Shown here: positions 1 to 64,000 of the stretch, one piece after another
Position numbering within the stretch: the stretch's first letter is position 1
Layout of the letters: every line of letters begins with the position of its first letter
Assembly (NCBI GenBank): GCA_017396395.1
Contig: JAFQMF010000017.1
Span: 62,001-126,000, forward strand
Source of the DNA: Clostridia bacterium
GTDB taxonomy: Bacteria; Bacillota; Clostridia; RUG12999
Direction: 5' to 3'
Length of the DNA stretch: 64,000 nucleotides
Made by a program: the position numbers and the translations under genes
The notes under the pieces: generated by a model
What the model was told of the DNA's origin: nothing
Databases searched by the model: none
The model's input: only the letters and a program-made list of their open reading frames with translations

Positions 1-291
1 TCAACAGTTATAATTATTACCATCAGCCTTATTTCAAATGGCGTATGGGGAACTGTTCCAGTTGCGATTTTTATTGTTGTTTTGTATGTAGTTGACTCAT
101 ATTTGATACAACCTAAAATTGTAGCAAACTCTATCGGAATACGTCCTCTTCTTGTTATGGTTGCCGTTATAGTTTTTGGAGATATTTTCGGATTTGTGGG
201 AATGATTATCGGTGTTCCTCTTATTGCTACTCTTAAAATGATTATGGACGACTATCTGGAAGATGGTAAAATTGACGGAGCAAATCTGTAA
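1..291 (+). CDS. AI-2E family transporter, C-terminal part (5' end outside window)
   Basis: The reading frame is open from base 1 and stops at 291, giving 96 residues of a protein that starts outside the window. It is almost wholly hydrophobic, with a polar DSYLIQPKIV stretch near residue 35, a second hydrophobic block containing GDIFGFVGMIIGVP, and a short charged tail. This order is typical of the C-terminus of AI-2E/UPF0118 (YtvI/PerM-like) multi-pass permeases, in which the 'QP' motif and the 'G-GM-IGVP' helix are conserved. The exported substrate is not known for most members. A strong terminator follows at 305-340. Confidence 0.75.
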   Translation, partial: STVIIITISLISNGVWGTVPVAIFIVVLYVVDSYLIQPKIVANSIGIRPLLVMVAVIVFGDIFGFVGMIIGVPLIATLKMIMDDYLEDGKIDGANL

Positions 292-304
292 AAAGCATAA
301 AACT

Positions 305-340
305 CACCCGATAAGTTTTTTCATACTTATCGGGTGTTTT
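305..340 (+). terminator. Rho-independent terminator after the AI-2E gene
   Basis: An 11-bp perfect stem (cacccgataag at 305-315 with cttatcgggtg at 326-336) is followed by a short T run. It separates the permease from the HAD phosphatase, whose start lies 14 bases further on. Confidence 0.85.
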
Positions 341-353
341 AAAAGGATTTATT

Positions 354-1127
354 ATGAAAGATAAAAGATACGACGGGGTATTGCTGTGTACGGATGTTGA
401 CGGAACACTGGCAGATGACAGCGGAAAAGCTAATATACCTCAGGAAAATATAGATGCAATAAATTACTTTATGTCAAAGGGCGGTCTTTTTACTCTTGCA
501 ACCGGACGCCAAAAAAAGTTTCTAACCCAGTTTGACGGACTTTTTAAGGTAAATGCCCCTATTGTTGCTATAAATGGCACAGTAGTGATAGAGAATAATA
601 AAATTCTTTATTCTCATCCCCTTCCTGAAAATGCAATAAAAGATATTGAAGATATAATAAAAAAATATCCTCTTTTCTACGAAAGTAATCTTCGCACATT
701 TGATGACCATAGGATATATACAAGGGAAAATGGCAAAATTGTTATGACAAAAGATGCTGTTGGCACATACTATAAATGTATATTTCTTTTTGATACAGAA
801 AAAGAATGTGTTTCTTTTAAAGAAATAATGGAAAAAGAGTATGGAAATAAATACCAGTTTGACAGAAGCTGGCCATTTGAACTTGAGCTTCACGATAAAA
901 ACAGTGGAAAAGGCGATGCAATTCGATTTTTACGTAAATATTATGGAGAAAAAATTAAAAAAATAGTGTGCGTGGGAGATTATGAGAATGATATTTCTAT
1001 GATGTCCGAAGCTGACCTTTCCATAGCTGTTGCAAACGGAGTAGATACACTTAAAAAAGTTTGTGATATACAAACTGTATCTTGTTACGATAACGCAATT
1101 GCTAAAATAATATATGATATTTTGTAA
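354..1127 (+). CDS. Cof-type HAD-IIB family hydrolase (sugar-phosphate/nucleotide phosphatase-like)
   Basis: This 257-residue protein is a haloacid dehalogenase-superfamily phosphatase of the Cof/YidA type. Motif I is DVDGT at residues 14-18, with Asp14 as likely nucleophile and Asp16 as acid/base. The ATGRQ segment near residue 50 is motif II. The Mg-binding motif IV is GDYEND at about 208-213, followed by the usual AVANG. Length and the inserted alpha/beta cap between motifs II and III fit HAD-IIB enzymes of about 260-290 residues, which dephosphorylate small metabolites; the substrate cannot be predicted. An aaagga ribosome binding site precedes the ATG. The gene sits alone between terminators. 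Confidence 0.88.
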   Translation: MKDKRYDGVLLCTDVDGTLADDSGKANIPQENIDAINYFMSKGGLFTLATGRQKKFLTQFDGLFKVNAPIVAINGTVVIENNKILYSHPLPENAIKDIEDIIKKYPLFYESNLRTFDDHRIYTRENGKIVMTKDAVGTYYKCIFLFDTEKECVSFKEIMEKEYGNKYQFDRSWPFELELHDKNSGKGDAIRFLRKYYGEKIKKIVCVGDYENDISMMSEADLSIAVANGVDTLKKVCDIQTVSCYDNAIAKIIYDIL

Positions 1128-1149
1128 GGAAATCTTGTGATGGGATACG

Positions 1150-1335
1150 ACATGATACTTTATCTATGAAGTTTGCTTATGAAAAACCGAAAGCTTTCCT
1201 TTATTTGATATTACCTATATGACGGAAGTTAAAGCTATTGACTTTATTGTAGAAGGCTTTGACAGAGTAAAAGGTGTCACCATTATAAAAAAGCCTGAAG
1301 TAATTTGCGATATTTATGCTGCAAACAGGCCATAA
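1150..1335 (+). pseudogene. Possible frameshifted gene remnant
   Basis: Two short open stretches follow each other in different frames. Around 1165-1195 one reads an MKFAYEKPKAF-like peptide. From about 1183 the other frame continues as PLFDITYMTEVKAIDF and runs to a stop at 1333. No ribosome binding site or full ORF is present. Codon use looks protein-like, so this may be the C-terminal end of a decayed gene. I do not recognise the family. Confidence 0.3.
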
Positions 1336-1358
1336 TTTCTAATTTAGTCAATTTTTAC

Positions 1359-1387
1359 TTGACTTTTTATTGTACTTATGGTATAAT
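1359..1387 (+). promoter_or_regulatory. Sigma-A promoter for tRNA-Ser
   Basis: TTGACT at 1359-1364 and TATAAT at 1382-1387 are separated by 17 bp and lie about 20 bp upstream of the tRNA. Confidence 0.8.
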
Positions 1388-1407
1388 AACTACCGTTGAA
1401 CAAATCT

Positions 1408-1499
1408 GGAGAGATGGCTGAGTTGGTTTAAGGCGCACGATTGGAAATCGTGTGATGGTTAATAGCTATCCGAGAGTTCGAATCTCTCTCTCTCCGCCA
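1408..1499 (+). tRNA. tRNA-Ser (anticodon GGA)
   Basis: The acceptor stem GGAGAGA pairs with TCTCTCC before the discriminator G and an encoded CCA. The anticodon stem cacgatt/aatcgtg encloses GGA. The long variable arm between the anticodon and T arms makes this a class II tRNA, as expected for serine. A terminator hairpin follows directly. Confidence 0.96.
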
Positions 1500-1502
1500 A
1501 AA

Positions 1503-1540
1503 AAAGACAAACTTCATTTTTGAAGTTTGTCTTTTTTATT
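1503..1540 (+). terminator. Terminator after tRNA-Ser, also placed at the end of the GH39 gene
   Basis: A 13-bp stem (aaagacaaacttc with gaagtttgtcttt) ends in a T run on the plus strand and is preceded by an A run, so it could work for both the tRNA and the convergent minus-strand glycosidase. Confidence 0.8.
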
Positions 1541-1557
1541 AGTTATTCACTCTTACT

Positions 1558-2904
1558 TTAAAAAGTTATTCTTAACATCATAACCTGATGTTGGTCAAGG
1601 ATAATCTTAAATTCTTCCCCATTATTTACTGTCTTTTCAAAAGCAGGTAAAAATCCCTGTTTGTCCTTTAACAGCTCTGAAGTTATCTTTGAGCCGTCTT
1701 TAATTCCTGAAATCTTAAGAGTAATTTCGCTATCCTCGCTTTTATAATTAGAAAGAATAATTGCACCCTTTTCGTCATTTTTAGCAGCAATACCATAAAG
1801 GCGTTTTCCGTTATTTTCTAATTTTACATTATCACCTAAATCGTAAAGCTCTCCAAATCCCACAAAGGTGTACCAAGGAGCATCTATGCTGCTGTCATTC
1901 TGGTCTAAAAACCCATTATATCCGCCTTTTGCAGAGAAACAGTAATACATAGCTTTATCAAGATAATTACAGTTTTGGAAAAGTGACATTACCGCAATAT
2001 TAAATGAACCACCCTCCATTGTATGCTTACGTAAAAATCCATGACCTTCATCACCAATATTCCATTCGTTTAAGTGGGACTCAGTATTTGTAAACCCGTA
2101 ACTGTCAAGCGTTTCACGAACATATTTAGCATGAGCATATACTTCATTTTCATCACAGGTATAAATATGCCAAGAGAAAAAGTCAACAGGACAATCTTCT
2201 TTTTTTGCCATTTCCAGAAAATCTGTAAAGAAGGTTAAGAAGCTATGGAAGCTTTTAGGTACATTATCTCTTGTAATGGGATAAAAACCGCAGCTGCCAT
2301 AACCGCCAACTAAAATTTCGGGAAATTTACTTTTAAGATATTTAGAAGCTACCTTATAAAGGTCGTAAAACTCTTCCTTTGTTCCTGCCCACTGGCTGGG
2401 TCCATTGACATTCCCCGGATTTTCTGGCTCGTTCCAAATTTCCCAGTATTTTAAATTATAATGGAAACCATCTGCCCAACCCTGATTATAATGCATAATA
2501 ATATGCTCACAAATTCTTGCCCATTTATCAAAATCTGCAGGCACCACGCTTGTGTACTTTTTACTTCCCCATTCAATCGTTACGCCAAGTCTGTAGTAAG
2601 TCTCACAGCCTGTGTCCTGAATAGCCTTGATATATTCATCTGTATAATGAAAATCATAACTTGCGGGGTCATTTTCATCAGCAGAAAAATCCCTGAAAAT
2701 ATTTGGAACATCTACAAAATATGCACCACCATATGTACCGCAGCAGTCATGAAGTCTGCAATAGGGTATATGTGCCTGTTTAAAGTATTTATCAATATTG
2801 TATTGATTCGGTCCATAGCTTATAGTATAAGGAGCACAACAAACTCCGTGAAGAGGTTTTATTTTACCAAGAATGTTACTGAAATCTACTGAAATGTTGT
2901 TCAT
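1558..2904 (-). CDS. GH39-like glycoside hydrolase (beta-xylosidase type)
   Basis: This 448-residue protein lacks a signal peptide, so it is probably cytoplasmic. It resembles clan GH-A (beta/alpha)8 enzymes of family 39. The WNEP motif at residues 157-160 supplies the likely acid/base Glu159. The HLNEW segment near residue 276 supplies the likely nucleophile Glu280. RLHD near residue 50 and the SWHIY motif near 244 are typical of GH39. A C-terminal beta domain follows. GH39 enzymes release xylose or iduronic acid, but substrate specificity cannot be read here. A GGGGGG-type ribosome binding site precedes the ATG. The gene stands alone, with no transporter or regulator beside it. Confidence 0.82.
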   Translation of the reverse strand: MNNISVDFSNILGKIKPLHGVCCAPYTISYGPNQYNIDKYFKQAHIPYCRLHDCCGTYGGAYFVDVPNIFRDFSADENDPASYDFHYTDEYIKAIQDTGCETYYRLGVTIEWGSKKYTSVVPADFDKWARICEHIIMHYNQGWADGFHYNLKYWEIWNEPENPGNVNGPSQWAGTKEEFYDLYKVASKYLKSKFPEILVGGYGSCGFYPITRDNVPKSFHSFLTFFTDFLEMAKKEDCPVDFFSWHIYTCDENEVYAHAKYVRETLDSYGFTNTESHLNEWNIGDEGHGFLRKHTMEGGSFNIAVMSLFQNCNYLDKAMYYCFSAKGGYNGFLDQNDSSIDAPWYTFVGFGELYDLGDNVKLENNGKRLYGIAAKNDEKGAIILSNYKSEDSEITLKISGIKDGSKITSELLKDKQGFLPAFEKTVNNGEEFKIILDQHQVMMLRITF

Positions 2905-3004
2905 AGGATAATCCCCCCAGATTTATTTTTATACAACTATTATTATATAAAATCACACCATATTTGTCAAGGTTTATTGACCGGAAATTTACCATAGAAT
3001 CAAT

Positions 3005-3032
3005 AAAATCCCGAAATAATTTTCGGGATTTT
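3005..3032 (-). terminator. Terminator of the arg operon
   Basis: A perfect 12-bp stem (aaaatcccgaaa with tttcgggatttt, 4-base loop) lies directly after the argD stop codon on the minus strand. Confidence 0.85.
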
Positions 3033-3036
3033 ATTT

Positions 3037-4200
3037 TTATTCTGATATAGCCTTTTTCAGCACTTCTATTCCCTCTTTCAAGTCCTCCATAGAAATATTA
3101 AGAGGAGGGAGAAGACGAATTTTATCCTTAGCCTTTAGCACCAGCACTCCATTTTCCATACACTCTGTAAGCACTCTGCTTGCATCCTTAAGGGTTTTGA
3201 TACCCAGCATAAGTCCCATACCTGTAATGCTTTCCACACCCTCAATATCGGAAAGAGTCTTTAAAATATACTCATTTTTCTTTTTAACATCCTGCAAAAG
3301 AGTATCGTCAATTCTCTCTAAAATGCTGATTGCACCTGCACAGCATATAGGATTTCCCCCAAAGGTAGAGCCGTGAGAACCTGGTGTAAGTACATTTTCT
3401 GCCTTTTCTCCGATTATACAAGCACCAAGAGGAAGTCCCCCTGCAAGACCTTTTGCGGTGGTAAATACGTCAGGAGTGACCCCATAACTCATATATGCAT
3501 AAAGGCTACCTGTTCTGCCGTTACCTGTCTGCACCTCGTCGCAAATCATAAGTATATCCTGCTCTTTGCAAAGCTTATCAATCTCCTGAACAAACTTTTT
3601 ATCAAGAGGATTAACTCCCCCTTCACCTTGCACACATTCAAACATAATGCCTGCACACTTGTAATTTTTAACAAGGTCCTGAAGCATTTCTATATCGTTT
3701 GCCTTGCAGTATAAAAATCCTTCGGTAAGAGGAAGAAAATCATTATGAAAAACATCTTGTCCTGTTGCTGCCAAGGTGGTAATTGTTCTGCCATGAAAGC
3801 TGTTTACAAGAGTTATTATATTATAATAGTCCTTACCCTTTTTTTCAGCAGCATATTTTCTTGCAACCTTAATTGCACACTCATTTGCCTCTGCACCTGA
3901 ATTGCCGAAAAATACCTTTTTCATTCCTGTTTTTTCGCAAAGTATCTGGGCTAGCTTAGCACAGGGGTCAGAAAAATAAAGATTGGAGCAGTGAGAAAGA
4001 GTATCCATTTGATCTTTTACTGCATTTTCCCACATCTCGTCGCAATACCCAAAGGTGTTTACTGCAATACCGCTTCCAAGGTCAATATATTTTTTCCCTG
4101 TTTCATCATATGCATAGCATCCTTTACCCTTTACTATATTAAGAGGAAAACGTGCATATGTATTTGCAATATATTTACTATCAATATTTTTAGTATCCAT
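3037..4200 (-). CDS. argD: Acetylornithine aminotransferase
   Basis: Class III PLP-dependent aminotransferase, 387 residues from the chosen ATG. It converts N-acetylglutamate semialdehyde to N-acetylornithine. Visible features are GNSGAEANE near residue 99 (phosphate binding), the FHGRT motif, the DEVQTGNGRTG segment with the cofactor aspartate near 221, and the Schiff-base lysine in TTAKGLAGG near 250. The open frame begins with a GTG at 4212, but a GAGG ribosome binding site lies 6 bases before the ATG at 4200, so the ATG is preferred. It is the last gene of argCJBD, 8 bases after argB. Confidence 0.93.
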   Translation of the reverse strand: MDTKNIDSKYIANTYARFPLNIVKGKGCYAYDETGKKYIDLGSGIAVNTFGYCDEMWENAVKDQMDTLSHCSNLYFSDPCAKLAQILCEKTGMKKVFFGNSGAEANECAIKVARKYAAEKKGKDYYNIITLVNSFHGRTITTLAATGQDVFHNDFLPLTEGFLYCKANDIEMLQDLVKNYKCAGIMFECVQGEGGVNPLDKKFVQEIDKLCKEQDILMICDEVQTGNGRTGSLYAYMSYGVTPDVFTTAKGLAGGLPLGACIIGEKAENVLTPGSHGSTFGGNPICCAGAISILERIDDTLLQDVKKKNEYILKTLSDIEGVESITGMGLMLGIKTLKDASRVLTECMENGVLVLKAKDKIRLLPPLNISMEDLKEGIEVLKKAISE

Positions 4201-4208
4201 ACTCTGCC

Positions 4209-5063
4209 TCACTTCACAAACATCGTACCAATACCTTCGTCGGTAAGTGTTTCAATAAGTACCGCATGAGGAATTGTACCGTCTATAATAAACACCTTTT
4301 TAACTCCACAGTTTATTGCATCAATACAGCAATTAACCTTAGGAATCATTCCTCCGTCAATAATTTTTTCTGCCATTATTTCGTAAGCTTCTTTGGTAGT
4401 AATCTTAGAAATAAGAGTAGAAGGGTCATTTTTATCGCGAAGTATTCCGCTTATATCTGTCATAGAAATAAGACTTTCTGCATCAAGAGCACCTGCAAGT
4501 TTTGCTGCCGCAGTATCAGCATTAATATTGTATGTATTTCCGTTTTTATCACAGCCCAAAGTGGAAATAATGGGAATATACCCTTTTTCCAGCACATCCA
4601 TTACAAGCTGTGCATTAACATTTGTAATATTTCCAACATATCCAAGACGTTCATCCTTTACCTCCGCCTCAAAAATTCTGCCGTCAATACCGCAAAGTCC
4701 TATAGCTGTTCCACCCTTTTTGTTAATTAAATTTACCAAATTTTTATTAATCTTTCCAGCCAGTACCATCTGGGCAATCTGAGCAGTTTCTGCATCAGTT
4801 ACTCTAAGACCGTCAACAAACTTGGTTTCCTTGCCCATAATATTTATCATCTCTGTAATCTCAGGACCACCCCCATGAACAAGAACAACCTTGGCACCAA
4901 CAAGGGAAAGAAGAACAATATCCCCCATAACAGAGTCCTTAAGTTCATCGCTGAGCATAGCATTGCCGCCATATTTAATTACAACAACCTTGCCGTTATA
5001 TCTTTCTATATAAGGCAGTGCGTGAACAAGCACTTCTGCTCTTTGTGCATTTGTAATTTCCAT
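4209..5063 (-). CDS. argB: Acetylglutamate kinase
   Basis: This 284-residue protein belongs to the amino acid kinase fold family. It phosphorylates N-acetylglutamate in the second step of arginine synthesis. The KYGGNAM segment near residue 30, the VLVHGGGPEI motif near 62 (substrate and phosphate binding), and the NINADTAAAKLAGAL ATP/substrate motif near 180 are all present. The protein often is feedback-inhibited by arginine when an N-terminal helix is present, and a short helix-like extension (TNAQRAEVLVHALPYI) is visible here. A GGAGGAAATG-type ribosome binding site supports the start. It is cotranscribed with argJ and argD. Confidence 0.95.
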   Translation of the reverse strand: MEITNAQRAEVLVHALPYIERYNGKVVVIKYGGNAMLSDELKDSVMGDIVLLSLVGAKVVLVHGGGPEITEMINIMGKETKFVDGLRVTDAETAQIAQMVLAGKINKNLVNLINKKGGTAIGLCGIDGRIFEAEVKDERLGYVGNITNVNAQLVMDVLEKGYIPIISTLGCDKNGNTYNINADTAAAKLAGALDAESLISMTDISGILRDKNDPSTLISKITTKEAYEIMAEKIIDGGMIPKVNCCIDAINCGVKKVFIIDGTIPHAVLIETLTDEGIGTMFVK

Positions 5064-5079
5064 TTACATTTCCTCCTTA

Positions 5080-6291
5080 TCAGGTTCTGTAATCCCCGTT
5101 GATTTTAACATAATCATAGGTAAGGTCGCATCCCCAGGCAGTAGCACCAAACTTTCCATCTCCCAAAGATACCAGTATATCAATTTCATTTTCCAGTAAA
5201 ATTTCCTTCGCCTTTTCTTCTGAAAAGTCTACGCCCGCTCCGTTTTCACATACTAAAATTTCGCCTTTTGGTGATTTGAATTTAACTGCCACCTTTGTTA
5301 CATCCACATCTGCACCGCTGTAACCTATAGCACAAAGAACTCTTCCCCAGTTAGCATCTGCACCAAACATTGCAGCCTTTAAAAGTGAGGAACAAACAAC
5401 AGATTTTGCAACCTTCTTAGCAGCCTCTAAAGTATCTGCACCTTCTGTAATACATTCTAAGGTTTTAGTAGCACCTTCCCCGTCACCTGCAATTTTCTTA
5501 CAAAGCCATATGTTCAAACTGTTAAGTGCCTTTGCAAAAATCGCAAAATTCTCATCCTCTTTATCAATTACAGGGTTTTCTGCCATACCATTTGCAAGAA
5601 CAGTTACCATATCGTTTGTAGAAGTATCCCCATCAATACTAAGCATATTAAAGGTGGATGCAATATCAGTTTTAAGAGCTTTTGAAAGCATCTGTGAAGT
5701 AATAGCAACGTCTGTTGTAATAAATACCAGCATAGTTGCCATATTTGGATGAATCATACCGCTTCCCTTTGCAATACCGCCAATTTTACAGGTTTTTCCG
5801 CCAATTTCAAAAGAAAAAGCAATTTCTTTTTCTGCAAGGTCGGTGGTCATAATAGCTTCAGAGGCAAATTTACTGTTGTCTCCAAGACCATCTGCCAGCT
5901 CCTTCATACCATTTTTAATAGGTTCTAAGCTTAAAGGCTGGCCAATAACTCCGGTAGATGCTACAATTACATCATTTTCCTTAACTCCCGTATATTCCTC
6001 CACCAGCTTTGCCATATCTGAGGCAATTTCCAGTCCGTTTGCATTACAGGTATTTGCATTTCCGCTGTTACAAATAACCGCTTGTGCCTTTCCGTCCTTT
6101 AAATGCTCCATATCAAGAAGAAGAGGAGCACCTTTTACAAGATTTGTAGTATATACTGCTGCAGAGGTACATATTTTTTCACTTACGATAAGTGCTAAAT
6201 CTCTTTTTGTTTTATTTTTTCTTATTCCACAATGAATTCCATTTGCTTTAAAGCCTTTAGGTGCACAAACACCGCCACTGATAATATCCAT
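5080..6291 (-). CDS. argJ: Bifunctional ornithine acetyltransferase / N-acetylglutamate synthase
   Basis: ArgJ recycles the acetyl group from acetylornithine to glutamate. The 403-residue precursor self-cleaves within the motif HPNMATML: the predicted cut is before Thr186, which becomes the nucleophile of the beta chain. SGNANTCN near residue 76 and the ASTGVIGQPL oxyanion region near 111 are also typical. An upstream in-frame start at 6330 exists, but AGGAGG 8 bases before the ATG at 6291 fixes the start there. Having ArgJ rather than ArgA/ArgE implies the cyclic, acetyl-recycling pathway. The gene follows argC by 13 bases. Confidence 0.94.
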   Translation of the reverse strand: MDIISGGVCAPKGFKANGIHCGIRKNKTKRDLALIVSEKICTSAAVYTTNLVKGAPLLLDMEHLKDGKAQAVICNSGNANTCNANGLEIASDMAKLVEEYTGVKENDVIVASTGVIGQPLSLEPIKNGMKELADGLGDNSKFASEAIMTTDLAEKEIAFSFEIGGKTCKIGGIAKGSGMIHPNMATMLVFITTDVAITSQMLSKALKTDIASTFNMLSIDGDTSTNDMVTVLANGMAENPVIDKEDENFAIFAKALNSLNIWLCKKIAGDGEGATKTLECITEGADTLEAAKKVAKSVVCSSLLKAAMFGADANWGRVLCAIGYSGADVDVTKVAVKFKSPKGEILVCENGAGVDFSEEKAKEILLENEIDILVSLGDGKFGATAWGCDLTYDYVKINGDYRT

Positions 6292-6304
6292 ATTACTTTT
6301 CCTC

Positions 6305-7228
6305 CTAAATGCTAAGACCTGTTTTTTCATCTGTCTGCATTACTATATTCATACATTGAATTGCTGCACCTGATGCACCCTTGCCAAGATTATCATATCT
6401 TGCAACAAGAAGTATTCTTTCCTCATTTCCAAAAACAGAAATTTCCATTTTGTCAAGTCCTGACAATCCTGCTCCTGAAATAAAACCTTCCTCATCAGAA
6501 TTTTCAACATATTTTACAATTTCACCATTATACAAGCCTGTATATTCTCTTTTTATATCCTCTGCATTTTTGCCCTTTTCAAGATTTTGTACAAATATAG
6601 GTACAGTCATTACCATACCGCTGTAAAAATCAGAAACTATAGGTGAAAATACAGGCGGATTGTTAAGTCCTGCTATACCCTTCATTTCTTTTAAATGTTT
6701 ATGATTTTGAGTAAGCCCATATTGTCTTGGAGCACCAAGAAGTGCACTCTTTTCCTGCTCATACTGTGCAATCATTTTTTTACCGCCGCCGCTGTAGCCT
6801 GTAATTGAGTGACAGGTAAGAAGTGCATCCGGAGATAAAATCCCTTTCTTTACAAGGGGATAAATAAGAGCCACGAATCCCCCTGCGTGACATCCCGGAA
6901 CAGCAATTCTTTTAGAATTTGCTACCTTGTCTTTACCTACAATTTCAGGAAAGCCGTATGTCCAATCACTATTTGTTCTGTGAGCTGTAGAGGTATCAAT
7001 TATTACTGTATTCTGATTTTCCACCATACTTACAGACTCTATTGATGCTTCATCTGGCAAACACAAAAAAGAAATATCACTTTCATTTATCATTTGTCTT
7101 CGTTTTTCTTTATCTTTTCTATCCTCTTCTGAAAGAGTAAGAAGAACAATATCATCTCTGTTTTCAAGTCTTTCATAAATTCTCAGTCCAGTTGTGCCTG
7201 CTTTTCCATCTATAAAAACTTTTTTCAT
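6305..7228 (-). CDS. argC: N-acetyl-gamma-glutamyl-phosphate reductase, type 2
   Basis: This NADPH-dependent reductase makes N-acetylglutamate semialdehyde. From the ATG at 7228 it has 307 residues. The N-terminus KVFIDGKAGTTGLRI is the signature of the short type 2 ArgC, rather than the roughly 345-residue type 1 with GASGYTG. The catalytic cysteine is in AVPGCHAGG near residue 110. A GTG two codons upstream (7234) is better spaced from an AAAGGA site and may be the true start. The longer frame to 7309 runs through the promoter and is rejected. First gene of argCJBD. Confidence 0.92.
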   Translation of the reverse strand: MKKVFIDGKAGTTGLRIYERLENRDDIVLLTLSEEDRKDKEKRRQMINESDISFLCLPDEASIESVSMVENQNTVIIDTSTAHRTNSDWTYGFPEIVGKDKVANSKRIAVPGCHAGGFVALIYPLVKKGILSPDALLTCHSITGYSGGGKKMIAQYEQEKSALLGAPRQYGLTQNHKHLKEMKGIAGLNNPPVFSPIVSDFYSGMVMTVPIFVQNLEKGKNAEDIKREYTGLYNGEIVKYVENSDEEGFISGAGLSGLDKMEISVFGNEERILLVARYDNLGKGASGAAIQCMNIVMQTDEKTGLSI

Positions 7229-7250
7229 ATTCACCAAAGCGTCCTTTCTT

Positions 7251-7326
7251 GGAATATTTATGCATAAAGAGTACTGTCTATTTGAATATATGGTATAATT
7301 ATACAACAAATTTCATAAAAAGTAAA
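7251..7326 (-). promoter_or_regulatory. Putative argC promoter and ArgR box
   Basis: On the minus strand a TATAAT lies at 7303-7298 with a weak TTTACT -35 at 7326-7321 (17-bp spacer). Downstream, ATGCATAAATATTCC (minus strand, within 7266-7251) matches the ARG-box pattern ATGAATAAATATTCA at all but two bases. A partial second copy (ATATTCAAA) lies just before it. ArgR/AhrC control is inferred. Confidence 0.4.
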
Positions 7327-7496
7327 GCAAAAACTTAATTTTTTTATTTTTTCAGCTATACTAACAATAAACAGGTATCTGGCTATAAAAATTTGTGCAT
7401 TTCACCACATATACAGGAAATTTCAGTCATATTAAATGCAAATAAGGAAAAGTAATTCTTAAAGTCAGAAAAAGCTTTTCCTTTTTTATTGCATAT

Positions 7497-8666
7497 TTAT
7501 TCATTCAAAAATTCAGCAGGTATTATCTGCTCTGTAAGTTTTTGTGCATATTCTGCTGTTACTCCCAACTTATGAGTGCCATCCTTGCCATTTGTTTTGT
7601 AGTCAGCAAGCGTCATTACCTGCAAGTCACGAAAACGGGAGGAATAGTAATTTATTAAAGGAGTAAATTTAACATTTTCAATTTTTTTAGTATCCCCCTT
7701 TTGTACCATATCAAAGGAAATCATACCCTCTACCATATTCGCCTTATCAAGCTGAGCAGAAATAAAGTTCCCCAGAGAATATACCACAAGAGTATCTCCC
7801 ATATATTCAACTGGCTGAATAACGTGTGGATGTGTGCCGATTATTGCATCCGCACCGCCATCTACAAAAAGCTCTGCCAGTTCCTTTTGACGGGGAGATA
7901 TATCAAAATGATTTTCGTTACCCCAATGAATTAAAACAAGAAGAAAATCACAATTTTCCCTTGCATATTTCATATCTGCAACAATTCTGTCCTCATCTGT
8001 TGAAAGAGGAACATCATACTTAGATGATGCAGGAAGAGAAAAACCGTTTGTAAGGTCAGTAAAATTCACAAAACCGATTTTTATACCATTTTTAGTTACA
8101 CTGCGAAAATTCTGCTCTCCCATTTTATAAATACCCACAGCAGTAACTTCATCCTTCATAGTCTGATATAAATTATAAGCGTTTTCAATACCCTTAACTG
8201 TTTTATCAAAGGTGTGATTAGTAGCCTGTGAAAACACATCAAAACCAATGTCCCGCATATCATAAATAAGCTGCGATGGAGAATTAAAAAGAGGATATGA
8301 TGAAATTCCCAGTTCTTCTCCCGCAGGCATAGTTTCCTGATTTATATAGGCAATATCCGCTTTTTTTATAATATCCTCAACGCCCTTATACATAGGCTTG
8401 AAATCAAATTTTTCAAGAGTAACTCCGTCTTCTCCCGCATATCTGTTTGCCTGAATGTAAACTGCATCGTGTATAAGATTATCTCCTACTCCCACAAAGG
8501 AAACTCTATTTTCAGGTTCCTCTATTACAGGCAGATTCTCCCCTCCTGTGGGTTTTGCCTTACAGCTTTTTACAGTTACCCCAATAAGTACAATAATAAG
8601 TGCAAAAAGTATCACATAAAGCACAGCAAGCAAAAGATTTTTCTTATTTTTAAAATTAATCTTCAT
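7497..8666 (-). CDS. CapA family protein (poly-gamma-glutamate capsule synthesis/metallophosphatase-like), membrane anchored
   Basis: This 389-residue protein has one N-terminal membrane helix at about residues 10-30, then a short Pro/Glu-rich linker and an extracellular catalytic domain. The domain resembles the CapA/PGA_cap calcineurin-like fold: GVGDNLIHD (near 58), INQETMPAG, ATNHTFDKT (near 150), LIHWGNE (near 245) and IGTHPHVIQ (near 278), which are the metal-ligand motifs. CapA proteins take part in poly-gamma-glutamate export, but many members stand alone and have no proven role. No capB or capC is nearby, so a capsule function should not be assumed. Confidence 0.85.
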   Translation of the reverse strand: MKINFKNKKNLLLAVLYVILFALIIVLIGVTVKSCKAKPTGGENLPVIEEPENRVSFVGVGDNLIHDAVYIQANRYAGEDGVTLEKFDFKPMYKGVEDIIKKADIAYINQETMPAGEELGISSYPLFNSPSQLIYDMRDIGFDVFSQATNHTFDKTVKGIENAYNLYQTMKDEVTAVGIYKMGEQNFRSVTKNGIKIGFVNFTDLTNGFSLPASSKYDVPLSTDEDRIVADMKYARENCDFLLVLIHWGNENHFDISPRQKELAELFVDGGADAIIGTHPHVIQPVEYMGDTLVVYSLGNFISAQLDKANMVEGMISFDMVQKGDTKKIENVKFTPLINYYSSRFRDLQVMTLADYKTNGKDGTHKLGVTAEYAQKLTEQIIPAEFLNE

Positions 8667-8707
8667 ATCCGTTTCCTCTTGTGTAAAATACTTTCATTAT
8701 TAAGGAT

Positions 8708-8737
8708 ATAATATCACAAAAAGGCAGGATTTGTCAA
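8708..8737 (-). promoter_or_regulatory. Promoter of the CapA-like gene
   Basis: On the minus strand TTGACA (8737-8732) and TATTAT (8713-8708) are separated by 18 bp, about 40 bp upstream of the start codon. Confidence 0.65.
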
Positions 8738-8765
8738 GTTGTGGAGGGATTAAACAAATAAAAAC

Positions 8766-8794
8766 TTGACAAATAAATAAATTTATGCTAAAAT
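8766..8794 (+). promoter_or_regulatory. Promoter of the T-box/trpB2 unit
   Basis: Consensus TTGACA at 8766-8771, 17-bp spacer, TAAAAT at 8789-8794 with an extended -10 TG at 8786-8787. Transcription should begin near 8801, just before the T-box leader. Confidence 0.85.
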
Positions 8795-8802
8795 AACTTT
8801 AA

Positions 8803-9082
8803 ACCGATGAGAAGGAGTAAGTAGTCTGCCTCCACTTTTGTAAGAGCGAGCCATTTATGGTGTGAGTATGGCACAAAAAAGGCAAATGAATGGACCTTCG
8901 AGGGCGAGCTGAAAAGGGTTTAAACTTATCCTTAGTATGCAAGACGGAGCAGGACTCTTCGTTAAAAAAGGTCAGCATATGTTGGTATGCATCAAGTGGA
9001 CAGAAGCATCTGTCAAGCAGGGTGGCACCGCAAGAGTATTACTCTTGTCCCGGCATTTATTATGTGGGACAGGAGTTTTTTT
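8803..9082 (+). promoter_or_regulatory. T-box riboswitch sensing tRNA-Trp
   Basis: The leader has the conserved T-box AGGGTGGCACCGC at 9019-9031, followed by a terminator: an imperfect 11-bp stem (actcttgtccc at 9041-9051 with gggacaggagt at 9066-9076) and seven Ts. In Stem I the likely specifier is TGG at 8891-8893, followed by the usual A. The T-box bulge reads TGGC, so its last base pairs with a G discriminator, which bacterial tRNA-Trp carries. Both signals agree on tryptophan. Uncharged tRNA-Trp should stabilise the antiterminator and switch on the downstream gene. Confidence 0.92.
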
Positions 9083-9107
9083 ATGTCCCAAAATGGAGGT
9101 AATAAAT

Positions 9108-10484
9108 ATGTCAAAAGAAATCCCTTACAAAATTTATTTAGAAGAAAATGAAATACCAAAGGCTTGGTACAATCTTCGTGCAGATATGAAAAATAAGCCT
9201 GCACCACTTCTTAGTCCCGAAACCTTAAAGCCAATGAGTGCCAAGGAGCTGGCACCTGTATTCTGTGACGAGCTTATCTCACAGGAATTAGACGAAAACA
9301 CAGCCTATTTCCCTATTCCCCAGGATATTTTAGATTTTTATAAAATGTATCGTCCCGCACCCCTTATCAGGGCTTATTGCCTTGAAAAACAGCTGGACAC
9401 TCCTGCAAAAATTTATTATAAATTTGAAGGTAACAATACCAGCGGAAGTCATAAGCTGAACTCTGCTATTGTTCAGGCATATTATGCTAAAAAGCAGGGT
9501 TTAAAGGGGGTTACTACCGAAACAGGAGCAGGACAGTGGGGTACCGCTCTTTCTATGGCTTGTTCATATCTTGGACTGGACTGCAAAGTTTATATGGTAA
9601 AGGTTTCTTATGAACAAAAGCCTTTTCGTCGCGAAGTTATGCGTACCTATGGTGCTTCCGTAACACCTTCTCCTTCTACTGAAACTGAAATAGGCAGAAA
9701 GATTTTAGAGGCACATCCTGGCACAGGAGGCAGTCTTGGATGTGCAATATCCGAAGCTGTGGAAAAGGCTACAAAAACCGAAGGTTACCGTTATGTTCTT
9801 GGAAGCGTTCTAAATCAGGTAATGCTTCACCAGTCTGTAATTGGCTTAGAAAGCAAAATTGCCCTTGATAAATATGGCATAAAGCCTGATATAATAATCG
9901 GCTGTGCAGGCGGCGGTTCAAATCTTGGGGGTCTTATTGCTCCATTTATGGGCGAGAAAATACGAGGAGAAGCAGACTACCGTATTATTGCAGTTGAACC
10001 TAAATCCTGCCCCAGCTTTACAAGAGGAAAATATGCATATGATTACTGCGACACAGGTATGGTTTGCCCTCTTGCAAAAATGTACACTCTTGGCAGTAAC
10101 TTTATACCTGCACCAAATCATGCTGGTGGTCTTAGATATCACGGTATGAACTCTACCCTTTCTCAGCTTTATGCTGACGGCCTTATGGAGGCTGTATCAG
10201 TAGAGCAGACATCTGTTTTTGCCGCTGCAGAGCAGTTTGCACGAATTGAAGGTATTCTTCCTGCTCCCGAAAGCAGTCATGCAATTAAGGTGGCTATTGA
10301 TGAAGCTGTTAAGTGTAAAGAAACAGGAGAAGAAAAAACAATTTTGTTTGGTCTTACCGGTACAGGATATTTTGATATGATGTCATATGAAAAATTCCAT
10401 GACGGAAAAATGTTTGACTATACTCCCACAGATGAGGAGTTACAGGCAAGCTTTGAAACACTGCCTAAGTTAGATATAAAATAA
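9108..10484 (+). CDS. trpB: Tryptophan synthase beta chain, TrpB2 type
   Basis: PLP enzyme of 458 residues that joins indole and serine to make tryptophan. Its length and the N-terminal extension before residue 85 (YRPAPLIRA) mark it as TrpB2, a divergent form often acting without TrpA, rather than the roughly 400-residue TrpB1. The PLP lysine is Lys116 in GSHKLNSA. GAGQWGTA, near 140, binds substrate carboxylate, and GCAGGGSN, near 265, binds the cofactor phosphate. The ATG at 9108 has GGAGG nine bases upstream. The longer frame to 8937 runs through the T-box and is rejected. No other trp gene is in the window, which suggests indole salvage. Confidence 0.93.
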   Translation: MSKEIPYKIYLEENEIPKAWYNLRADMKNKPAPLLSPETLKPMSAKELAPVFCDELISQELDENTAYFPIPQDILDFYKMYRPAPLIRAYCLEKQLDTPAKIYYKFEGNNTSGSHKLNSAIVQAYYAKKQGLKGVTTETGAGQWGTALSMACSYLGLDCKVYMVKVSYEQKPFRREVMRTYGASVTPSPSTETEIGRKILEAHPGTGGSLGCAISEAVEKATKTEGYRYVLGSVLNQVMLHQSVIGLESKIALDKYGIKPDIIIGCAGGGSNLGGLIAPFMGEKIRGEADYRIIAVEPKSCPSFTRGKYAYDYCDTGMVCPLAKMYTLGSNFIPAPNHAGGLRYHGMNSTLSQLYADGLMEAVSVEQTSVFAAAEQFARIEGILPAPESSHAIKVAIDEAVKCKETGEEKTILFGLTGTGYFDMMSYEKFHDGKMFDYTPTDEELQASFETLPKLDIK

Positions 10485-10490
10485 ATATAG

Positions 10491-10523
10491 AAAAAGCAGA
10501 GAAAATTTTTTCTCTGCTTTTTT
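10491..10523 (+). terminator. Convergent terminator between trpB2 and hydF
   Basis: A long stem (aaaaagcagagaaaa with ttttctctgcttttt) with A/T flanks on both sides can end both convergent transcripts. Confidence 0.85.
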
Positions 10524-10524
10524 A

Positions 10525-11688
10525 CTATTCAAATATCCTGACTGCTCTGTCTAAAATTCCGTTCACTTTGGAAATTACCACTCCGTAATTTGTAAAAGGA
10601 ACCCCTTCCTCTTTACAAAGCTCCATACGGCTTTTTATAGCAGCGTCATTTAACATACACCCACCGCAGTGGACTACAAGGGCATATTTTTTTACTGTTT
10701 TGGGGAATTCTCCCCCTGAGGTAAACTCAAATTCTAGTTTTTTTCCTGTGTATTCTCTTATCCATAAAGGAAGTTTTACTGTGCCTATATCCTTGCATTG
10801 TCTGTGATGAGTACACCCTTCCGAAATTAAAAGGGTATCTCCATCCCTCAATCTGTCAAGAGCTTTACTTCCTTCTTTTGCAACAGAAATATCCAGTTTA
10901 TATCGAAGCATCAAAACAGAAAAAGAAGTAAGGGGAATATCCTCAGGTAAATCCTTTGCCACTTTTCCAAACACCTGACTGTCACATACTACAAGCTTTG
11001 GATTTTCCTTTAGCTTATTTAGTGTATTTTTAAGCTCTTGAGTCTGACACACTACAGCAGTAGCATGACTGTCCAAAATATCCCTTATTACCATTTGCTG
11101 AGGGAGAATAATTCTTCCTTTTGGGGCAGATTCATCAATTGGAGTAACTAAAATTACCATATCTCCTTCATTTATCAGATCTGAAATCAATGGCTTTTCT
11201 GCAGGCTTTATAAAACGCCCCAACATATTCTTTAATGCATCTATATTATTCCCTTGTACAGCACTTACCGCTATTTCATTATCTTTTAGATTGGTATAAG
11301 TATTTATATCGCTTTTATTATAACAGATAATATAAGGAATATTTCGCTTTTCCAAAGTATCTATAAGTTTTTTTTCATACTTTGTAATACCTTCCGTTAC
11401 CACTACTGCAATGTCAGTACTGTTAAGAACTTCCATAGATTTTTCCACACGAAGCTTTCCTAAATCTCCTTCATCATCAATTCCCGCAGTATCAATAATC
11501 ACAACAGGACCAAGAGGCAAAAGCTCCATAGCTTTTTTTACAGGGTCAGTGGTTGTTCCCTTTTCACTTGAAACAATAGACAAATTTTGCCCTGTAACTG
11601 CATTTATAAGACTGGATTTCCCTGCATTTCGTCTGCCAAAAAAAGCAATATGAATTCTTTGTCCCGATGGAGTAGAATTTAATGACAT
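10525..11688 (-). CDS. hydF: [FeFe]-hydrogenase H-cluster maturation GTPase HydF
   Basis: HydF is the scaffold on which the 2Fe subcluster of the H-cluster is assembled before transfer to the hydrogenase. The 387-residue protein has an N-terminal Era-like G domain: Walker A GRRNAGKS at residues 18-25, the TTTDP switch, DTAGI and an NKSD base-recognition motif. A middle dimerisation region follows. The C-terminal cluster-binding domain has CTHHRQC near 300 and a later HCGGC motif, which supply the conserved Cys and His ligands. The gene is 15 bases downstream of hydG. Confidence 0.95.
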   Translation of the reverse strand: MSLNSTPSGQRIHIAFFGRRNAGKSSLINAVTGQNLSIVSSEKGTTTDPVKKAMELLPLGPVVIIDTAGIDDEGDLGKLRVEKSMEVLNSTDIAVVVTEGITKYEKKLIDTLEKRNIPYIICYNKSDINTYTNLKDNEIAVSAVQGNNIDALKNMLGRFIKPAEKPLISDLINEGDMVILVTPIDESAPKGRIILPQQMVIRDILDSHATAVVCQTQELKNTLNKLKENPKLVVCDSQVFGKVAKDLPEDIPLTSFSVLMLRYKLDISVAKEGSKALDRLRDGDTLLISEGCTHHRQCKDIGTVKLPLWIREYTGKKLEFEFTSGGEFPKTVKKYALVVHCGGCMLNDAAIKSRMELCKEEGVPFTNYGVVISKVNGILDRAVRIFE

Positions 11689-11703
11689 AAATTTATCACC
11701 TGC

Positions 11704-13119
11704 CTAAAATCTGAAATCACGGATACCCTGCTGAATTTTTCCAAGGTGGTCCTTGCAAATTTCACGAACATTTTCCTTAGGTATATTATTAAGCTCAGCA
11801 TTTATCAAAGCCTCACCTATTTTTCTTGTTTCCTCAGATGCATAATCCATTAAAAATTCTTTTAATGTCATAAGTGCATTGGGATGACAGCAGTTTTGAA
11901 TCTGCTTAGCCTTACAAAGTGCCATAAACCTGTCCCCTGTTCTGCCTTCACGATAGCAGGCAGTACAGAAGGAAGGAATGTATCCCATTTCCATAAGCCA
12001 TTTAACTACCTCGTCAAGACTTCTCTGGTCGGAAACATCAAACTGTTCAGTATCATGAGGACGTTCAGCTTCAGCGTAACCCCCTACAGAAGTTCTGGAA
12101 GCACCGCTAATTTGAGACACGCCCAGACGAATAACTTTTTCTCTTACCTCCTGACTTTCCCTAGTAGAAATAATCATACCTGTATAAGGCACAGCTATAC
12201 GAATAAGTGCACAAATTTTCGCAAAAGTATCATCAGAAATACCATTATCAAAAGTGTCGGGGTCAATATCATTTGCTTTTTTAAGTCTAGGGACGCTTAT
12301 AGTATGAGGGCCAACCCCATATACAGCCTCAAGATGCTCAGCGTGCATTAAAAGTCCTGCAAATTCATAACGATAAAGCTCCAGACCAAATAGCACACCT
12401 AATCCCACATCATCAATTCCGCCCTCCATAGCTCTGTCCATAGCCTCAGTATGGTAAGCATAATCGTGTTTCGGTCCTGTAGGATGAAGCACCTCATAGC
12501 TTTCCTTGTGATAGGTTTCCTGAAACAAAATATATGTGCCTATCCCCGCCTCTTTAAGCTTTCGGTAATTTTCCACAGTTGTAGCCGCAATATTTACATT
12601 CACACGGCGAATAGCACCATTTTTATGTTTAATTGAATAAATAGTATTAATACTCTCTAAAATATACTCAATAGGATTCATTTTAGGGTCTTCCCCTGCT
12701 TCAATAGCAAGACGCTTATGTCCCGTATCCTGAAGGGCAATAACCTCTTTTTTGATTTCCTCCTGAGTAAGTTTTTTTCTCGCAATAGTCTTATTTTTTA
12801 TATGGTAGGGGCAGTAAACACAACCGTTAACACAGTAATTTGAAAGATATAAAGGTGCAAAGATAACTATTCTGTTTCCGTAAAAATCCTTTTTAATCTG
12901 CTCAGCTAAATCGTACATTTCCTGCACTTTTTCGGGAATTTCACAAGCAAGAAGCACAGATGCCTCTCTGTGGGTAAGCCCTTTTCTTTCCTTTGCTTTT
13001 TCCAGTATTTCATCAATAAGCTTAATATTTTCTTTATTATCATCCGCATATTTTAAAGTGTCAAGAATCTCATCGTGACTGATAAATTCTTCTGCTTTTT
13101 TTGATTTTGGATTGTACAT
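11704..13119 (-). CDS. hydG: [FeFe]-hydrogenase maturase HydG (radical SAM, tyrosine lyase)
   Basis: HydG splits tyrosine into p-cresol plus CO and cyanide ligands for the H-cluster. In this 471-residue protein the radical-SAM CxxxCxxC is Cys96/Cys100/Cys103. This motif is followed by a ThiH-like TIM barrel. The C-terminal second-cluster region has CTAC near residue 410 and a later CC-H segment, fitting the CX2CX22C motif that holds the dangler-iron cluster and separates HydG from ThiH. Its start is 21 bases downstream of the TM1266-like gene, so the three genes form one unit. The hydE gene and the hydrogenase structural gene are not in the window. Confidence 0.95.
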   Translation of the reverse strand: MYNPKSKKAEEFISHDEILDTLKYADDNKENIKLIDEILEKAKERKGLTHREASVLLACEIPEKVQEMYDLAEQIKKDFYGNRIVIFAPLYLSNYCVNGCVYCPYHIKNKTIARKKLTQEEIKKEVIALQDTGHKRLAIEAGEDPKMNPIEYILESINTIYSIKHKNGAIRRVNVNIAATTVENYRKLKEAGIGTYILFQETYHKESYEVLHPTGPKHDYAYHTEAMDRAMEGGIDDVGLGVLFGLELYRYEFAGLLMHAEHLEAVYGVGPHTISVPRLKKANDIDPDTFDNGISDDTFAKICALIRIAVPYTGMIISTRESQEVREKVIRLGVSQISGASRTSVGGYAEAERPHDTEQFDVSDQRSLDEVVKWLMEMGYIPSFCTACYREGRTGDRFMALCKAKQIQNCCHPNALMTLKEFLMDYASEETRKIGEALINAELNNIPKENVREICKDHLGKIQQGIRDFRF

Positions 13120-13140
13120 AATTTTTCCCCCTTCTATGTA

Positions 13141-13386
13141 TTAAATATGTGAGTAAATTGTTTTCGTAGTAATTCCCTTAAGTGCTCCCAGTTTTCCTGA
13201 AAGTGCACTAATTATATCCTGAGGTGCATCTATACAAATGCTGATAACCGACACCTCTTTTTTCGCATAGGGAAGACCCATTCTCCCTAAAATATACTGT
13301 CTGTACTGGTGGAGTATTTCATTAAGCTTTATAATTAGGCTGTCATCCTCCACAATTATACCGATAAGTGCAACTCTTGTTTCCAT
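13141..13386 (-). CDS. TM1266-family iron-only hydrogenase system regulator (putative)
   Basis: This 81-residue protein starts METRVALIGIIVED and has an ACT/NikR-C-like pattern, with alternating strands and helices. It matches the small 'iron-only hydrogenase system putative regulator' proteins that commonly precede HydG and HydF. The role is presumed from context and no DNA-binding domain is visible. The ATG at 13386 has AGGAGG seven bases upstream. An in-frame ATG at 13452 would add 22 residues, translated through the leader hairpin, and is less likely. Confidence 0.8.
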   Translation of the reverse strand: METRVALIGIIVEDDSLIIKLNEILHQYRQYILGRMGLPYAKKEVSVISICIDAPQDIISALSGKLGALKGITTKTIYSHI

Positions 13387-13387
13387 A

Positions 13388-13547
13388 TTTATGCCTCCTA
13401 AGATAAAAAAGGTATGCTTTCTCCCATAAAAAAGCATACCTTTTAAAAACATTAAAAACCGCTCTTTCCTGTGAGAAAAAAATCTTTCAGGTTAGAAATG
13501 TAAAATGTGATTTACAGTTGGAAAACACCCTTCCGCTTATCAGCTTT
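13388..13547 (-). promoter_or_regulatory. Structured leader of the hydrogenase-maturation operon with terminator-like hairpin
   Basis: Between the minus-strand promoter and the first start codon lies about 160 nt of leader. A strong hairpin (aaaaggtatgctttttt paired with aaagcataccttttt, plus-strand 13406-13448) ends in a T run only a few bases before the AGGAGG of the first gene, like an intrinsic terminator. Upstream, short pairing pieces (CCTG/CAGG and GGAA/TTCC) could form competing structures. I cannot match it to a known riboswitch class. Transcription attenuation is an inference. Confidence 0.5.
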
Positions 13548-13576
13548 ATTATATCAAATTCATAGGCTTTTGTCAA
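13548..13576 (-). promoter_or_regulatory. Promoter of the TM1266-hydG-hydF unit
   Basis: On the minus strand, consensus TTGACA (13576-13571), 17-bp spacer and consensus TATAAT (13553-13548). Confidence 0.85.
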
Positions 13577-13603
13577 ACTTTTTTGGCATAAAATTTAAAA
13601 AAA

Positions 13604-13632
13604 TTGACACAATAATAATAATGATATATAAT
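13604..13632 (+). promoter_or_regulatory. Promoter of the aldolase-like gene
   Basis: TTGACA at 13604-13609 and TATAAT at 13627-13632 with a 17-bp spacer. It is divergent from the hydrogenase-maturation promoter, the two -35 boxes being 27 bp apart. Confidence 0.85.
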
Positions 13633-13667
13633 TTAATTATATTAATCTTTAAAGGAGTGCCGAAAAT

Positions 13668-14966
13668 ATGAAATTTGATTTAATGCCCCCTGCTGATCAG
13701 CTGGTTATAATGATGGAACGAATATATGGTTACGGAATGACCACCACCTCCGGCGGTAATCTTTCTATTTTAGATGATAATGGTGATATATGGATTACTC
13801 CAGGAAGTGTTGATAAAGGCTCTCTTACAAGAGATGATATGGTTTGTATTAAGAAAAACGGAGATATTATAGGCAAGCATAAGCCTTCATCTGAATTTCC
13901 CTTCCACAAAAAGCTGTACGAGGCAAGAAGTGATATAAAGGCAGTACTTCACGCACATCCTCCTGCACTTGTAGCTTTCAGTGTAGTAAGAAAAATTCCC
14001 GATACTAAAATTATTGCTAATGTTAACAGAGTTTGTGGACCTATCGGGCTTGCTAAATACGGACTGCCCGGCAGTACGGATTTAGGTGATAAAATAGCTG
14101 ACGAATTTAAAAAGGACGAAAATATCCATACTGTGCTTCTGGAAAATCACGGAGTTGTAATTGGTCATAAGGATTTATTTACTGCCTTTAAGGCATTTGA
14201 AACTATAGAATACTGTGCAAGACTGAATATAAATTCCAATATAATCGGCGAAGCAAAAGCACTTTCTAAAGAACAGATTAAACTGGAAGCTGAAAAGCTA
14301 AAGCCACAGCTTGACGAGTTTGTTCCAAAAAGCCACTCAACCTATGAAAAAGAGGAAAGAGCTAAAATGGCAACACTTATCCGCAGAGGCTATAAGCAAA
14401 GACTGTTTACAAGCACACAAGGAACTTTTTCCCAGAGAATAGACAATGACAGCTTTATAATAACTCCTCATAACATTGACAGAATGTACCTTGATCCTGC
14501 AGATATTGTGACAATAAAATCAGGTATGAAGGAAGCAGGCAAAGAGCCAAGCCGTTCTGTACTTCTTCATAAGCTGATTTATGATACACATCCGGAAATT
14601 AACTCATTGATTATTGCACATCCTCATAATGTAATGGCGTTTGCTCTGACAAATGCTCCGTTTGATTCCAGAACTATTCCCGAAAGCTATATAATGCTTC
14701 GTGACGTGCCTAAAGTTCCTTTTGGCAGTACATTTTCAGACAGCGAAAAACTGGCAAATACCATATCAATGGTAAACCCTGTAGTGCTGGTGGAAAATGA
14801 TTGTGTACTGGTAGCGGGAAATTCTCTTATAAACGCATTTGACCGACTCGAGGTTACAGAATATACTGCAAAATCAATTATTTCTTCTGCACATGTGGGC
14901 GAAATTGTAAAAATCTCTAAAAAACAGGTTGAGGAAATTGACTTAGCTTTTAACCTGGAAAAATAA
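13668..14966 (+). CDS. Tandem-domain class II aldolase/adducin family protein
   Basis: This 432-residue protein contains two consecutive class II aldolase/adducin folds, about residues 1-205 and 220-425. Family enzymes split sugar phosphates such as fuculose-1-phosphate or ribulose-5-phosphate with Zn bound by three His. The first domain keeps TTSGGNLS, TPGSVDKG, HAHPP (metal) and ENHGVVI (metal). In the second, HPHN is kept, but the position of the last histidine motif reads ENDCVLV, so its metal site looks incomplete. The first domain is therefore the probable catalytic one (inference). An aaaggag site precedes the ATG. Confidence 0.82.
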   Translation: MKFDLMPPADQLVIMMERIYGYGMTTTSGGNLSILDDNGDIWITPGSVDKGSLTRDDMVCIKKNGDIIGKHKPSSEFPFHKKLYEARSDIKAVLHAHPPALVAFSVVRKIPDTKIIANVNRVCGPIGLAKYGLPGSTDLGDKIADEFKKDENIHTVLLENHGVVIGHKDLFTAFKAFETIEYCARLNINSNIIGEAKALSKEQIKLEAEKLKPQLDEFVPKSHSTYEKEERAKMATLIRRGYKQRLFTSTQGTFSQRIDNDSFIITPHNIDRMYLDPADIVTIKSGMKEAGKEPSRSVLLHKLIYDTHPEINSLIIAHPHNVMAFALTNAPFDSRTIPESYIMLRDVPKVPFGSTFSDSEKLANTISMVNPVVLVENDCVLVAGNSLINAFDRLEVTEYTAKSIISSAHVGEIVKISKKQVEEIDLAFNLEK

Positions 14967-15002
14967 TATAAGTTTTAAATAATTAATATGTTAAATAAAA
15001 AA

Positions 15003-15036
15003 GTGCGGAGTAGAAAATCTACTCCGCATAATTTTT
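15003..15036. terminator. Bidirectional terminator between the aldolase-like and SLH genes
   Basis: A perfect 11-bp stem (tgcggagtaga with tctactccgca, 3-base loop), flanked by A-rich and T-rich runs, serves both convergent genes. Confidence 0.85.
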
Positions 15037-15042
15037 ATTTAA

Positions 15043-18000
15043 TTATCTTAAATATGGAAGGGCAAGAGCGATAAGCTGTGCAGCCATTGCACGGTTACCT
15101 GTATCTTTTGGATTTACTTTGCCTCCGTCACCATTTAAGATTCCTGCCTCAGCAAGAGCCATAACAGCAGGTTTAGCATAATCTGAAACATTATCAAAGT
15201 CAGAGAAACTTATTGTTTTAAGCTTAGGAAGAATTTTACCTGAACGTAGAATTGCTCTGTAAATTATTACAGCCATATTTTCACGGGAAATATTCTGTCC
15301 TAGTCCAAATGTATTTCCGTCTATTCCAAGAATAAGGTTTGCCTGTACAGCAGATGCAATATAGCTATCTGACCATTCTCCCGACTTAACATCACCAAAA
15401 CCTGCTTTAAGGAAGGGATTATATGTTCCTGTTGCAACAACAACGAATTTTGTAAATTCTTCCTTCTTAACTAAATTAAGAGGAGCAAACATACCATCGC
15501 CTATACCGGATGCAATACCCTCTCTGGCAATTGTATTAATGGAATTTGCTGCCCAAGTTACAGTGTCAAGGTCAGTAAATACGGGAATATTTACAATACC
15601 TGTATTGGGTTCATATACAATTGGATCACTCTTGGAAGGAACATCTCCGCCAGGAGTCTGTTTTGAATCTTCCTTTTTCTTATCAGATGCCTCAACTGCA
15701 TCATCAAGAGCACCTTCATACCATTCTCTTAACTCTTCTTCGTTAGCAAATGGTTCATCTGCTACTTTTTCAGCAAGACTTTCATCAAGCTTTTTCTTTT
15801 CGGAATCAAGAAGGTCATCATAATCATCAGCTCTGCCGATAGCACCTGCAATTCCTTCAGAAATTTCTGCACAGTTATCGACCGTTGCTTTATTTGCATC
15901 TTCAAGAACTATACCCTGCTGGAAATATACAAAGTTGCCTTCTTCAACATAAGCTGTAGTTAATGTATATGCTCCCCCGTTTGTAACAATTGCTTCAGGA
16001 ACCTTTACAAAGAAAGCCTTTTTGTTATCACCTGTAGTTTTTGCTATATCAACTGTAACTGTTATGGGAGCACCGCCGCCATAAGTAAATATAACATCCT
16101 GTGTTCCATTTGCCTCTGCACTGTAGGATATTACATATCCTTGTCCGTAGTCATTTGCAACAGGTGTACTTGAAATTTCAATATTTTCTCCATTGATTGT
16201 GTACTGACTGCCATTTAATGGAGTTCTTGAAACAAATACATATTGAGCTATATTATACTCAGGATAAGCTTCAGATGAAAGAGTAAAATAAGTCCATCCA
16301 GGTTTAACTGCCTTTACAACGTATTTGTTATTTTCCTTTGTAACCTTTAAAATATCCTGATTAGAGGATTTAACTGTAAACTTATCTGTACTGATTTTTG
16401 CTGAGTCTGCATTGGCTAAGTAAATATCGCCTTCATAATCAAGAGAAAGTGTTTCAGTAATTTCATATTCTGCTGAACTGCTGGTTGCAACCTCATCCTC
16501 TGATGCTTCATTTATAACCCCTGAGATTGCTATTTCAGCTGCTCCTGCAACTATTTCAATATCGATAGTTCCAAGCTTTGCAATAGCGTTTGGAATGGTT
16601 ACTGTAACTGCACCATATCCGCCTGTAAGACTTGAAGTATCTTTTAATTCTACTGGAACTTCAACAGCTTCTCCGGCATGGAATATAACCTTTCCGGCTG
16701 ATTCATTTGCTGAAGAATAAATAATTGTAATCTTGTTTCCGTAAATACCTGTTAAAGTGCTTGTGTCCGGAAGTAAAATACCTTCCCCTGCTGCAAGCTT
16801 CTTTGCGGCAATATTCTTTACAACGTCAGGTTTATCAAAGGTTTCTGAGCTTTTATCTACATATACAATTTCAGACTCTACAATTTCATTATAAGCATCT
16901 GAAGCTATATCAATTTTTGCCCAGCCTTCTTCTACAGCCTTGATTTTGTAGCCTTCCATAGTTCTTGTTACTGTAATAACACTGGCATCAGAACTTGTAA
17001 CTTGATATAAGAAGGGATCTACTATGCAATCTTCAACATCGCCAATATCAGCTGTAATAATAACCTCATGTATTTCATTCTTTGTAAGTGCTTCTGGTAT
17101 TCCTGTTGAAGCTATATTTGTATAGTCAATATAGTCCTCATCTACAGTTTCAAAAGTTATTTCTTCTAAAATAATGTCATTACCTAATATATCTGTAAAT
17201 TCACCTGAAACAGTATATTCCTGTGCGTATTCAAGGTCAGCCCTTGGTGTAACTGCAAGAACAGGCTTGCCGTCCTCAGCAAGTGACCAGCTATAATCAA
17301 CATCAACCGTGTCTCCATTCTCATCAAGGAAAATAATATTTTCTTCTTCTCCAACCTCAAGAGCACTGGGGAACTTTATACTTAACACTTCTCCGGAAAT
17401 CTTTGCAAGAGTTCCGGCAGAAAGGGTAAGTTCAGGGTCCATAAATGTTGTTGTAGCTATTACCTTAAAGTCATCATAAAGTACATCTGTTGCCCCGTCT
17501 GTTGCATCGGCAAGTAAATACCACATAAGATAATCGTCATTTGTCTTAGCACTATCATCTAAAGCAAAATCCCACGCAACATCTAAAGTTTCATTTTCTA
17601 CAACCGAACCTGCAGCATCAAGAATTTTAACATTTATATTTGTATTTCTGTCTGCTACCTTAGACTTGGAATATGTAATTTCATAGGTGTACCAAGCACC
17701 GGTCTTTCCTTTTAAAAATCTACTTAATGAGCCAAAATACTGTTCATATAACGCATAATTTTGTATAATAGCGAAATATGAGCCACTAGTATGCTGTGTA
17801 TAGTAATTTATCCAACCCTTTGCACTATAGCTGGGTGTTTCTGATGCATTATATAAACCAAAACGTCCGTTACTGAATTTTGCAGCACTTCCATCAGTAA
17901 AGGCCTTATATGAAAGTGTTATACTGTCTGCATTCTTAAATAAGGATTTTTTAAGCGGGGTTGTGTACCATGCCGCATATTTATAATTTCCGCCTTCTGA

Positions 18001-20766
18001 GTGTAAATGCATTACCTTATTTAAAGCGTTTTCAGGGTCCTGTTCAATTTTAACGTACTGATTTTCTGTATTACTACTTGGAGCGTTAGCAGCATCTGAA
18101 GTTGACTGATCCTGGAATCCTGCTGCTAAAATAAGCTTTGCCTTTTTGTTATCTGCAAGAGAAGAGTCACCAGGTCTTGCATTAACATCCATATTTTCAA
18201 AGTCATCTTCCATAAGTGTAATCACTGTAGAATCAGGCTCAGCCGCATCAGTTGTACAAATTTTATATTCAACTTCAAGACCCAATGGGTTTACAGCACT
18301 GATTGTAATTGCATTATCAATACCACTTGCTAAGCTTAAATCAACATCTGCAACAACTACAGCTTCTGCTACTTCGTCATATAAATAATCAGTTCCGTTA
18401 AATTCTACGTATTCTGCAACTGTACCAAGAACAAATGTGAATTCAACTGCATCAACTTCATCTTCTTCTGTTACAGGAATATATATAACTTTTTCATCCT
18501 TATTATATAATACTGTAACAGTATCTGTTCCTATTTTAGCAGAAACCGCTAAAATCTGTGCATCAGCAGGCTCAGTGCTTGAAGCTGTAAATATAAATTC
18601 AGCAGTTTCTATCTGGCAATTATTTCCAAAAATGCTAGCATTTTCACCTATTGTAACTGTATATTCTGCACCCAGACTCCACACACTTACAGGAGATAAT
18701 GTTATGGTTTTTCCATTTCCTGATAAAGTTGCTTCATAATTGCTAACATCATATATAGCAGGATCTTCTCCTGGAAGAGTTTCGGTAATCACAAGAGTTG
18801 ATAACGAATCAATTGGATACTCAAACTCAATATCTACAGAGCTTATAAGTCCTACCTCCTGTGCATCTTCTCCTTCCTGGAACTTAATCTCAGCACTGGT
18901 TTCATTGTCTGAAGTAAATGTAAGGCTTAAAGCAGTTCCATCACTATTTTTTATAGGATATGTACTACCCCAAACACTTGCATTATCAGCTATTGTAACT
19001 GTAAATGTTTTACCTGGTGTCCAATAAGTAGTAGGAGTTAATGTAACAGATTTTTTATCCTCTGAAAGCTCTTTTTCAAAAGCTGTAAATTCTTCAGGTC
19101 CTACTGCTCCTGGAGTTGTGATTTCAATAGAATCAGTTGAATCAAGAGGACACTCAAAACTTAAAGTTACAGCACTTTCAAGTCCTATATCTGTCAATGC
19201 TTCCCCTGCTTGTGCTTGAATTTCACCCACAATATATTCATTGTTCGCAGGTCTGTTAGCTTCAATAATTGATATGTTGTATATACGGCGGTTTGTCGCA
19301 TTAGGGCTACCACCAATAGAAATGTTAAAGTTCTTTACGGGAATAGCAGTTATACCATTTGCAAGTATATATGCTGTTCTTACAGTATTAGACAGCATAC
19401 CATCGTCACAGTTGTAAATAATTTCATCCCTTATATTAGACACAGTTGTCCCGCTATCGTAACAAAAATAAGGAATAATAGTATTGGGAATTCTCTGTCC
19501 TTCCTCCGGAATTACCATAACTTCAATATTGTTGTCGGAAATTATAGTATCCGTATCAAGCTCATTATAGTATTCGTCAAAAAGCTTTACCTTGTTTGGG
19601 AGCTGTGATGCTGTAAAGGATGTGCTGGTAGTAAATGCAGGTAATGTCTGAAATCTTACATCATTTAAAATAGCATTACCTGCATCAGTTACAACACCGC
19701 TTGTCTTTACTCTGTAACCCTTAGTGTTACCAAAATTGCCTTCTGTCAGAGTTAATGTAACACTCATTCCGTCAGTTGACCACTCAGCATTTGTGCTAAC
19801 TTCTTCATTTGAACCGTTTTTAAGTATTACTTTAGCTCGCTCAGTTTCGTTTGTTATTGCACCTGCAAAATTAACAGTCACTGCATTTTCTGTTCCTTTT
19901 ACAGCCTTATTATCTGCAAAGGTAGATGCCGCCATATTATTGGAAAGGGTGCCTACAACAAATTCTTTGTAATGTTTTGCACCTACTGTTGCAAGAATAA
20001 TTCTTATACCTTTAACCTTCGCCTGAATTGTATCCTCTAAATCGGTATAATCAAGAGAAGCGTTACTAAAGCTTACAGTTTCAAGGGAAAGTCTGTCAAA
20101 TGTACCATTACCTTCTTTTGTTATTTTAAAGGTATGAAGGGAATATGCATCCGTTTCATTTCCGCTGTAATCAATAGCTTTGATATTAGCAAGTGCTTTA
20201 CCATTTTCATCTGCCCACTGAAGTATTAACTTAGAGTTTGAAACCTCTCCTGCACTTTTTTCTTTCCAGGTATAGTAAATACCCTTTATGCCTGTATTAT
20301 CAAGCAGTTCAAGAGGAACAAAGCCAAATGCAACTGCATTTAAGCCTGTGTCTGCCGCAGATATAAGTGCTCTGTCGTTTTTAGCGGTAGAACCTGACCC
20401 TTCCACCGCTTCACCTTCAATTTGCATATATGTACTTTCAATAAAATCTTCGCCAACAAAATCTTCCGATACATCACTGCTGTTATGTGTACCTATAAGA
20501 GCAGAATCTCCATATACGGGATATCTGTCAGTTACCACCAAAGATTTTGCAGTGGAGGTAGTACTAAGACCTTCTGAACTTCCAGAAGTAACTGTAGTTC
20601 TTAATCTTTTCATATTCTCTGTTTTGTAAGGAAGGGATACATACCCCTCCACACCAAAATCAAGCTCATCTGCAATTGCAATTGTAGGAACAGCGAGAGC
20701 AAAAAGCATTAAAAGAACAAGAACAAAACTAAGTGCTTTTTTAAGCACAACTATATTTTTATTCAT
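15043..20766 (-). CDS. Very large secreted SLH-domain surface protein with repeated Ig-like domains
   Basis: This 1907-residue exported protein has a signal peptide at about 1-31 (charged start, leucine-rich core, AIA cut region). Its middle is a string of beta-sandwich modules: Big_5/SbsA-type segments with the repeated pattern 'GL-S-V---F--P-DS---I' followed by '-YTVTI--NAS', and later paired sections resembling bacterial Ig modules, one with a WYTYEITYSKS concanavalin-like stretch. The final 175 or so residues form three SLH repeats that would bind pyruvylated wall polysaccharide. No catalytic motif was recognised. The ATG at 20766 has GGAG nine bases upstream; the frame also opens from a TTG at 20781. 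It follows another SLH gene by 34 bases. Confidence 0.85.
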   Translation of the reverse strand: MNKNIVVLKKALSFVLVLLMLFALAVPTIAIADELDFGVEGYVSLPYKTENMKRLRTTVTSGSSEGLSTTSTAKSLVVTDRYPVYGDSALIGTHNSSDVSEDFVGEDFIESTYMQIEGEAVEGSGSTAKNDRALISAADTGLNAVAFGFVPLELLDNTGIKGIYYTWKEKSAGEVSNSKLILQWADENGKALANIKAIDYSGNETDAYSLHTFKITKEGNGTFDRLSLETVSFSNASLDYTDLEDTIQAKVKGIRIILATVGAKHYKEFVVGTLSNNMAASTFADNKAVKGTENAVTVNFAGAITNETERAKVILKNGSNEEVSTNAEWSTDGMSVTLTLTEGNFGNTKGYRVKTSGVVTDAGNAILNDVRFQTLPAFTTSTSFTASQLPNKVKLFDEYYNELDTDTIISDNNIEVMVIPEEGQRIPNTIIPYFCYDSGTTVSNIRDEIIYNCDDGMLSNTVRTAYILANGITAIPVKNFNISIGGSPNATNRRIYNISIIEANRPANNEYIVGEIQAQAGEALTDIGLESAVTLSFECPLDSTDSIEITTPGAVGPEEFTAFEKELSEDKKSVTLTPTTYWTPGKTFTVTIADNASVWGSTYPIKNSDGTALSLTFTSDNETSAEIKFQEGEDAQEVGLISSVDIEFEYPIDSLSTLVITETLPGEDPAIYDVSNYEATLSGNGKTITLSPVSVWSLGAEYTVTIGENASIFGNNCQIETAEFIFTASSTEPADAQILAVSAKIGTDTVTVLYNKDEKVIYIPVTEEDEVDAVEFTFVLGTVAEYVEFNGTDYLYDEVAEAVVVADVDLSLASGIDNAITISAVNPLGLEVEYKICTTDAAEPDSTVITLMEDDFENMDVNARPGDSSLADNKKAKLILAAGFQDQSTSDAANAPSSNTENQYVKIEQDPENALNKVMHLHSEGGNYKYAAWYTTPLKKSLFKNADSITLSYKAFTDGSAAKFSNGRFGLYNASETPSYSAKGWINYYTQHTSGSYFAIIQNYALYEQYFGSLSRFLKGKTGAWYTYEITYSKSKVADRNTNINVKILDAAGSVVENETLDVAWDFALDDSAKTNDDYLMWYLLADATDGATDVLYDDFKVIATTTFMDPELTLSAGTLAKISGEVLSIKFPSALEVGEEENIIFLDENGDTVDVDYSWSLAEDGKPVLAVTPRADLEYAQEYTVSGEFTDILGNDIILEEITFETVDEDYIDYTNIASTGIPEALTKNEIHEVIITADIGDVEDCIVDPFLYQVTSSDASVITVTRTMEGYKIKAVEEGWAKIDIASDAYNEIVESEIVYVDKSSETFDKPDVVKNIAAKKLAAGEGILLPDTSTLTGIYGNKITIIYSSANESAGKVIFHAGEAVEVPVELKDTSSLTGGYGAVTVTIPNAIAKLGTIDIEIVAGAAEIAISGVINEASEDEVATSSSAEYEITETLSLDYEGDIYLANADSAKISTDKFTVKSSNQDILKVTKENNKYVVKAVKPGWTYFTLSSEAYPEYNIAQYVFVSRTPLNGSQYTINGENIEISSTPVANDYGQGYVISYSAEANGTQDVIFTYGGGAPITVTVDIAKTTGDNKKAFFVKVPEAIVTNGGAYTLTTAYVEEGNFVYFQQGIVLEDANKATVDNCAEISEGIAGAIGRADDYDDLLDSEKKKLDESLAEKVADEPFANEEELREWYEGALDDAVEASDKKKEDSKQTPGGDVPSKSDPIVYEPNTGIVNIPVFTDLDTVTWAANSINTIAREGIASGIGDGMFAPLNLVKKEEFTKFVVVATGTYNPFLKAGFGDVKSGEWSDSYIASAVQANLILGIDGNTFGLGQNISRENMAVIIYRAILRSGKILPKLKTISFSDFDNVSDYAKPAVMALAEAGILNGDGGKVNPKDTGNRAMAAQLIALALPYLR

Positions 20767-20800
20767 ATTTATTTTCTCCAATCTTCACCGGATTTAACTT

Positions 20801-23617
20801 TTAATCAAGGATGAATATATTTCTTACACCAAACTCATACACATACACAAGCAAAGTGCTTCCTGTATCAAGAAGTGAATCGGGACCATCGCAATCTGCA
20901 ATTTTAATATCATTCCAGGATGCAATCTCAAACATATCGTTTCCGGTTTTGTCCTTGTTATATTTATAGACTAAACCTGCCTGTTTCATAGTAAATGCAT
21001 TTTTGGCATCTGCAGATTCTCCCAGAGTTTCTCCGCCCATAGCAAAATAAACCATACCATCTTCAATCTTAACTACGGTTGCAATCGCCATAAAGCCACT
21101 ACGATAGTGTCTGCCGTCACCTCTTTGCCTGTTAAACAATCTGTCTTCATCTTCACCGCGGGCAAAACCGGGAGCATCCACATCAATCATATCTTTAAGT
21201 GCATATATTCTCTTATCCGGCAAGTCATTGTTTCTTCCGATTGAAGTAATTTCTTCGCCTTTAACTTTAATTTTTATAATATTACCAGGTTCAAGAGTTT
21301 CTTCTAATGTTAAGCTGACTTCTTCTTCGTTTTCTTTACCTTCATAGTTTATGTCAATAACTCTTACGTCCTCAGCATTTTTCTCATTTACAAAATAAGT
21401 AACAATTTTTCCTTCAAGATAGCCTGTTACATAGTAGCCGGTATCTCCCTCTTCATTTGCACCAGGCATTCTCTTTGTAATTGCAAATAAATCCGCAATA
21501 TCTGTACCGCTTCCTGCTGAACCTTCAACCTTATTTCCTATTACAAAAGCATGTGCAATACCTGCATTATCAATGTCGTAAAGTCTGTATGCAGGTCTTG
21601 TAGTTTCGTCTGAATATACGGTTGAACGATAGGAAAGAACTGAATTTGAAACAGACCAGAACTTTTCATCAAGAATACTTCCGTCTTCATCAAATATATT
21701 AAATCTTATAGCATCGGTAGCAATACCATACAAGCTTTCGCCATAATAAGCTCCGTTAGCTAAGCTAACAGCTGTTGGCTTAACCTCATATTTATTAAAT
21801 CCGCTGCCAAAATTCCAAGGCTGCCATGAACTCCATATATTTTCTGCTGTAAGAACAAAAACTTCACTAACCTTGCCATCATCTGACATATTATACTTAA
21901 TAAGCTCATTTACGGGAGCTGCTTTCATAAGGTTAATAAATTCCACGTCTTTTTTGTCATATTTTACGCCATTATATTTTACGCTGTCAGCAACCTCAGC
22001 CATAACGTGAGTGCCGTCCTGAGTAAACATATCAACATAAAGAACAGGATAAAGTCTTGTTCCGCCTTCTTCTACCCCAAAGAACATTGCATATTTTGCA
22101 TCCTTATAGCTATATCCTGCACCTTTTGCAAATACAACTTTACCTGTTTTGTCAAGGTATAATGTGTATTGCTGACCTACTTTAAACTGTGCACCATTAT
22201 CCATAAAGGGCTTTGTAAATTCATAATCAATACCATTTACTGTAACCATATCGCTGCCTGCTCTTGCGGCAACCCCATCTACAGTATTCTGGCAGATAAT
22301 AACATCATTTATCTTATGCTTTATTTCTGTTTCTTCATTTGCAGCAAATAATATAATTGCATTTCTCTTAAGGTTCTCAATCTTTGCTCTTTTACCATTT
22401 GTTGAGGAAAATATAAAATACTCTCTTTCTCCCTCTATATCTACTTCTGTTCCGTCATCAAGAACAATTGTTTTTTCAAGGGAATTATTCTGGGCAACTT
22501 CACGAATCTCATATTCTGTCTGCTTAACAATATGAAATCCATTTCCTCCGTCATTATTTATAAGCTGAATATTACCAATATCAGGTTTTAAAGAATCAAA
22601 GGAATTAACTACTGTACCATTATATACAGGGGTGTAACCAAATCTCAGTTTCAGCTTCTTTTCGTTGCCATCATTATCGTTATATCTGATTTCTTCAGCA
22701 GACACTTTTGTAATATCCCCTGTATCAAGGGTAATTGCTTCATTATTATCTGTGGGGCAAACATAAAGCACTTTTTTATTTTCAGTGTAATAAACATTTA
22801 CCTGATAACCCAGCATTTCTCTGTATGTTTCTGCAGGTTGAGAATTATTAAAAACAATTCCCCCTACAGTTATCTGGGAATCAGATGCAAGAAAGTCATT
22901 TGTAATAGAAAATCTTCCTGATTCTTCCAAAATACCTTTATACTTATACCCGCCAAAGTAGTTTTCCAGTACTGTTCCCTGCTTGGTAGCAGTCTGATTA
23001 CCATCTTTATCAATAGCAGAAACTGTAAGATAATTTGCATCAAGTACATTCATCATAATTCTTGGTACATAGGACTTACTAAGAGCAGAGGAATTTGCAG
23101 CACCTGTAACTCCATTTGTAATTTTAAACTGTCTTGCAACACTTAGGTATCCTGTGGGAAATCCGCCTTTAGCTTCAGCGTATCCGCCATAACCAAGTGC
23201 TTTACAAATCATTTTAATAAATTCAGCATATGTAATAGATTCATCAGGTTTATATCTTTTTGAACCCCATTCCTTTATTATAACGCCACTATTATATAAT
23301 GACGCAATAGCACCTGCATAATAAGCATCAGTACTTACATCATCAAATATGGTTTCCTGTCTTGACCTATCAAGCTGAAGAATACCCGCCACAAGGAAAG
23401 CCGCTTCACCTCTTGAAAGGTTTCCGGACCAATCAGTTATACCAACGCCACTGATTTTACTTATTTCAAGTGCTTCAAGCAAACCTATCCTATATTCCAT
23501 TGTATCAACAGCATAACCGGAATCTTCAGCATTTACTGTTACAATTCCTGTTACTGTCATTGATAAAACAATTACAAGAGAAAGTATAAACAGAACCACT
23601 TTTTTACTTTTCTTCAT
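20801..23617 (-). CDS. Secreted protein with N-terminal SLH domains
   Basis: This 938-residue protein has a signal peptide at 1-31 (MKKSKKVVLF, hydrophobic core, VNA cut). Three SLH repeats follow at about 35-210, including NLSRGEAAFLVAGIL and SITYAEFIKMICKALGYGG. The remaining 700 residues are rich in beta strand and aspartate/glycine, without a family I recognise. With SLH repeats at the N-terminus it would be wall-anchored opposite to its downstream neighbour, which has them at the C-terminus. Both probably share one transcript and may form an S-layer or sheath-like surface layer (inference). A GGGGG-type ribosome binding site supports the ATG. Confidence 0.85.
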   Translation of the reverse strand: MKKSKKVVLFILSLVIVLSMTVTGIVTVNAEDSGYAVDTMEYRIGLLEALEISKISGVGITDWSGNLSRGEAAFLVAGILQLDRSRQETIFDDVSTDAYYAGAIASLYNSGVIIKEWGSKRYKPDESITYAEFIKMICKALGYGGYAEAKGGFPTGYLSVARQFKITNGVTGAANSSALSKSYVPRIMMNVLDANYLTVSAIDKDGNQTATKQGTVLENYFGGYKYKGILEESGRFSITNDFLASDSQITVGGIVFNNSQPAETYREMLGYQVNVYYTENKKVLYVCPTDNNEAITLDTGDITKVSAEEIRYNDNDGNEKKLKLRFGYTPVYNGTVVNSFDSLKPDIGNIQLINNDGGNGFHIVKQTEYEIREVAQNNSLEKTIVLDDGTEVDIEGEREYFIFSSTNGKRAKIENLKRNAIILFAANEETEIKHKINDVIICQNTVDGVAARAGSDMVTVNGIDYEFTKPFMDNGAQFKVGQQYTLYLDKTGKVVFAKGAGYSYKDAKYAMFFGVEEGGTRLYPVLYVDMFTQDGTHVMAEVADSVKYNGVKYDKKDVEFINLMKAAPVNELIKYNMSDDGKVSEVFVLTAENIWSSWQPWNFGSGFNKYEVKPTAVSLANGAYYGESLYGIATDAIRFNIFDEDGSILDEKFWSVSNSVLSYRSTVYSDETTRPAYRLYDIDNAGIAHAFVIGNKVEGSAGSGTDIADLFAITKRMPGANEEGDTGYYVTGYLEGKIVTYFVNEKNAEDVRVIDINYEGKENEEEVSLTLEETLEPGNIIKIKVKGEEITSIGRNNDLPDKRIYALKDMIDVDAPGFARGEDEDRLFNRQRGDGRHYRSGFMAIATVVKIEDGMVYFAMGGETLGESADAKNAFTMKQAGLVYKYNKDKTGNDMFEIASWNDIKIADCDGPDSLLDTGSTLLVYVYEFGVRNIFILD

Positions 23618-23927
23618 AGTATTTCCCCCTTAAAATGGAATGCTATGCCCATTGTAGGCATAACTCGCTATAATATATCAACATTATACCATAAAAGAAG
23701 GTTTTTGCATAGACTTTTTTTCTTATTTTTTATATTTCAGCACTTTTTAACAAAAGCTTGCCTTATTTTTGTGCAGTTTTACCCTTGCAAAGCCTTAGAA
23801 TGCTTATTTAATCCATATTTATCCTCTTTGTTTTCCTTATACTATATAGTTTTTAAAGTAACCGATTATTTTTTTTAATAATATAATAAATCAGGAAATT
23901 AAATACTGAAAGGATTGTCTTTATACG
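23618..23927. other. Intergenic region between divergent SLH and dipeptidase genes
   Basis: About 310 bp, very AT-rich. On the minus strand a TATAAT-like box sits in ggtataatgttg near 23685, followed by a short inverted repeat (tatgcc with ggcata, 23645-23661) in the leader of the SLH gene. No ORF or RNA gene is apparent on the other half. Confidence 0.5.
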
Positions 23928-24818
23928 ATGGAAGTTTATGATGGTCATTGTGATACTTTACTTAAGCTTTACTCAGGAGAAAAAACTGATTTCTCTTTTA
24001 CTCAAGCAGGGAAATACTCAGGCTTTTTTCAAATTTTCGCCTGCTACAGCGAGGATACCGACAGCTTATCAGTGATTACTGATAAACTTTATTATTTTAA
24101 AAAAATTATATCACATATAAACAATGCATCCCTTGCTTATACTCCTTGTCACATTTCCTCCATAATAAAAAGCGGAGCTGTGGCAGGAATGCTGTCTTTA
24201 GAAAATTGTTCCTGTTTAAACAGCGACCCTTCCCAGCTTGTTTCTCTTTACAATTTAGGAGTACGGGTAATTACTCTTACCTGGAACGGAGATAACGCTT
24301 TTGCTCACGGATGCGACTGCCCGACAGGTGGTCTTACAAAGAAGGGCAGAGAGCTTATTTCTCTTGCAGATACTCTTGGGATTATGATAGATGTTTCCCA
24401 TTTAAACAGACAAAGCTTCTATGATGTTTTATCTTTTTGTAAAGGGAAAATTTTTGCATCCCATAGCAGCTGTTATTCTATAAATCCTCATAACAGAAAC
24501 CTTACCGATAAGCAAATAAAATGTCTTATAGAAAGAGGTGGGCTTATATGCCTTTGCCCTAATCCTCCATTTATCAGTAAAAGCAACTGTGATATAACAG
24601 ATTTTATACAACATATTTTACATATATACAAATTAACAGATGGTAAAGGAATCGGACTGGGTTTTGACACAGATGGTACTGAAAAAAACTGCAAAGGATT
24701 AAAAAACACCTGTGATTACGCTTTTTTATACAAAAAATTATCTGAATATCTTAATGATTATGACGTTTCTAACATCTTTTCTTACAATTTTAAAGAATTT
24801 CTGGGAATTTCTTCTTGA
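23928..24818 (+). CDS. Peptidase M19 family dipeptidase (renal dipeptidase-like)
   Basis: This 296-residue Zn-dependent enzyme belongs to the amidohydrolase-like TIM barrel family that hydrolyses dipeptides, including some D-residue dipeptides. The metal ligands are visible: HCD (His7, Asp9), the bridging glutamate in MLSLENC near 95, and histidines in DVSHLN near 155 and FASHSS near 176. The GLGFDTDG segment near 243 is the usual late aspartate motif. It is shorter than typical members (about 310-370), without a signal peptide. The spacing from AAAGGA to the ATG is long. It is followed by an aminotransferase gene with its own promoter. Confidence 0.87.
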   Translation: MEVYDGHCDTLLKLYSGEKTDFSFTQAGKYSGFFQIFACYSEDTDSLSVITDKLYYFKKIISHINNASLAYTPCHISSIIKSGAVAGMLSLENCSCLNSDPSQLVSLYNLGVRVITLTWNGDNAFAHGCDCPTGGLTKKGRELISLADTLGIMIDVSHLNRQSFYDVLSFCKGKIFASHSSCYSINPHNRNLTDKQIKCLIERGGLICLCPNPPFISKSNCDITDFIQHILHIYKLTDGKGIGLGFDTDGTEKNCKGLKNTCDYAFLYKKLSEYLNDYDVSNIFSYNFKEFLGISS

Positions 24819-24842
24819 AAATGATTTTTATGCTTTCATCTC

Positions 24843-24871
24843 TTGCAATTTACTTTAAACTGTGGTATTAT
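24843..24871 (+). promoter_or_regulatory. Promoter of the aminotransferase gene
   Basis: TTGCAA at 24843-24848, 17-bp spacer, TATTAT at 24866-24871. Confidence 0.6.
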
Positions 24872-24936
24872 ATATACAAATTTATTTATAATTGGCATAA
24901 ATGTTAATTATAGCAATTATATAAGGAGTGAGACTT

Positions 24937-26130
24937 TTGTTTATTTCAAAAAAAGCGTTGGCTGTCAGTCCTTCTTCTACACTGGCAATCAACTCAAAAT
25001 TTAAAGCTATGAAGGCAGAGGGCATTGATGTAGTAGGCTTTGGTACTGGCGAGCCGGATTTTGATACCCCTGAAAATATTAAAACGGCAGCTAAACTTGC
25101 TATTGATAATGGTTTTACAAAATATACACCTGCATCAGGTACAAACGAACTTAAAAATGCAATATGTTATAAATTAAAAAGAGATAACGGCATTAATTAC
25201 GATCTTTCGAATATTGTAGTTTCCAATGGTGCAAAGCATTCTCTTATGAATGTATTTACTGCCATATGCGACCCTGGAGATGAGATTATTATTCCTTCAC
25301 CATTTTGGGTAAGCTATCCTGAAATTGTAAGACTTGCAGATGGTGTTCCTGTTATTGTAGATACTCTTGAAAATTCAGAATTTAAGCTTTCTGCTGAGGA
25401 TTTTGAAAAGGCTATAACTCCTAAAACAAGAGGTATAATTATTAATAGTCCCGGCAATCCCAATGGAATGGTGTACTCAAAGGAGGAATTAAAAGCTCTT
25501 GCTGATGTTGCACTAAAGCACGGACTTTACATCGTTTCCGACGAGGTGTATGAGCATCTTACCTACGACGGACATAAACACATCAGTATTGCTTCTTTTG
25601 GTCCTGAGTATAAAGAGGCTACCATTATTGTAAATGCTGTTTCCAAAACATATTCTATGACAGGCTGGAGAATTGGTTATACTGCCAGCAGTGAGCCTCT
25701 TGCAAAGGCTATGGCAAATATCCAGAGTCACTCTACCTCTAATCCGAACTCCATAGCCCAAATTGCTGCAACAGAAGCCTTAATAGGTGATTTGAGTGCT
25801 GTGGAAATGATGAAAAAAGAGTTTGTTAAAAGACGCGACTATATGTGCCAACGAATCAATAAAATCAAAGGTGTTTCTTGTAAAAAACCTCAGGGAGCAT
25901 TTTACATTCTACTGAATATTTCACAGCTTAAGGGAAAAACACTTTATGGCAAAACTATTAAAACAAGCGACGATTTTGGAGAAATTTTACTGGAAAAGGC
26001 ACTTGTTGCGGTTGTTCCTTGCAGCGGCTTTGGTAATGACGATTTTGTCAGATTGTCATATGCAACTTCTATGGAAACTATTATAAAAGGTATGGACAGA
26101 TTAGAAACCTTTTTAAATGAAGCTTTTTAA
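24937..26130 (+). CDS. Class I PLP-dependent aminotransferase (aspartate/aromatic type)
   Basis: This 397-residue fold-type I enzyme is of the AspC/AspB group (aspartate or aromatic amino acid transaminase). Key elements are GTGEPDFDTP near residue 35 (substrate alpha-carboxylate), SNGAKHSL near 100, NSPGNPNG near 170, DEVYEHL near 200, and the Schiff-base lysine in SKTYSMTGWRIGY near 235. A GTG at 24928 opens the frame, but it lies within the AAGGAG ribosome binding site. The TTG at 24937, eight bases downstream of that site, is the more likely start. The exact amino acid substrate cannot be told. Confidence 0.88.
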   Translation: MFISKKALAVSPSSTLAINSKFKAMKAEGIDVVGFGTGEPDFDTPENIKTAAKLAIDNGFTKYTPASGTNELKNAICYKLKRDNGINYDLSNIVVSNGAKHSLMNVFTAICDPGDEIIIPSPFWVSYPEIVRLADGVPVIVDTLENSEFKLSAEDFEKAITPKTRGIIINSPGNPNGMVYSKEELKALADVALKHGLYIVSDEVYEHLTYDGHKHISIASFGPEYKEATIIVNAVSKTYSMTGWRIGYTASSEPLAKAMANIQSHSTSNPNSIAQIAATEALIGDLSAVEMMKKEFVKRRDYMCQRINKIKGVSCKKPQGAFYILLNISQLKGKTLYGKTIKTSDDFGEILLEKALVAVVPCSGFGNDDFVRLSYATSMETIIKGMDRLETFLNEAF

Positions 26131-26135
26131 GAACA

Positions 26136-26170
26136 AAAACCCGGAATGAAATTTTCATTCCGGGGTTTTT
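26136..26170 (+). terminator. Terminator between the aminotransferase and glycosidase-like genes
   Basis: A long near-perfect stem (aaaacccggaatgaa with ttcattccggggttttt) ends in Ts on the plus strand. Confidence 0.85.
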
Positions 26171-26202
26171 CAGGCTAAATGCCTTATTTTTACTTAGAAC
26201 TT

Positions 26203-29200
26203 TTATCTGATGCCTAAACCGTAGGTATCTTCAATGCGGTCACCCACCCATTCAAATCCGTGAACAGTTTCAGGGTTATCACCTGCAATTATAAGACCTG
26301 TATCAATCCAAAGAATTTGCTTTCCTAAGGCTTCTCCAATGTCTCTCATAGGAACAAAAATTCTTCCTCCGATTACAGTTGCGGGACTTTGAAGAGAAAC
26401 AGTTTCTCCATTCACCTTCATTGTGTTTTGTCCAACCTTTATTTCCACAACCTTGAGGCCTCTTGAAATAGTAGCGGTTTGTGTGTTTTCATTCCACTCA
26501 ACATTAGCATTAAGGTTCTGTGAAAGGAATCTTACAGGCACCATAGTTTTTTCATTAATAATCTGAGGAACTACACTGCTGTCTGTATCAATGGTAGCAG
26601 CTATTCCATCCACCAAAGCATCGTTGCTGTTAATCTTCATAATTACTGAGCCATGGAATTTGCTGTCTTTTAGCTGAGAAACAGTAACGGGTTCATCAAC
26701 AGGAGTTTTATCATTTGCAGTAGTTTCAGTATATCTGTAAGCGTATCTTCCCACAGGAGCAGTATCACCGTTATTATAGAAATCCATAATATCGCCCTGT
26801 GCCTGCATATTATCATTCCACTTAAACTCAATATCTACAGTTTTGTTTGTAAGCCCAAGCATATCTCTGGGAACTCTTATCATCATCTGGTTTTTGGATA
26901 TCTTATAGCTTACATTTCCTACAACTTCCCAATCCCAGCCATTATTGCTATGCTCAAGTACTGCAGATGTGGAAGAATTTGGTGTGGTGCGGTTAATTAC
27001 AAAGTCATAACCTTCCCAACCTGTTTTATAGCTTCTGTCAGTATTAATAAATAATCTCATCCATGACGGGTCGGTATATGAAGTAATATTTTCTGCCGTC
27101 TGTACATAGAAGTATATGTAATTTGCATCTCTTGCAACTTTGGAAAGAACTATATCGTTTCTTCCTGTGTCATTGTAGTAAAGATACTTTTTACCTACTG
27201 AGTAAATATTACGGTCCTCTGTACCTCCCTTATAACCAATAAATTCAGGCCCTACAGCATTCCACTGAGTAAAGCCTCCTCCAAGATTAATGGTCTTTTC
27301 TGCAGATGCTACAGGAGTTGGATTAACACCCTTAAAGCGTCTGATATTAGCAACCATCTGATAATAGTAAATATCTCCCATTTCGCCTTTACTGGGTTCT
27401 ATATCACGACTGTATTCGTCGTTCCACGCATCCACAAAAGCCCCTTTAACGCCCAGAAGCTGTGTATTATGACCTACTGTGTATTCATTCCAGCCTGTTA
27501 CAAATATCATCTGAGGATTAAGTTCAAGTGCTCTGTCCCATTGCTCCTGAAAATTATATCCGTAATATTTAGAGTCTTCATTTAAAAGAGCGTGTTTATC
27601 TTTATATGTATAACTTCTTCCATATACGCCCTCACCATTCATAGCAGTAAGTCCGTTATCATTAGCGTTTTGTGCAGTACCTACAGCAACACATTCATAG
27701 TCATATTTACCTCCTGTAACAGGAACAAATCCGTGCTGTGGATATACCTCCAGCCAAGGCCAATGGTCATCCCTTGTAGGTCCGTTAAAGTAAGAAGCCT
27801 GTGCAGGACGGAAAGTGAAAGCATTTAAAATTTCCTGATTAAGTGCATTTATATCAGCATAGCCCGTATCTTCTTTTAAATATTCAGGATATGCCATCAC
27901 AAGGGGTTTTCCGTTCCAATAATACCAACAATCGCTGTAAAGGCCTGTGCCATACATTGACTGATAAATTCTCTGAAGTGCTTTTGCAGTGTTGGAGTTT
28001 GAGTTGAATTGAAGCAAAAATGCCATTTTAGGTGCCTCAATACCGTTTTGACGCATTTCGTGCATAATCTTTCCAAGAAGCATATATCCGCCAGTAAAGG
28101 TAGAGTTTCCGTTGGAGGCATCAAATATTGTTACATCTACACCTGCAGCAGAAAGAAGCTCCATCTGTTTTCTTATTACCCATGCGTCAAGTCCGTGATA
28201 ATAACCATATATGGATTCATTCCATACGTATATGCCATTTCCCCAGTTGCTTGCACCGCCGTCCCAGCTCATAGCATTTTTAATATCCTCTACGGTTCCG
28301 CCTTCATGAGTACGAAGATAATTTTTAATTGTCTGTTGGTTGTTGTTAGGCTTATTAGCTGTAAGTGCAAGATGTGGTGCAGCATGCCATGTATGGTAGA
28401 AAATTCCTACTTTTTTGTCCTCATCTTTTTGTCCTACTGTTTCATATCCCGGAAGTTTTCTTCCCAGCATATCGGTAGCTGACCAGGTATCGCTGTTTAC
28501 ATTTAAAAGGTCGCTGTCATCTACAGGTACAAAGTTATCTAATCTTTCCTGATATGTAGATTTGCCAACAGCTGTTTTTGAAAACTGGAACCAGTCAACA
28601 TAATAGTCTCCTCCAAGGAAAACAAAATAAATATCATGCAGACCTGAAACTTTGGTAGATATAGATGCAGGGATGGTCAGCCAGCTTGCATTCATATCCG
28701 AATACTCAAAATAAACCTCTGCTATTCTTGTTCCGTTTTCCGGATGGTCAAGCATAACATGGATTTCACCTGTATCTCCTCCTGCTAAGTTAACAGGATT
28801 AACTCTCACATTTATACCAAGAGGTGTTGATGTGCCGAAGTTAACATCTGCATATCCGGCAACAGTATTTGGATACTGAACATACAAAGACCCGGTGGAC
28901 GCATATATCTCACTGCTCTTTCCGTCAAAATCCTCACCTTGAATACGGGAATAAGCATCTCTGCTATTTCTTACCACATCAGCAACAGACACCTCTTCAC
29001 CTGTTTTTATATTAGAAACGAAGGCTTCATTTTTGTAAAGTGTTCCGTTGATATAAATGTTTGATGTAACATCGCTATAAACATCGTCGGTTCTCCACAC
29101 ACCTACAGTCTGAGTTGGATTACTGAAAACAGCAAGAAAACTTCCTGAATACTTTCCCCCTAAAATACTGACAGTAAGCTCTGCACCATCATTAAAATTT

Positions 29201-29520
29201 GTATAGGTTTGTGTTGCAATTGGAGTTGTGGAAATAGTATTCTCATAAGAACTGCTCCACTTATAAATTGATATTGTAAGAGCACCTATATTATCATTCC
29301 AGCTTGGGCAAGTAACAGAATACTGCTTTAATGGCTTTGTTGTTTTAAAATAGTGGGCAAGTGTTTGTCCGCTTTTAAGTTGAAGTGCCGTTTTTCTTGT
29401 GTAGCTGCCAAATGATTCACTCTGGCTTGAAATGGGGATAGTTACATTTGCACAAGCTATCATACAATAAGACAGCATCATTGTTAAAATAAGACTCAGT
29501 GCCATCAATCTCTTTTTCAT
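26203..29520 (-). CDS. Secreted multidomain GH71/GH99-like protein with carbohydrate-binding and stalk domains
   Basis: Exported 1105-residue protein. After a signal peptide (1-25) comes an N-terminal beta region and a CBM6/35-like module (SRIQGEDFDGKS start, DWFQFS end, about 190-330). The core from about 370 to 760 (GIFYHTWHAAPH, GVDVTIFDASNG, ITGWNEY-like ending) resembles the (beta/alpha)8 domain of GH71/GH99-type endo-acting enzymes. A CBM9-like beta sandwich follows at about 800-965. The last 110 residues are a copper-amine-oxidase-N-like stalk (MVPVRFLSQNL, FVPMRDIGEALG), a common surface module in Clostridia. Substrate unknown, perhaps mannan or host glycans. A GTG at 29532 is an alternative start. 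Confidence 0.72.
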   Translation of the reverse strand: MKKRLMALSLILTMMLSYCMIACANVTIPISSQSESFGSYTRKTALQLKSGQTLAHYFKTTKPLKQYSVTCPSWNDNIGALTISIYKWSSSYENTISTTPIATQTYTNFNDGAELTVSILGGKYSGSFLAVFSNPTQTVGVWRTDDVYSDVTSNIYINGTLYKNEAFVSNIKTGEEVSVADVVRNSRDAYSRIQGEDFDGKSSEIYASTGSLYVQYPNTVAGYADVNFGTSTPLGINVRVNPVNLAGGDTGEIHVMLDHPENGTRIAEVYFEYSDMNASWLTIPASISTKVSGLHDIYFVFLGGDYYVDWFQFSKTAVGKSTYQERLDNFVPVDDSDLLNVNSDTWSATDMLGRKLPGYETVGQKDEDKKVGIFYHTWHAAPHLALTANKPNNNQQTIKNYLRTHEGGTVEDIKNAMSWDGGASNWGNGIYVWNESIYGYYHGLDAWVIRKQMELLSAAGVDVTIFDASNGNSTFTGGYMLLGKIMHEMRQNGIEAPKMAFLLQFNSNSNTAKALQRIYQSMYGTGLYSDCWYYWNGKPLVMAYPEYLKEDTGYADINALNQEILNAFTFRPAQASYFNGPTRDDHWPWLEVYPQHGFVPVTGGKYDYECVAVGTAQNANDNGLTAMNGEGVYGRSYTYKDKHALLNEDSKYYGYNFQEQWDRALELNPQMIFVTGWNEYTVGHNTQLLGVKGAFVDAWNDEYSRDIEPSKGEMGDIYYYQMVANIRRFKGVNPTPVASAEKTINLGGGFTQWNAVGPEFIGYKGGTEDRNIYSVGKKYLYYNDTGRNDIVLSKVARDANYIYFYVQTAENITSYTDPSWMRLFINTDRSYKTGWEGYDFVINRTTPNSSTSAVLEHSNNGWDWEVVGNVSYKISKNQMMIRVPRDMLGLTNKTVDIEFKWNDNMQAQGDIMDFYNNGDTAPVGRYAYRYTETTANDKTPVDEPVTVSQLKDSKFHGSVIMKINSNDALVDGIAATIDTDSSVVPQIINEKTMVPVRFLSQNLNANVEWNENTQTATISRGLKVVEIKVGQNTMKVNGETVSLQSPATVIGGRIFVPMRDIGEALGKQILWIDTGLIIAGDNPETVHGFEWVGDRIEDTYGLGIR

Positions 29521-29826
29521 AATTATAACCACTGCTTTCCCCGAAAGAAAGCTTCCTTTCTGCTGAATTTTAAAAATACCTATAAAAATAATAGGATAAT
29601 ATCCATCTGTTCAATATATTTTTTAGTCTGTAAAAACAGAAATATCCATATAATATTATACAATATTGCAATTATTTTGTAAAGGGAATTAAAAATTTTT
29701 CTTATCTGCTTTTTGCTGATTTTTAAACACTTTTTTTGTTTACTTTTACCAACTTACTTAACAATACAAACGCCCTCGTCATAAATTAACGAGGGCGATA
29801 ATCAGCGGTACTCTGGTCAAGCTGAT
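29521..29826. other. Leader of the glycosidase-like gene and intergenic hairpin
   Basis: Holds a promoter for the minus-strand gene (below), roughly 130 nt of leader without recognised structure, and at 29771-29798 a 9-bp hairpin (cgccctcgt with acgagggcg) between the two minus-strand genes. The hairpin may end the upstream transcript although its T tract is weak. Confidence 0.45.
29655..29683 (-). promoter_or_regulatory. Promoter of the glycosidase-like gene
   Basis: On the minus strand TTTACA (29683-29678), 17-bp spacer, TATAAT (29660-29655). Confidence 0.7.
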
Positions 29827-31230
29827 TTAATCTTCTTTTTTGTTTTTCTGTCTTACTGCAAAGAAAATCACAATAAGAGCAAGAGCTGAAATTCCTAATA
29901 CAATATGTTTTATTTGTGCACTTTCGTCCTTGAATTTATATATTTCTCCTCTTCCCAAGCTGTCATTAACGTATATATTCCCATTTTTAGTCTTTTGTGC
30001 AACCAAGGTTTTTTCTTCTTTATCCCCTATGTTCTCACTTACAAAAACAGCTTTATTATGAAGGGACTTTACAAGTTCATAGCTTTTCCCTTGATATATT
30101 AACTCTTTATTTCCGTTTGCAAACATAAGATAAATAGCTGCCGCTTCTTCATTACTTTCAGAAATAACAGCATATCCGTTATTCATATCAGTGGCAAAAA
30201 CAAATTCTCCTTTAAGATACTCCCCTTTATTATTCATAAGACGATAATATGTTTTCCCATCTCTGGTTGTTTGAACCCTATTTATTCCTTCATAAAAATT
30301 TCCGCAGTTTTCTATTTTTTCACTTAAAACACTGCCGTCTTTTATATTCACAAGGTAAGTACCTGATATAGTTGTTATAAAAACACTGTCCCCTGATATA
30401 TTTGAAGAAGCGTATGCAAAATCTCCCTTAATACCCGGAATGTTGAGCACAGTTTTTTCCTTACTTTTAATATCTATAATAAAAATTTCTGTTGTATCAC
30501 CATTTTTTTCAACGCCTATAACCTTTTTGTCTGTAAGAGGGGCTAAAAAATGCAAGTCTTCGTCACTGAAGATTTCTTTTCCCTTAATAGTATATACCTT
30601 TCCCCCTTGTCCCACATAGGTTTTTCCGTCAGGAGAAATACCATCCTTATAAGATATTCTTATAATACAAGGGAGCTGTACAGCCTTTCCGTCTTTCGAC
30701 ACAAGAAGATACCCTCCCCCCGCATTCATAACAAGAATATCTCCTCCCGGAAGCTCCGCCTTTACCTCAAAAAAATGCTCAATCACCGGCTTCCCTTTTC
30801 TGTTAAAAAGAGTATATACATTTTCCTGCAATGTGCTGTCAATAAGACAAATCAGTCCATTTGAAAATTCCCTGCTGTATATGTATCCACTGGGAAGGCG
30901 ACAAATTTTTTTGCCTTTTTTATTAATTATTGCAATTGCCATTCCTTCTTTGTCTGATACAACTGCTGTTTCGTCCTGAAAAAAAGGAGAAACAGCACCC
31001 CAATCATCTTCAAAATCAAAGAGCTTTTCATCTCTGTCAACAGCATATGCACCAATTTCCCCTTGTGTATTGCAATAAGCAATAAGATTCTCGGCATCCA
31101 CCCCCACAACTGCTTTTTCAGGCAAACTTACCACTTCATATTTTTCAAAAATATCAACTGTTTTTTTTGCTGAAACCCCCATTTGGAATATTAAAATCAT
31201 CACCATAAAAAAAGGTATAGCTTTTTTCAT
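29827..31230 (-). CDS. Exported, C-terminally membrane-anchored protein with propeller-like repeats
   Basis: This 467-residue protein has a signal peptide (MKKAIPFFMVMILIFQ core) and one C-terminal membrane helix (HIVLGISALALIVIFF) followed by a basic QKNKKED tail. The bulk between them would thus lie outside the cell. It consists of repeated short beta units of the type 'V--KNGD-TEIFII', 'KDGKAVQLP', 'NNKGEYL', suggesting a WG-repeat or beta-propeller fold. I do not recognise a specific family. The ATG at 31230 has GGTGG five bases upstream; an ATG at 31242 is an alternative. The start precedes the secreted glycosidase gene, and the two may be functionally linked. Confidence 0.6.
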   Translation of the reverse strand: MKKAIPFFMVMILIFQMGVSAKKTVDIFEKYEVVSLPEKAVVGVDAENLIAYCNTQGEIGAYAVDRDEKLFDFEDDWGAVSPFFQDETAVVSDKEGMAIAIINKKGKKICRLPSGYIYSREFSNGLICLIDSTLQENVYTLFNRKGKPVIEHFFEVKAELPGGDILVMNAGGGYLLVSKDGKAVQLPCIIRISYKDGISPDGKTYVGQGGKVYTIKGKEIFSDEDLHFLAPLTDKKVIGVEKNGDTTEIFIIDIKSKEKTVLNIPGIKGDFAYASSNISGDSVFITTISGTYLVNIKDGSVLSEKIENCGNFYEGINRVQTTRDGKTYYRLMNNKGEYLKGEFVFATDMNNGYAVISESNEEAAAIYLMFANGNKELIYQGKSYELVKSLHNKAVFVSENIGDKEEKTLVAQKTKNGNIYVNDSLGRGEIYKFKDESAQIKHIVLGISALALIVIFFAVRQKNKKED

Positions 31231-31313
31231 ATTTACCACCATGCCTTTACTTATATTTTTAATAATTATAACTTATATTTATCCTTTAGTCAACCGATAT
31301 TGAAAATTAATCT

Positions 31314-31342
31314 TTGACAAGTGCCTGATATTTGTATATAAT
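31314..31342 (+). promoter_or_regulatory. Promoter of the YitT gene
   Basis: TTGACA at 31314-31319 and TATAAT at 31337-31342, 17-bp spacer. Its position shows that the coding start must lie downstream, at 31383. Confidence 0.85.
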
Positions 31343-31382
31343 GTGCGTTGGCAATCAAATAAACTTAATGAGGCGTAGTATT

Positions 31383-32228
31383 ATGAAGAAAAAAATTTAT
31401 GACTTCTTAATTATGAACGCAGGTATTATTCTGCTTTCCTTCGGGGTGTATTTTTTTAAAATTCCCAATGGATTTTCCACTGGAGGAGTAAGTGGCATCG
31501 GCACAATACTTGGCACTGCAGTTACCATATTTTCTCCCGCTACATGGATTTTAATTATAAACCTTTTTCTTTTAATTGTAGGATTTGTTTTTTTAGGCAA
31601 AGAAACCGGTATTAAAACCATTTATTGCAGTATTGCATATTCTCTTATAACAATGCTGTTGGAAAAAGTAGCACCAGTTTCTTCCCCTCTTACAAACCAA
31701 CCCTTTTTAGAGCTGGTATATGCAATGCTTCTTACTTCAATAGGTTCTGCCATAATATTTTACAAAAATGCATCCTCAGGGGGAACTGATATAGTTGCCC
31801 TTATACTTAAAAAATTCAGCAATATGGATGTTGGTAAATCCTTATTATGCACCGACTTTATAATTGCCGCATATTCCTTTTTCGTATTTGGCATACAGTC
31901 AGGGCTTTATTCCCTACTTGGTCTTTTCTTTAAAGCTTTTTTAGTAGATGGTGTAATAGACAATTTTCGCAGTTGTAAATATTTTGTGGTAATAACAGAC
32001 AAGCCTCAGGAAATTGTAGAATATATAACTTCAACTCTCCATCACGGAGTTACTACCAACAAGGCAACAGGTGAATTTACTCATTCGGATAAAACTATAA
32101 TACATACTGTATGCAAGCGAATTGAAGCAATATATCTTCAGATTAAAATTAAGCAGATTGACCCTCACGCCTTTATCATTATAACTACCACAAGCGAAAT
32201 AATTGGAAGAGGCTTTCGCTCTGTTTAA
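31383..32228 (+). CDS. YitT family membrane protein
   Basis: This 281-residue protein has five to six membrane helices in its N-terminal two thirds (YitT_membrane/DUF161 region, with the PNGFSTGGVSGIGTI motif near 30 and SSGGTDIVALI near 135). It ends in a soluble DUF2179 domain of about 80 residues (GVTTNKATGEFTHSDKTII). This is the standard YitT architecture. The family is widespread in Firmicutes, but transport substrate is not established. The ATG has GAGG nine bases upstream. It is monocistronic. Confidence 0.9.
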   Translation: MKKKIYDFLIMNAGIILLSFGVYFFKIPNGFSTGGVSGIGTILGTAVTIFSPATWILIINLFLLIVGFVFLGKETGIKTIYCSIAYSLITMLLEKVAPVSSPLTNQPFLELVYAMLLTSIGSAIIFYKNASSGGTDIVALILKKFSNMDVGKSLLCTDFIIAAYSFFVFGIQSGLYSLLGLFFKAFLVDGVIDNFRSCKYFVVITDKPQEIVEYITSTLHHGVTTNKATGEFTHSDKTIIHTVCKRIEAIYLQIKIKQIDPHAFIIITTTSEIIGRGFRSV

Positions 32229-32315
32229 ATGATTTTGCAGATATGCAACTATCAGCAGAAAAATTTCCGTGATGTAACAAAGTGTATATCCCTTACTTTT
32301 CAGACTAATATAGCT

Positions 32316-32352
32316 GTGCAGTGTCCTTTTTAGGACACTGCACTTTTTCTTT
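32316..32352. terminator. Convergent terminator between yitT-like and tatD-like genes
   Basis: A perfect 12-bp stem (gtgcagtgtcct with aggacactgcac) is followed by a T run on the plus strand. Confidence 0.88.
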
Positions 32353-32354
32353 TT

Positions 32355-33122
32355 TTATTTTATTCTATATACTCTCTTTGCATTTTCGGTAGTTACTTTT
32401 GCCACCTCTTCAAAGGATATGCCTTTTATTTCAGCAACTTTTTCAGCCACTAATTTCACATTACGGCTGTCATTTCTTGTACCTCTTACAGGTTCAGGGG
32501 CAAGATAAGGGCAATCTGTTTCAATTAAAATTTTAGAAAGAGGAACTTCTGCCACCGCTTCTACTCCCCTTCTGTTATTTTTAAAAGTTACAGGCCCTGC
32601 AAAGGAAAGGCATAGACCCATATCAATTACTTCCTTTGCCATTTGGGCACTTCCGCTGTAACAATGCATTATTCCGCCTATTTTTTTCACAGGATATTTT
32701 CTTAGAATTTCCATACAATCACTGTTAGAATCCCTGTTATGAATTACTATAGGCAATTTTAGCTCTAAAGCAAGTTCAATCTGTCTTTCAAACCACTTTT
32801 TCTGCAAATCTCTTGGAGAGTTGTCATAATAATAGTCAAGTCCAATCTCCCCTATTGCCACAACCTTATCAGATTTTGCAAGCTCTTTTAGTTCAAGTAT
32901 ATCCGCTTCTGTTAAATTTTCCACGTCATGAGGATGAACTCCTACCACAGCATAGATAAAAGGATATCTTTTTGCAAGAACTATAGACCTTCTTGACGAT
33001 TCCAAATCATATCCAATATTTGCAATATAGGAAACTCCGCTTTCCTGCATAGACAAAATAACCTTTTCACGGTCAGCATCAAATTTGCTGTCGTCCAGAT
33101 GGGCATGTGAATCAAACAACAT
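32355..33122 (-). CDS. TatD family metal-dependent hydrolase (DNase-like)
   Basis: This 255-residue TIM-barrel protein belongs to the TatD group of 3'-5' exo/endodeoxyribonucleases that act in DNA repair and degradation. Metal ligands are HAHLDD (His5, His7), the glutamate in GEIGLDYYYD near 93, HNRDS near 128, HCYSGS near 152 and the aspartate in ETDCPYLAPEP near 203. The length matches the family. It is the last gene of a minus-strand run and is 12 bases downstream of the thioredoxin gene. Confidence 0.92.
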   Translation of the reverse strand: MLFDSHAHLDDSKFDADREKVILSMQESGVSYIANIGYDLESSRRSIVLAKRYPFIYAVVGVHPHDVENLTEADILELKELAKSDKVVAIGEIGLDYYYDNSPRDLQKKWFERQIELALELKLPIVIHNRDSNSDCMEILRKYPVKKIGGIMHCYSGSAQMAKEVIDMGLCLSFAGPVTFKNNRRGVEAVAEVPLSKILIETDCPYLAPEPVRGTRNDSRNVKLVAEKVAEIKGISFEEVAKVTTENAKRVYRIK

Positions 33123-33134
33123 ATTTTCTACCTC

Positions 33135-33452
33135 TTAAATATTTGAAAGTATAAACTCCTCAAGTTCATCAAAGGACATAAGTCCAACTGTTCTTGCTTT
33201 TTCCTCACCCTGTGCAATTATTACAAGGGTAGGCACAGAAGTTATATTATATTCCATTGTAATTGCAATTTCATTATCAATATTAACTTTGCATACCTTG
33301 ATTTTTCCTTCATACTTTTCGGCAACCTGTGTAAGCACAGGTGCAAGCATAGCACAAGGCTGACACCAGGACGCACGAAAATCCAACAATACAGGAATGT
33401 GAGAATTTATAATTTCCTGCTGAAAATTTTCTTTAGTTATTTCTATTTCCAT
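33135..33452 (-). CDS. trxA: Thioredoxin
   Basis: This 105-residue thiol-disulphide protein has the redox motif WCQPC (Cys30, Cys33) and the cis-proline segment SVPTLVI near 73. WCQPC differs from the classical WCGPC at the second position of the dipeptide, which tunes redox potential. The start codon overlaps the end of trmFO by 20 bases, so the two are translationally coupled. Confidence 0.92.
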
Positions 33453-34767
33453 CTTTAATTTCCTCCAGATTCTCCTTTAAGTACTCCAGCGACCTTTGAG
33501 AAATGAGTCTGTTTTTCTCAGCTTTTGCTCCTTTGCCCTTGATTTTCATTCCAAGAGGCTTCATAATTCCAAAGGTTATATTCATAGGTACAAATTTACT
33601 TACTGCTCCACCTGAAATATACGCCGAAAGTCCGCCAAGTGCGGTTATATCAGGTAATATTAAAGGCGGTTTATTTAAAATTTCCCTTGCCAGATTTATA
33701 CCCGCTAAAAACCCTGAAGAAGCCGATTCAATATATCCTTCTACTCCCGTCATTTGTCCTGCAAAGTATAATTTCTGATTGGAATTTTTAAGTCTGTATC
33801 TTGCATCAAGAAGATAAGGAGAGTTCATATAGGTGTTTCTGTGCATTACTCCATACCGCACTATTTCTGCATTTTTAAGAGCAGGAATAAGCCCGAAAAC
33901 TCTTTTTTGTTCTCCCCATTTAAGGTGTGTCTGAAAACCCACCATATTATAAAGTGTCCCCTCTGCATTATCTTGACGAAGCTGTACTACCGCATATGGC
34001 TCCTTCCCTGTTTTAGGATCAGGCAATCCCACAGGTTTTAATGGCCCGTATAAAAGAGTTTCTTCTCCTCGCTTTGCCATAGTTTCAACCGGCATACAGC
34101 CTTCAAAAACCACCTGACTGTCAATATCCTTCATAGGTGCAAGTTCGGCATCTATAAGTTCTTTATAAAACTCTGTATATTCTTCTTTTGTCAAGGGTGC
34201 GTTTATATAATCATCTTCCCCCTTGCCATATCTTGAAGCACGGTAAGCATTTTTCATATCCACCGATTCCAGAGTTACAATAGGTGCTGCCGCATCAAAG
34301 AAGTAAAGATTGTCTTTTCCGGTAAGCTTTGTAATTTCCTCAAAAAGTTCAGGAGTGGTAAGAGGGCCTGTTGCAATTATCACATTTCCTTCAGGAATTT
34401 TTGTAAACTCTTTTTCGGTAAAGGTAATATTCGGGTGATTTTTAATTTTTTCTGTAACAAGATCAGAAAATTTTGTTCTATCTACCGCAAGTGCTCCCCC
34501 TGCGGGAACCTTAGTCTTATCCGCACATTCCATAATAAGGCTTCCGCAAAGTCTAAGTTCCTCTTTTAAAAGCCCTACTGCGTTTTCCAGTCTGTCTGAC
34601 CGAAGAGAATTACTGCACACCAGTTCTGCAAAACCATCATAACTATGTGCGGGAGTCTTTTTACTTGGTTTCATATCATAAAGGGTAACTTTAATATTTC
34701 TTTCTGCTAACTGCCATGCAGCTTCACAGCCTGCAAGACCTGCACCGATAACTAATGCTTCCACCAA
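33433..34767 (-). CDS. trmFO: Methylenetetrahydrofolate-tRNA-(uracil-5-)-methyltransferase
   Basis: This FAD- and folate-dependent enzyme makes ribothymidine at tRNA position 54 in most Gram-positives. The 444-residue protein starts with the Rossmann dinucleotide motif [15 protein letters not shown]. It has the conserved CSNSLRSD segment near 50 that contains a catalytic cysteine, [11 protein letters not shown] near 240, and the C-terminal FAD motif [18 protein letters not shown] near 340. It lies directly downstream of topA, an arrangement common in Firmicutes. Confidence 0.96.
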
Positions 34768-34775
34768 AATCCCCC

Positions 34776-36875
34776 TTATTTCTTTTCCTTTTGCGTCTTT
34801 TTGTTATACTGGCAATCCTTATCAAGACAAACCTTATTGTTTTTAAGTATTCTGCCCTTTATACTGCGGTTAAGAAGCATCTTTCCGCATATTGGGCATT
34901 TTTCCGTTGTAGGCTCATCCCAACTCATAAAGTCACACTCAGGATAATTTACACAGCCGAAATATCTTACTCCCTTACGGCTTCTGCGTACTACAATACT
35001 GCCTGAGCACTTAGGGCAGTTTGCCCCGATTTCTTCAACAATGGGCTTTGTGTTACGGCATTTGGGAAATCCTGGACAAGCAAGGAACTTTCCAAATTTA
35101 CCATCTCTATATACCATTTTCTTTCCGCACATTTCACATACAACATCAGATTCCTCCAATGTAAGCTGAACATGCTCAATCTTTTTATCAGCTATTTCAA
35201 GCTCCTGCTTAAAGGGATCATAAAAATCTCTTATAATATTCTTCCAGGGAAGCTTTCCTTCTTCCACAAGGTCAAGCTTGCTTTCCATTTGAGCAGTAAA
35301 CTCTGCATCAATAATCTGTGAGAAGTTTTCCCTCATAAGGTCATTTACCACTGCACCCAGTTCTGTAGGATACAGTTGTTTTTTATCCTTTAAAATATAG
35401 TTTCTTGCAAGAATTGTAGAAACTGTAGGAGCATAGGTACTTGGTCTGCCTATTCCAAGCTCCTCCATAGTTTTAATTAAACTTGCCTCTGTATATCTTG
35501 ATGGAGGCTGTGTAAAATGCTGTTTTGGAAGAATTTCCTTTAAGGAAAGCAAGTCATTTTCTTTAATTTCAGGAAGTGCCTGTTCCTTATCCTCTGATTC
35601 CTCCTTAACCTCATCATATACACTGGTAAAGCCTGGGAAGGTAATAATACTGCCTGTAGCTTTAAAAATATAATTACCCGCTTCAATATTTACAGCAGTA
35701 GCAAGAGTCTGTGCAGGTGCCATCTGACTTGCAATAAATCTTTCCCAGATAAGCTTGTAAATTTTATACTGCTCTAAGCTTAATGATTCCTTTATTTCAT
35801 CAGGGACAAGCTCAACTATGGAAGGACGGATTGCCTCGTGAGCATCCTGTGCATTCTTTTTATTGGAAAATACTCTTGGCTTTACGGGAATATAATCCTT
35901 TCCCCATCTGCCTTCTACGTATTTTCTGGAAGCAGAAATCGCTTCCTCAGAAACACGCACAGAGTCAGTTCTCATATAAGTAATAAGACCCACTGCACCT
36001 ATACCTTTAATATCTACACCCTCATAAAGCTGTTGTGCAATCATCATAGTTTTGGAGGATGTAAAATTATATTTTTTAGACGCCTCCTGTTGCAAGGTAC
36101 TTGTTATAAAAGGAGGCATTGGCTGACGTTTCTTTTCAGTCTTTTTAATATCCTTTGCAATAAAGTCTTTATCTTTAATCTCAGATACTATTTTTAAAGT
36201 CTGCTCCTGAGTCTTTAAATTTATTTTACCCTTTTTGTCTCCGTAAAACTTTGCAGAAAATTTCTTTTTAGCAGGCGGATTTGAAAACTGAGTTTCTAAA
36301 TTCCAGTATTCCTTAGGTTCAAAGGAGAGAATTTCCTCTTCCCTGTCGCAAATAAGCTTCATTGCTACAGACTGAACTCTGCCCGCACTAAGACCTTTTT
36401 TTACCTTTCTCCATAATAGGGGACTGATAGAATAACCTACTATTCTGTCTAAAACTCGTCTTGCCTGCTGAGCATCCACCAAGTCTTTATCTATTTTTCT
36501 GGGATGTTTTATTGCCTCTTTAATAGCATCCTTTGTAATCTCGTTAAATACCACTCTTGAGGTAGTTTCCTCAGGTAACTGAAGAGCTTTTACAATATGC
36601 CAGGAAATAGCCTCTCCCTCTCGGTCAGGGTCAGTTGCAAGCACTACTTTTGAAGATGCCTTAATATCCTTTTTAAGAGCCTTCATTACATCCCCTTTAC
36701 CTCTTATGGTGAGATATGAAGGTTCAAAGTCATTTTCAATATCTACTCCCATAGAGCTTTTGGGCAAATCCCTTATATGACCCATTGTGGCTCTTACAAT
36801 ATAGTTTGAGCCAAGGTATTTTTTTATTGTTTTGGATTTTGTTGGAGACTCAACGATTAAAAGTGTTTTTCCCAT
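34776..36875 (-). CDS. topA: DNA topoisomerase I
   Basis: Type IA topoisomerase of 699 residues that relaxes negative supercoils. The TOPRIM domain is at the N-terminus ([24 protein letters not shown] near 82). The active-site tyrosine lies in [12 protein letters not shown] near 300. The C-terminal region carries three zinc-ribbon-like repeats with paired cysteines (CEMC...C, CPKC...C, CPIC...C) for single-strand binding. The gene is 11 bases downstream of dprA and precedes trmFO, the classical dprA-topA-trmFO order. Confidence 0.97.
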
Positions 36876-36886
36876 TTTATTTCTCC

Positions 36887-38032
36887 TTATTTAAGTTTTG
36901 AGGTCTTTATATATTTATGTCCAGGAAGAGAAGTGAGAAGTCCCGAAATCTCCATAATTGAAGCAATAGAATTTACCTGATTTAAAGGCAAACCCGTAAC
37001 ACCTGCAATTTCCTCAGGGGACATAGCGTCAGTTCTTACCGTCTCTAAAATTATCTGCTCAGGCATTATTTCACCCTCAGGAACATCTACAGCAAGGGAA
37101 CTGATTATTTCATTTTCATTATGTTCAGTTTCATCATCTTCTTCACTTTTCGAAAATTCAAATTCAGGAAAAAGACTTAATATGTCCTCCACACAGGTTA
37201 CAGGTGTGGCGGAATTCTTTATAAGATTATTTGTTCCTACAGAAGTAGGACTGGTAATATTTCCCGGCACTGCAAAAACCTCTTTACCCTGTTCTAAGGC
37301 AAGCTTTGCAGTAATGGAAGTACCGCTTATTTCCTCCGCTTCAACTACTACAACTCCGTGGCTAAGGCCACTCATAATTCTGTTTCTTTGAGGAAAATTC
37401 CATTTAAGAGGAGGTGTGTCAAAAGGAAATTCAGAAATAACCTGTCCATTTTTCATTATATCCACCATTAATGCAGAATTATCCATAGGATAGCATATAT
37501 TTACTCCGCATCCCAGTACAGCTATAGTTTTACCTCCCGCATCTACAGCTCCCATATGCGCCTGACTGTCTATACCTGTTGCCATACCGCTTACTATTAC
37601 AACGCCCCGTTTTGCAAGTGCATAAGCAAGGTCATAGGCTATACCAAGTCCGTAACTGCTGGCACGTCTGCTTCCTATAATGGCAATACGAAGCTTGTCA
37701 TCACCCATCTCATCGCTGTTTCCTCTTACATATAATACATATGGTGCATCGGAAATATTTATTAAATCCAAAGGGTAATCCTCATCATCACGGGAAATAA
37801 TTTTTACTCCGTGTTTATTTGCTATAGCAATCTCACGCTCTGCACTTTTCAAATCTTTAACACAAAGGCTTGCAACAAGCTCATCATCCCCTAAAAGAGC
37901 TTTTAACTGCTGGGGAGACATATCAAATATCTCTTTTGGATTTCCATTTGCAATTTCCAACAAAGTATTTGCCGATATTCTGTGATTTCCTACTGCCTTT
38001 GTCAGCCATAACCAATATTTTGTTTCTGCCAT
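36887..38032 (-). CDS. dprA: DNA-processing protein DprA
   Basis: DprA loads RecA onto incoming single-stranded DNA in natural transformation. The 381-residue protein has an N-terminal SAM-like helical region, the central Rossmann-like DprA domain (IGSRRASSYG near 119, VSGMATGIDSQAHMGA near 148, FPQRNRIMSGLS near 212), and a C-terminal winged-helix domain (from about 320). It is almost ubiquitous, even where competence is unknown. The start is two bases after the upstream RNA methyltransferase gene. Confidence 0.94.
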   Translation of the reverse strand: MAETKYWLWLTKAVGNHRISANTLLEIANGNPKEIFDMSPQQLKALLGDDELVASLCVKDLKSAEREIAIANKHGVKIISRDDEDYPLDLINISDAPYVLYVRGNSDEMGDDKLRIAIIGSRRASSYGLGIAYDLAYALAKRGVVIVSGMATGIDSQAHMGAVDAGGKTIAVLGCGVNICYPMDNSALMVDIMKNGQVISEFPFDTPPLKWNFPQRNRIMSGLSHGVVVVEAEEISGTSITAKLALEQGKEVFAVPGNITSPTSVGTNNLIKNSATPVTCVEDILSLFPEFEFSKSEEDDETEHNENEIISSLAVDVPEGEIMPEQIILETVRTDAMSPEEIAGVTGLPLNQVNSIASIMEISGLLTSLPGHKYIKTSKLK

Positions 38033-38034
38033 AT

Positions 38035-38817
38035 TTATTTTCCTTTTTTATTATTTTTTTGTCTTAACACTTCGTATGCCACAAGAGAAGTAGCAACTCC
38101 TACATTAAGAGATTCAATATTTCCAACAAGAGGGATACTTATAAAACTGTCGCAAACTGCCATAACCTCATCCGATATGCCCTTTGCCTCATTTCCCATT
38201 ACGAAAACCGACGGCGAGGTTAAATCAGTATCTGTATAATTTTCTGCATCTTCCATTCGAGTGCCTATTATTTTATACCCTTTTATCTTTAAAATATTTA
38301 ATACCTCAGCAGTTTTTGTTCTGTATATAGGCAGACTGAAAATTGCAGACATTGTGCTTCGCACAGTTTTAGGATTATATAAATCCACACTGCCTTTAGA
38401 AAGTATAAGTCCGTTAGCACCTGCACCTGTAAGACTTCTTACAATCGTACCTAAGTTTCCAGGGTCGCTTACACCGTCGCTATATACTAAAAAAGGTGAA
38501 TTTTCGGGAGAAATATCCTCTGCATTATATTCAGGAATTTTCATTTCAGCCATAATTCCCTGAGGGGTTATGGTATCGCTTAAATATTCCCCAACTTTTT
38601 CGGTAATATATAAACAATCTCCCTGTACTGCTTTTCCCTTATAATTTTCAGTTATTATAATTTTAACAGGTATAATACCCATATTAACTGCATCTGTAAC
38701 GGGTCTTTCCCCTTCCAATAAAAATGTGCCTGTTTGCTCTCGGTATTTTCGGGAGGTCTGCAGTTTTTTCAAATGCTTTATATATGAATTTGTTATGCTG
38801 GAAATCAGCTTGTCCAT
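38035..38817 (-). CDS. TrmH/SpoU-family RNA 2'-O-methyltransferase
   Basis: From the ATG at 38817 the protein has 260 residues. An N-terminal substrate-binding domain (YIKHLKKLQTSRKYR, FLLEGERPV) is followed by a SPOUT knot domain with the motifs DPGNLGTIVRS, FVMGNEAKGIS and IPLVGNIESLNVGVATSL. This matches YsgA/RlmB-like 23S rRNA methyltransferases. The exact nucleotide is uncertain. The open frame extends to 38925, but GGGAG before 38817 and the hydrophobic upstream sequence argue for the ATG chosen. It heads the run dprA-topA-trmFO-trxA-tatD. Confidence 0.88.
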   Translation of the reverse strand: MDKLISSITNSYIKHLKKLQTSRKYREQTGTFLLEGERPVTDAVNMGIIPVKIIITENYKGKAVQGDCLYITEKVGEYLSDTITPQGIMAEMKIPEYNAEDISPENSPFLVYSDGVSDPGNLGTIVRSLTGAGANGLILSKGSVDLYNPKTVRSTMSAIFSLPIYRTKTAEVLNILKIKGYKIIGTRMEDAENYTDTDLTSPSVFVMGNEAKGISDEVMAVCDSFISIPLVGNIESLNVGVATSLVAYEVLRQKNNKKGK

Positions 38818-38925
38818 ACTGCTCTTCTCCCTTCCTTTTAACCTTTTTTCTACTATAATATATAACACAGAGTATATTGTAATACATTTTATTTGAAAAA
38901 TCAAGAAAAATTTTACCTGATACAA

Positions 38926-38962
38926 AAATAAGGAGGCAAAAAAAATTTTTGCCTCCTTATTT
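38926..38962 (-). terminator. Terminator after the thioesterase gene
   Basis: A long perfect stem (aataaggaggcaaaaa with tttttgcctccttatt) directly follows the minus-strand thioesterase stop codon and precedes the next gene's leader. Confidence 0.88.
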
Positions 38963-39683
38963 ATAAGTAAAATTTTATAATTGCATGGAGAGTATTTTCA
39001 TCAAAACTTTTAATAGCTACTGTGAGATTTCCATCCTCTTTACCACAAAGACATTTTATTTTATCCGCCTTTTTAATTTCCTTTTTATACATAACCTCAA
39101 AACCTTTTATACTCTTTGGAAGGCTGTTACCTAAAGCAAGCTCCGCAAGGGTTACATAATGAGTATTGTTCATATGGTAATTCATATCAATCAAAAATTC
39201 ATTTACCGTAAACTCCTTTTTACTGTAAACATTCTCCGGCTCTTTTAAATTTATCATTTTATCTTCGGGAAAATTTGTTTTTTCACAAACTCCGTATTTT
39301 TGGCTAAGCTGAAGACTGCAACTTTCGGGCATTTTCTTTTCTACATTTATACGCACCCAAACTGAGGATGCCACCGCCAACATTTCGCCTGCTTCTGATT
39401 TTACTTCAAATTCTCTTTTTGAATAAATACGCTTTGTTTCTCGTACCCAGGTGCTTACCTCTACTTTTTCACCAAAAGAAGGGCTTTTCAATATTTTCAC
39501 CTTCCAGCTTAAAAGAAGCCAAGTGGTATGAGTTGTATTTATAGTTTCACGAAAACCGTCACCTACACTGTTTGCGTGAATTCCCGCAATATTTTCCAAA
39601 AATGTCAGCAGGGAAGCATTTTTAATATCTAAATTCTCTTTTATGTCTTTAAAACCCACATAAAATTTCTCAGTAACTATCAT
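38961..39683 (-). CDS. Acyl-ACP thioesterase
   Basis: This 240-residue double-hotdog protein belongs to the FatA/FatB-like bacterial thioesterases that release free fatty acids from acyl carrier protein. The catalytic region FLIDMNYHMNNTHYVTLAEL near 165-185 carries the Asn/His motif. The N-terminal half contains the WLLLSWKVKIL and VSTWVRETKRIYSKREF segments of the first hotdog. Bacterial members often adjust membrane fatty acid composition. It follows an M42 peptidase gene by 4 bases. Confidence 0.88.
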   Translation of the reverse strand: MIVTEKFYVGFKDIKENLDIKNASLLTFLENIAGIHANSVGDGFRETINTTHTTWLLLSWKVKILKSPSFGEKVEVSTWVRETKRIYSKREFEVKSEAGEMLAVASSVWVRINVEKKMPESCSLQLSQKYGVCEKTNFPEDKMINLKEPENVYSKKEFTVNEFLIDMNYHMNNTHYVTLAELALGNSLPKSIKGFEVMYKKEIKKADKIKCLCGKEDGNLTVAIKSFDENTLHAIIKFYL

Positions 39684-39687
39684 TTTT

Positions 39688-40656
39688 TTACCCTTTATTT
39701 ATTATCTTTTCAAGAAGAGATATTCCACCCTCTACATCCTTTAAAGAAAAGGTTTCACAAGGAGTATGAATATATCTGCAAGGTACGGAAATTACCCCTG
39801 TAGGTACACCCTCTCTTGAAGTCTGTATAACCGAGCCGTCAGTTGTACCCGCTGTCATTACCTCAAACTGATATGGAATATTTTCTTTTTTTGCAGTATT
39901 TTCCAAAAGTGCTACAATCTCTTCCGATGTGACCATACGTCCGTCCTTAATTTTTATGGCAATACCCTTACCCATTTCTACTGCCATAGCAGGAGCTGAT
40001 GGTGTATCTCCTGTATCTGTAACATCAACTGCAATAGCAATATCAGGATTTACACTAAAAGCGGATGGCGTTGCTCCACGAAGGCCAACCTCCTCCTGAA
40101 CGGTGAATACCAAATATAAATCATAAGAGGGGTTTTTAATTTTTTCTGCCAAAGACAGGAGCATAAAACAACCTATTCTGTCATCTGCTTTTCCTGTAGT
40201 TACAATATCTCCCTGACATATAAATTCAGAATAAAAACCCGCCATATCGCCGATTTGTACCTTTTTCTGTGCAGATGCTTTACTGTCTGCCCCGATATCA
40301 ATATACATATCCTTAATTTTCATATCCTTAGGCTCAATATCTTCCGAGCATGCAATAACACCGATTACGCCGTTTTTGAACTTTACCTTCTGATATAAAA
40401 CTGCCATAGGAGAAAGTCCTCCTACCGGTACAAATCTCAAAAAGCCTTTATCTTCAATATATGTTACCATTATACCGATTTCATCCATATGGGCTGCCAG
40501 CATAAGCTTTTTACCCTCACCCTTAATATGTGCAATAACATTTCCCATACTGTCACGGGAAACATCAGCATACGGCTTTAATTTATTTTCTATATAATCT
40601 GCCACCGCCCCTTCTCTTCCTGAAGGGCCGTACAGGCTTACTAATTCTCTAAGCAT
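39688..40656 (-). CDS. M42 family metallopeptidase (copy 1)
   Basis: This 322-residue co-catalytic Zn/Co aminopeptidase is of the glutamyl/deblocking aminopeptidase (TET) type. Metal ligands are visible: AAHMDEIG (His and neighbouring Asp near 57-60), KADDRIGC (bridging Asp near 172), TVQEEVGLRGA (general base and ligand Glu near 203), AVDVTDTGDTP (Asp near 225), and RYIHTPCE (His near 298). TET peptidases assemble into dodecamers that trim peptides. It overlaps the next paralogue upstream by 16 bases. Confidence 0.9.
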   Translation of the reverse strand: MLRELVSLYGPSGREGAVADYIENKLKPYADVSRDSMGNVIAHIKGEGKKLMLAAHMDEIGIMVTYIEDKGFLRFVPVGGLSPMAVLYQKVKFKNGVIGVIACSEDIEPKDMKIKDMYIDIGADSKASAQKKVQIGDMAGFYSEFICQGDIVTTGKADDRIGCFMLLSLAEKIKNPSYDLYLVFTVQEEVGLRGATPSAFSVNPDIAIAVDVTDTGDTPSAPAMAVEMGKGIAIKIKDGRMVTSEEIVALLENTAKKENIPYQFEVMTAGTTDGSVIQTSREGVPTGVISVPCRYIHTPCETFSLKDVEGGISLLEKIINKG

Positions 40657-41666
40657 ATTTCATCCATCCTTTCGCAGATTTCTATAGCCAGCTTTTCCCC
40701 AAGCTGAAGATCTTTTTCTGATATTACACAAACGGGAGAATGTAAATATCTGCAAGGGATTGCCATAGCAAGAGTTTTTGTACCTCTTCCTGCAACCTGT
40801 ATTTTCCCTGCATTATTTCCTCCGTTGCCTGTCCTTTTAAGCTGATAGCAAATCCCTGCTTTGTGTGCAATTTTTTTAGCAAACGAAAGCATATCTATAT
40901 CTGCAAGAGAGCTTCTTTCCATAACGGAAAACACAGGCCCTTCACCAAGACGTGTTACCTGCAAATGTTTTGGTGTTGTAGGACTGTCTGCACAAATTGT
41001 ACTTTCTAAAATGACTGCATAATCCGCCATAATTTCCTTTGCAGATACCATCGCACCACGAAGTCCGATTTCCTCACCAACAGAAAAAACTGCGTAAAAA
41101 TCATATGCAGGCTTTGCTTTTTTAAGCATATTTATTAAAATATATACTCCTGCTCTGTCATCTAATGCCTTTGCTTTTATAAGGCCTTCTCCAAAGGAAA
41201 CATAATCACTGTCAAAGGAAATATAATCTCCTTTTGCTACAAGCTCCAATGCTTCTTCTCTGGTCTGTACCCCAATATCTATATACATATCCTTTGTTTT
41301 TACTGCTTTTTCCCGTTCCTCACTTGTTGTTAAATGAATAGCCTTAACACCAATTACACCAGGAATAGCTTTTTCTCCTACCAATACCCGTTTCCCGGGA
41401 AGAAGCCTGTTGTCAAGTCCGCCTATCTCATCAAATTTAATATATCCCTTTTCGGTAATATTTTTTACAATTAGTCCAACTTCGTCCATATGAGCATCAG
41501 CCATAAACTTTTTATCCGAAGATTTACCCCTTTTAAAAGCTATGAGGTTTCCCATTTTGTCTATTTTTATATTATCGCAATAGGGCTTTATTTCTTCCAT
41601 TATAATTTTTCTTACATTTTCCTCCATACCGCTGGGAGAAAGTGCATTACACAATTTTTTAAGCAT
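40641..41666 (-). CDS. M42 family metallopeptidase (copy 2)
   Basis: Paralogue of its neighbours, 341 residues. It keeps ADAHMDEVG (near 55), KALDDRAGV (near 180), SVGEEIGLRGA (near 213) and RYLHSPVCV (near 315). At the position of the third metal aspartate it reads VILESTICAD, so glutamate replaces aspartate, a substitution known in some M42 enzymes. Divergence from copy 1 suggests a different peptide specificity or heteromeric assembly (inference). It overlaps copy 3 by 8 bases, consistent with translational coupling. Confidence 0.88.
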   Translation of the reverse strand: MLKKLCNALSPSGMEENVRKIIMEEIKPYCDNIKIDKMGNLIAFKRGKSSDKKFMADAHMDEVGLIVKNITEKGYIKFDEIGGLDNRLLPGKRVLVGEKAIPGVIGVKAIHLTTSEEREKAVKTKDMYIDIGVQTREEALELVAKGDYISFDSDYVSFGEGLIKAKALDDRAGVYILINMLKKAKPAYDFYAVFSVGEEIGLRGAMVSAKEIMADYAVILESTICADSPTTPKHLQVTRLGEGPVFSVMERSSLADIDMLSFAKKIAHKAGICYQLKRTGNGGNNAGKIQVAGRGTKTLAMAIPCRYLHSPVCVISEKDLQLGEKLAIEICERMDEICLEN

Positions 41667-42684
41667 ACTGCACCTCCTGAAAATTATATAAAAATTCCTC
41701 TAAAAGCTGAGATAAATTTTCAATATCCTCTTTTAAAACTGTTTCTATTCCTGTATGCATATATTTTAATGGAAATGACACAAGCACCGATGGAATACCA
41801 TTTCTTGCTGTTTCAATTACAAAAGCATCTGTTCCTGTATCTCCGCTTTCCACCTCAACCTGATAGGGTATTTCTCTAAACTGGGCACAATTTATCAGCT
41901 GATTTGTATAAAATCTGTTTAGTGTAGGCCCTTTGCATATAACAGGACCTGCACCCATTTTATTGGTGGTATATGGCTGACATTCAGGAGAGTTTCCAAA
42001 GGTTGCATCTACTGTAATTGCCATATGAGGATTTTCTCTTTCTGCTCCGCAGGAAGCACCTCTTCTGCCCAGCTCTTCCGAAACAGAAAGCATTATAACA
42101 AGGTCAGCCTGCATTTTGCTTTTATCAATATGCTCAGCTAAACGAAGAAGAGAATATACTCCTCCTTTATTATCAAGAAAATTAGCACTGATATTATTTG
42201 CCATAACACGAAATGAAGGTTTAAAAGAAACAGGAGTGCCTACCCTGATAATCTCTTTAAGGTCATCGCTTTTAAATCCAGTATCCACTACAAGGTTTTT
42301 TATCTTTTCCACTTTGTCTGTTTGCTCAGCAGTTAAAATATGAATGGGACGAAGTCCGATAATACCGTAAATATCCTTATCTCCGTGAAGAATTACTTCA
42401 CTTCCAGCAAGTACCCTCTCATCTATTCCGCCTAAGGGTGCAATTTTAACAAATCCGTCCTGTAATATTTCAGTTACAATAAGACCTATATTGTCATAAT
42501 GAGCACACATCATTACCTTTGGAGCATTTTCTTTTCCGCATAAAATACTGCCAAAAAGGTTGCCAAGAGCATCCTCGTAGCAACTGTCACAAAGATTTTC
42601 AAGATAGTATTTAATTTTCAGATTGTTCTTTTTTTCAAACCCTGTTACACAAGGGTTTTCTACAAGTGCTTTTAATAGTTCCAA
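41659..42684 (-). CDS. M42 family metallopeptidase (copy 3)
   Basis: First of three tandem M42 genes, 341 residues. The first metal motif reads MCAHYDNIG in place of AHMDEIG, so the histidine and aspartate are kept but the following acidic residue is lost. FLDNKGGVYS (near 180), SVSEELGRRGA (near 210), VDATFG (near 233) and KYMHTGIE (near 314) look complete. It is therefore probably active but altered near the active site. It is 12 bases downstream of murD. Confidence 0.87.
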   Translation of the reverse strand: MELLKALVENPCVTGFEKKNNLKIKYYLENLCDSCYEDALGNLFGSILCGKENAPKVMMCAHYDNIGLIVTEILQDGFVKIAPLGGIDERVLAGSEVILHGDKDIYGIIGLRPIHILTAEQTDKVEKIKNLVVDTGFKSDDLKEIIRVGTPVSFKPSFRVMANNISANFLDNKGGVYSLLRLAEHIDKSKMQADLVIMLSVSEELGRRGASCGAERENPHMAITVDATFGNSPECQPYTTNKMGAGPVICKGPTLNRFYTNQLINCAQFREIPYQVEVESGDTGTDAFVIETARNGIPSVLVSFPLKYMHTGIETVLKEDIENLSQLLEEFLYNFQEVQYA

Positions 42685-42696
42685 ATTTACACTCTC

Positions 42697-44055
42697 CTAA
42701 AGCTTTAATACAAGCTCTTTAAAAAGCTTACCTCTCTCTTCAAAGTTGTTAAATAAATCAAAACTGGTGCTGGCAGGAGAAAGAAGTACCACATCTCCCT
42801 TTTTAGCCTTTTCTTTAGCAATTTTAACTGCCTGCTCATAAGACTGTGCTCTTATAATTTCGGGAATTTCTTCCCCGCAGTTTCTTACTGCTTTTTCAAT
42901 CACATCAGAAGTTTTACCAATTAAAATAAGCACCTTAGTCTTGTCACATATAGGTTTGCCTATTTCATCATAAGAAATTCCTTTATCTTTTCCACCTGCA
43001 ATTAATACAACATTTTTATTAAACACCGAAAGAGTATTAATTGTTCTGTTTGGGCTGGAATCAATAGAACTGTTATAGTATTTTACCCCGTCCAGTTCAC
43101 GCACAAATTCAATTCTGTGCTCTACTCCTCCAAAGGTTTTTGCTACTTTTTTCACAGTGCTTTGGGATACATATCCATAGGTTGCACAAATGGCGGTCAT
43201 ATAGTTATAAACATTATGTCTGCCAATAATTTTAATATCTGATGTATCAAGATATTTCTCCCCAAAAGCATAGATATCCTTGCCGTCGCACAAAACATCC
43301 CCATTTTCATTAAAGGAAAAGCTTATTATTTCACCCTTTGCCTCTTTTTCCAAAGTCCTTGTAATATCATTATCAAGGTTTAGTATAAATCTATCTTTCT
43401 GACCTTGATTTTTCATAATATTTTTCTTTGACAGTATATATTCGCTGTAATCGGTATGCCAGTCAAGATGATTTGGCGTAATATTAGTAATTACTGCTAC
43501 TTTAGGAGATTTATCCATATCAAAAAGCTGAAAACTGGAAAGCTCCACTACAGCTTTATCATCTTTTCCAATTTTTTCAATGTCGCCAATTAAAGGTCTG
43601 CCTATATTACCTCCTAAATGGCAGGTATAGCCTTCCTCTTTAAGCATTTCATAAATAAGCGAGGTGGTAGTAGTTTTACCATCACTCCCCGTTACTGCAA
43701 ATATATCACAGGGACAAAGTGAAAAAAACAAATTCATCTCCGAGGTTATTTCTGTCCCTTTTTCTTTCAAAATATTAATTTGAGGCAGGTCAGGGCGTAT
43801 CCCTGGTGTACGAAAAAGTATATCCACATCAATATTATCCAGATAATTCTCCCCAAGACTTAAAGAAACCCCCATACTTTTTAGAATTTCTTCGTTTTGA
43901 CCAATATCCTCTTTTCTGTCACAGGCAATAACCTTAGCACCCCAGTCTGAGAGCAGGGAAATAAGTGGCATATTGCTTCTGCCAAGACCTATAACTGCCA
44001 CCTTTTTATTTTTTATATAATTTTTATACTCTTTAATATTCATATTTTTCTCCAT
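42697..44055 (-). CDS. murD: UDP-N-acetylmuramoylalanine-D-glutamate ligase
   Basis: MurD adds D-glutamate to the growing muropeptide in the cytoplasm. The 452-residue protein shows the three Mur-ligase domains: N-terminal UDP-binding (KVAVIGLGRSNMPL), central ATPase with GSDGKTTT near 120 and the HLDWH segment near 195, and C-terminal domain with KYYNSSIDSSP near 308. The gene stands outside a dcw cluster, next to M42 peptidases. A second ATG at 44043 with its own GGAG is an alternative start. A hairpin covers the ribosome binding site (see 44064-44090). Confidence 0.95.
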   Translation of the reverse strand: MEKNMNIKEYKNYIKNKKVAVIGLGRSNMPLISLLSDWGAKVIACDRKEDIGQNEEILKSMGVSLSLGENYLDNIDVDILFRTPGIRPDLPQINILKEKGTEITSEMNLFFSLCPCDIFAVTGSDGKTTTTSLIYEMLKEEGYTCHLGGNIGRPLIGDIEKIGKDDKAVVELSSFQLFDMDKSPKVAVITNITPNHLDWHTDYSEYILSKKNIMKNQGQKDRFILNLDNDITRTLEKEAKGEIISFSFNENGDVLCDGKDIYAFGEKYLDTSDIKIIGRHNVYNYMTAICATYGYVSQSTVKKVAKTFGGVEHRIEFVRELDGVKYYNSSIDSSPNRTINTLSVFNKNVVLIAGGKDKGISYDEIGKPICDKTKVLILIGKTSDVIEKAVRNCGEEIPEIIRAQSYEQAVKIAKEKAKKGDVVLLSPASTSFDLFNNFEERGKLFKELVLKL

Positions 44056-44063
44056 AACAAATA

Positions 44064-44090
44064 CACCTGCCTGTATTTTTAGGGCAGGTG
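44064..44090 (-). promoter_or_regulatory. Hairpin overlapping the murD ribosome binding site
   Basis: A perfect 8-bp stem (cacctgcc with ggcaggtg) lies 9 bases before the murD start, and its 3' arm contains the AGGTG ribosome binding site. It could reduce murD translation. No T run follows, so it is not a terminator. Confidence 0.45.
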
Positions 44091-44104
44091 CACTGATACC
44101 AATA

Positions 44105-44356
44105 TTAAAACTGGTTAAGATAGTTTTTTACTATTTCCTCTAAAAGGTCATCTCTCTGAATTTGTGTAATTAAAGAACGAGCCCCTTCGTGGCTGGTGAT
44201 GTATGTAGGGTCACCTGAAATAATATATCCAACTATCTGATTTACAGGGTTGTAGCCCTTTTCCTTAAGTGCAGCATACACTTTTTCAACAATTCCTCTT
44301 ATTACCATTTCCTTATGCTGGTCTCCTTTAAAAAATAAAGTATCCTGTGTTGCCAT
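44105..44356 (-). CDS. IreB-family regulatory phosphoprotein (UPF0297/DUF965)
   Basis: This 83-residue protein begins with the family signature DTLFFKGD followed by the conserved [35 protein letters not shown]-type block (shown in part). Family members such as IreB are substrates of PASTA-domain Ser/Thr kinases and affect cell-wall stress and cephalosporin resistance in enterococci. The near-invariant sequence makes the assignment secure, but partners such as YrrK/RuvX and DUF1292 are not next to it here. It precedes murD. Confidence 0.92.
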
Positions 44357-44370
44357 TTTTGTTTCCTCCT

Positions 44371-44748
44371 TTAATGCTTTTCTGATGTAAAATATCCTCT
44401 TAAATCAACCTTTGAAAGGTAACCGTCTTTTTTATCTATCGGTCCGTCTTCCACCTTTACAAATCTCATTCTGGTAAGAAGCTGCTCATACTCTTTTAAA
44501 TTTGTATAAACATCCCATATTCCGTGCAAATCAAGAAAATTAAGTGCACTTGCAAGTACAACATACTCCATTTCCGGTTTATCTGTTTTAAGTTTTTCTA
44601 TGTAAGCACCGCCATTACATATATTAAAGGCTACTGCTCCTGTTAAGCTTTGCTCGTAGCACAGCATAGCAAACCCTTTAATCTCCATATCAAGATACAG
44701 CTCCGCTTCAGGTAACTGCTCAGGTGTTGCAACTTTTATACTAAACAT
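44371..44748 (-). CDS. Conserved small protein, possibly GNAT-like
   Basis: This 125-residue protein is soluble, without membrane helices. The pattern '[12 protein letters not shown]...[19 protein letters not shown]...[21 protein letters not shown]...[13 protein letters not shown]' (residues about 1-100) resembles a shortened N-acetyltransferase fold, but the pyrophosphate-binding motif is not obvious, so the function is open. It sits between rluB and the IreB-like gene with short gaps, suggesting cotranscription. Confidence 0.6.
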
Positions 44749-44768
44749 TTGTAAAACATCCCTCTTTC

Positions 44769-45491
44769 TTATTTTCCGCCTTTTGTAAGCAAATCAATTT
44801 CTGCTTTTTTTAGATGCCTCCATTTTCCTTCCGGAAGATTTCCCAGCATAATATTTCCAATCTGCACCCTCTTAAGCCTTATTACAGGGTAACCCACAAC
44901 CTCGCACATTCTGCGTATCTGTCTTTTCTTTCCTTCCCCTATAATAATCTTAATATTTGATTCCCTCTCTGTAGCACCTACAAGTTCAACCTGTGCGGGT
45001 CTGGTAAAATAATCACCTATATCCACTCCGCTTTTAAGCTTTTTTATTGCCTCAGGAGTAATCATACCCTTTACCCAAACAATATATGTTTTCTTTAAAT
45101 TGTTTGAAGGATGCATAACTGCGTTAGCAAAATCCCCGTCATTTGATAAAAGCAGCAATCCTTGTGTATCATAATCAAGTCTGCCTACAGGATATATTCT
45201 TGCGTGTACATCCTGGCACAACTCCATAACAGTAGGTCTTTGAAAATCGTCTGAGGTGGAGGTTATGTAGCCGGAAGGCTTATTTAACATAATATAAAAC
45301 TTTTTACCTTCCGGTTTTATAAGCTGTCCATCTACCTCAACTTCGTCTTCCATAGGGGAAATCTTAACCCCCATTTCCGTTACAATATCACCGTTTACTT
45401 TTACTCTGCCTATTCGGATTAAATCCTCCGCTTTACGTCTGGAGGTTATTCCGCTGTCCGCAATATATTTTTGCAGTCGTATATTTTCCAT
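44769..45491 (-). CDS. rluB: 23S rRNA pseudouridine synthase, RluB/RsuA family
   Basis: This 240-residue enzyme has an N-terminal S4 RNA-binding domain (IRLQKYIADSGITSRRKAED) and a pseudouridine synthase domain with the catalytic aspartate in GRLDYDTQGLLLLSNDG near 105. It matches RluB, which modifies the 23S rRNA peptidyl transferase region. The open frame starts at 45560 but that start lies inside the upstream gene. GGGGAA seven bases before 45491 supports the start used. It is one base away from the D,D-carboxypeptidase stop. Confidence 0.92.
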   Translation of the reverse strand: MENIRLQKYIADSGITSRRKAEDLIRIGRVKVNGDIVTEMGVKISPMEDEVEVDGQLIKPEGKKFYIMLNKPSGYITSTSDDFQRPTVMELCQDVHARIYPVGRLDYDTQGLLLLSNDGDFANAVMHPSNNLKKTYIVWVKGMITPEAIKKLKSGVDIGDYFTRPAQVELVGATERESNIKIIIGEGKKRQIRRMCEVVGYPVIRLKRVQIGNIMLGNLPEGKWRHLKKAEIDLLTKGGK

Positions 45492-45492
45492 T

Positions 45493-46617
45493 CTATTTCC
45501 CCATAATCCAATTAAAAAATTTCCATAAGAATTTTGGTTTTCTTTCTTTTTCAACATCACAGCCTGCTATAAGCTCTGTTTTGCCTACTATCTTTTCCCC
45601 TTCCTTGAAAACCACGTTTCCTATAATATCTCCCATTTTTACAGGAGCCTTTAAATCTTCTTCAGTAATTACCTCTACAGTAATTTTTGTATCAGGGTTT
45701 ATCACCGCCAACACATCTGTAGTAGCAAGTGCAGCTACTTCACAATCCACTCCATTTTTAACAGGTACGCATCCAAAACCCTGTCCTTTTCCCGAAAGCT
45801 TTATACTTTTAAAGGTATCAAAGCAGTAATTGAACATGGCTATATGGTCATTCCAGTCATCACGGTCATCTAATGTAACTGTAATGACTCTCATTCCCTC
45901 ACGGCTTGCTGAACCTACCAAGGTGCGTCCTGTTTCGGGAGTATAGCCTGTTTTTACTCCGTCTGCACCATCATACATAGTAAGAAGCTTATTGTTATTA
46001 TAAACCTCTTTTGTTTCTATATTATCATCTATTTCGTATTTTCTAAGACCTACAATTTCTGCAAAACCCTGCAGCGTAAAGCCGTATCTTGTAATTTGCG
46101 CCAGATCATATGCCGTTGTATAATGACCCTCTTCATAAAGTCCGTGTGGATTTTTAAAACAGGTGTCATTTAAACCCAAATCCTTAGCTTTTTGTGTCAT
46201 AAGCTCTGCAAAGGCGGGAATACTGTCGCAAAAATGAAGTGCTATAGCAGCAGCTCCGTCGTTACCTGAACGAAGCATCATACCCGATACCAAGTTTTTA
46301 AGTTTCAGCTTATCTCCTGCACGCAGATAAAGACTGGAGCCTTCTATCCCCGCAGCTCTTTCATCCACCACTACAATATCCTCAGGATTTCCCATTTCAA
46401 GAGCTAGAATTGCCGTCATAATCTTGGTGGTACTTGCCATACCCATACGGGTATATGCATTTTTCTCATAAAAGACTCTGCCTGTTCCGCAATCAATAGC
46501 AACCGCCGCCCCTGCACTTACCTGGGGATAGCTTGCCATTACGGGAAGATAAACCAAAGAACAAATAAGAACTATACACAAAACAGATTTTAAATATCTC
46601 ACAAAACCACGCTCCAA
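45493..46617 (-). CDS. D-alanyl-D-alanine carboxypeptidase (penicillin-binding protein 5/6 type)
   Basis: This 374-residue S11 serine peptidase removes the terminal D-Ala of muropeptides. It has an N-terminal signal/anchor (about residues 8-28), SxxK motif ASTTK with Ser62 and Lys65, SGND near 118, and KTGYTPE near 222. A PBP5-C-like beta domain forms the C-terminus, followed by a short amphipathic tail for membrane contact. Position beside ytfJ, scpA/B and rluB resembles the dacB/dacF sporulation-linked neighbourhood of Firmicutes (established synteny), so a spore cortex role is possible. Confidence 0.92.
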   Translation of the reverse strand: MERGFVRYLKSVLCIVLICSLVYLPVMASYPQVSAGAAVAIDCGTGRVFYEKNAYTRMGMASTTKIMTAILALEMGNPEDIVVVDERAAGIEGSSLYLRAGDKLKLKNLVSGMMLRSGNDGAAAIALHFCDSIPAFAELMTQKAKDLGLNDTCFKNPHGLYEEGHYTTAYDLAQITRYGFTLQGFAEIVGLRKYEIDDNIETKEVYNNNKLLTMYDGADGVKTGYTPETGRTLVGSASREGMRVITVTLDDRDDWNDHIAMFNYCFDTFKSIKLSGKGQGFGCVPVKNGVDCEVAALATTDVLAVINPDTKITVEVITEEDLKAPVKMGDIIGNVVFKEGEKIVGKTELIAGCDVEKERKPKFLWKFFNWIMGK

Positions 46618-46693
46618 ACATCTTACTCACTTAAATAATATGTAACGGGATTTGTCCTTTATACCCCAAAATTACATATTATTCAAGCGTTGC

Positions 46694-47092
46694 TCAGGCG
46701 TCTTTTTCGGTTTTTTCTGTATAGGATTTAATAATACCATTCAGCTTGTCCACCATAGGAGGCACCATATCAATTACCTTTTCTACAGTAGTCTGCTGTG
46801 ATGTCATGGGAACAATGCGTACATTCCCTTCCTTCATTACCATAAAGCCCATAGGCTCAATGGAAAGTCCGCCTCCGCTTCCTCCGCCAAAGGGATACTC
46901 CTCTTTTACAGCAGCTTTTGAAGGAATTTCCACTCCTGTAGCACCAAACCCGCAACTTACCTTTGTAACAGGAATAATAACGCTTCCCTCAGGTCCTGCC
47001 ACTGCATCACCTACAACAGTGCTTACCTTTACAACCTCTTTAATCGATTCCATCATAGTGCCAATCATTTCATTAATATTCGTTTTACTCAT
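46694..47092 (-). CDS. ytfJ: GerW/YtfJ family sporulation protein
   Basis: This 132-residue protein has the family signature: an N-terminal helix (NINEMIGTMMESIKEVVKVSTVVGD), a conserved 'GPEGSVIIPVTKVSCGFG-G' block, a glycine-rich FGGGSGGGLS segment near 70, and a C-terminal MVPPMVDKLN helix. YtfJ/GerW is made in the forespore and is needed for normal spore germination in Bacillus. Its start overlaps the upstream DUF2953 gene by 8 bases, matching the known ytfI-ytfJ pairing. Confidence 0.92.
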   Translation of the reverse strand: MSKTNINEMIGTMMESIKEVVKVSTVVGDAVAGPEGSVIIPVTKVSCGFGATGVEIPSKAAVKEEYPFGGGSGGGLSIEPMGFMVMKEGNVRIVPMTSQQTTVEKVIDMVPPMVDKLNGIIKSYTEKTEKDA

Positions 47093-47717
47093 CTTTACTA
47101 CGACCTTTCTTATTATTTTCCATAAGAGTTTTTACAGTTTTTCGTAAAATTTCGCTTTTAGTATATGCATAACAAAGACATATTATAAGAAATAATGGTC
47201 TGAAACTTATGCTTGTTATATCTTTTACACTTATTCCGTCTTTATCCTTAAAATCGGGAGTTACTCTAACCTTGTACCACTTTGTTTTAAAATAGTTTGC
47301 AAGAAAACCTACTGCCGTCATAATACTTCCTGACAGTATCCCGAAAATTATTCCGCATTTCATAGGGTCCTCAAGTGCCACCTTACACCATACTCCCTGT
47401 TTTTCTATTGTAAGCACCTTCTGGGGTATCCATTTTAGCTCCCCTATAATTATACATATATTTTTTATTGTACTTACAATGTTTCCTTTTTTATTTTTTT
47501 CCTTTTTTCCCTTCTTGCTTTTTTTATCTTTTAATTTCTTCTTTTTATTACCTATGGATTTTGAAATAAACAACCATCTTATTTTTCCGTTGAATTTCAT
47601 TTTATCCTTTTCAGTAAAAATCAGTTCAAAGCTTAAACTGATTTTTACACAAAGAGCAAGAAGTATAAGTAAAATTAAAAAAGCTATTGAAATTCCTATT
47701 ATGCCAAGAATTTTCAT
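47085..47717 (-). CDS. DUF2953 domain protein (YtfI-like), sporulation-linked
   Basis: This 210-residue protein has an N-terminal membrane helix (residues 4-26), a lysine-rich cytoplasmic loop (about 60-80), and a DUF2953 region containing KCGIIFGILSGSIMTAVGFL and VRVTPDFKDKDG. It ends in a second hydrophobic stretch. DUF2953 proteins are typically encoded just upstream of ytfJ in spore formers and are controlled with it; the biochemical role is unknown. It lies 16 bases after scpB. Confidence 0.82.
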   Translation of the reverse strand: MKILGIIGISIAFLILLILLALCVKISLSFELIFTEKDKMKFNGKIRWLFISKSIGNKKKKLKDKKSKKGKKEKNKKGNIVSTIKNICIIIGELKWIPQKVLTIEKQGVWCKVALEDPMKCGIIFGILSGSIMTAVGFLANYFKTKWYKVRVTPDFKDKDGISVKDITSISFRPLFLIICLCYAYTKSEILRKTVKTLMENNKKGRSKDE

Positions 47718-47733
47718 ATTATATCAAACCTTT

Positions 47734-48321
47734 TTATCCCTCTTGGGTATTTTCCGTATCTAAGGGAGTACTTTGCTCATTATCCCCCTTATCACCATAA
47801 AACAGTGTTTGCAGAGGTATAGTATTAATGTTTGGCATATCAGATAAATCTTCTAAGCCAAATGCTTGTAAAAATACATCAGTAGTTCTGTAAATAAGAG
47901 GCTTTCCTGGAGTTTCCATTCTTCCGCATTCCTCTACAAGACCCCTTTCCAGTAGCTTGTTTAAAGGAGCGTCACTGTTAACACCTCTTATAAACTCGAT
48001 AGTAGAACGGGTAACAGGCTGGTTATACACCACAATGGAAAGAGTTTCAAGAGCAGCGTTTGAAAGTCCGTTTTGCTTTCTGGGCTCAACCAGCTTTGTT
48101 ATGTATTCAAAATAATTCTTATTTGTGCATATGTAAAACTTGCCTGATACTTTTTTTATAACAAGTCCCCTGTTCTCTTTTTCCCATTCAAGGGACATTT
48201 CCTCTGCAATTTCTCCTGCAGTGTCAAGACCTGTTATTTCACACAGTTCCTCCTTTGATACGGGAACGCCTGATGCAAAAAGAACTGCCTCAATAACACT
48301 TTTTGCTTTTTGTAAATCCAT
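47734..48321 (-). CDS. scpB: Segregation and condensation protein B
   Basis: This 195-residue kleisin-associated winged-helix protein works with ScpA and SMC to condense and segregate the chromosome. The N-terminal KSVIEAVLFASGVPVS, central winged-helix region RKQNGLSNAALETLSIVVYNQPVTRS and 'IRGVNSDAPLNKLLERGLV' section are characteristic. The acidic tail is variable. The gene begins one base after the scpA stop, so the pair is coupled. Confidence 0.95.
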   Translation of the reverse strand: MDLQKAKSVIEAVLFASGVPVSKEELCEITGLDTAGEIAEEMSLEWEKENRGLVIKKVSGKFYICTNKNYFEYITKLVEPRKQNGLSNAALETLSIVVYNQPVTRSTIEFIRGVNSDAPLNKLLERGLVEECGRMETPGKPLIYRTTDVFLQAFGLEDLSDMPNINTIPLQTLFYGDKGDNEQSTPLDTENTQEG

Positions 48322-49089
48322 TTATTCTTCCGCCTCTATTCTGTCCATTTCCTCATCATCAATACCGCCGTTTAGTTTGAGGATTGTTTTATCATTTTCA
48401 GTAGTCAAGGACATTTTTCCTCTTTTCATAAGCTCCAACACCGCCATAAAGGTGGATACAGCTTCTGCCCTTGTAATAACATCCGCAAAAAGAGTTTCAA
48501 AAGATAGGCTTTCTTTTTTTGCAAACCGCTTGTATATATGATATATTCTTGTTTTAACAGGAACGGTTTCTCTTTTTACTATTGTTTCCAAAGCCTCTCT
48601 TTTTATAACAAAATTATCCTTTTCCCTTTTTCTTTCCAGCACATCTTCAAACGCCAACAAAAGCTTTGAAAGAGGGATTTTTTCATTTGTAGGTTTTACC
48701 TTTGGCAAGGGAATTTTATCAGGCTCTTTGTAAAACACATCAATATCTGCATATTGTCTGCCCAGTAAAAAGCTTGCAGCTTCTTTATATTTAGCATATT
48801 CAATAAGCCTGTCCACAAGCTCCGTCCTCGGGTCTTCCCCTTTTTCCGTTTCCTCATTTCCCGGAAGAAGCATTCTGGATTTTATTAAAAGCAGCTGCGC
48901 TGCCATTACCAGAAATTCTCCTGTTACTTCCATATCAAGTTCTTGCATCTGCTCTACATATTCAATATACTGAGCAGTAATTTGTGCAATAGGAATATCG
49001 TAAATACTGACCTTGTTTTTATGAAGTAAATGAAGAAGCAGGTCAAGAGGTCCTTCAAATGTAAGGGACTCTAATTTAAAATTAACCAT
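48322..49089 (-). CDS. scpA: Segregation and condensation protein A
   Basis: This 255-residue kleisin bridges the SMC heads. The N-terminus FEGPLDLLLHLLHKNKVSIYDIPIAQIT is the SMC-neck-binding part. A variable middle (EETEKGEDPR, KPTNEKIPL) and a C-terminal winged helix (VITRAEAVSTFMAVLELMKRGKM) follow. Length and order are typical. It lies 13 bases downstream of the M50 protease gene. Confidence 0.95.
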   Translation of the reverse strand: MVNFKLESLTFEGPLDLLLHLLHKNKVSIYDIPIAQITAQYIEYVEQMQELDMEVTGEFLVMAAQLLLIKSRMLLPGNEETEKGEDPRTELVDRLIEYAKYKEAASFLLGRQYADIDVFYKEPDKIPLPKVKPTNEKIPLSKLLLAFEDVLERKREKDNFVIKREALETIVKRETVPVKTRIYHIYKRFAKKESLSFETLFADVITRAEAVSTFMAVLELMKRGKMSLTTENDKTILKLNGGIDDEEMDRIEAEE

Positions 49090-49102
49090 TACTACCTTCC
49101 GC

Positions 49103-49744
49103 CTAACTTAAATAATGAAATATTAAACTTACAACACCTTGAATACTGGATAATACTAACATTGCAATCATATCAATTAACGGACTTAGTACGCCCATAT
49201 ACAAAAGTGCAAAAAGCACAATGTTTACTATAGGTTCATATTTATACACATAAAACTGCCATTTATAAGGCAAAAAAGCAAGAACAATTCTTGACCCGTC
49301 AAGAGGCGGAATAGGAATAATATTAAATGCTGCAAGTACCGCATTTAAAACAACTCCGGAAAGAGCATATATAGTAAAAAATTCTCCTACTGCTCCCCAT
49401 ACTCCACCAACCTGAAGAACAACGTATATACAATAACAAATAATTGCAAGTATTATGTTTGAAAAAGGCCCTGCAAGGGATACAAGAATCGGTCCCAGCC
49501 TTTTGTATTTTAAATTTCCAAAATTTACAGGAACAGGCTTTGCCCAGCCAAACCCGAAAAACATCATGGAAAGTGTACCGATAATGTCTATATGTACAAG
49601 AGGATTTAAAGAAAGTCTGCCCATATTTTTTGCAGTACCATCCCCCAACTTATAAGCCACAAGTCCGTGAGATACCTCATGGACGGAAAGGGATATTAGT
49701 ATCAGCGGTAATAAATAAAGTTTTTCCAATATATTTTGAAACAT
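49103..49744 (-). CDS. Site-2 protease family protein (M50)
   Basis: This 213-residue intramembrane zinc protease has about five to six helices. HEVSH at residues 22-26 is the HExxH zinc motif. The third ligand is in NIIPIPPLDGSRI near 140, matching the NxxPxxxLDG motif. This short form without PDZ domains resembles YwhC/YdbT-type S2P proteins. Physiological substrates are unknown, and regulated intramembrane proteolysis of an anti-sigma factor is only a possibility. First gene of the scpA-scpB-ytfI-ytfJ run. Confidence 0.9.
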   Translation of the reverse strand: MFQNILEKLYLLPLILISLSVHEVSHGLVAYKLGDGTAKNMGRLSLNPLVHIDIIGTLSMMFFGFGWAKPVPVNFGNLKYKRLGPILVSLAGPFSNIILAIICYCIYVVLQVGGVWGAVGEFFTIYALSGVVLNAVLAAFNIIPIPPLDGSRIVLAFLPYKWQFYVYKYEPIVNIVLFALLYMGVLSPLIDMIAMLVLSSIQGVVSLIFHYLS

Positions 49745-49933
49745 TTAATAATTGCTCCCTTTTTGCAAATACTATACATATAGTTATAGCTATTATATAT
49801 TTTATATTATTTTGCTGAAAAAGTCAATAGTTTATACCCAAAAGCGAAAGTCAGATTTTTTTATAAATTATAAGAATTTTTTATTTTTTTCAGCATAATA
49901 ATATAATAATTTCAATTGAAAGGATTTGTTAAT

Positions 49934-50407
49934 ATGAAAAAACTAAAGCCCTATATTATCTCAGTATTAATAGCTCTTTTTGTAGGCGGTCTCTCCGCCT
50001 TTGTTACAAAAGACAGTATGGATATTTACTCTCAGATTAAAACTCCCCCTCTTTCTCCTCCAGGATTTATTTTCCCTATTGTGTGGGGAATACTTTTCTT
50101 CCTTATGGGAATAAGCTCCGCCCTTGTTTACACCAAAAGAAATATTAATCCTCCCGCAGCATCCCTGGGTCTTAAAGTTTATGCAATCAGCCTTATAGTA
50201 AACTTTTTCTGGAGTATAATTTTCTTTAATTTCAGGGCATATTTATTCTCCTTCATCTGGCTTCTTTTATTATGGGTGCTTATAATTCTTACAATAAGTT
50301 ATTACAAAAAAGTATGCAGTCTTGCCGCATATCTTCAAATTCCTTACTTTTTATGGGTAACCTTTGCGGCATATTTAAATCTTGGTATTTTTATTTTAAA
50401 CAGATAA
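49934..50407 (+). CDS. tspO: TspO/MBR family protein
   Basis: This 157-residue protein has five membrane helices and many aromatic residues, as in the translocator/tryptophan-rich sensory protein family. The signature KTPPLSPPGFIFPIVWGILF near residues 35-55 and NFFWSIIFFNFRAY near 95-108 are present. TspO proteins bind porphyrins and affect tetrapyrrole and stress responses. It lies directly before the cobalamin riboswitch, so a tetrapyrrole link is attractive but it has its own terminator. The ATG at 49934 has AAAGGA nine bases upstream. Confidence 0.92.
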   Translation: MKKLKPYIISVLIALFVGGLSAFVTKDSMDIYSQIKTPPLSPPGFIFPIVWGILFFLMGISSALVYTKRNINPPAASLGLKVYAISLIVNFFWSIIFFNFRAYLFSFIWLLLLWVLIILTISYYKKVCSLAAYLQIPYFLWVTFAAYLNLGIFILNR

Positions 50408-50438
50408 AAGAGTAGCCAAAAGGCTACTCTTTTATCTG
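50401..50438 (+). terminator. Terminator after tspO
   Basis: A perfect 17-bp stem (cagataaaagagtagcc at 50401-50417 with its complement at 50422-50438, 4-base loop) starts at the stop codon region of tspO. Confidence 0.85.
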
Positions 50439-50508
50439 TTTTACCTTTCCCTTTTCACTTATTAATTTATATCAATATTTTTTAATAAAAATATGTTTGT
50501 TTTGCCCC

Positions 50509-50537
50509 TTGAATTTTTATTGAAATTATGATATAAT
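50509..50537 (+). promoter_or_regulatory. Promoter of the cobalamin-riboswitch/ECF unit
   Basis: TTGAAT at 50509-50514, 17-bp spacer, TATAAT at 50532-50537. This predicts a leader of about 500 nt before the T-component start. Confidence 0.75.
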
Positions 50538-50645
50538 AAAAAAAATTGTTTTATGTCAAAAAGTAAATATATGAAAGCTTTTTGGATAGATTTAGCATAT
50601 GTGAAAAACAAGGAATGTATTATCCCTAATTTAATACATTCGCAC

Positions 50646-50982
50646 AAAGTGTGGTTATGCTGCAAAAGCTTATAAGCAAGGCATAATCAGTGAAGAGGGA
50701 ATGGGGTGAGAATCCCCTGCGATTAAACTGTCGGTGTGTGCATTGAATGTTTTTATATCCGTTATCGAAAGATAGTCATTAGGAAACTGAGAAGGCAGGA
50801 TGTAAAAATGTGGACGTTTAAGTCTATATGGTGCGAGTCACAAGACCTGCTTTGATATTATCTCGTAAGTGCTTCAAAAGCATAGAGGTAATATTTTCAG
50901 TTGTTACTCAACTGAATTGCGATTCATTACAGAAAAACTCAGCTGTGGTAATTTTTTGAAAGAAAAATTACCGCAGTTTTTT
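50646..50982 (+). promoter_or_regulatory. Cobalamin (AdoCbl) riboswitch with terminator
   Basis: The aptamer, about 50646-50865, shows the expected blocks in order: GAGGGAATGGGGTGAGAATCC (50691-50711 region), a TGTCGGTG segment, the B12-box-like AACTGAGAAGGCAGGATG near 50785, and GCGAGTCACAAGACCTGC near 50834. Downstream are a long hairpin (atattatctc with gaggtaatat), a CAGTTG/CAACTG hairpin at 50899-50914, and an intrinsic terminator (ctgtggtaattttt with aaaaattaccgcag, then seven Ts) at 50943-50982. High cobalamin should stop transcription of the ECF genes. Confidence 0.9.
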
Positions 50983-51047
50983 TATTGCCCGTGGCAAAAA
51001 TTCCTGCGACTTGGGCATTAATGTAGGCGGTAATTACTCCACAAGAA

Positions 51048-51950
51048 ATGGATTTGATAATAATGAATGAATTTAAATCGTACCATCCAATTGTAAATTT
51101 TATGTATTTTGTATTTGTAATTGGATTTTCCTGCTTTTTTATGCATCCCATATGTCTTATAATATCACTTGTATGTGGTTTTATATACTCCGTAATGCTA
51201 AAGGGCAAGAAAGCAATAAAAACAAACTTGATATATATGCTTCCCATGCTGATTGCAATGGCACTTATAAACCCTGCCTTTAATCATGAAGGAATGACGA
51301 TTATAAAATATCTGCCAAACGGAAATCCGCTGACACTTGAATCAATAGTTTACGGACTTTGTGCAGCTGTAATGATTGTGAGTGTTATATGTCATTTTAG
51401 CTGTTATAACGAGGTTATGACAAGTGATAAGTTTATTTATCTGTTCGGAAAAATTATTCCCTCTATGTCTTTAATCATATCTATGACACTTCGATTTGTT
51501 CCAAAATTTTCGGCACAGCTTAAAGTGGTAGCGAATGCCGAGAGGTGTATGGGGCGTGATGTTTCAAACGGAAGCATTATTAAACGAGCAAAGAATGGAC
51601 TGAATATCTTGTCCATTATGACAACCTGGTCGCTTGAAAATGCTATTGAAACGGCAGACAGTATGAAGTCCCGAGGATATGGTGTGCCCGGAAGAACTGC
51701 ATTTTCAATATTTACATTTGATAAGAGAGATAAAAAAGCACTTATTTGCATTTTCCTTTTAGGAATATATACATTGGTTGGAAATTTGATGGGCAAAATG
51801 TACTTTTGTTATTTCCCGTCAATGAAATCAGCAGATGTTACGCCATTTGGCATAAGCGTATTTCTGTCGTATTTACTTCTTTGTATATGTCCTATAATAA
51901 TTGAAATTTGGGAGATGAGAAAATGGAAAGCTTTAAGGTCGAAAATTTGA
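51048..51950 (+). CDS. ECF transporter T component (EcfT-like), cobalamin-controlled
   Basis: This 300-residue membrane protein has about five helices. The EcfT coupling motif SMKSRGYGVPGR near residue 205 (Ala/Ser-Arg-Gly type) links the membrane part to the ATPases. EcfT is the transmembrane scaffold of energy-coupling-factor vitamin importers. Its end overlaps the start of the ATPase fusion gene by 28 bases, so translation is probably coupled. The start is uncertain: neither ATG at 51048 nor that at 51063 has a strong ribosome binding site. Control by the cobalamin riboswitch indicates uptake of cobalamin or a precursor (inference). Confidence 0.88.
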   Translation: MDLIIMNEFKSYHPIVNFMYFVFVIGFSCFFMHPICLIISLVCGFIYSVMLKGKKAIKTNLIYMLPMLIAMALINPAFNHEGMTIIKYLPNGNPLTLESIVYGLCAAVMIVSVICHFSCYNEVMTSDKFIYLFGKIIPSMSLIISMTLRFVPKFSAQLKVVANAERCMGRDVSNGSIIKRAKNGLNILSIMTTWSLENAIETADSMKSRGYGVPGRTAFSIFTFDKRDKKALICIFLLGIYTLVGNLMGKMYFCYFPSMKSADVTPFGISVFLSYLLLCICPIIIEIWEMRKWKALRSKI

Positions 51951-54598
51951 GTTTTACTTATCCTAACAGAACAGATAAGGCACTTACGGATATAAATTTC
52001 ACAGTGAATCAGGGCGAGTTTATTTTGCTGTGTGGTAAATCAGGATGCGGAAAAACTACACTTTTAAGATTGTTAAAATCCTCATTATCACCTTATGGAG
52101 AAATAAGCGGAAACATCTATTTTAACGGCAAAATCCTTGCAGACTATGATATCAGGCAGCAAGCATCAGGTATTGGCTTTGTAATGCAAACGTGCGATAA
52201 TCAGATTGTAACCGACAAGGTATGGCACGAACTTGCTTTTGGTCTTGAAAGTCTTGGATATAAAACACATGAAATACGCACAAGAGTTTCTGAAATGGCT
52301 TCTTTTTTCGGCATACAAACTTGGTTTCATAAAAAGGTAACCGAACTTTCAGGAGGTCAAAAGCAACTACTTAATCTTGCATCAGTTATGGTAATGCAAC
52401 CATCTGTTTTGATTCTTGACGAGCCTACAAGTCAGCTTGACCCAATCGCTGCAGAGGAATTTTTAAAAACTTTAGAGAAAATTAATCGGGAGCTGGGTGT
52501 GACCGTTATTCTCACCGAGCATCGCCTGGAAGATGCTTTTACTATGGCAGACAGGGTAATTGTTATAGATGAAGGAAAAATTATTGCAAATGAAACTCCA
52601 GAAAAAGTGGGCAAGATTTTAAAATTACAAAATCACCATATGTATAAAGCACTTCCCACGCCCTTAAGAGTTCACGGATGTGTTAAAAATACTTTACCTT
52701 GCCCCTTAACAGTACGAGAAGGCAGAATATGGCTTGAACAATATTCAAAGAACAACATTTTAAATTCAGATTTAATTCCTAAAGATGCTTTGAAAAACAA
52801 CAAGGATATAGTAATTGAAGTGAAAGATGCGTATTTCAGATATGAAAAGAATTTGCCCGATGTAGTAAAGGGATTTAATTTAAGTGTGCGTAAAGGGGAA
52901 TTGTTCTGTTTAGTCGGCGGAAACGGTACCGGAAAGACAACCATGCTTTCTCTTATATCAGGACTTAACACCCCATACATAGGCGATGTACTGATAAAAG
53001 GACAAAGCATCTCAAAAATCAAAGGCTTGTATGACGGATTGCTTGGTGTTCTTCCTCAAAACCCGCAAAGCGTGTTTGTGAAGAAAACGGTTTATCTTGA
53101 TTTGATGGAGATATTGTCTGAAAAGAAACTGTCAAAGGAAGAAAAAGAACAAAAAGTACAAACTATATCTGCACTTTGCAGAATAGAAAATCTTTTAGAC
53201 TCACATCCGTATGATTTATCCGGCGGTGAACAACAAAGAGCTGCTACCGCTAAGATTCTCCTTATGGAACCTGAAATATTGCTTCTTGATGAGCCCACAA
53301 AAGGAATGGATGCACATTTCAAAGAAGAATTTGCAGATATTCTTTTAGACTTAAAAGAAGCCGGTGTCACTATTGTTATGATATCTCACGATATAGAATT
53401 TGCGGCAGAATATGCAGACAGGTGTGCTCTTGTCTTTGACGGAAGTATAACGTCCGTCAGTGCACCGAGAGAATTTTTTAAGGGCAAGAATTTTTATACA
53501 ACTTCTGCAAACCGTATGGCAAGAACACATCTTTATGATGCGGTTTTGGCAGAGGATATAATACTTGCCTGCGGCGGTGATGTGCCAAAGAGAGAAAGAA
53601 AAACCGGCAAAATCAATTTACATAAGACTCAAGTTCAAATAAAACCACAAACAGAAAAAGTACAAAAGCTGACTCCTGCAAGAATTATTGTCGGCAGTAT
53701 TTTTGTATTGCTTTTTGCATTAACATCATTATCTTTTATAACTGACATTGATATATTAGGATTTTCAAGAGTGAACTTCTTAGGTGCTGGAACCTTGCAG
53801 ATAATTGCAATAATGGAAGTTGCAATCGCTTTTTTTTGTTTATTTCCGCAAAAAGATATTGGAATTAAAGTAATACAAGTTCCTGCTTCAGACAGAAAGC
53901 TGACAAAAAGAACCCTTATAGCAACTTTTCTGATATTACTTTTAATACCATTGACAATTTATTTGGGCGTTTTCTTCTTGGGTGACAGAAAGTATTATTT
54001 CATAAGCCTTCTTATTATCCTTGAAACAATGATGCCCTTTTGTATGGTGTTTGAGATGGGAAAGCCCAAAGCAAGAGAGCTTATAGTGATAAGCGTACTG
54101 TGTGCTATTGCAGTCATGGGCAGAGCAGCTTTCTTTATGCTCCCCCAATTCAAACCCGTTATTGCACTTATAATTATTACAGGTGTGTGCTTTGGCGGCG
54201 AAGTGGGTTTTTTGGTAGGTACAGTTACCGGATTTGTTTCAAACTTTTTCTTTGGACAAGGCCCGTGGACTCCGTGGCAGATGTTTGCCTTTGGTATTAT
54301 TGGCTTTTTAGCAGGTGTTCTTTTTAAAAAGGGATTTCTCAGGAAAACAAAAGCATCCTTGTGTGTTTTTGGATTTTTAGCAACCTTTATTATCTATGGT
54401 GGTATTATGAACCCAGCATCTGTTATTATGTGGCAGAATAACATCACTTATGAGATGATTCTATCTTCCTACATTGTAGGAATACCTGTTGACTTAATTC
54501 ACGCACTTTCCTCTGCTTTCTTCCTTTGGTATATCTCCCAGCCTATGATAGACAAGCTTGAGAGAATTAAAGTTAAGTATGGATTGGTTGAAAGATAA
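51923..54598 (+). CDS. ECF transporter fusion: two ABC ATPases joined to an S-like membrane domain
   Basis: This 891-residue protein combines three parts. ATPase 1 (about 1-230) has Walker A GKSGCGKTT, signature LSGGQ and Walker B LILDEPTSQ. ATPase 2 (about 285-520) has GGNGTGKTT, LSGGEQ and LLLDEPTKGMD. After a linker, residues about 575-890 form eight or so membrane helices, including GRAAFFMLPQFKPVIA and GQGPWTPWQMFAFGIIGFLAG, the latter typical of ECF S components. Together with the upstream T protein it makes a complete importer in two chains. The position behind a cobalamin riboswitch resembles Cbr-type systems. The ATG has GGGAG eight bases upstream. Confidence 0.87.
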   Translation: MESFKVENLSFTYPNRTDKALTDINFTVNQGEFILLCGKSGCGKTTLLRLLKSSLSPYGEISGNIYFNGKILADYDIRQQASGIGFVMQTCDNQIVTDKVWHELAFGLESLGYKTHEIRTRVSEMASFFGIQTWFHKKVTELSGGQKQLLNLASVMVMQPSVLILDEPTSQLDPIAAEEFLKTLEKINRELGVTVILTEHRLEDAFTMADRVIVIDEGKIIANETPEKVGKILKLQNHHMYKALPTPLRVHGCVKNTLPCPLTVREGRIWLEQYSKNNILNSDLIPKDALKNNKDIVIEVKDAYFRYEKNLPDVVKGFNLSVRKGELFCLVGGNGTGKTTMLSLISGLNTPYIGDVLIKGQSISKIKGLYDGLLGVLPQNPQSVFVKKTVYLDLMEILSEKKLSKEEKEQKVQTISALCRIENLLDSHPYDLSGGEQQRAATAKILLMEPEILLLDEPTKGMDAHFKEEFADILLDLKEAGVTIVMISHDIEFAAEYADRCALVFDGSITSVSAPREFFKGKNFYTTSANRMARTHLYDAVLAEDIILACGGDVPKRERKTGKINLHKTQVQIKPQTEKVQKLTPARIIVGSIFVLLFALTSLSFITDIDILGFSRVNFLGAGTLQIIAIMEVAIAFFCLFPQKDIGIKVIQVPASDRKLTKRTLIATFLILLLIPLTIYLGVFFLGDRKYYFISLLIILETMMPFCMVFEMGKPKARELIVISVLCAIAVMGRAAFFMLPQFKPVIALIIITGVCFGGEVGFLVGTVTGFVSNFFFGQGPWTPWQMFAFGIIGFLAGVLFKKGFLRKTKASLCVFGFLATFIIYGGIMNPASVIMWQNNITYEMILSSYIVGIPVDLIHALSSAFFLWYISQPMIDKLERIKVKYGLVER

Positions 54599-54674
54599 AT
54601 CGTAATATAGTGTCAACCGCTTATAAAAGAATTCAAATTAGAAGCAAGATTCTTTATAGAGTGCTTTGAAAATG

Positions 54675-54722
54675 ATACCGACATATTCTGATGAATGAAA
54701 TTTGAGTATGTCGGTATTTTTA
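54675..54722 (+). terminator. Terminator of the ECF transporter unit
   Basis: A stem with one wobble or mismatch (ataccgacatattc at 54675-54688 with gagtatgtcggtat at 54704-54717) is followed by five Ts. Confidence 0.8.
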
Positions 54723-54724
54723 TA

Positions 54725-55011
54725 TTCAAAATTAAAGGATGGGATTATGAAAAATAAAATAATATATACAGCACTTGCAATATAACTGTTCTCTATGGGA
54801 AATTTCAACGATAAAATTATCATTGTCCTTTATATCTAAAATTGGGAGACTCTAACCAAGTGAAAAATGGTTGAAATTATTAAAAGAAAAAGGGCAATCA
54901 GCCTAAACTGTTTGCCCAACTTCTGCAACCATTAGAAGGTTTCACTGAACTTTCCTTACAGAAACACCTCAAGGCTACTTTTTTCGGTTTTACATTTCTT
55001 GTTCTTCAAAT
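54725..55011. other. Gene-poor stretch
   Basis: No supported gene. A plus-strand ATG with a good ribosome binding site at 54747 stops after 12 codons. The short inverted repeat gggca...tgccc near 54888-54918 is the only structure noticed. Confidence 0.5.
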
Positions 55012-55083
55012 TTATTTTGCACCGGTACATAAACATATTAAAAAAATTACTGCGAAAATTACCATAAAAAATATAATTAACAT
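55012..55083 (-). CDS. Small hydrophobic ORF (23 residues)
   Basis: The ORF reads MLIIFFMVIFAVIFLICLCT followed by GAK, one continuous membrane helix with a short polar tail. A GGGAG ribosome binding site lies about ten bases upstream. It is 70 bases downstream of the candidate structured RNA on the same strand, after its terminator. Such peptides include type I toxins and small membrane regulators, but nothing proves that this one is translated. Homology cannot be judged by eye at this length. Confidence 0.35.
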   Translation of the reverse strand: MLIIFFMVIFAVIFLICLCTGAK

Positions 55084-55156
55084 TATGTAGCCACTCCCTT
55101 TTGTATTTATGCACTTTTGAGGAGAATATTACCTCTCTTTCGATTACTCCATAAAT

Positions 55157-55368
55157 TAAAAAGTGCGACAGCCAGAGCCGTCGCACAAAAAACGCAAACT
55201 CCGATTGTCGCCAAACAATTTTACATTGAAGCTATCAAAATACTCTTCATTGTGTGGAACTTGCATTTTTATCAAATTCACTCAATGAAAAGTATGGCTA
55301 AATAAGGGTATAAAAATACCTGTAAAAATAAATAGCTTCAATTTATTTATATGTAAAATTATTTGGCA
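55157..55368 (-). ncRNA. Candidate structured non-coding RNA with own promoter and terminator
   Basis: On the minus strand a promoter predicts a start near 55368. The RNA's 5' arm GCCAAATAATTTTAC (55367-55353) pairs with GTAAAATTGTTTGGC (55224-55210), and ATTGAAGCTAT (55342-55332) with ATAGCTTCAAT (55235-55225). Inside are a GGTAT/ATACC hairpin (55320-55307) and a 13-bp helix (ATACTTTTCATTG 55295-55283 with CAATGAAGAGTAT 55252-55240). Both long helices contain one G-U wobble that would be a C-A mismatch on the opposite strand, which favours the minus-strand transcript. A GC-rich terminator ends it. No ORF fits. Size and shape recall 6S RNA, but I cannot assign a family. Confidence 0.55.
55158..55186 (-). 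terminator. Terminator of the candidate ncRNA
   Basis: On the minus strand GTGCGACGGC pairs with GCTGTCGCAC with a tight loop (one G-U), followed by five Ts. Confidence 0.8.
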
Positions 55369-55373
55369 TAACC

Positions 55374-55402
55374 ATTATACCACATTACTTTCAAAAAATC
55401 AA
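55374..55402 (-). promoter_or_regulatory. Promoter of the candidate ncRNA
   Basis: On the minus strand TTGATT (55402-55397), 17-bp spacer, TATAAT (55379-55374). The predicted start coincides with the first base-paired arm of the RNA. Confidence 0.75.
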
Positions 55403-55600
55403 GATGCGAAATATCCTTTGTTTTTGCAAAAAAGAATAGAAATATAACCCTTTATCCTTAAGAAAAAAGGGCAGTTTGAAATTGTAAGCTATGTTTTAAA
55501 TAAATAAAAGTGAATTTAAGCCTAATTCAAATTCTACAAAACACATAATATTATACCCCATCTTAATAATAAATATTGTTTATTAATTGCGACATATAAG
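55403..55600. other. AT-rich intergenic stretch
   Basis: About 200 bp with no ORF, RNA or repeat that I can support. Confidence 0.5.
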
Positions 55601-55757
55601 GTTTAGGCTCCCTTGTGTAAAGGGAGCTGTCAGCATAGTTCACATAGTGAACTATTGATGACTGAGGGATTGTATTTGCTTTGTTTATTCTCAACCCCTC
55701 CGAGTTTGCCTTGCAAACCCACCTCCCCTTACACAGGTGAGGCTTTCTTTCGACAAC
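55601..55757. repeat. MITE-like dispersed repeat with terminal inverted ends
   Basis: One end reads GGCTCCCTTGTGTAAAGGGA and the other CCTCCCCTTACACAGGTGAG, near-inverted copies of each other. The interior has a hairpin (agttcac/gtgaact, near 55634-55648) and a TTTGCCTTGCAAA palindrome. Elements of this type, with ends close to 'CTCCCTTGTGTAAAGGGAGCT', are scattered through many gut Clostridia genomes (from general knowledge). No transposase gene lies inside. Confidence 0.7.
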
Positions 55758-55826
55758 ATTTGACATATCCATTATAATCAGCGAACGATTTAGATTCCAT
55801 CGTTTTCGTCGCCACACCAACACAAA

Positions 55827-55858
55827 AACGGCAATCCTTTTAAAAGGATTGCCGTTTC
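55827..55858. terminator. Terminator after the ABC ATPase pseudogene
   Basis: A perfect 15-bp stem without a real loop (aacggcaatcctttt with aaaaggattgccgtt), flanked by A-rich and T-rich sequence. It lies downstream of the minus-strand transporter remnants. Confidence 0.8.
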
Positions 55859-55865
55859 ATTTAAA

Positions 55866-56174
55866 TTATAGAACTTTATTTAAAAAGTCGATAGTTCTGG
55901 GATGTTTGGGATTGGAGAAGATTTCTTCAGGAGTTCCTTCTTCGAGTATTACCCCTTCGTCCATAAACAGGACTCTGTCGGCAACCTCACGGGCAAAACC
56001 CATTTCATGGGTTACCACCACCATGGTCATACCATCTTTTGCAAGCTGTTTCATAACGGACAGAACCTCACCTTCGGTTATATCCACTGAAATGCCGTTT
56101 AAAACATTGTTATGACCAAAAGATTTTTTTAAATCTTTTACATGAATTTTTATATTATTATCTTTCACGGTCAA
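55866..56174 (-). pseudogene. Amino-acid ABC transporter ATPase with in-frame deletion of the catalytic core (glnQ-like)
   Basis: The roughly 102-residue product keeps the N-terminal strand region ([20 protein letters not shown]) and the C-terminal third ([42 protein letters not shown]) of a GlnQ/HisP-type ATPase of about 240 residues. Walker A, the signature motif and Walker B are gone. The join reads EGEV|LSVM, and intact relatives carry a GEV tripeptide on both sides of the missing part, so recombination between short direct repeats is likely. It cannot hydrolyse ATP. The start is probably the TTG at 56174 (AAAGGAG upstream) or the GTG at 56168, overlapping the permease gene. Confidence 0.85.
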
Positions 56175-56832
56175 GGCTGAGTCTCCTTTCCAGTGCATTT
56201 GCAACCTGCTGCAGTGCGAGAATTACTACAAGATACATTACCGCAACAATAGCCCACATATCAAAGGATTTAAATGTAATTGATATAACATTCTGGGCTT
56301 TGTTAACCAGTTCCGGAAAACCGATAACCGATAAAAGCGATGTGTCTTTGAGTGTTATAATAAACTGGTTGACAATGCTCGGAATCATATTTTTAATAGC
56401 CTGGGGCAATACAACTCTGAACATTGATCTCCAATAAGACAGACCGAGACTTCTTGCCGCCTCCATCTGACCGGGGTCAATAGTCTGAATACCCGCACGA
56501 ATGATTTCCGACATATATGCACCACAGTTTAAGGCCAGACAAATTGTACCTGCCTGAAGTGCACTAAGTACGAATTTTGCGCCGAAGGATGTTCTTATTC
56601 CGTAAGGAACACCATAAAAAATAAAGAATGCAAGAACAATCAGCGGTACACCTCGTATAAGGTTTACATATACCACCGATATGGCTTTGGAAACTTTGTT
56701 GTCAACAACACTTGCAAGTCCAAAGATTATACCGAGTATGCAACCAAAAATAAGTCCGCACAAAGCAAGCAGGAGCGTCTGACCCATTGCAGCCAGAAGA
56801 AGATGACCGTATGTGCTGATAAGTTGAACCAT
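56158..56832 (-). CDS. Amino-acid ABC transporter permease (HisM/GlnP family)
   Basis: This 224-residue inner-membrane permease has about five helices. The cytoplasmic EAA loop that docks the ATPase is [22 protein letters not shown] near residue 135. The N-terminal [19 protein letters not shown] is typical of polar amino-acid permeases. The gene itself looks intact. Its ATPase partner is deleted in its core and its binding protein is truncated, so the transporter cannot work unless it borrows parts from elsewhere. An AGGAGG site precedes the ATG. Confidence 0.88.
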
Positions 56833-56858
56833 GAGAATAAGCTCCTCCTAAAAAAGTT

Positions 56859-56888
56859 AAAGGGCACCAGATAACCCAATGCCCTTTC
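56859..56888 (-). terminator. Hairpin between binding-protein remnant and permease
   Basis: On the minus strand aagggca pairs with tgccctt, and a T run follows shortly after. In intact operons such a hairpin often lowers permease expression relative to the binding protein. Confidence 0.6.
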
Positions 56889-56899
56889 AGTTAACCAAA

Positions 56900-57043
56900 T
56901 TAACCGAGATACTTTGCAGTTATCTCATCATATTTTCCGTTTTCACGGATGTTTTTAAGACCTGCATTGAAAAGGTCAATAAGTTCCTGTTTGTCTGCAT
57001 CAAAGATTGCAAAATTATCAATAGCTGACTTATTTTCTGTGAA
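56900..57043 (-). pseudogene. Truncated amino-acid ABC transporter substrate-binding protein
   Basis: Only the last 47 or so residues remain: NFAIFDADKQELIDLFNAGL followed by KNIRENGKYDEITAKYLG and a stop. This is the usual C-terminal helix pair of periplasmic-type binding proteins (SBP family 3). In frame, a TGA lies just upstream near 57043. The rest of the gene has been replaced by an unrelated acyltransferase-type fragment, so this is a deletion or insertion scar. Confidence 0.75.
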
Positions 57044-57342
57044 TTCTCACACCATAGCCAACTCCTGCTTTATTCCCGTCACAAAGCCACTTTTTAAATA
57101 CCCTCTGCATAGAGGCGTTTTTGCAATCCTGCAAGTCCGTGAGGATAATCCTTCAAATTGCTGCCGAAAATCCTCCACGCATCGTCAAACTTCTCCTGCA
57201 GCTCATTTTCAACAATTTCAAACTGATTCATAAACTTAACAATGCTGGATTCCGGTTTTAAAATCTTTCTGTTATCGTAAAACAAAAGCCATGAATGGCA
57301 AACAAATACAAGATAGCCCTGTTTTTCAAGAGCTGCATCAGG
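57030..57342 (-). pseudogene. Acyltransferase-domain (GNAT-like, DUF5596-type) protein remnant, frameshifted
   Basis: Two frames together read the C-terminal part of the clostridial 'acyltransferase domain-containing protein' family: FVCHSWLLFYDNRKILKPES, IVKFMNQFEI and FDDAWRIFG in one frame, then SMQRVFKKWLCDGNKAGVGYGV in another, ending at a stop at 57030. The frame changes near 57095-57115. A stop codon interrupts the upstream side at about 57343. The 5' half is missing, so the gene is dead. The family match rests on memory of these motifs. Confidence 0.65.
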
Positions 57343-57408
57343 TCATTGTTTACAATAAGATTTTTATCAAATTTATCAAGCAATTCAAGATAAATTCATA
57401 TGGAAAAG

Positions 57409-57437
57409 TTGAAATTTCAGGAAATATGGAGTATAAT
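57409..57437 (+). promoter_or_regulatory. Promoter of the patatin-like gene
   Basis: TTGAAA at 57409-57414, 17-bp spacer, TATAAT at 57432-57437. It shows that translation must begin after about 57444. Confidence 0.75.
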
Positions 57438-57470
57438 AAAAAAAGAAATTATGCTCAGGAAGTGAAATCT

Positions 57471-58319
57471 TTGAAAAAAGGATTAATATTAGAAGGCGGT
57501 GCTATGAGAGGACTATTTACCGCCGGAGTACTAGATGTAATGATGGAAAACGGAATTGTATATGATGGTGCTATCGGCGTTTCTGCCGGAGCTGCTTTTG
57601 GATGCAATTATAAATCCGGACAAATTGGCCGTGTTATCAGATATAATACTAAATTTATAAGAGATAAAAGATATTGCGGATTTAGAGTTCTTTTACGAAC
57701 AGGTAATTTCTATAGTACAGAGTTCTGCTATAAAGAGGTTCCTCTGAAATATGACATTTTTGATTTTGATGCATATAGAAAAAATCCAATGGATTTTTAT
57801 GTAGTGTGTACTGATATTGAAGCAGGAAAGGCTGTTTATCATAAATTTGAAGGAGATAAAGAAACCGGATTCGATTGGATTCGTGCATCGGCATCTATGC
57901 CTATTGTTTCACAGATAGTGGAAATAGACGGTAAAAAATTACTCGATGGTGGTATTACCGATTCTGTGCCTCTCAAATATTTTCAGAGTATAGGATATGA
58001 CAAAAATGTAGTTATTCTCACACAACCTAAAGGATATGTGAAAAAGAAAAATAGATTTATTCCGTTAATAAAACATATTTATAAAAATTATCCTAATATG
58101 GTTGAAGCAATAAAAAACAGACACAATGTGTATAATGATACTCTTGATTATATCTCAGAACAAGAAAAAATGGGAACCGCATTTGTAATTCAACCAAAAG
58201 AAGATCTTCCTGTAAAAAGAACAGAAAGATCCCCTGAAAAACTAAGAGAAACATATGAAATTGGTAGGCAAATAGCTTTGGAACTTCTTCCTGATATTCT
58301 TGAATATCTTAACAGATAA
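57471..58319 (+). CDS. Patatin-like phospholipase family protein
   Basis: Serine lipid acyl hydrolase of 282 residues from the chosen TTG. The oxyanion motif is LEGGAMRGLFTAGVLD near residue 7. The nucleophile is Ser38 in GVSAGAAFG. The catalytic aspartate is in LLDGGITDSVPL near 160. It forms the Ser-Asp dyad typical of bacterial patatins (YjjU-like), which hydrolyse membrane lipids. An upstream frame extends to 57291, but it runs through the promoter. AGGAAG eight bases before the TTG at 57471 supports that start. It has no signal peptide and neighbours are pseudogenes, so it survived in a decaying region. Confidence 0.9.
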   Translation: MKKGLILEGGAMRGLFTAGVLDVMMENGIVYDGAIGVSAGAAFGCNYKSGQIGRVIRYNTKFIRDKRYCGFRVLLRTGNFYSTEFCYKEVPLKYDIFDFDAYRKNPMDFYVVCTDIEAGKAVYHKFEGDKETGFDWIRASASMPIVSQIVEIDGKKLLDGGITDSVPLKYFQSIGYDKNVVILTQPKGYVKKKNRFIPLIKHIYKNYPNMVEAIKNRHNVYNDTLDYISEQEKMGTAFVIQPKEDLPVKRTERSPEKLRETYEIGRQIALELLPDILEYLNR

Positions 58320-58348
58320 AATGTAACATATAGGGCTTGGTATGCTGA

Positions 58349-58486
58349 AGCAATATTTTATCACATTCATCCATCGGAAAAGACCTTAGCACCCTAACAA
58401 AATTCTTATTAAAAACCCAAGTATATGCTAAAACCTTGATTCCTATGATTACAAAGGTTAATAATCTTGATTGTAATGCGTTTTGA
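58349..58486 (+). pseudogene. Possible tyrosine-recombinase C-terminal remnant
   Basis: A 45-codon open stretch without a start codon contains LSHSSIGKDLSTLTKFLLKT followed by QVYAKTL. This resembles the 'G-DL-TL-KFLGH---TQVYAK' region around the catalytic residues of phage-type integrases, with the LGH replaced. Too short for certainty. It would fit a decayed mobile element in this scarred region. Confidence 0.3.
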
Positions 58487-58493
58487 AATTTTG

Positions 58494-58703
58494 CTAGTTT
58501 ATTGATATAACTTTATATCCTGCCCCTTCAATAACATTCTTTAACTGGTTATTTGTCATATCTTCCATACAGGTAACTACTGCCTTGCCCCCATCTTCAA
58601 GAGAAACAGTGGCAGTTACCCCCTGAATTTCATTTAATAGTTTTTCTACCCTTCCTGTACAGTGACTGCACATCATTCCTTCAATTTTAATTACCTTTGT
58701 CAT
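58494..58703 (-). CDS. Possible separate CopZ-like copper chaperone by internal initiation
   Basis: In-frame ORF of 69 residues inside the 3' end of copA. The ATG is preceded by AAAGGAG at 8-base spacing. It would give a complete HMA-fold chaperone (MTKVIKIEGMMCSHCTGRVE, ending GAGYKVISIN), the size of free CopZ. The signal is clear in the sequence, but actual independent translation is inferred. Confidence 0.5.
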   Translation of the reverse strand: MTKVIKIEGMMCSHCTGRVEKLLNEIQGVTATVSLEDGGKAVVTCMEDMTNNQLKNVIEGAGYKVISIN

Positions 58704-60950
58704 TTTCTTTTCTCCTTTTTTCTCTTTACCGAAAAATCTTAATCTAAGTGCATTTGATACTACAAAAAGACTGGATAAACTCATAGCCAGTGATGCTACC
58801 ATAGGATTCAAAGAAATTCCCAGTCCCGACAACATACCGGCTGATAAAGGTATTGCCAATATGTTATAGAAAAATGCCCAGAACAGATTTTCCTTAATAT
58901 TTTTAATAACCGCTTTACTTAAATCAATCGCCTTAATGCTGTCTGCGAAATTGCCGTGCATCAGCACCACATCCGCTGAATCTATAGCTATGTCACTTCC
59001 CTTTCCTATGGCTATACCCACATCTGCTCTTGCTAAAGCGGGAGCATCATTTATGCCATCACCTATCATAGCAACAGGCTTCCCTTTTGTCATAAGCTCT
59101 CTTATAACCTGTTCCTTTTCGTCAGGTTTTACCTGTGCAATTACTTTTTCAATTCCTGCCTTTTTTGCTACAGCATTCGCAGTAACCTTGTTATCTCCTG
59201 TAAGCATTATAAGCTCTATTCCTCGTTTTCTAAGCTGTGACCACGCTGTCATTCCCCCCTCACGGAAGGTATCGCTTATTCCAATAAGTCCCAGATATTT
59301 TCCTTCTTTTGCAACATATAATACTGTTTTACCCTCCAGTGCCATAAGGGTATCTTCCTGAAACTGAATTTTTTCTTCTCTTAAAAGCTCACCGCTTCCT
59401 ATTATCACAGCTTCCCCATTGATTTTCCCTTTAATTCCCAGACCTTTAATCTGAGTAAAATCCTCTACCTGTAAAAGGACAGCTCCTTCTGCTTTTTTCA
59501 TTATCGCCGCCGCTAAAGGATGCTCTGATTTTTGCTCCAAAGATGCAGCTAATAACAGTAATTCATTTTCTTGTGTTTCTGGCTGAGTTAATATATCCGT
59601 AACTTGTGGCTGACCTTTGGTTAGAGTTCCGGTTTTGTCGGTAACAATTGTTTTTACATTATGAAGTGTTTCAAGTGCCACAGCATTTTTAAATAGTATT
59701 CCCTTTTGTGCACCCCTTCCCATACCTGCCATAATAGCAGTAGGGGTAGCAAGCCCTAAGGCACAAGGACAGGATATTACCAAAACGGATATGGCATATT
59801 TAAGTGCTTGCCCAACCTCATTTGCAAGAACCATCCATACTATAAAGGTAATAAGGGAAATGCTCATTACTATCGGCACAAATACTCCGCACACCTTGTC
59901 TGCCAGTCTAGCAACAGGTGCTTTCGAGCCTGAAGCATCCTGTACCAGTTTTATTATTTTTGAAAAAAGTGTATCCTCACCTACAGCCTGTGCCCTGTAG
60001 GTTAAATATCCTGATAAAAGAGTCGTTGCTCCTGTAACCTTTCCGTCCTTTTCTTTATATACAGGAATACTTTCCCCGGTAATGGCACTTTCATCACAGC
60101 TTCCATTTCCTGATAGAACAATTCCGTCACAGGGAATTTTTTCCCCTGCCTTTACTGCAACAACATCTCCTTTTACAATACTGCTTGCAGAAATTACCAT
60201 TTCTTTTCCCTCACGTATAACAGTTGCATTTTGAGGAGATAGCTTTATAAGTGCCTTTACTGCATCGGAGGTATGCTCCTTTGCCCTTTGTTCCAAATAT
60301 TTGCCTACCGTAATCAAAGTAAGTATCATAGCTGAGGATTCAAAATATAAATTTGAAGAAAGATTCTTTGCTATATAAAAGTCCCCTCTTGAACAGGATA
60401 TACAAATGGCATACATTGCATATACTCCATAAACAAACGCAGCCATAGACCCTGTGGCTACGAGGGTATCCATATTAGGGGCTTTATGAGCAAGGGCAGT
60501 AAACCCTTTTTTAAAGAAGTTAAAATTTATAAATATCACGGGTATGGTAAGCAGAAATTGGGTAAGCACGAAAGCAGGCAGGTATTCATTTGTGTGAAAA
60601 AAATTTGTCCCTGGCAACCCTGCCATATGCCCCATAGCGATATACATTAAAGGAACCAGAAAACATACTGATAAAATCAAACGAAGCTTTACATTACTTG
60701 CTTCTCTTTTTTGTCCTGCTTCCTGTTTTTTATTTCCTAAAATACTTGCTCCGTATCCGCCTTTTTCCACTGCCTGTATAATTTTTTCAGCAGTAGCAGG
60801 AAAATCAAAAACCACCTTCATATTATTATTTAAAAGGTTTACCTGTACATCCTTAACTCCTTCAAGGTTTTTTACGCTTTTCTCCACAAAAGCAGAGCAG
60901 GCTGAACAGGTCATTCCTGTTACATTGAAAACTTGTTTTGTTTCTGCCAT
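58494..60950 (-). CDS. copA: Copper-translocating P-type ATPase with fused C-terminal CopZ-like domain
   Basis: This 818-residue P1B-1 ATPase exports Cu(I). The N-terminal HMA domain has GMTCSAC (Cys15, Cys18). The membrane CPC motif is in ISCPCALGLATPTA near 400. Phosphorylation Asp is in DKTGTLTKG, and the hinge motif is GDGINDAPALA. At the C-terminus, after the last helices and a lysine-rich KEKKGEKK linker, comes a second HMA domain (GMMCSHCTGRVEKLL) of 69 residues. That domain starts with its own ATG at 58703 preceded by GGAG. Usual CopA proteins end after the helices. No copY or csoR regulator is adjacent. Confidence 0.93.
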   Translation of the reverse strand: MAETKQVFNVTGMTCSACSAFVEKSVKNLEGVKDVQVNLLNNNMKVVFDFPATAEKIIQAVEKGGYGASILGNKKQEAGQKREASNVKLRLILSVCFLVPLMYIAMGHMAGLPGTNFFHTNEYLPAFVLTQFLLTIPVIFINFNFFKKGFTALAHKAPNMDTLVATGSMAAFVYGVYAMYAICISCSRGDFYIAKNLSSNLYFESSAMILTLITVGKYLEQRAKEHTSDAVKALIKLSPQNATVIREGKEMVISASSIVKGDVVAVKAGEKIPCDGIVLSGNGSCDESAITGESIPVYKEKDGKVTGATTLLSGYLTYRAQAVGEDTLFSKIIKLVQDASGSKAPVARLADKVCGVFVPIVMSISLITFIVWMVLANEVGQALKYAISVLVISCPCALGLATPTAIMAGMGRGAQKGILFKNAVALETLHNVKTIVTDKTGTLTKGQPQVTDILTQPETQENELLLLAASLEQKSEHPLAAAIMKKAEGAVLLQVEDFTQIKGLGIKGKINGEAVIIGSGELLREEKIQFQEDTLMALEGKTVLYVAKEGKYLGLIGISDTFREGGMTAWSQLRKRGIELIMLTGDNKVTANAVAKKAGIEKVIAQVKPDEKEQVIRELMTKGKPVAMIGDGINDAPALARADVGIAIGKGSDIAIDSADVVLMHGNFADSIKAIDLSKAVIKNIKENLFWAFFYNILAIPLSAGMLSGLGISLNPMVASLAMSLSSLFVVSNALRLRFFGKEKKGEKKMTKVIKIEGMMCSHCTGRVEKLLNEIQGVTATVSLEDGGKAVVTCMEDMTNNQLKNVIEGAGYKVISIN

Positions 60951-61057
60951 ATAAATTTACTCCTTTCCTCCCTATTTATAATTTATTATAATAAAGACTA
61001 AGAGATTTATATTCCAATCATTTATTGACATACATTTTTTATAATTGTTGGATGTTT

Positions 61058-61513
61058 TTATTTACTGTCTATATACTTCAAAAGACCCTTGCATCCTTGT
61101 AACACATCTTTGTATGTTGTATCAAAATTGCCTGTGTACCACGGATCGGCAACATCTCTGTGGGAATCGGCAAACTCAAGTAATTTATATACTTTTTTCT
61201 CTTTGTCATCTCCTACAATCCGTAAGGTGTTACGCACATTCATCTTATCCATACAAATTAAATAATCATATTTTTCATAATCAGACTTTTCCAAATGTAT
61301 GGCACGCTTATGTGAATAGGATATTCCCAGACCATCTAAAATTTTTGCTGTTCCGTAATGAACAGGATTTCCTATCTCCTCATAGCTGGTAGCGGCAGAA
61401 GCCACATAAAACTCATCGCTTCTGCCTGATTTTTCCACCATATCTTTAAAAACAAATTCTGCCATAGGGCTACGACATATATTCCCGTGGCATATAAATA
61501 AAATACTAATCAT
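61058..61513 (-). CDS. Low-molecular-weight protein-tyrosine phosphatase
   Basis: This 151-residue enzyme has the P-loop CHGNICRS at residues 8-15 (Cys8 nucleophile, Arg14 phosphate binding) and the general-acid aspartate in DPWYTG near 122. Its length and order fit the family. Substrates could be tyrosine-phosphorylated exopolysaccharide regulators or arginine-phosphorylated proteins. No kinase partner lies nearby. Confidence 0.93.
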   Translation of the reverse strand: MISILFICHGNICRSPMAEFVFKDMVEKSGRSDEFYVASAATSYEEIGNPVHYGTAKILDGLGISYSHKRAIHLEKSDYEKYDYLICMDKMNVRNTLRIVGDDKEKKVYKLLEFADSHRDVADPWYTGNFDTTYKDVLQGCKGLLKYIDSK

Positions 61514-61850
61514 AAAGCTATCTCCATTATTTTGTAATTTTCAACAGTATTCAACATCATTAGACTTTTGTCAAGACTGGGATAAAAATTTTTGTTTTTC
61601 TCAAAGCCTTCCCCTTAAGGAGAAGGCTTTATAATTTTTATCCCTAACATCTTAAACGTTAAAATTAATGAACGATTTAGATGCCGCCACTTATTTATGA
61701 ATTGAATTGCCTTTATGCACCGATAGGTGCAATTTATAAGTGCAAGCTCAATTCATGAAACTTCAAGTTTCAAATCATGCCAAAGGCAATTCATTGAGTT
61801 TGCTTTGCGAACTCATTCTATCATAAAATTCGAAAAAAAACAAGCATTTC
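61514..61850. repeat. Palindrome-rich repeat region
   Basis: No gene. A hairpin at about 61600-61630 (aaagccttc with gaaggcttt) is followed by GAACGATTTAGAT at 61673-61685, a 13-mer that also occurs at 55783-55795 beside the first repeat. From 61690 to 61815 lie nested inverted repeats: gaattgccttt with aaaggcaattc, tgcaccgataggtgca, and gaaacttcaagtttc. Such GAATTGAATTGCC elements are common dispersed repeats in Clostridia (general knowledge). Confidence 0.6.
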
Positions 61851-61879
61851 TTGACTTTGCATTTAAAAAGTGGTATAAT
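61851..61879 (+). promoter_or_regulatory. Promoter of tsaD
   Basis: TTGACT at 61851-61856, 17-bp spacer, TATAAT at 61874-61879. Confidence 0.85.
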
Positions 61880-61910
61880 TCTACAGACTAAAAAGAAAGG
61901 ATGGGAGTAA

Positions 61911-62927
61911 ATGAGTAAGCTTATTCTTGGAATTGAAAGCTCCTGTGACGAAACTGCGGCAAGTGTTGTACAAGACGGTAAAGAAATACTTTCCAATGTA
62001 ATTTCTTCACAGATTGATATACATACTCTCTATGGGGGTGTTGTACCTGAAATTGCTTCAAGAAAACATACCGAAGCTATTTCCCATGTAGTAAACTCTG
62101 CTTTAAAAGAGGCAAATTGTACTCTCTCTGACCTTTCTGCTATTGCTGTAACTGCAGGTCCCGGACTTGTAGGAGCACTGCTTGTTGGAGTTTCTTTTGC
62201 AAAATCCCTTGCCTACAGTGCAAATCTCCCTCTTGTGCCGGTGCATCATATTGAAGGGCATATTGCAGCAAACTATCTTGCACATCCGGATTTAAAACCC
62301 CCTTTTATATGTCTTGTTGCATCCGGTGGACATAGTCATATTGTATATGCAAAAGACTATCTGGAATTTGAAATTATGGGTAGAACAAGAGATGATGCTG
62401 CAGGAGAAGCTTATGACAAAATTGCCCGTATTTTACATCTTGGATATCCGGGAGGGCCGAAAATAGATAAGCTTGCAAAAGAAGGAAACGGCAACAGTAT
62501 GCAGTTTCCAAAAGTGCATTTTAAAGAAAATCTGGATTTCAGCTTCAGCGGAGTTAAAACTGCCGTTATGAATTATGTGCATAATATGGAGCAAAAGGGA
62601 GAAAAAATAAATGAGGCAGATGTTGCAGCCTCTTTTCAGGAAGCTGTAGTAGGAATACTTGTTGAAAATACAATTTCTGCAGCCAAAGAAAAAAATATCA
62701 CCACTATCTGCATGGCAGGCGGTGTTGCCTCCAACTCACGGCTTCGTAAAAAAATGGAACAGGAAACTAAAAAAAGAGGTATTTCCCTTTATTATCCTCA
62801 GCCCATTCTTTGTACTGACAATGGTGCTATGATTGCCGCTGCAGGATACTATGAATTTATAAGTGGTAAAGTGTCAGCCCTTGACCTTAATGCACGTCCT
62901 ACTATCAAACTCGGAGAAAAACTGTAA
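61911..62927 (+). CDS. tsaD: tRNA N6-adenosine threonylcarbamoyltransferase
   Basis: TsaD makes t6A at position 37 of ANN-decoding tRNAs, with TsaB and TsaE, which are not in the window. The 338-residue ASKHA-fold protein shows [14 protein letters not shown] at the N-terminus, the metal-binding [12 protein letters not shown] near residue 112, the SGGHSHIV phosphate motif near 140, and the C-terminal [10 protein letters not shown] and [12 protein letters not shown] motifs. The ATG has a GGGAG site. It is monocistronic and just upstream of the tRNA cluster. Confidence 0.96.
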
Positions 62928-62954
62928 AATAATTTATATTTTTTTAAAAAAGTC

Positions 62955-62983
62955 TTGACAAAGCTTTAAAATGGTGGTATAAT
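62955..62983 (+). promoter_or_regulatory. Promoter of the tRNA cluster
   Basis: TTGACA at 62955-62960, 17-bp spacer, TATAAT at 62978-62983, about 40 bp before the first tRNA. Confidence 0.85.
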
Positions 62984-63023
62984 AGTTCAGTCAAGTGAGC
63001 GCGAGAGCGGTTGCAAGTTAGAT

Positions 63024-63097
63024 GCGGGTGTAGTTCAATGGTAGAATCTCAGCCTTCCAAGCTGATTGCGTGGGTTCGATTCCCATCACCCGCTCCA
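63024..63097 (+). tRNA. tRNA-Gly (anticodon TCC)
   Basis: The acceptor stem GCGGGTG pairs with CACCCGC, discriminator T, encoded CCA. The anticodon loop CTTCCAA gives TCC. First of five tRNAs in one transcript. Confidence 0.96.
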
Positions 63098-63100
63098 CAT

Positions 63101-63177
<77 letters not shown>

Positions 63178-63191
63178 TTATCTTGGCATAT

Positions 63192-63269
63192 GGTGGGTAT
63201 AGTTCAGTTGGTTAGAGCGCTAGTTTGTGGCACTAGAGGTCGTCGGTTCGAATCCGACTATCCACCCCA
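63192..63269 (+). tRNA. tRNA-His (anticodon GTG)
   Basis: The loop TTGTGGC gives GTG. The extra G at position -1 (63192) pairs with C73, the identity mark of tRNA-His. The acceptor stem GTGGGTA pairs with TATCCAC, and CCA is encoded. Confidence 0.96.
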
Positions 63270-63282
63270 TTTTATTTTATAA

Positions 63283-63358
63283 TGGGATGTCGCCAAGGGG
63301 TAAGGCACCAGACTTTGACTCTGGCATTTCGTAGGTTCAAATCCTGCCATCCCAGCCA
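63283..63358 (+). tRNA. tRNA-Gln (anticodon TTG)
   Basis: The acceptor stem TGGGATG pairs with CATCCCA, discriminator G, encoded CCA. The loop CTTTGAC gives TTG. Confidence 0.96.
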
Positions 63359-63411
63359 TTGTTTATTATGGCGGGCATAGGAAAATGAGCCTGCTTAATA
63401 TAATTTAATAT

Positions 63412-63488
63412 GGGCCATTAGCTCAGAAGGCTAGAGCACCTGCCTTTTAAGCAGGGTGTCCGGAGTTCGAATCTCCGATGGCTCACCA
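63412..63488 (+). tRNA. tRNA-Lys (anticodon TTT)
   Basis: The acceptor stem GGGCCAT pairs with ATGGCTC (one G-U), discriminator A, encoded CCA. The loop CTTTTAA gives TTT. A terminator follows. Confidence 0.96.
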
Positions 63489-63530
63489 AAAAATCCCTCG
63501 AACCGCGTGGTTAAGGGATTTTTTATTTTT
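63488..63530 (+). terminator. Terminator of the tRNA cluster
   Basis: The outer stem aaaaatccct/agggattttt encloses a small aacc/ggtt helix and is followed by a T-rich tract. Confidence 0.85.
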
Positions 63531-63604
63531 TATTCCTTGTTGCAAAAATACTTAATTTTATGCAAAAATAAGCATTGATGGTTGTCAAAAAGTTGTCAGC
63601 ATAA

Positions 63605-63635
63605 AAGAGCGGAGAAAAATTTCTCCGCTCTTTTT
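63605..63635 (-). terminator. Terminator after the right-edge gene
   Basis: A perfect 13-bp stem (agagcggagaaaa with its complement) directly follows the stop of the minus-strand gene at the window edge. Confidence 0.8.
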
Positions 63636-63637
63636 GT

Positions 63638-64000
63638 TTAATCCTTTATCTTATTCACCAATTTATAATATCCCCAATAAAGAGAACTGTTGTTTTTCTT
63701 TGTTTCTTCAAGAGCAGATATAAAGCTCTTAAAATCATTTATCGGGAAATAAGTATGGTTTAGTTCCCAGGTTATCTCGTCAGCTTCAGAAAGTATTTGT
63801 TTTTCAAGGTCAAAGCCTTCAACAACACCCTTTGCTATAGCCTCGTTAACATCGGCTGCACGATTAATATATAATCTCATATCGTCAGGGTCATCAATAC
63901 CGCAAGAGAAGAGTACTCAACAAAAGTGTTTTGCACTATTTCAGCTGCAATTTCTTCTGTTTTTGAGATAAGGTTACGATAAGTTCTGTCGATTTCTTTA
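63638..64000 (-). pseudogene. Unrecognised protein, apparently frameshifted, running off the right edge
   Basis: The downstream part, from about 63920 to the stop at 63638, reads CGIDDPDDMRLYINRAADVN, then EGFDLEKQILSEADEITWEL, and ends YKLVNKIKD. A different frame from the window edge to about 63925 reads EIDRTYRNLISKTEEIAAEI, VQNTFVEYSS and soon stops. Together they look like one protein of over 115 residues broken by a single-base shift near 63910-63925. The first ATG in the downstream frame is at 63880. I do not recognise the family. A sequencing error is also possible. Confidence 0.5.

Follow-up and report, generated by a model that had tools for sequence, protein, structure and literature searches.

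The window, a 64 000-nucleotide stretch of a Clostridia bacterium contig (assembly GCA_017396395.1, contig JAFQMF010000017.1), carries on its minus strand an operon in the order promoter, leader, terminator, ribosome site and TM1266-hydG-hydF. The following features were assigned.

13548–13576 (−): sigma-70-type promoter, TTGACA-17-TATAAT, 12/12 consensus match
13509–13541 (−): possible first (degenerate) hairpin copy with a GAU..AUC outer stem and an AAGG/CCAA inner loop, putative, from the MFE fold
13464–13495 (−): conserved hyd motif hairpin, CUAA-[CCUG]-AAAG-loop-CUCA-[CAGG]-AAAG (models R1, R2 and R3: 38.3, 36.5 and 36.5 bits)
13461–13468 (−): GAAAGAGC, motif 3′ strand and also predicted antiterminator strand (complementary to 13435–13428; prefix-transcript fold)
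13428–13435 (−): GCUUUUUU, terminator 5′-arm segment predicted to pair with the motif 3′ strand (complementarity and fold)
13407–13444 (−): hairpin of the intrinsic terminator, with a U-rich tract behind it (17 pairs; −19.9 kcal/mol)
13394–13399 (−): TM1266 Shine–Dalgarno sequence AGGAGG, read from the sequence
13141–13386 (−): gene of the TM1266 family, which opens the operon and encodes the candidate RNA-binding effector (TIGR03959, 111.6 bits)
11704–13119 (−): hydG (TIGR03955, 937.8 bits)
10525–11688 (−): hydF (TIGR03918, 544.8 bits)

An earlier note on this DNA had described a hyd maturation operon with a perfect consensus promoter, about 160 nt of leader and a strong hairpin plus U run close to the ribosome-binding site, and each part of this description was borne out. 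The three genes were recognized by their family models with the scores given above, the TM1266 start codon being the ATG at 13386; the promoter (13576–13548) matches at all consensus positions; and the leader measures ∼155 nt when counted from a predicted transcription start near 13541. The terminator stem (13444–13407) closes a 4 nt loop, the segment 13444–13400 folds with the listed energy and the U-rich tract stops a few bases 5′ of AGGAGG (13399–13394). The best 38 nt stretch of the leader folds at −19.2 kcal/mol, compared with −16.9 kcal/mol for the best such stretch in 200 leaders shuffled by dinucleotide with a custom shuffler, and the z value for folding of the whole leader is −4.1. 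The neighbouring upstream gene (13668–14966, +) is divergent from the TM1266 operon and the hairpin is therefore not the end of an upstream transcript. This neighbour encodes a 432-residue protein with two class II aldolase-like stretches and has its own 12/12 promoter at 13604–13632.

The earlier note knew of no riboswitch class for HydG or HydF and had proposed an Rfam scan; when this was run, no Rfam 15 family matched the leader. At the gathering threshold the window yielded only tRNAs and a distant cobalamin riboswitch, and 12 relative loci yielded tRNAs only. Permissive searches that took in the window leader, loci L002–L005 and parts of L056 and L057 returned nothing but implausible matches below threshold, and the T-box covariance model found no match in the window, the window leader or the searched relatives. 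One sub-threshold match, to mir-553 (27.4 bits, the gathering threshold being 82), is only the window's terminator hairpin and was discarded. The cobalamin riboswitch lies at 50630–50868 (+; 42 bits against a gathering threshold of 31.5), and the tRNA genes comprise a cluster of five at 63024–63485 (+) and one at 1408–1496 (+).

For comparison of leaders, eight TM1266 loci of the window's genus and family (the window's included) were gathered together with 80 hydG loci from named genomes; a TM1266 match was present in 67 of these 88 loci and the leaders of those 67 were compared. A hairpin upstream of the terminator, corresponding to 13495–13464 in the window, proved to be the conserved part, which the earlier note had not singled out. 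Its core is 32 nt long and each strand reads C-U-R-A, a stem of 3–4 bp (3–5 bp in some leaders) and R-A-A-G, with the result that the central stem has similar purine-rich internal loops on both sides; the last strand element is R-A-A-G or similar among the TM1266 leaders, and the loop joining the two strands varies in both sequence and length. A descriptor of this pattern matched 26 of the 67 leaders, none of the 67 reverse strands and, in 20 mononucleotide-shuffled sets, never more than one of the 67. Lacrimispora amygdalina (L014) is among the species with a motif site. A different conserved leader, with an ACGGAU...AUCGGUU hairpin and CAUCGG...AUCGG, precedes the terminator and TM1266 in L010, L012, L013 and L062; these leaders gave no match to the motif models.

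Thirty-two leaders were picked by hand, of which 30 entered alignment A1 and 19 entered alignment A2. In the 19-sequence alignment 96.7% of the pair cells hold and two-sided changes number 27, compared with 8.2 after shuffling. The 19 sequences, which also served to train R1, were picked by eye and with a descriptor requiring pairing in the 3–5 bp stem, so the covariation in the central stem is partly due to selection; the loop-closing pair (columns 16/28), which the descriptor did not demand, is A-U in 12 sequences, G-C in seven and broken in none. Among 92 aligned copies, 97.0% of 731 cells are paired, with 176 two-sided changes against 50.1 shuffled and a covariation score of 0.623 against 0.162 shuffled (0.158 or less for slid structures). 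The search inputs were 88 chosen loci for A4 and 58 chosen loci for A6, and the pair counts of both come from model-fitted alignments. The alignment of related TM1266-hydG-hydF leaders proposed in the earlier note thus gave strong covariation with both 19 and 92 sequences, and its claim stands against the refuting outcome that it had named, a leader unconserved in related operons. The 5′ leader contains a conserved, covarying and aptamer-like structure of the kind found in riboswitches, and it almost certainly holds a conserved cis-regulatory RNA.

The window site itself was matched by R1 at 13499–13460 (−) with 38.3 bits, the window being part of the R1 training set. R3, built from 65 matches with the window's genus excluded, gave 36.5 bits (E = 8e-8 over 73.7 kb), and with filters off the second-best score in the 7 kb searched was 8.6. 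R2, built from the 92 matches, scored the site at 36.5 bits with default filters and left it unreported in the strict class scan. In the sister species, R3 gave 38.9 bits in L003, 22.6 bits in L002 and, in L004, 15.8 bits for the main copy and 22.1 bits for an upstream copy occupying the place equivalent to window 13509–13541. The possible degenerate copy at that place in the window (−) gave no motif-model match. Tandem copies are clear in L027 (two full matches) and partial in L064 and L004; a tandem arrangement as a general feature was dropped, being clear only in L027 and lacking a model match for a further copy in the window. One good motif site was found in the window's own genome; two further matches at 17.8 and 13.9 bits look like chance, the former having no hyd gene.

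Many anaerobes of the gut carry the hairpin, again in front of genes of these kinds. A scan of 391 genomes of the window's class with R1, which was trained only on TM1266 leaders and on no hydG, hydE, hydF or aspA site, gave 58 matches with E ≤ 0.05, distributed over 56 genomes. A link to TM1266, to hyd genes or to aspA-hydF was found for 45 of them (41 of 54 checked, with L164 counted as resolved, plus four of the window's genus); 13 had no linked gene, one of these lying where a contig ends, 1 kb beyond TM1266 (G342). All 35 matches with E < 1e-3 were linked to TM1266 or hyd genes. With R2, which was trained partly on the class sites on which it was counted, 59 of 61 sites with E < 1e-3 in the 391 genomes lie before TM1266, hydG, hydE, hydF, aspA-hydF or an iron-type permease, the other two being G342 (contig end) and G058 (30.6 bits). 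The first gene at the 61 sites is TM1266 in 31 cases, HydG in 19, HydE in five, AspA (then HydF) in two and HydF in one; at one site a FecCD-type permease comes first, followed by an ATPase frame that has a TM1266 domain at its end and by HydE. AspA was identified by eye from the sequence. A motif before aspA-hydF fits this company because AspA can supply ammonium for the bridging ligand of the H-cluster (PMC11736057). When matches with E ≤ 0.05 are counted, 52 of the 222 genera of the class have the motif, some chance matches included.

Two layouts of the motif were found, one ahead of a terminator and one over the hydG ribosome site. At 12 of the 19 HydG sites the motif is no farther than 25 nt from the start of hydG and ends in GAAAGAAAGGA-like ribosome sites. 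In the order reached from L057, whose Alphaproteobacteria label comes from a metagenome-bin title, 46 matches with E ≤ 0.01 fall in 44 of 153 genomes; among the best 40 of these 46 matches, 38 sit 6–13 nt 5′ of hydG with TM1266 immediately upstream and two have no hyd gene.

The co-occurrence of the motif with TM1266 was examined in 67 motif genomes compiled by hand from the R1 and R2 class scans and the site checks. TM1266 is present in 236 and HydG in 238 of the 391 genomes; among the motif genomes, TM1266 is found in 65 of 67 (the exceptions are G022 and G195) and HydG in 57 of 67. Of the 238 HydG genomes, 189 have TM1266 and 55 of these carry the motif, compared with two of the 49 that lack TM1266 (Fisher p = 1.1e-4, uncorrected for shared ancestry). 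The ten motif genomes without a HydG match all have TM1266, the motif standing directly before it in eight of them; in some of the ten, HydG may be missing from the assembly or fall below the cut-off. No motif was detectable by the class scan in 134 of the 189 genomes with both HydG and TM1266, including G004 and G005 of the same family. As in autoregulatory leaders, the candidate protein is encoded in the operon and tracks the RNA. Other gene arrangements were also observed. In L127 (G145) and L132 (G369), whose genomes gave no HydG match, the motif is followed by TM1266, a FecCD-type permease, an ATPase and a NifH-like protein, the gene names in the latter resting on sequence resemblance only. 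In L192 (G063) and L195 (G116), also without a HydG match, the motif precedes a divergent TM1266 (39% identity) and a membrane-like protein, and by eye the downstream genes resemble subunits of NADH-dehydrogenase-type hydrogenases.

The TM1266 family is annotated only as a putative regulator, and TM1266 is not known to bind RNA. The structure model of the window TM1266 (pLDDT 95.8; 81 residues) shows six elements in the order E H E E H E over residues 4–78. Its nearest solved folds are 2nzc, which is TM1266 itself (Z = 15.9), followed by NikR sensor domains (Z = 13.8 to 3pht with an r.m.s.d. of 1.5 over 80 residues; Foldseek E = 7e-6 to 2y3y); ACT domains and ribosomal protein S6 rank behind these, and the fold is a common one. 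The model contains no N-terminal ribbon-helix-helix DNA-binding domain. Comparison of 36 homologues showed that N22, R35, G37, P39, Y40, D53, I59, G64, G67, G71 and K75 are kept and that no His or Cys is invariant, for which reason nickel sensing in the manner of NikR was dropped. In G377, a TM1266 domain (75.5 bits) forms the C-terminus of an ABC transporter ATPase frame (L138:1724–2830, +) beside a FecCD-type permease and HydE, an arrangement which suggests that TM1266 is a ligand-sensing module.

The connection between motif and terminator was assessed from their complementarity. A terminator-like hairpin lies within 170 nt downstream at 68 of 102 linked sites. Pairing of the 3′ tail of the motif with the 5′ arm and loop of its own terminator has a mean energy of −11.27 kcal/mol, compared with −8.33 kcal/mol (s.d. 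0.30) for re-matched partners, and none of 5000 permutations was as low; the 5′ half of the motif pairs with its own terminator no better than chance (469 of 5000 permutations). When the window transcript is ended in the terminator loop, the predicted fold (−22.9 kcal/mol) has an antiterminator next to the motif's inner stem. In this prefix, a fold constrained to hold the complete motif is 1.5 kcal/mol less stable (−21.4 kcal/mol) and one constrained to hold the listed antiterminator pairs is 0.8 kcal/mol less stable (−22.1 kcal/mol), so that the antiterminator is favoured over the forced motif by only 0.7 kcal/mol. In the window the inner stem can coexist with the antiterminator and the true conflict is confined to the outer C-U-R-A/R-A-A-G part; from these energies and this coexistence, the R-A-A-G strand of the outer loop appears to be the contested piece. 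By complementarity, the aptamer-like motif and its platform are mutually exclusive, as in riboswitches, with the window conflict limited to that outer part. The suggestion of the earlier note that the terminator is conditional gains support from the match of motifs to their own terminators, and so does that of an alternative helix: the motif 3′ strand is complementary to the terminator 5′ arm and forms the antiterminator with it in the prefix fold. Since the motif 3′ strand is complementary to its own terminator, the folded motif should mean OFF; judged from the sequence, this polarity is likely.

The leader is probably a cis-regulatory RNA of an uncatalogued class that switches H-cluster maturation genes off, with TM1266 as its putative clamp. 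An effector that clamps the motif would occupy the R-A-A-G strand, no antiterminator would form and transcription would stop before TM1266; without the effector, the R-A-A-G strand would pair with the terminator arm and RNA polymerase would continue into the operon. Where the motif overlies the ribosome site, clamping would mask the start of hydG and block initiation. Both layouts would then have the same sign (OFF), because the clamp either favours termination or hides the hydG start. The clamp would be the TM1266 protein itself, giving negative feedback tied to the ligand or metal that TM1266 senses. In its full form the mechanism is put forward tentatively: TM1266, a NikR-type sensor without the DNA-binding domain, may read RNA, a symmetric oligomer clamping the strand-symmetric CURA/RAAG hairpin and shutting its own gene, the H-cluster assembly genes and the FecCD/NifH-like clusters by terminator or ribosome-site block when the ligand or metal is plentiful.

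That TM1266 is the motif binder is about an even prospect; it is the most likely effector, and its main rival is a metal or metabolite binding directly. As a true riboswitch, the hairpin would bind a small ligand with its two purine-rich internal loops, be it iron(II), some other metal, a precursor of the H-cluster, SAM or a related cofactor, and TM1266 would accompany it only for sensing the same thing as a protein. This is a serious possibility, if a lesser one: a small, conserved and covarying motif with a terminator or ribosome-site platform resembles known riboswitches, the link to one pathway is near-exclusive (the 59 of 61 sites), two motif genomes have no TM1266 match and the linked FecCD-type transporter genes fit an iron-related ligand. 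However, the motif accompanies TM1266 even without HydG, no Rfam relative was found, and the variable loop between the strands leaves few positions for a ligand pocket. Because the company of TM1266 is near-exclusive (65 of 67 genomes), a protein-bound leader is at least as likely as a riboswitch.

A role for some other hairpin-binding protein, or for an element of mRNA stability or processing with TM1266 merely as operon company, is improbable. Although the dual layout could suit any hairpin-binding factor and the motif also precedes hydG, hydE, hydF and aspA, it is TM1266, the sole protein examined for tracking, that follows the motif, and the antiterminator complementarity argues for control of termination. 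Leader-peptide attenuation, or a terminator that arose by chance and regulates nothing, is hardly credible given the covarying structure in 92 aligned copies and the ribosome-site copies directly before hydG; a 13-codon GTG frame read by eye at 13528–13487 overlaps the window motif but has no run of one codon.

The motif would bear on a costly choice for bacteria, whether to assemble the H-cluster of [FeFe]-hydrogenase. It provides a defined 32 nt target in one class and a second bacterial order, with a candidate effector gene adjoining. If TM1266 control of the leader is true, the TM1266 family would gain a function and a handle on hydrogen-producing strains would be obtained.

A literature search of open-access papers returned none naming RNA control of [FeFe]-hydrogenase maturation genes, a 2017 list of 224 candidate RNAs being covered via Rfam only, and no hyd RNA motif is described in the searched passages of the RNA-motif discovery papers. 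The iron/nickel-cobalt riboswitches (czcD, NiCo) and the Moco/Wco riboswitches likewise belong to metal- or cofactor-related genes, whereas the hyd motif matches no Rfam family at the thresholds searched. Moco RNAs precede some hydrogenase operons (PMC5651825, PMC9481103). TM1266 (TIGR03959, 2nzc) is like the C-terminal nickel-sensing domain of NikR in its sensor fold and differs in having neither the ribbon-helix-helix nor an invariant His or Cys. Small hairpin riboswitches such as THF-II (folE motif) are similarly built as one compact hairpin whose internal loops are conserved, and they too overlie a ribosome site or stand ahead of a terminator; the hyd motif differs in its gene link and matches no Rfam family. 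In PyrR-type attenuation and ribosomal-protein leaders, RNA likewise precedes the gene of the binder and genes of its pathway, and here too the bound form, with TM1266 as the proposed binder, would favour the terminator. Set beside these systems, the hyd motif is rated as a new class within a known kind of structured cis-regulatory leaders.

Follow-up and report, generated by a model that had tools for sequence, protein, structure and literature searches.

A putative class of transcription-attenuating leader RNAs with a loop-tail pseudoknot in Clostridia

Is the structured RNA at window positions 55157-55402 of this Clostridia DNA a free-standing RNA gene, as a first-pass annotation of the sequence had proposed, or is it the leader of an adjacent gene? 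We studied the copy in the window (i.e. the whole analysed stretch of 64,000 nucleotides) together with its relatives in other genomes. The results indicate that the RNA probably belongs to an undescribed class of Clostridia RNAs that attenuate transcription in cis. A free-standing RNA gene is very unlikely.

All of the parts that the first-pass annotation had described were found again on the minus strand. The promoter with 17-nt spacing, the inner 13-bp helix, the small 5-bp hairpin and the GC-rich terminator with its U run are all present (Table 1), and the expected length of ~210 nt agrees with a leader spanning 55367-55158. A start at the first paired base, G55367 within GCC, fits its distance of 6 nt from the -10 element; among the relatives with a strong promoter, 127 show the same 6-nt gap. 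The two closing helices and the 10-nt bulge were recovered as well, with lengths of 17 and 9 bp in place of the 15 and 11 bp given before. The minus strand folded with a minimum free energy of -73.7 kcal/mol (z -9.5; 0 of 200 shuffles were as good), compared with -59.3 kcal/mol (z -7.9) for the plus strand, and hence the earlier argument for a single transcript direction holds. No convincing ORF overlaps the RNA, as had also been stated. Two features had gone unnoticed: a 15-nt segment of the apical loop can pair over its full length with the tail immediately 3' of the closing helix, and this tail has a second complement in the 5' arm of the terminator.

Table 1. Elements of the leader RNA and its downstream ORF in the window.
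Feature	Position	Strand	Basis or remark
-35 element TTGATT	55397..55402	-	sequence; spacer to -10 of 17 nt
-10 element TATAAT	55374..55379	-	ends 6 nt ahead of the first paired base
Complete leader RNA, from the first paired base through the terminator U run	55158..55367	-	fold z -9.5; R1 covariance model 128.7 bits
P1, 5' strand (17 bp with 55226-55210)	55351..55367	-	fold and covariation
P1, 3' strand	55210..55226	-	fold and covariation
10-nt bulge on 5' side between P1 and P2	55350-55341	-	
P2, 5' strand (9 bp with 55235-55227), after bulge	55332..55340	-	fold; helix-energy test in relatives
P2, 3' strand	55227..55235	-	fold; helix-energy test in relatives
P3, small hairpin GGUAU/AUACC (5 bp), then U-rich linker	55307..55320	-	fold; conserved in long-form members
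P4, 5' strand (13 bp with 55252-55240)	55283..55295	-	fold; helix-energy test in relatives
P4, 3' strand	55240..55252	-	fold; helix-energy test in relatives
Apical hairpin P4b, GAAUUUG...CAAGUUC	55257..55279	-	fold; must open if the pseudoknot forms
Pseudoknot strand AAAAAUGCAAGUUCC in P4 loop	55256..55270	-	15/15 pairs with tail; covariation
Joining segment GACAAUC, P1 to tail	55203..55209	-	GAC[A/U]AUC near invariant
Tail GGAGUUUGCGUUUUU, pseudoknot 3' strand and antiterminator 5' strand	55188..55202	-	pairing and covariation tests
Antiterminator 3' strand, within terminator 5' arm and loop	55173..55184	-	-9.6 kcal/mol in window; in relatives, matched-versus-permuted test and covariation
Intrinsic terminator, GC-rich hairpin 55186-55163 and U run 55162-55158	55158..55186	-	fold; same place in 188/192 relatives; arms covary
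23-aa hydrophobic ORF MLIIFFMVIFAVIFLICLCTGAK	55012..55083	-	sole downstream ORF with a Shine-Dalgarno sequence; precedes a convergent transporter gene

BLASTN searches in relatives detected homologues in several genomes, frequently with multiple copies each. A pattern scan of GTDB genomes, which demanded an exact tail, found at least 119 loci; all matches listed were in Clostridia, and nearly all of them in MAGs of gut or rumen bacteria, Pumilibacter intestinalis being the one named isolate. The family occurs in a long form with P3 and the loop GAAUUUGAUAAAAAUGCAAAUUCC, and in a short form with a loop of the type AUUUUU...GGUAAAAAUGCAUGCUC. Common to both are P1, the long inner hairpin, the joining segment (GAC[A/U]AUC or [AG]GCAAUC across the forms), the tail and the terminator. 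The long-form covariance model (R1) matched in 30 of 148 relatives and in 52 of 393 genomes of the class, with up to 11 copies per genome. The short-form model (R2) matched in 73 of the 393 genomes; its counts are lower bounds, as several genomes reached 8 matches, the number of candidates scored there. When 399 genomes were sampled from the phylum, only two matches were found, and both belonged to that class. The earlier suggestion of a Clostridia-specific RNA with its own promoter and terminator was right. The genome of the window contains three copies: the window copy (R1 E 5e-21), C12 (R1 E 2e-12) and C7, which is weak with R1 and has an E of 1.7e-14 with R2. Recent duplicates also occur (L038/L039). 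At L204, L213, L152, L238 and L047 we observed tandem RNA copies (two, or one partial and one full), each with its own promoter and terminator.

The homologues carry compensatory changes, and therefore the RNA is more than a chance fold. Of 30 pairs compared across 75 long-form sequences, 23 were changed on both sides, and 271 double-change cells were counted against 133 by shuffling. We also compared the energies of helices formed with a member's own partner strand (matched) and with the strand of another member (permuted) in 174 non-redundant relatives. The matched and permuted energies were -15.6 and -9.7 kcal/mol for P1, -16.0 and -7.4 kcal/mol for P2, -16.6 and -6.4 kcal/mol for P4, and -15.5 and -9.7 kcal/mol for the terminator arms. 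Hence, the structure of the RNA family is under selection. The apical hairpin P4b was paired in 92% of the cells in the 75 relatives, with little covariation. In the long-form relatives (A1 columns 14, 201 and 212), the A or U within GAC[A/U]AUC, the joining segment, changes together with a pair of P1: an A-U pair goes with A, and a U-A or C-G pair with U. This position behaves as if it paired with the P1 3' strand or formed a base triple.

In the window, all 15 positions of the loop segment AAAAAUGCAAAUUCC can pair with the tail GGAGUUUGCGUUUUU, if G-U pairs are included. Across the 174 relatives the matched and permuted energies of this pseudoknot were -17.1 and -14.9 kcal/mol; in the short form they were -14.6 and -11.8 kcal/mol. 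The 36 short-form sequences had 19 double-change cells in the pseudoknot versus 8.5 by shuffling, and their covariation score was reached by none of 500 shuffles, with far lower values in slid controls. At L208, three neighbouring loop positions have changed and the tail follows. Covariation is hidden in the long form because the strands are conserved, partly since the pattern scan selected an exact tail; in unselected members the strands do vary. By prediction, the pseudoknot is far more stable than the local hairpin (-18 versus -4 kcal/mol, long form). The sequence would also permit a U-A-U triple helix in which the U-rich linker or hairpin meets the A5-U5 stretch of the pseudoknot.

A second complement of the tail, here extended by the last bases of the joining segment, lies in the 5' arm and loop of the terminator. 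In the window, 55179-55173 can pair with 55203-55197 and 55184-55182 with 55194-55192; examples from relatives are AAUCGGAGCUGUGC/GUAUGGUUUCGAUU (L225), GGAGUUGUGC/GCGCGGCUCC (L047) and ACAAAGCG/CGCUUUGU (L226). The energy of this antiterminator was -10.92 when matched and -9.76 when permuted (sd 0.13; the most stable of 40 was -10.10), and -5.95 with shuffled letters. In the short form the matched and permuted values were -13.04 and -10.32. The long form gave a weaker signal, in which the matched value of -10.12 barely exceeded the best permutation (-10.09), because the partner CUUCGG is largely the common terminator loop. In a count of pairs, 38 short-form tails had 20 double-change cells versus 9.2, with a covariation score reached in 0 of 500 shuffles; the proof of antiterminator covariation rests mainly on the short form. 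An antiterminator hairpin folded before the 3' arm is made had a mean z of -3.1 in the short form and -1.6 in the long form. No such matched signal was found between the tail and the 3' arm of the terminator. Comparison of the terminator stem arms alone with the whole leader gave no antiterminator signal, which appeared once the loop was included and the tail was used. The leader and the Shine-Dalgarno region showed no clear matched pairing signal.

An intrinsic terminator stands right behind the conserved 3' tail in 188 of 192 copies, and in 165 of 174 its stem begins 0-1 nt past the tail. These pairings make pseudoknot, antiterminator and terminator mutually exclusive, and such exclusivity is the logic of a riboswitch-like attenuator.

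The position of the RNA relative to genes points in the same direction as its pairings. A strong promoter was found in 83% of the copies, compared with 20% of shuffled upstream sequences. A Shine-Dalgarno sequence and a start codon come immediately after the terminator in most relatives. A same-strand ORF starts within 120 nt of the tail in 142 of 181 copies, while a fifth have no ORF within 120 nt. In 95 of 180 copies the start codon lies at most 30 nt from the U run, which leaves no room for a second promoter. Using a simple hydrophobicity rule, we identified a signal sequence or N-terminal anchor in 67% of the downstream proteins of at least 110 aa, versus 15.5% of 605 control ORFs (neighbouring genes from the same loci); a lipobox was present in 25.5% of the downstream proteins and 2.6% of the controls. 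Among 135 downstream proteins, Pfam identified BspA-type LRR_5 in 23, MazE/AbrB in nine, a copper amine oxidase N-terminal domain in five, CHAP in three, M23 in two and AMP-binding enzymes in three. Small Cys-rich proteins and proteins of 40-85 aa were also recurrent. We noted small AbrB/MazE-like proteins whose Cys-rich tail resembles a zinc ribbon downstream of L036, L037, L041, L082, L085, L137, L144 and L235, and Cys-rich TGIELTPGN proteins downstream of L038, L150, L201 and L213. As regards a leader role, the copy in the window is one of the less clear cases. No larger ORF was found downstream of it by the ORF criteria applied to the relatives, and its target is uncertain because only the 23-residue ORF follows. 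This ORF may be the target, or the target may have been lost and the ORF may be a remnant.

The mechanism that we propose builds on elements with computational support, namely the helices, the pseudoknot, the exclusivity of antiterminator and terminator, the leader position and the regulon bias. Transcription would start at the first base of P1, and the P1-P4 fold would act as the sensor domain. The tail behind P1 would have two exclusive partners, the P4 loop (pseudoknot) and the terminator 5' arm (antiterminator). With the tail bound in the pseudoknot, the terminator would form and transcription would stop after ~210 nt (OFF); with an unbound tail, the antiterminator would form first and the polymerase would enter the adjacent gene (ON). 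From the sequences we infer this operation of the switch, its default state and its setting by a ligand or protein. Judging by the predicted stability of the pseudoknot, the switch may rest in the OFF state, although the kinetics of folding during transcription could favour the opposite. In the relatives, the switch would mainly control secreted proteins, lipoproteins and surface proteins, plus some small regulators.

Other explanations fit parts of these data. A stand-alone small RNA acting in trans, with downstream genes that are incidental or reached by leak-through, would be in line with the own promoter and strong terminator of nearly all copies, with the fifth of copies without a nearby ORF, and with the 23-aa ORF behind the window copy. 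However, we consider it improbable, given the same-strand starts close to the tail and U run, the covarying antiterminator and the strong bias to one kind of gene. The first-pass reading as a stand-alone RNA gene thus gives way to a leader, in view of the translation start right behind most terminators and the competition of antiterminator and pseudoknot for the tail. There is even less to be said for processive antitermination, in which an RNA of the put or EAR type (PMC9378689) modifies the polymerase directly instead of acting as a base-pairing switch. The fixed distance of 0-1 nt between folded domain and terminator would suit such an RNA, but the present RNA had no Rfam EAR match, the targets are adjacent single genes rather than long operons, and no processive antitermination is needed because a base-pairing antiterminator is present and covaries.

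Two further explanations concern the origin of the family. The multiple copies, the overall hairpin shape and some recent duplicates are reminiscent of a mobile or repeat element of the MITE type, and the first-pass annotation had named a transposon-derived inverted repeat as a possible refutation. Yet P1, P2 and P4 diverge while keeping their pairing, so that pairing rather than sequence is conserved; promoter, terminator and gene order are fixed; and the duplicates include the gene. We found no exact pattern match in 2.9 million viral contigs, and no blastn match to one long-form member in phages and plasmids. We regard this explanation as the least credible of all. Membership of a known family, such as 6S RNA or type III antitoxin RNA, is hardly more credible. 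It is suggested by the general shape and by the fact that antitoxin RNAs likewise precede a terminator and a gene, but is opposed by the many copies per genome, by downstream genes that are mutually unrelated and whose 25 most frequent Pfam families include no toxin of the ToxN type, and by the Rfam scans. In Rfam 15, no family matched this RNA in the window or at 13 homologue loci at the gathering threshold, and permissive scans (E<=10) with one long-form and one short-form member gave no meaningful match. The likeness to 6S RNA (RF00013) suggested earlier was rejected, since this model remained unmatched at gathering and at E<=10, R1 found up to 11 copies, and genes follow directly downstream. 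Type III toxin-antitoxin RNA was rejected as well, the present RNA being a single unit followed by LRR_5, AbrB, lipoprotein and other genes.

If the RNA is an attenuator, it could also be a new riboswitch class, in which P1-P4 would directly bind a ligand (a small molecule or an ion), and this ligand would tune the loop-tail pseudoknot and thereby coordinate genes for secreted, lipo- and surface proteins across uncultured gut Clostridia. We put this forward tentatively. As in attenuating riboswitches, a conserved 5'-leader domain has a promoter upstream and a gene directly downstream, and is coupled to an exclusive antiterminator and terminator, most strongly in the short form. A leader responsive to c-di-GMP was considered and rejected: G000, G025 and G567 carry 2-8 RNA copies each without a GGDEF match, so that c-di-GMP is dispensable, and GGDEF presence does not track the RNA. 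The class occurs in about one fifth of the sampled genomes of its taxonomic class, often in many copies, at genes for surface and secreted proteins. It would reveal a regulon and its signal in bacteria that can hardly be cultured, and the competing pairings are defined precisely enough to be tested directly with compensatory mutations.

Several other features were seen in the window. At 55866-56204 (minus strand), an ORF of 112 aa for an amino-acid ABC transporter ATPase joins the N-terminus in frame to the C-terminus, and the part from P-loop to Walker B is missing, by internal deletion or assembly error. A repeat-like element GGCTCCCTTGTGTAAAGGGAGC... lies at ~55600-55750, and a similar sequence immediately precedes the RNA copy of L038, which suggests a dispersed MITE-like repeat; a repeat search found no inverted pair in it at the thresholds used. 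A cobalamin riboswitch at 50630-50868 (plus strand) is followed by a region (51048-54598, plus strand) with the T component of an ECF transporter and an 896-aa ORF; in this ORF, two EcfA-type ATPase domains and a membrane S-type component appear to be joined.

The suspicion that the RNA might be undescribed was borne out in the databases and papers searched: it lies outside Rfam 15, and the texts of the open-access papers searched contained neither a description of the class nor the conserved string. A survey of human microbiomes, which is likewise computational and covers the same kind of habitat, reported 3161 candidate structured RNAs, 508 of them directly upstream of genes (PMC8040213). 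Its main text describes nothing like the present RNA, but overlap with one of the unnamed candidates is possible. 6S RNA shares the size of ~200 nt, the long closing helix and the own promoter and terminator, whereas the present RNA is multicopy, precedes genes, does not match the 6S model and has a pseudoknot and antiterminator. Type III antitoxin RNAs (ToxI) show the same order of promoter, pseudoknotted RNA, terminator and gene; in contrast, the present RNA lacks repeated pseudoknot units and a downstream toxin gene family. In pseudoknot riboswitches of the preQ1 and SAM-II type, too, a pseudoknot with the 3' strand decides gene expression, but the present RNA is much larger (130-190 nt before the terminator), matches no family, and its loop-tail pairing spans a rod of 30-40 bp. 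With the terminating riboswitches and attenuators of Firmicutes it shares a conserved 5'-leader fold, an antiterminator and terminator with a common strand, a gene just downstream and a regulon of scattered genes. It differs from these riboswitches in having no Rfam match, in targets that are mostly secreted or surface proteins, and in a putative anti-antiterminator that is a long-range pseudoknot between loop and tail.
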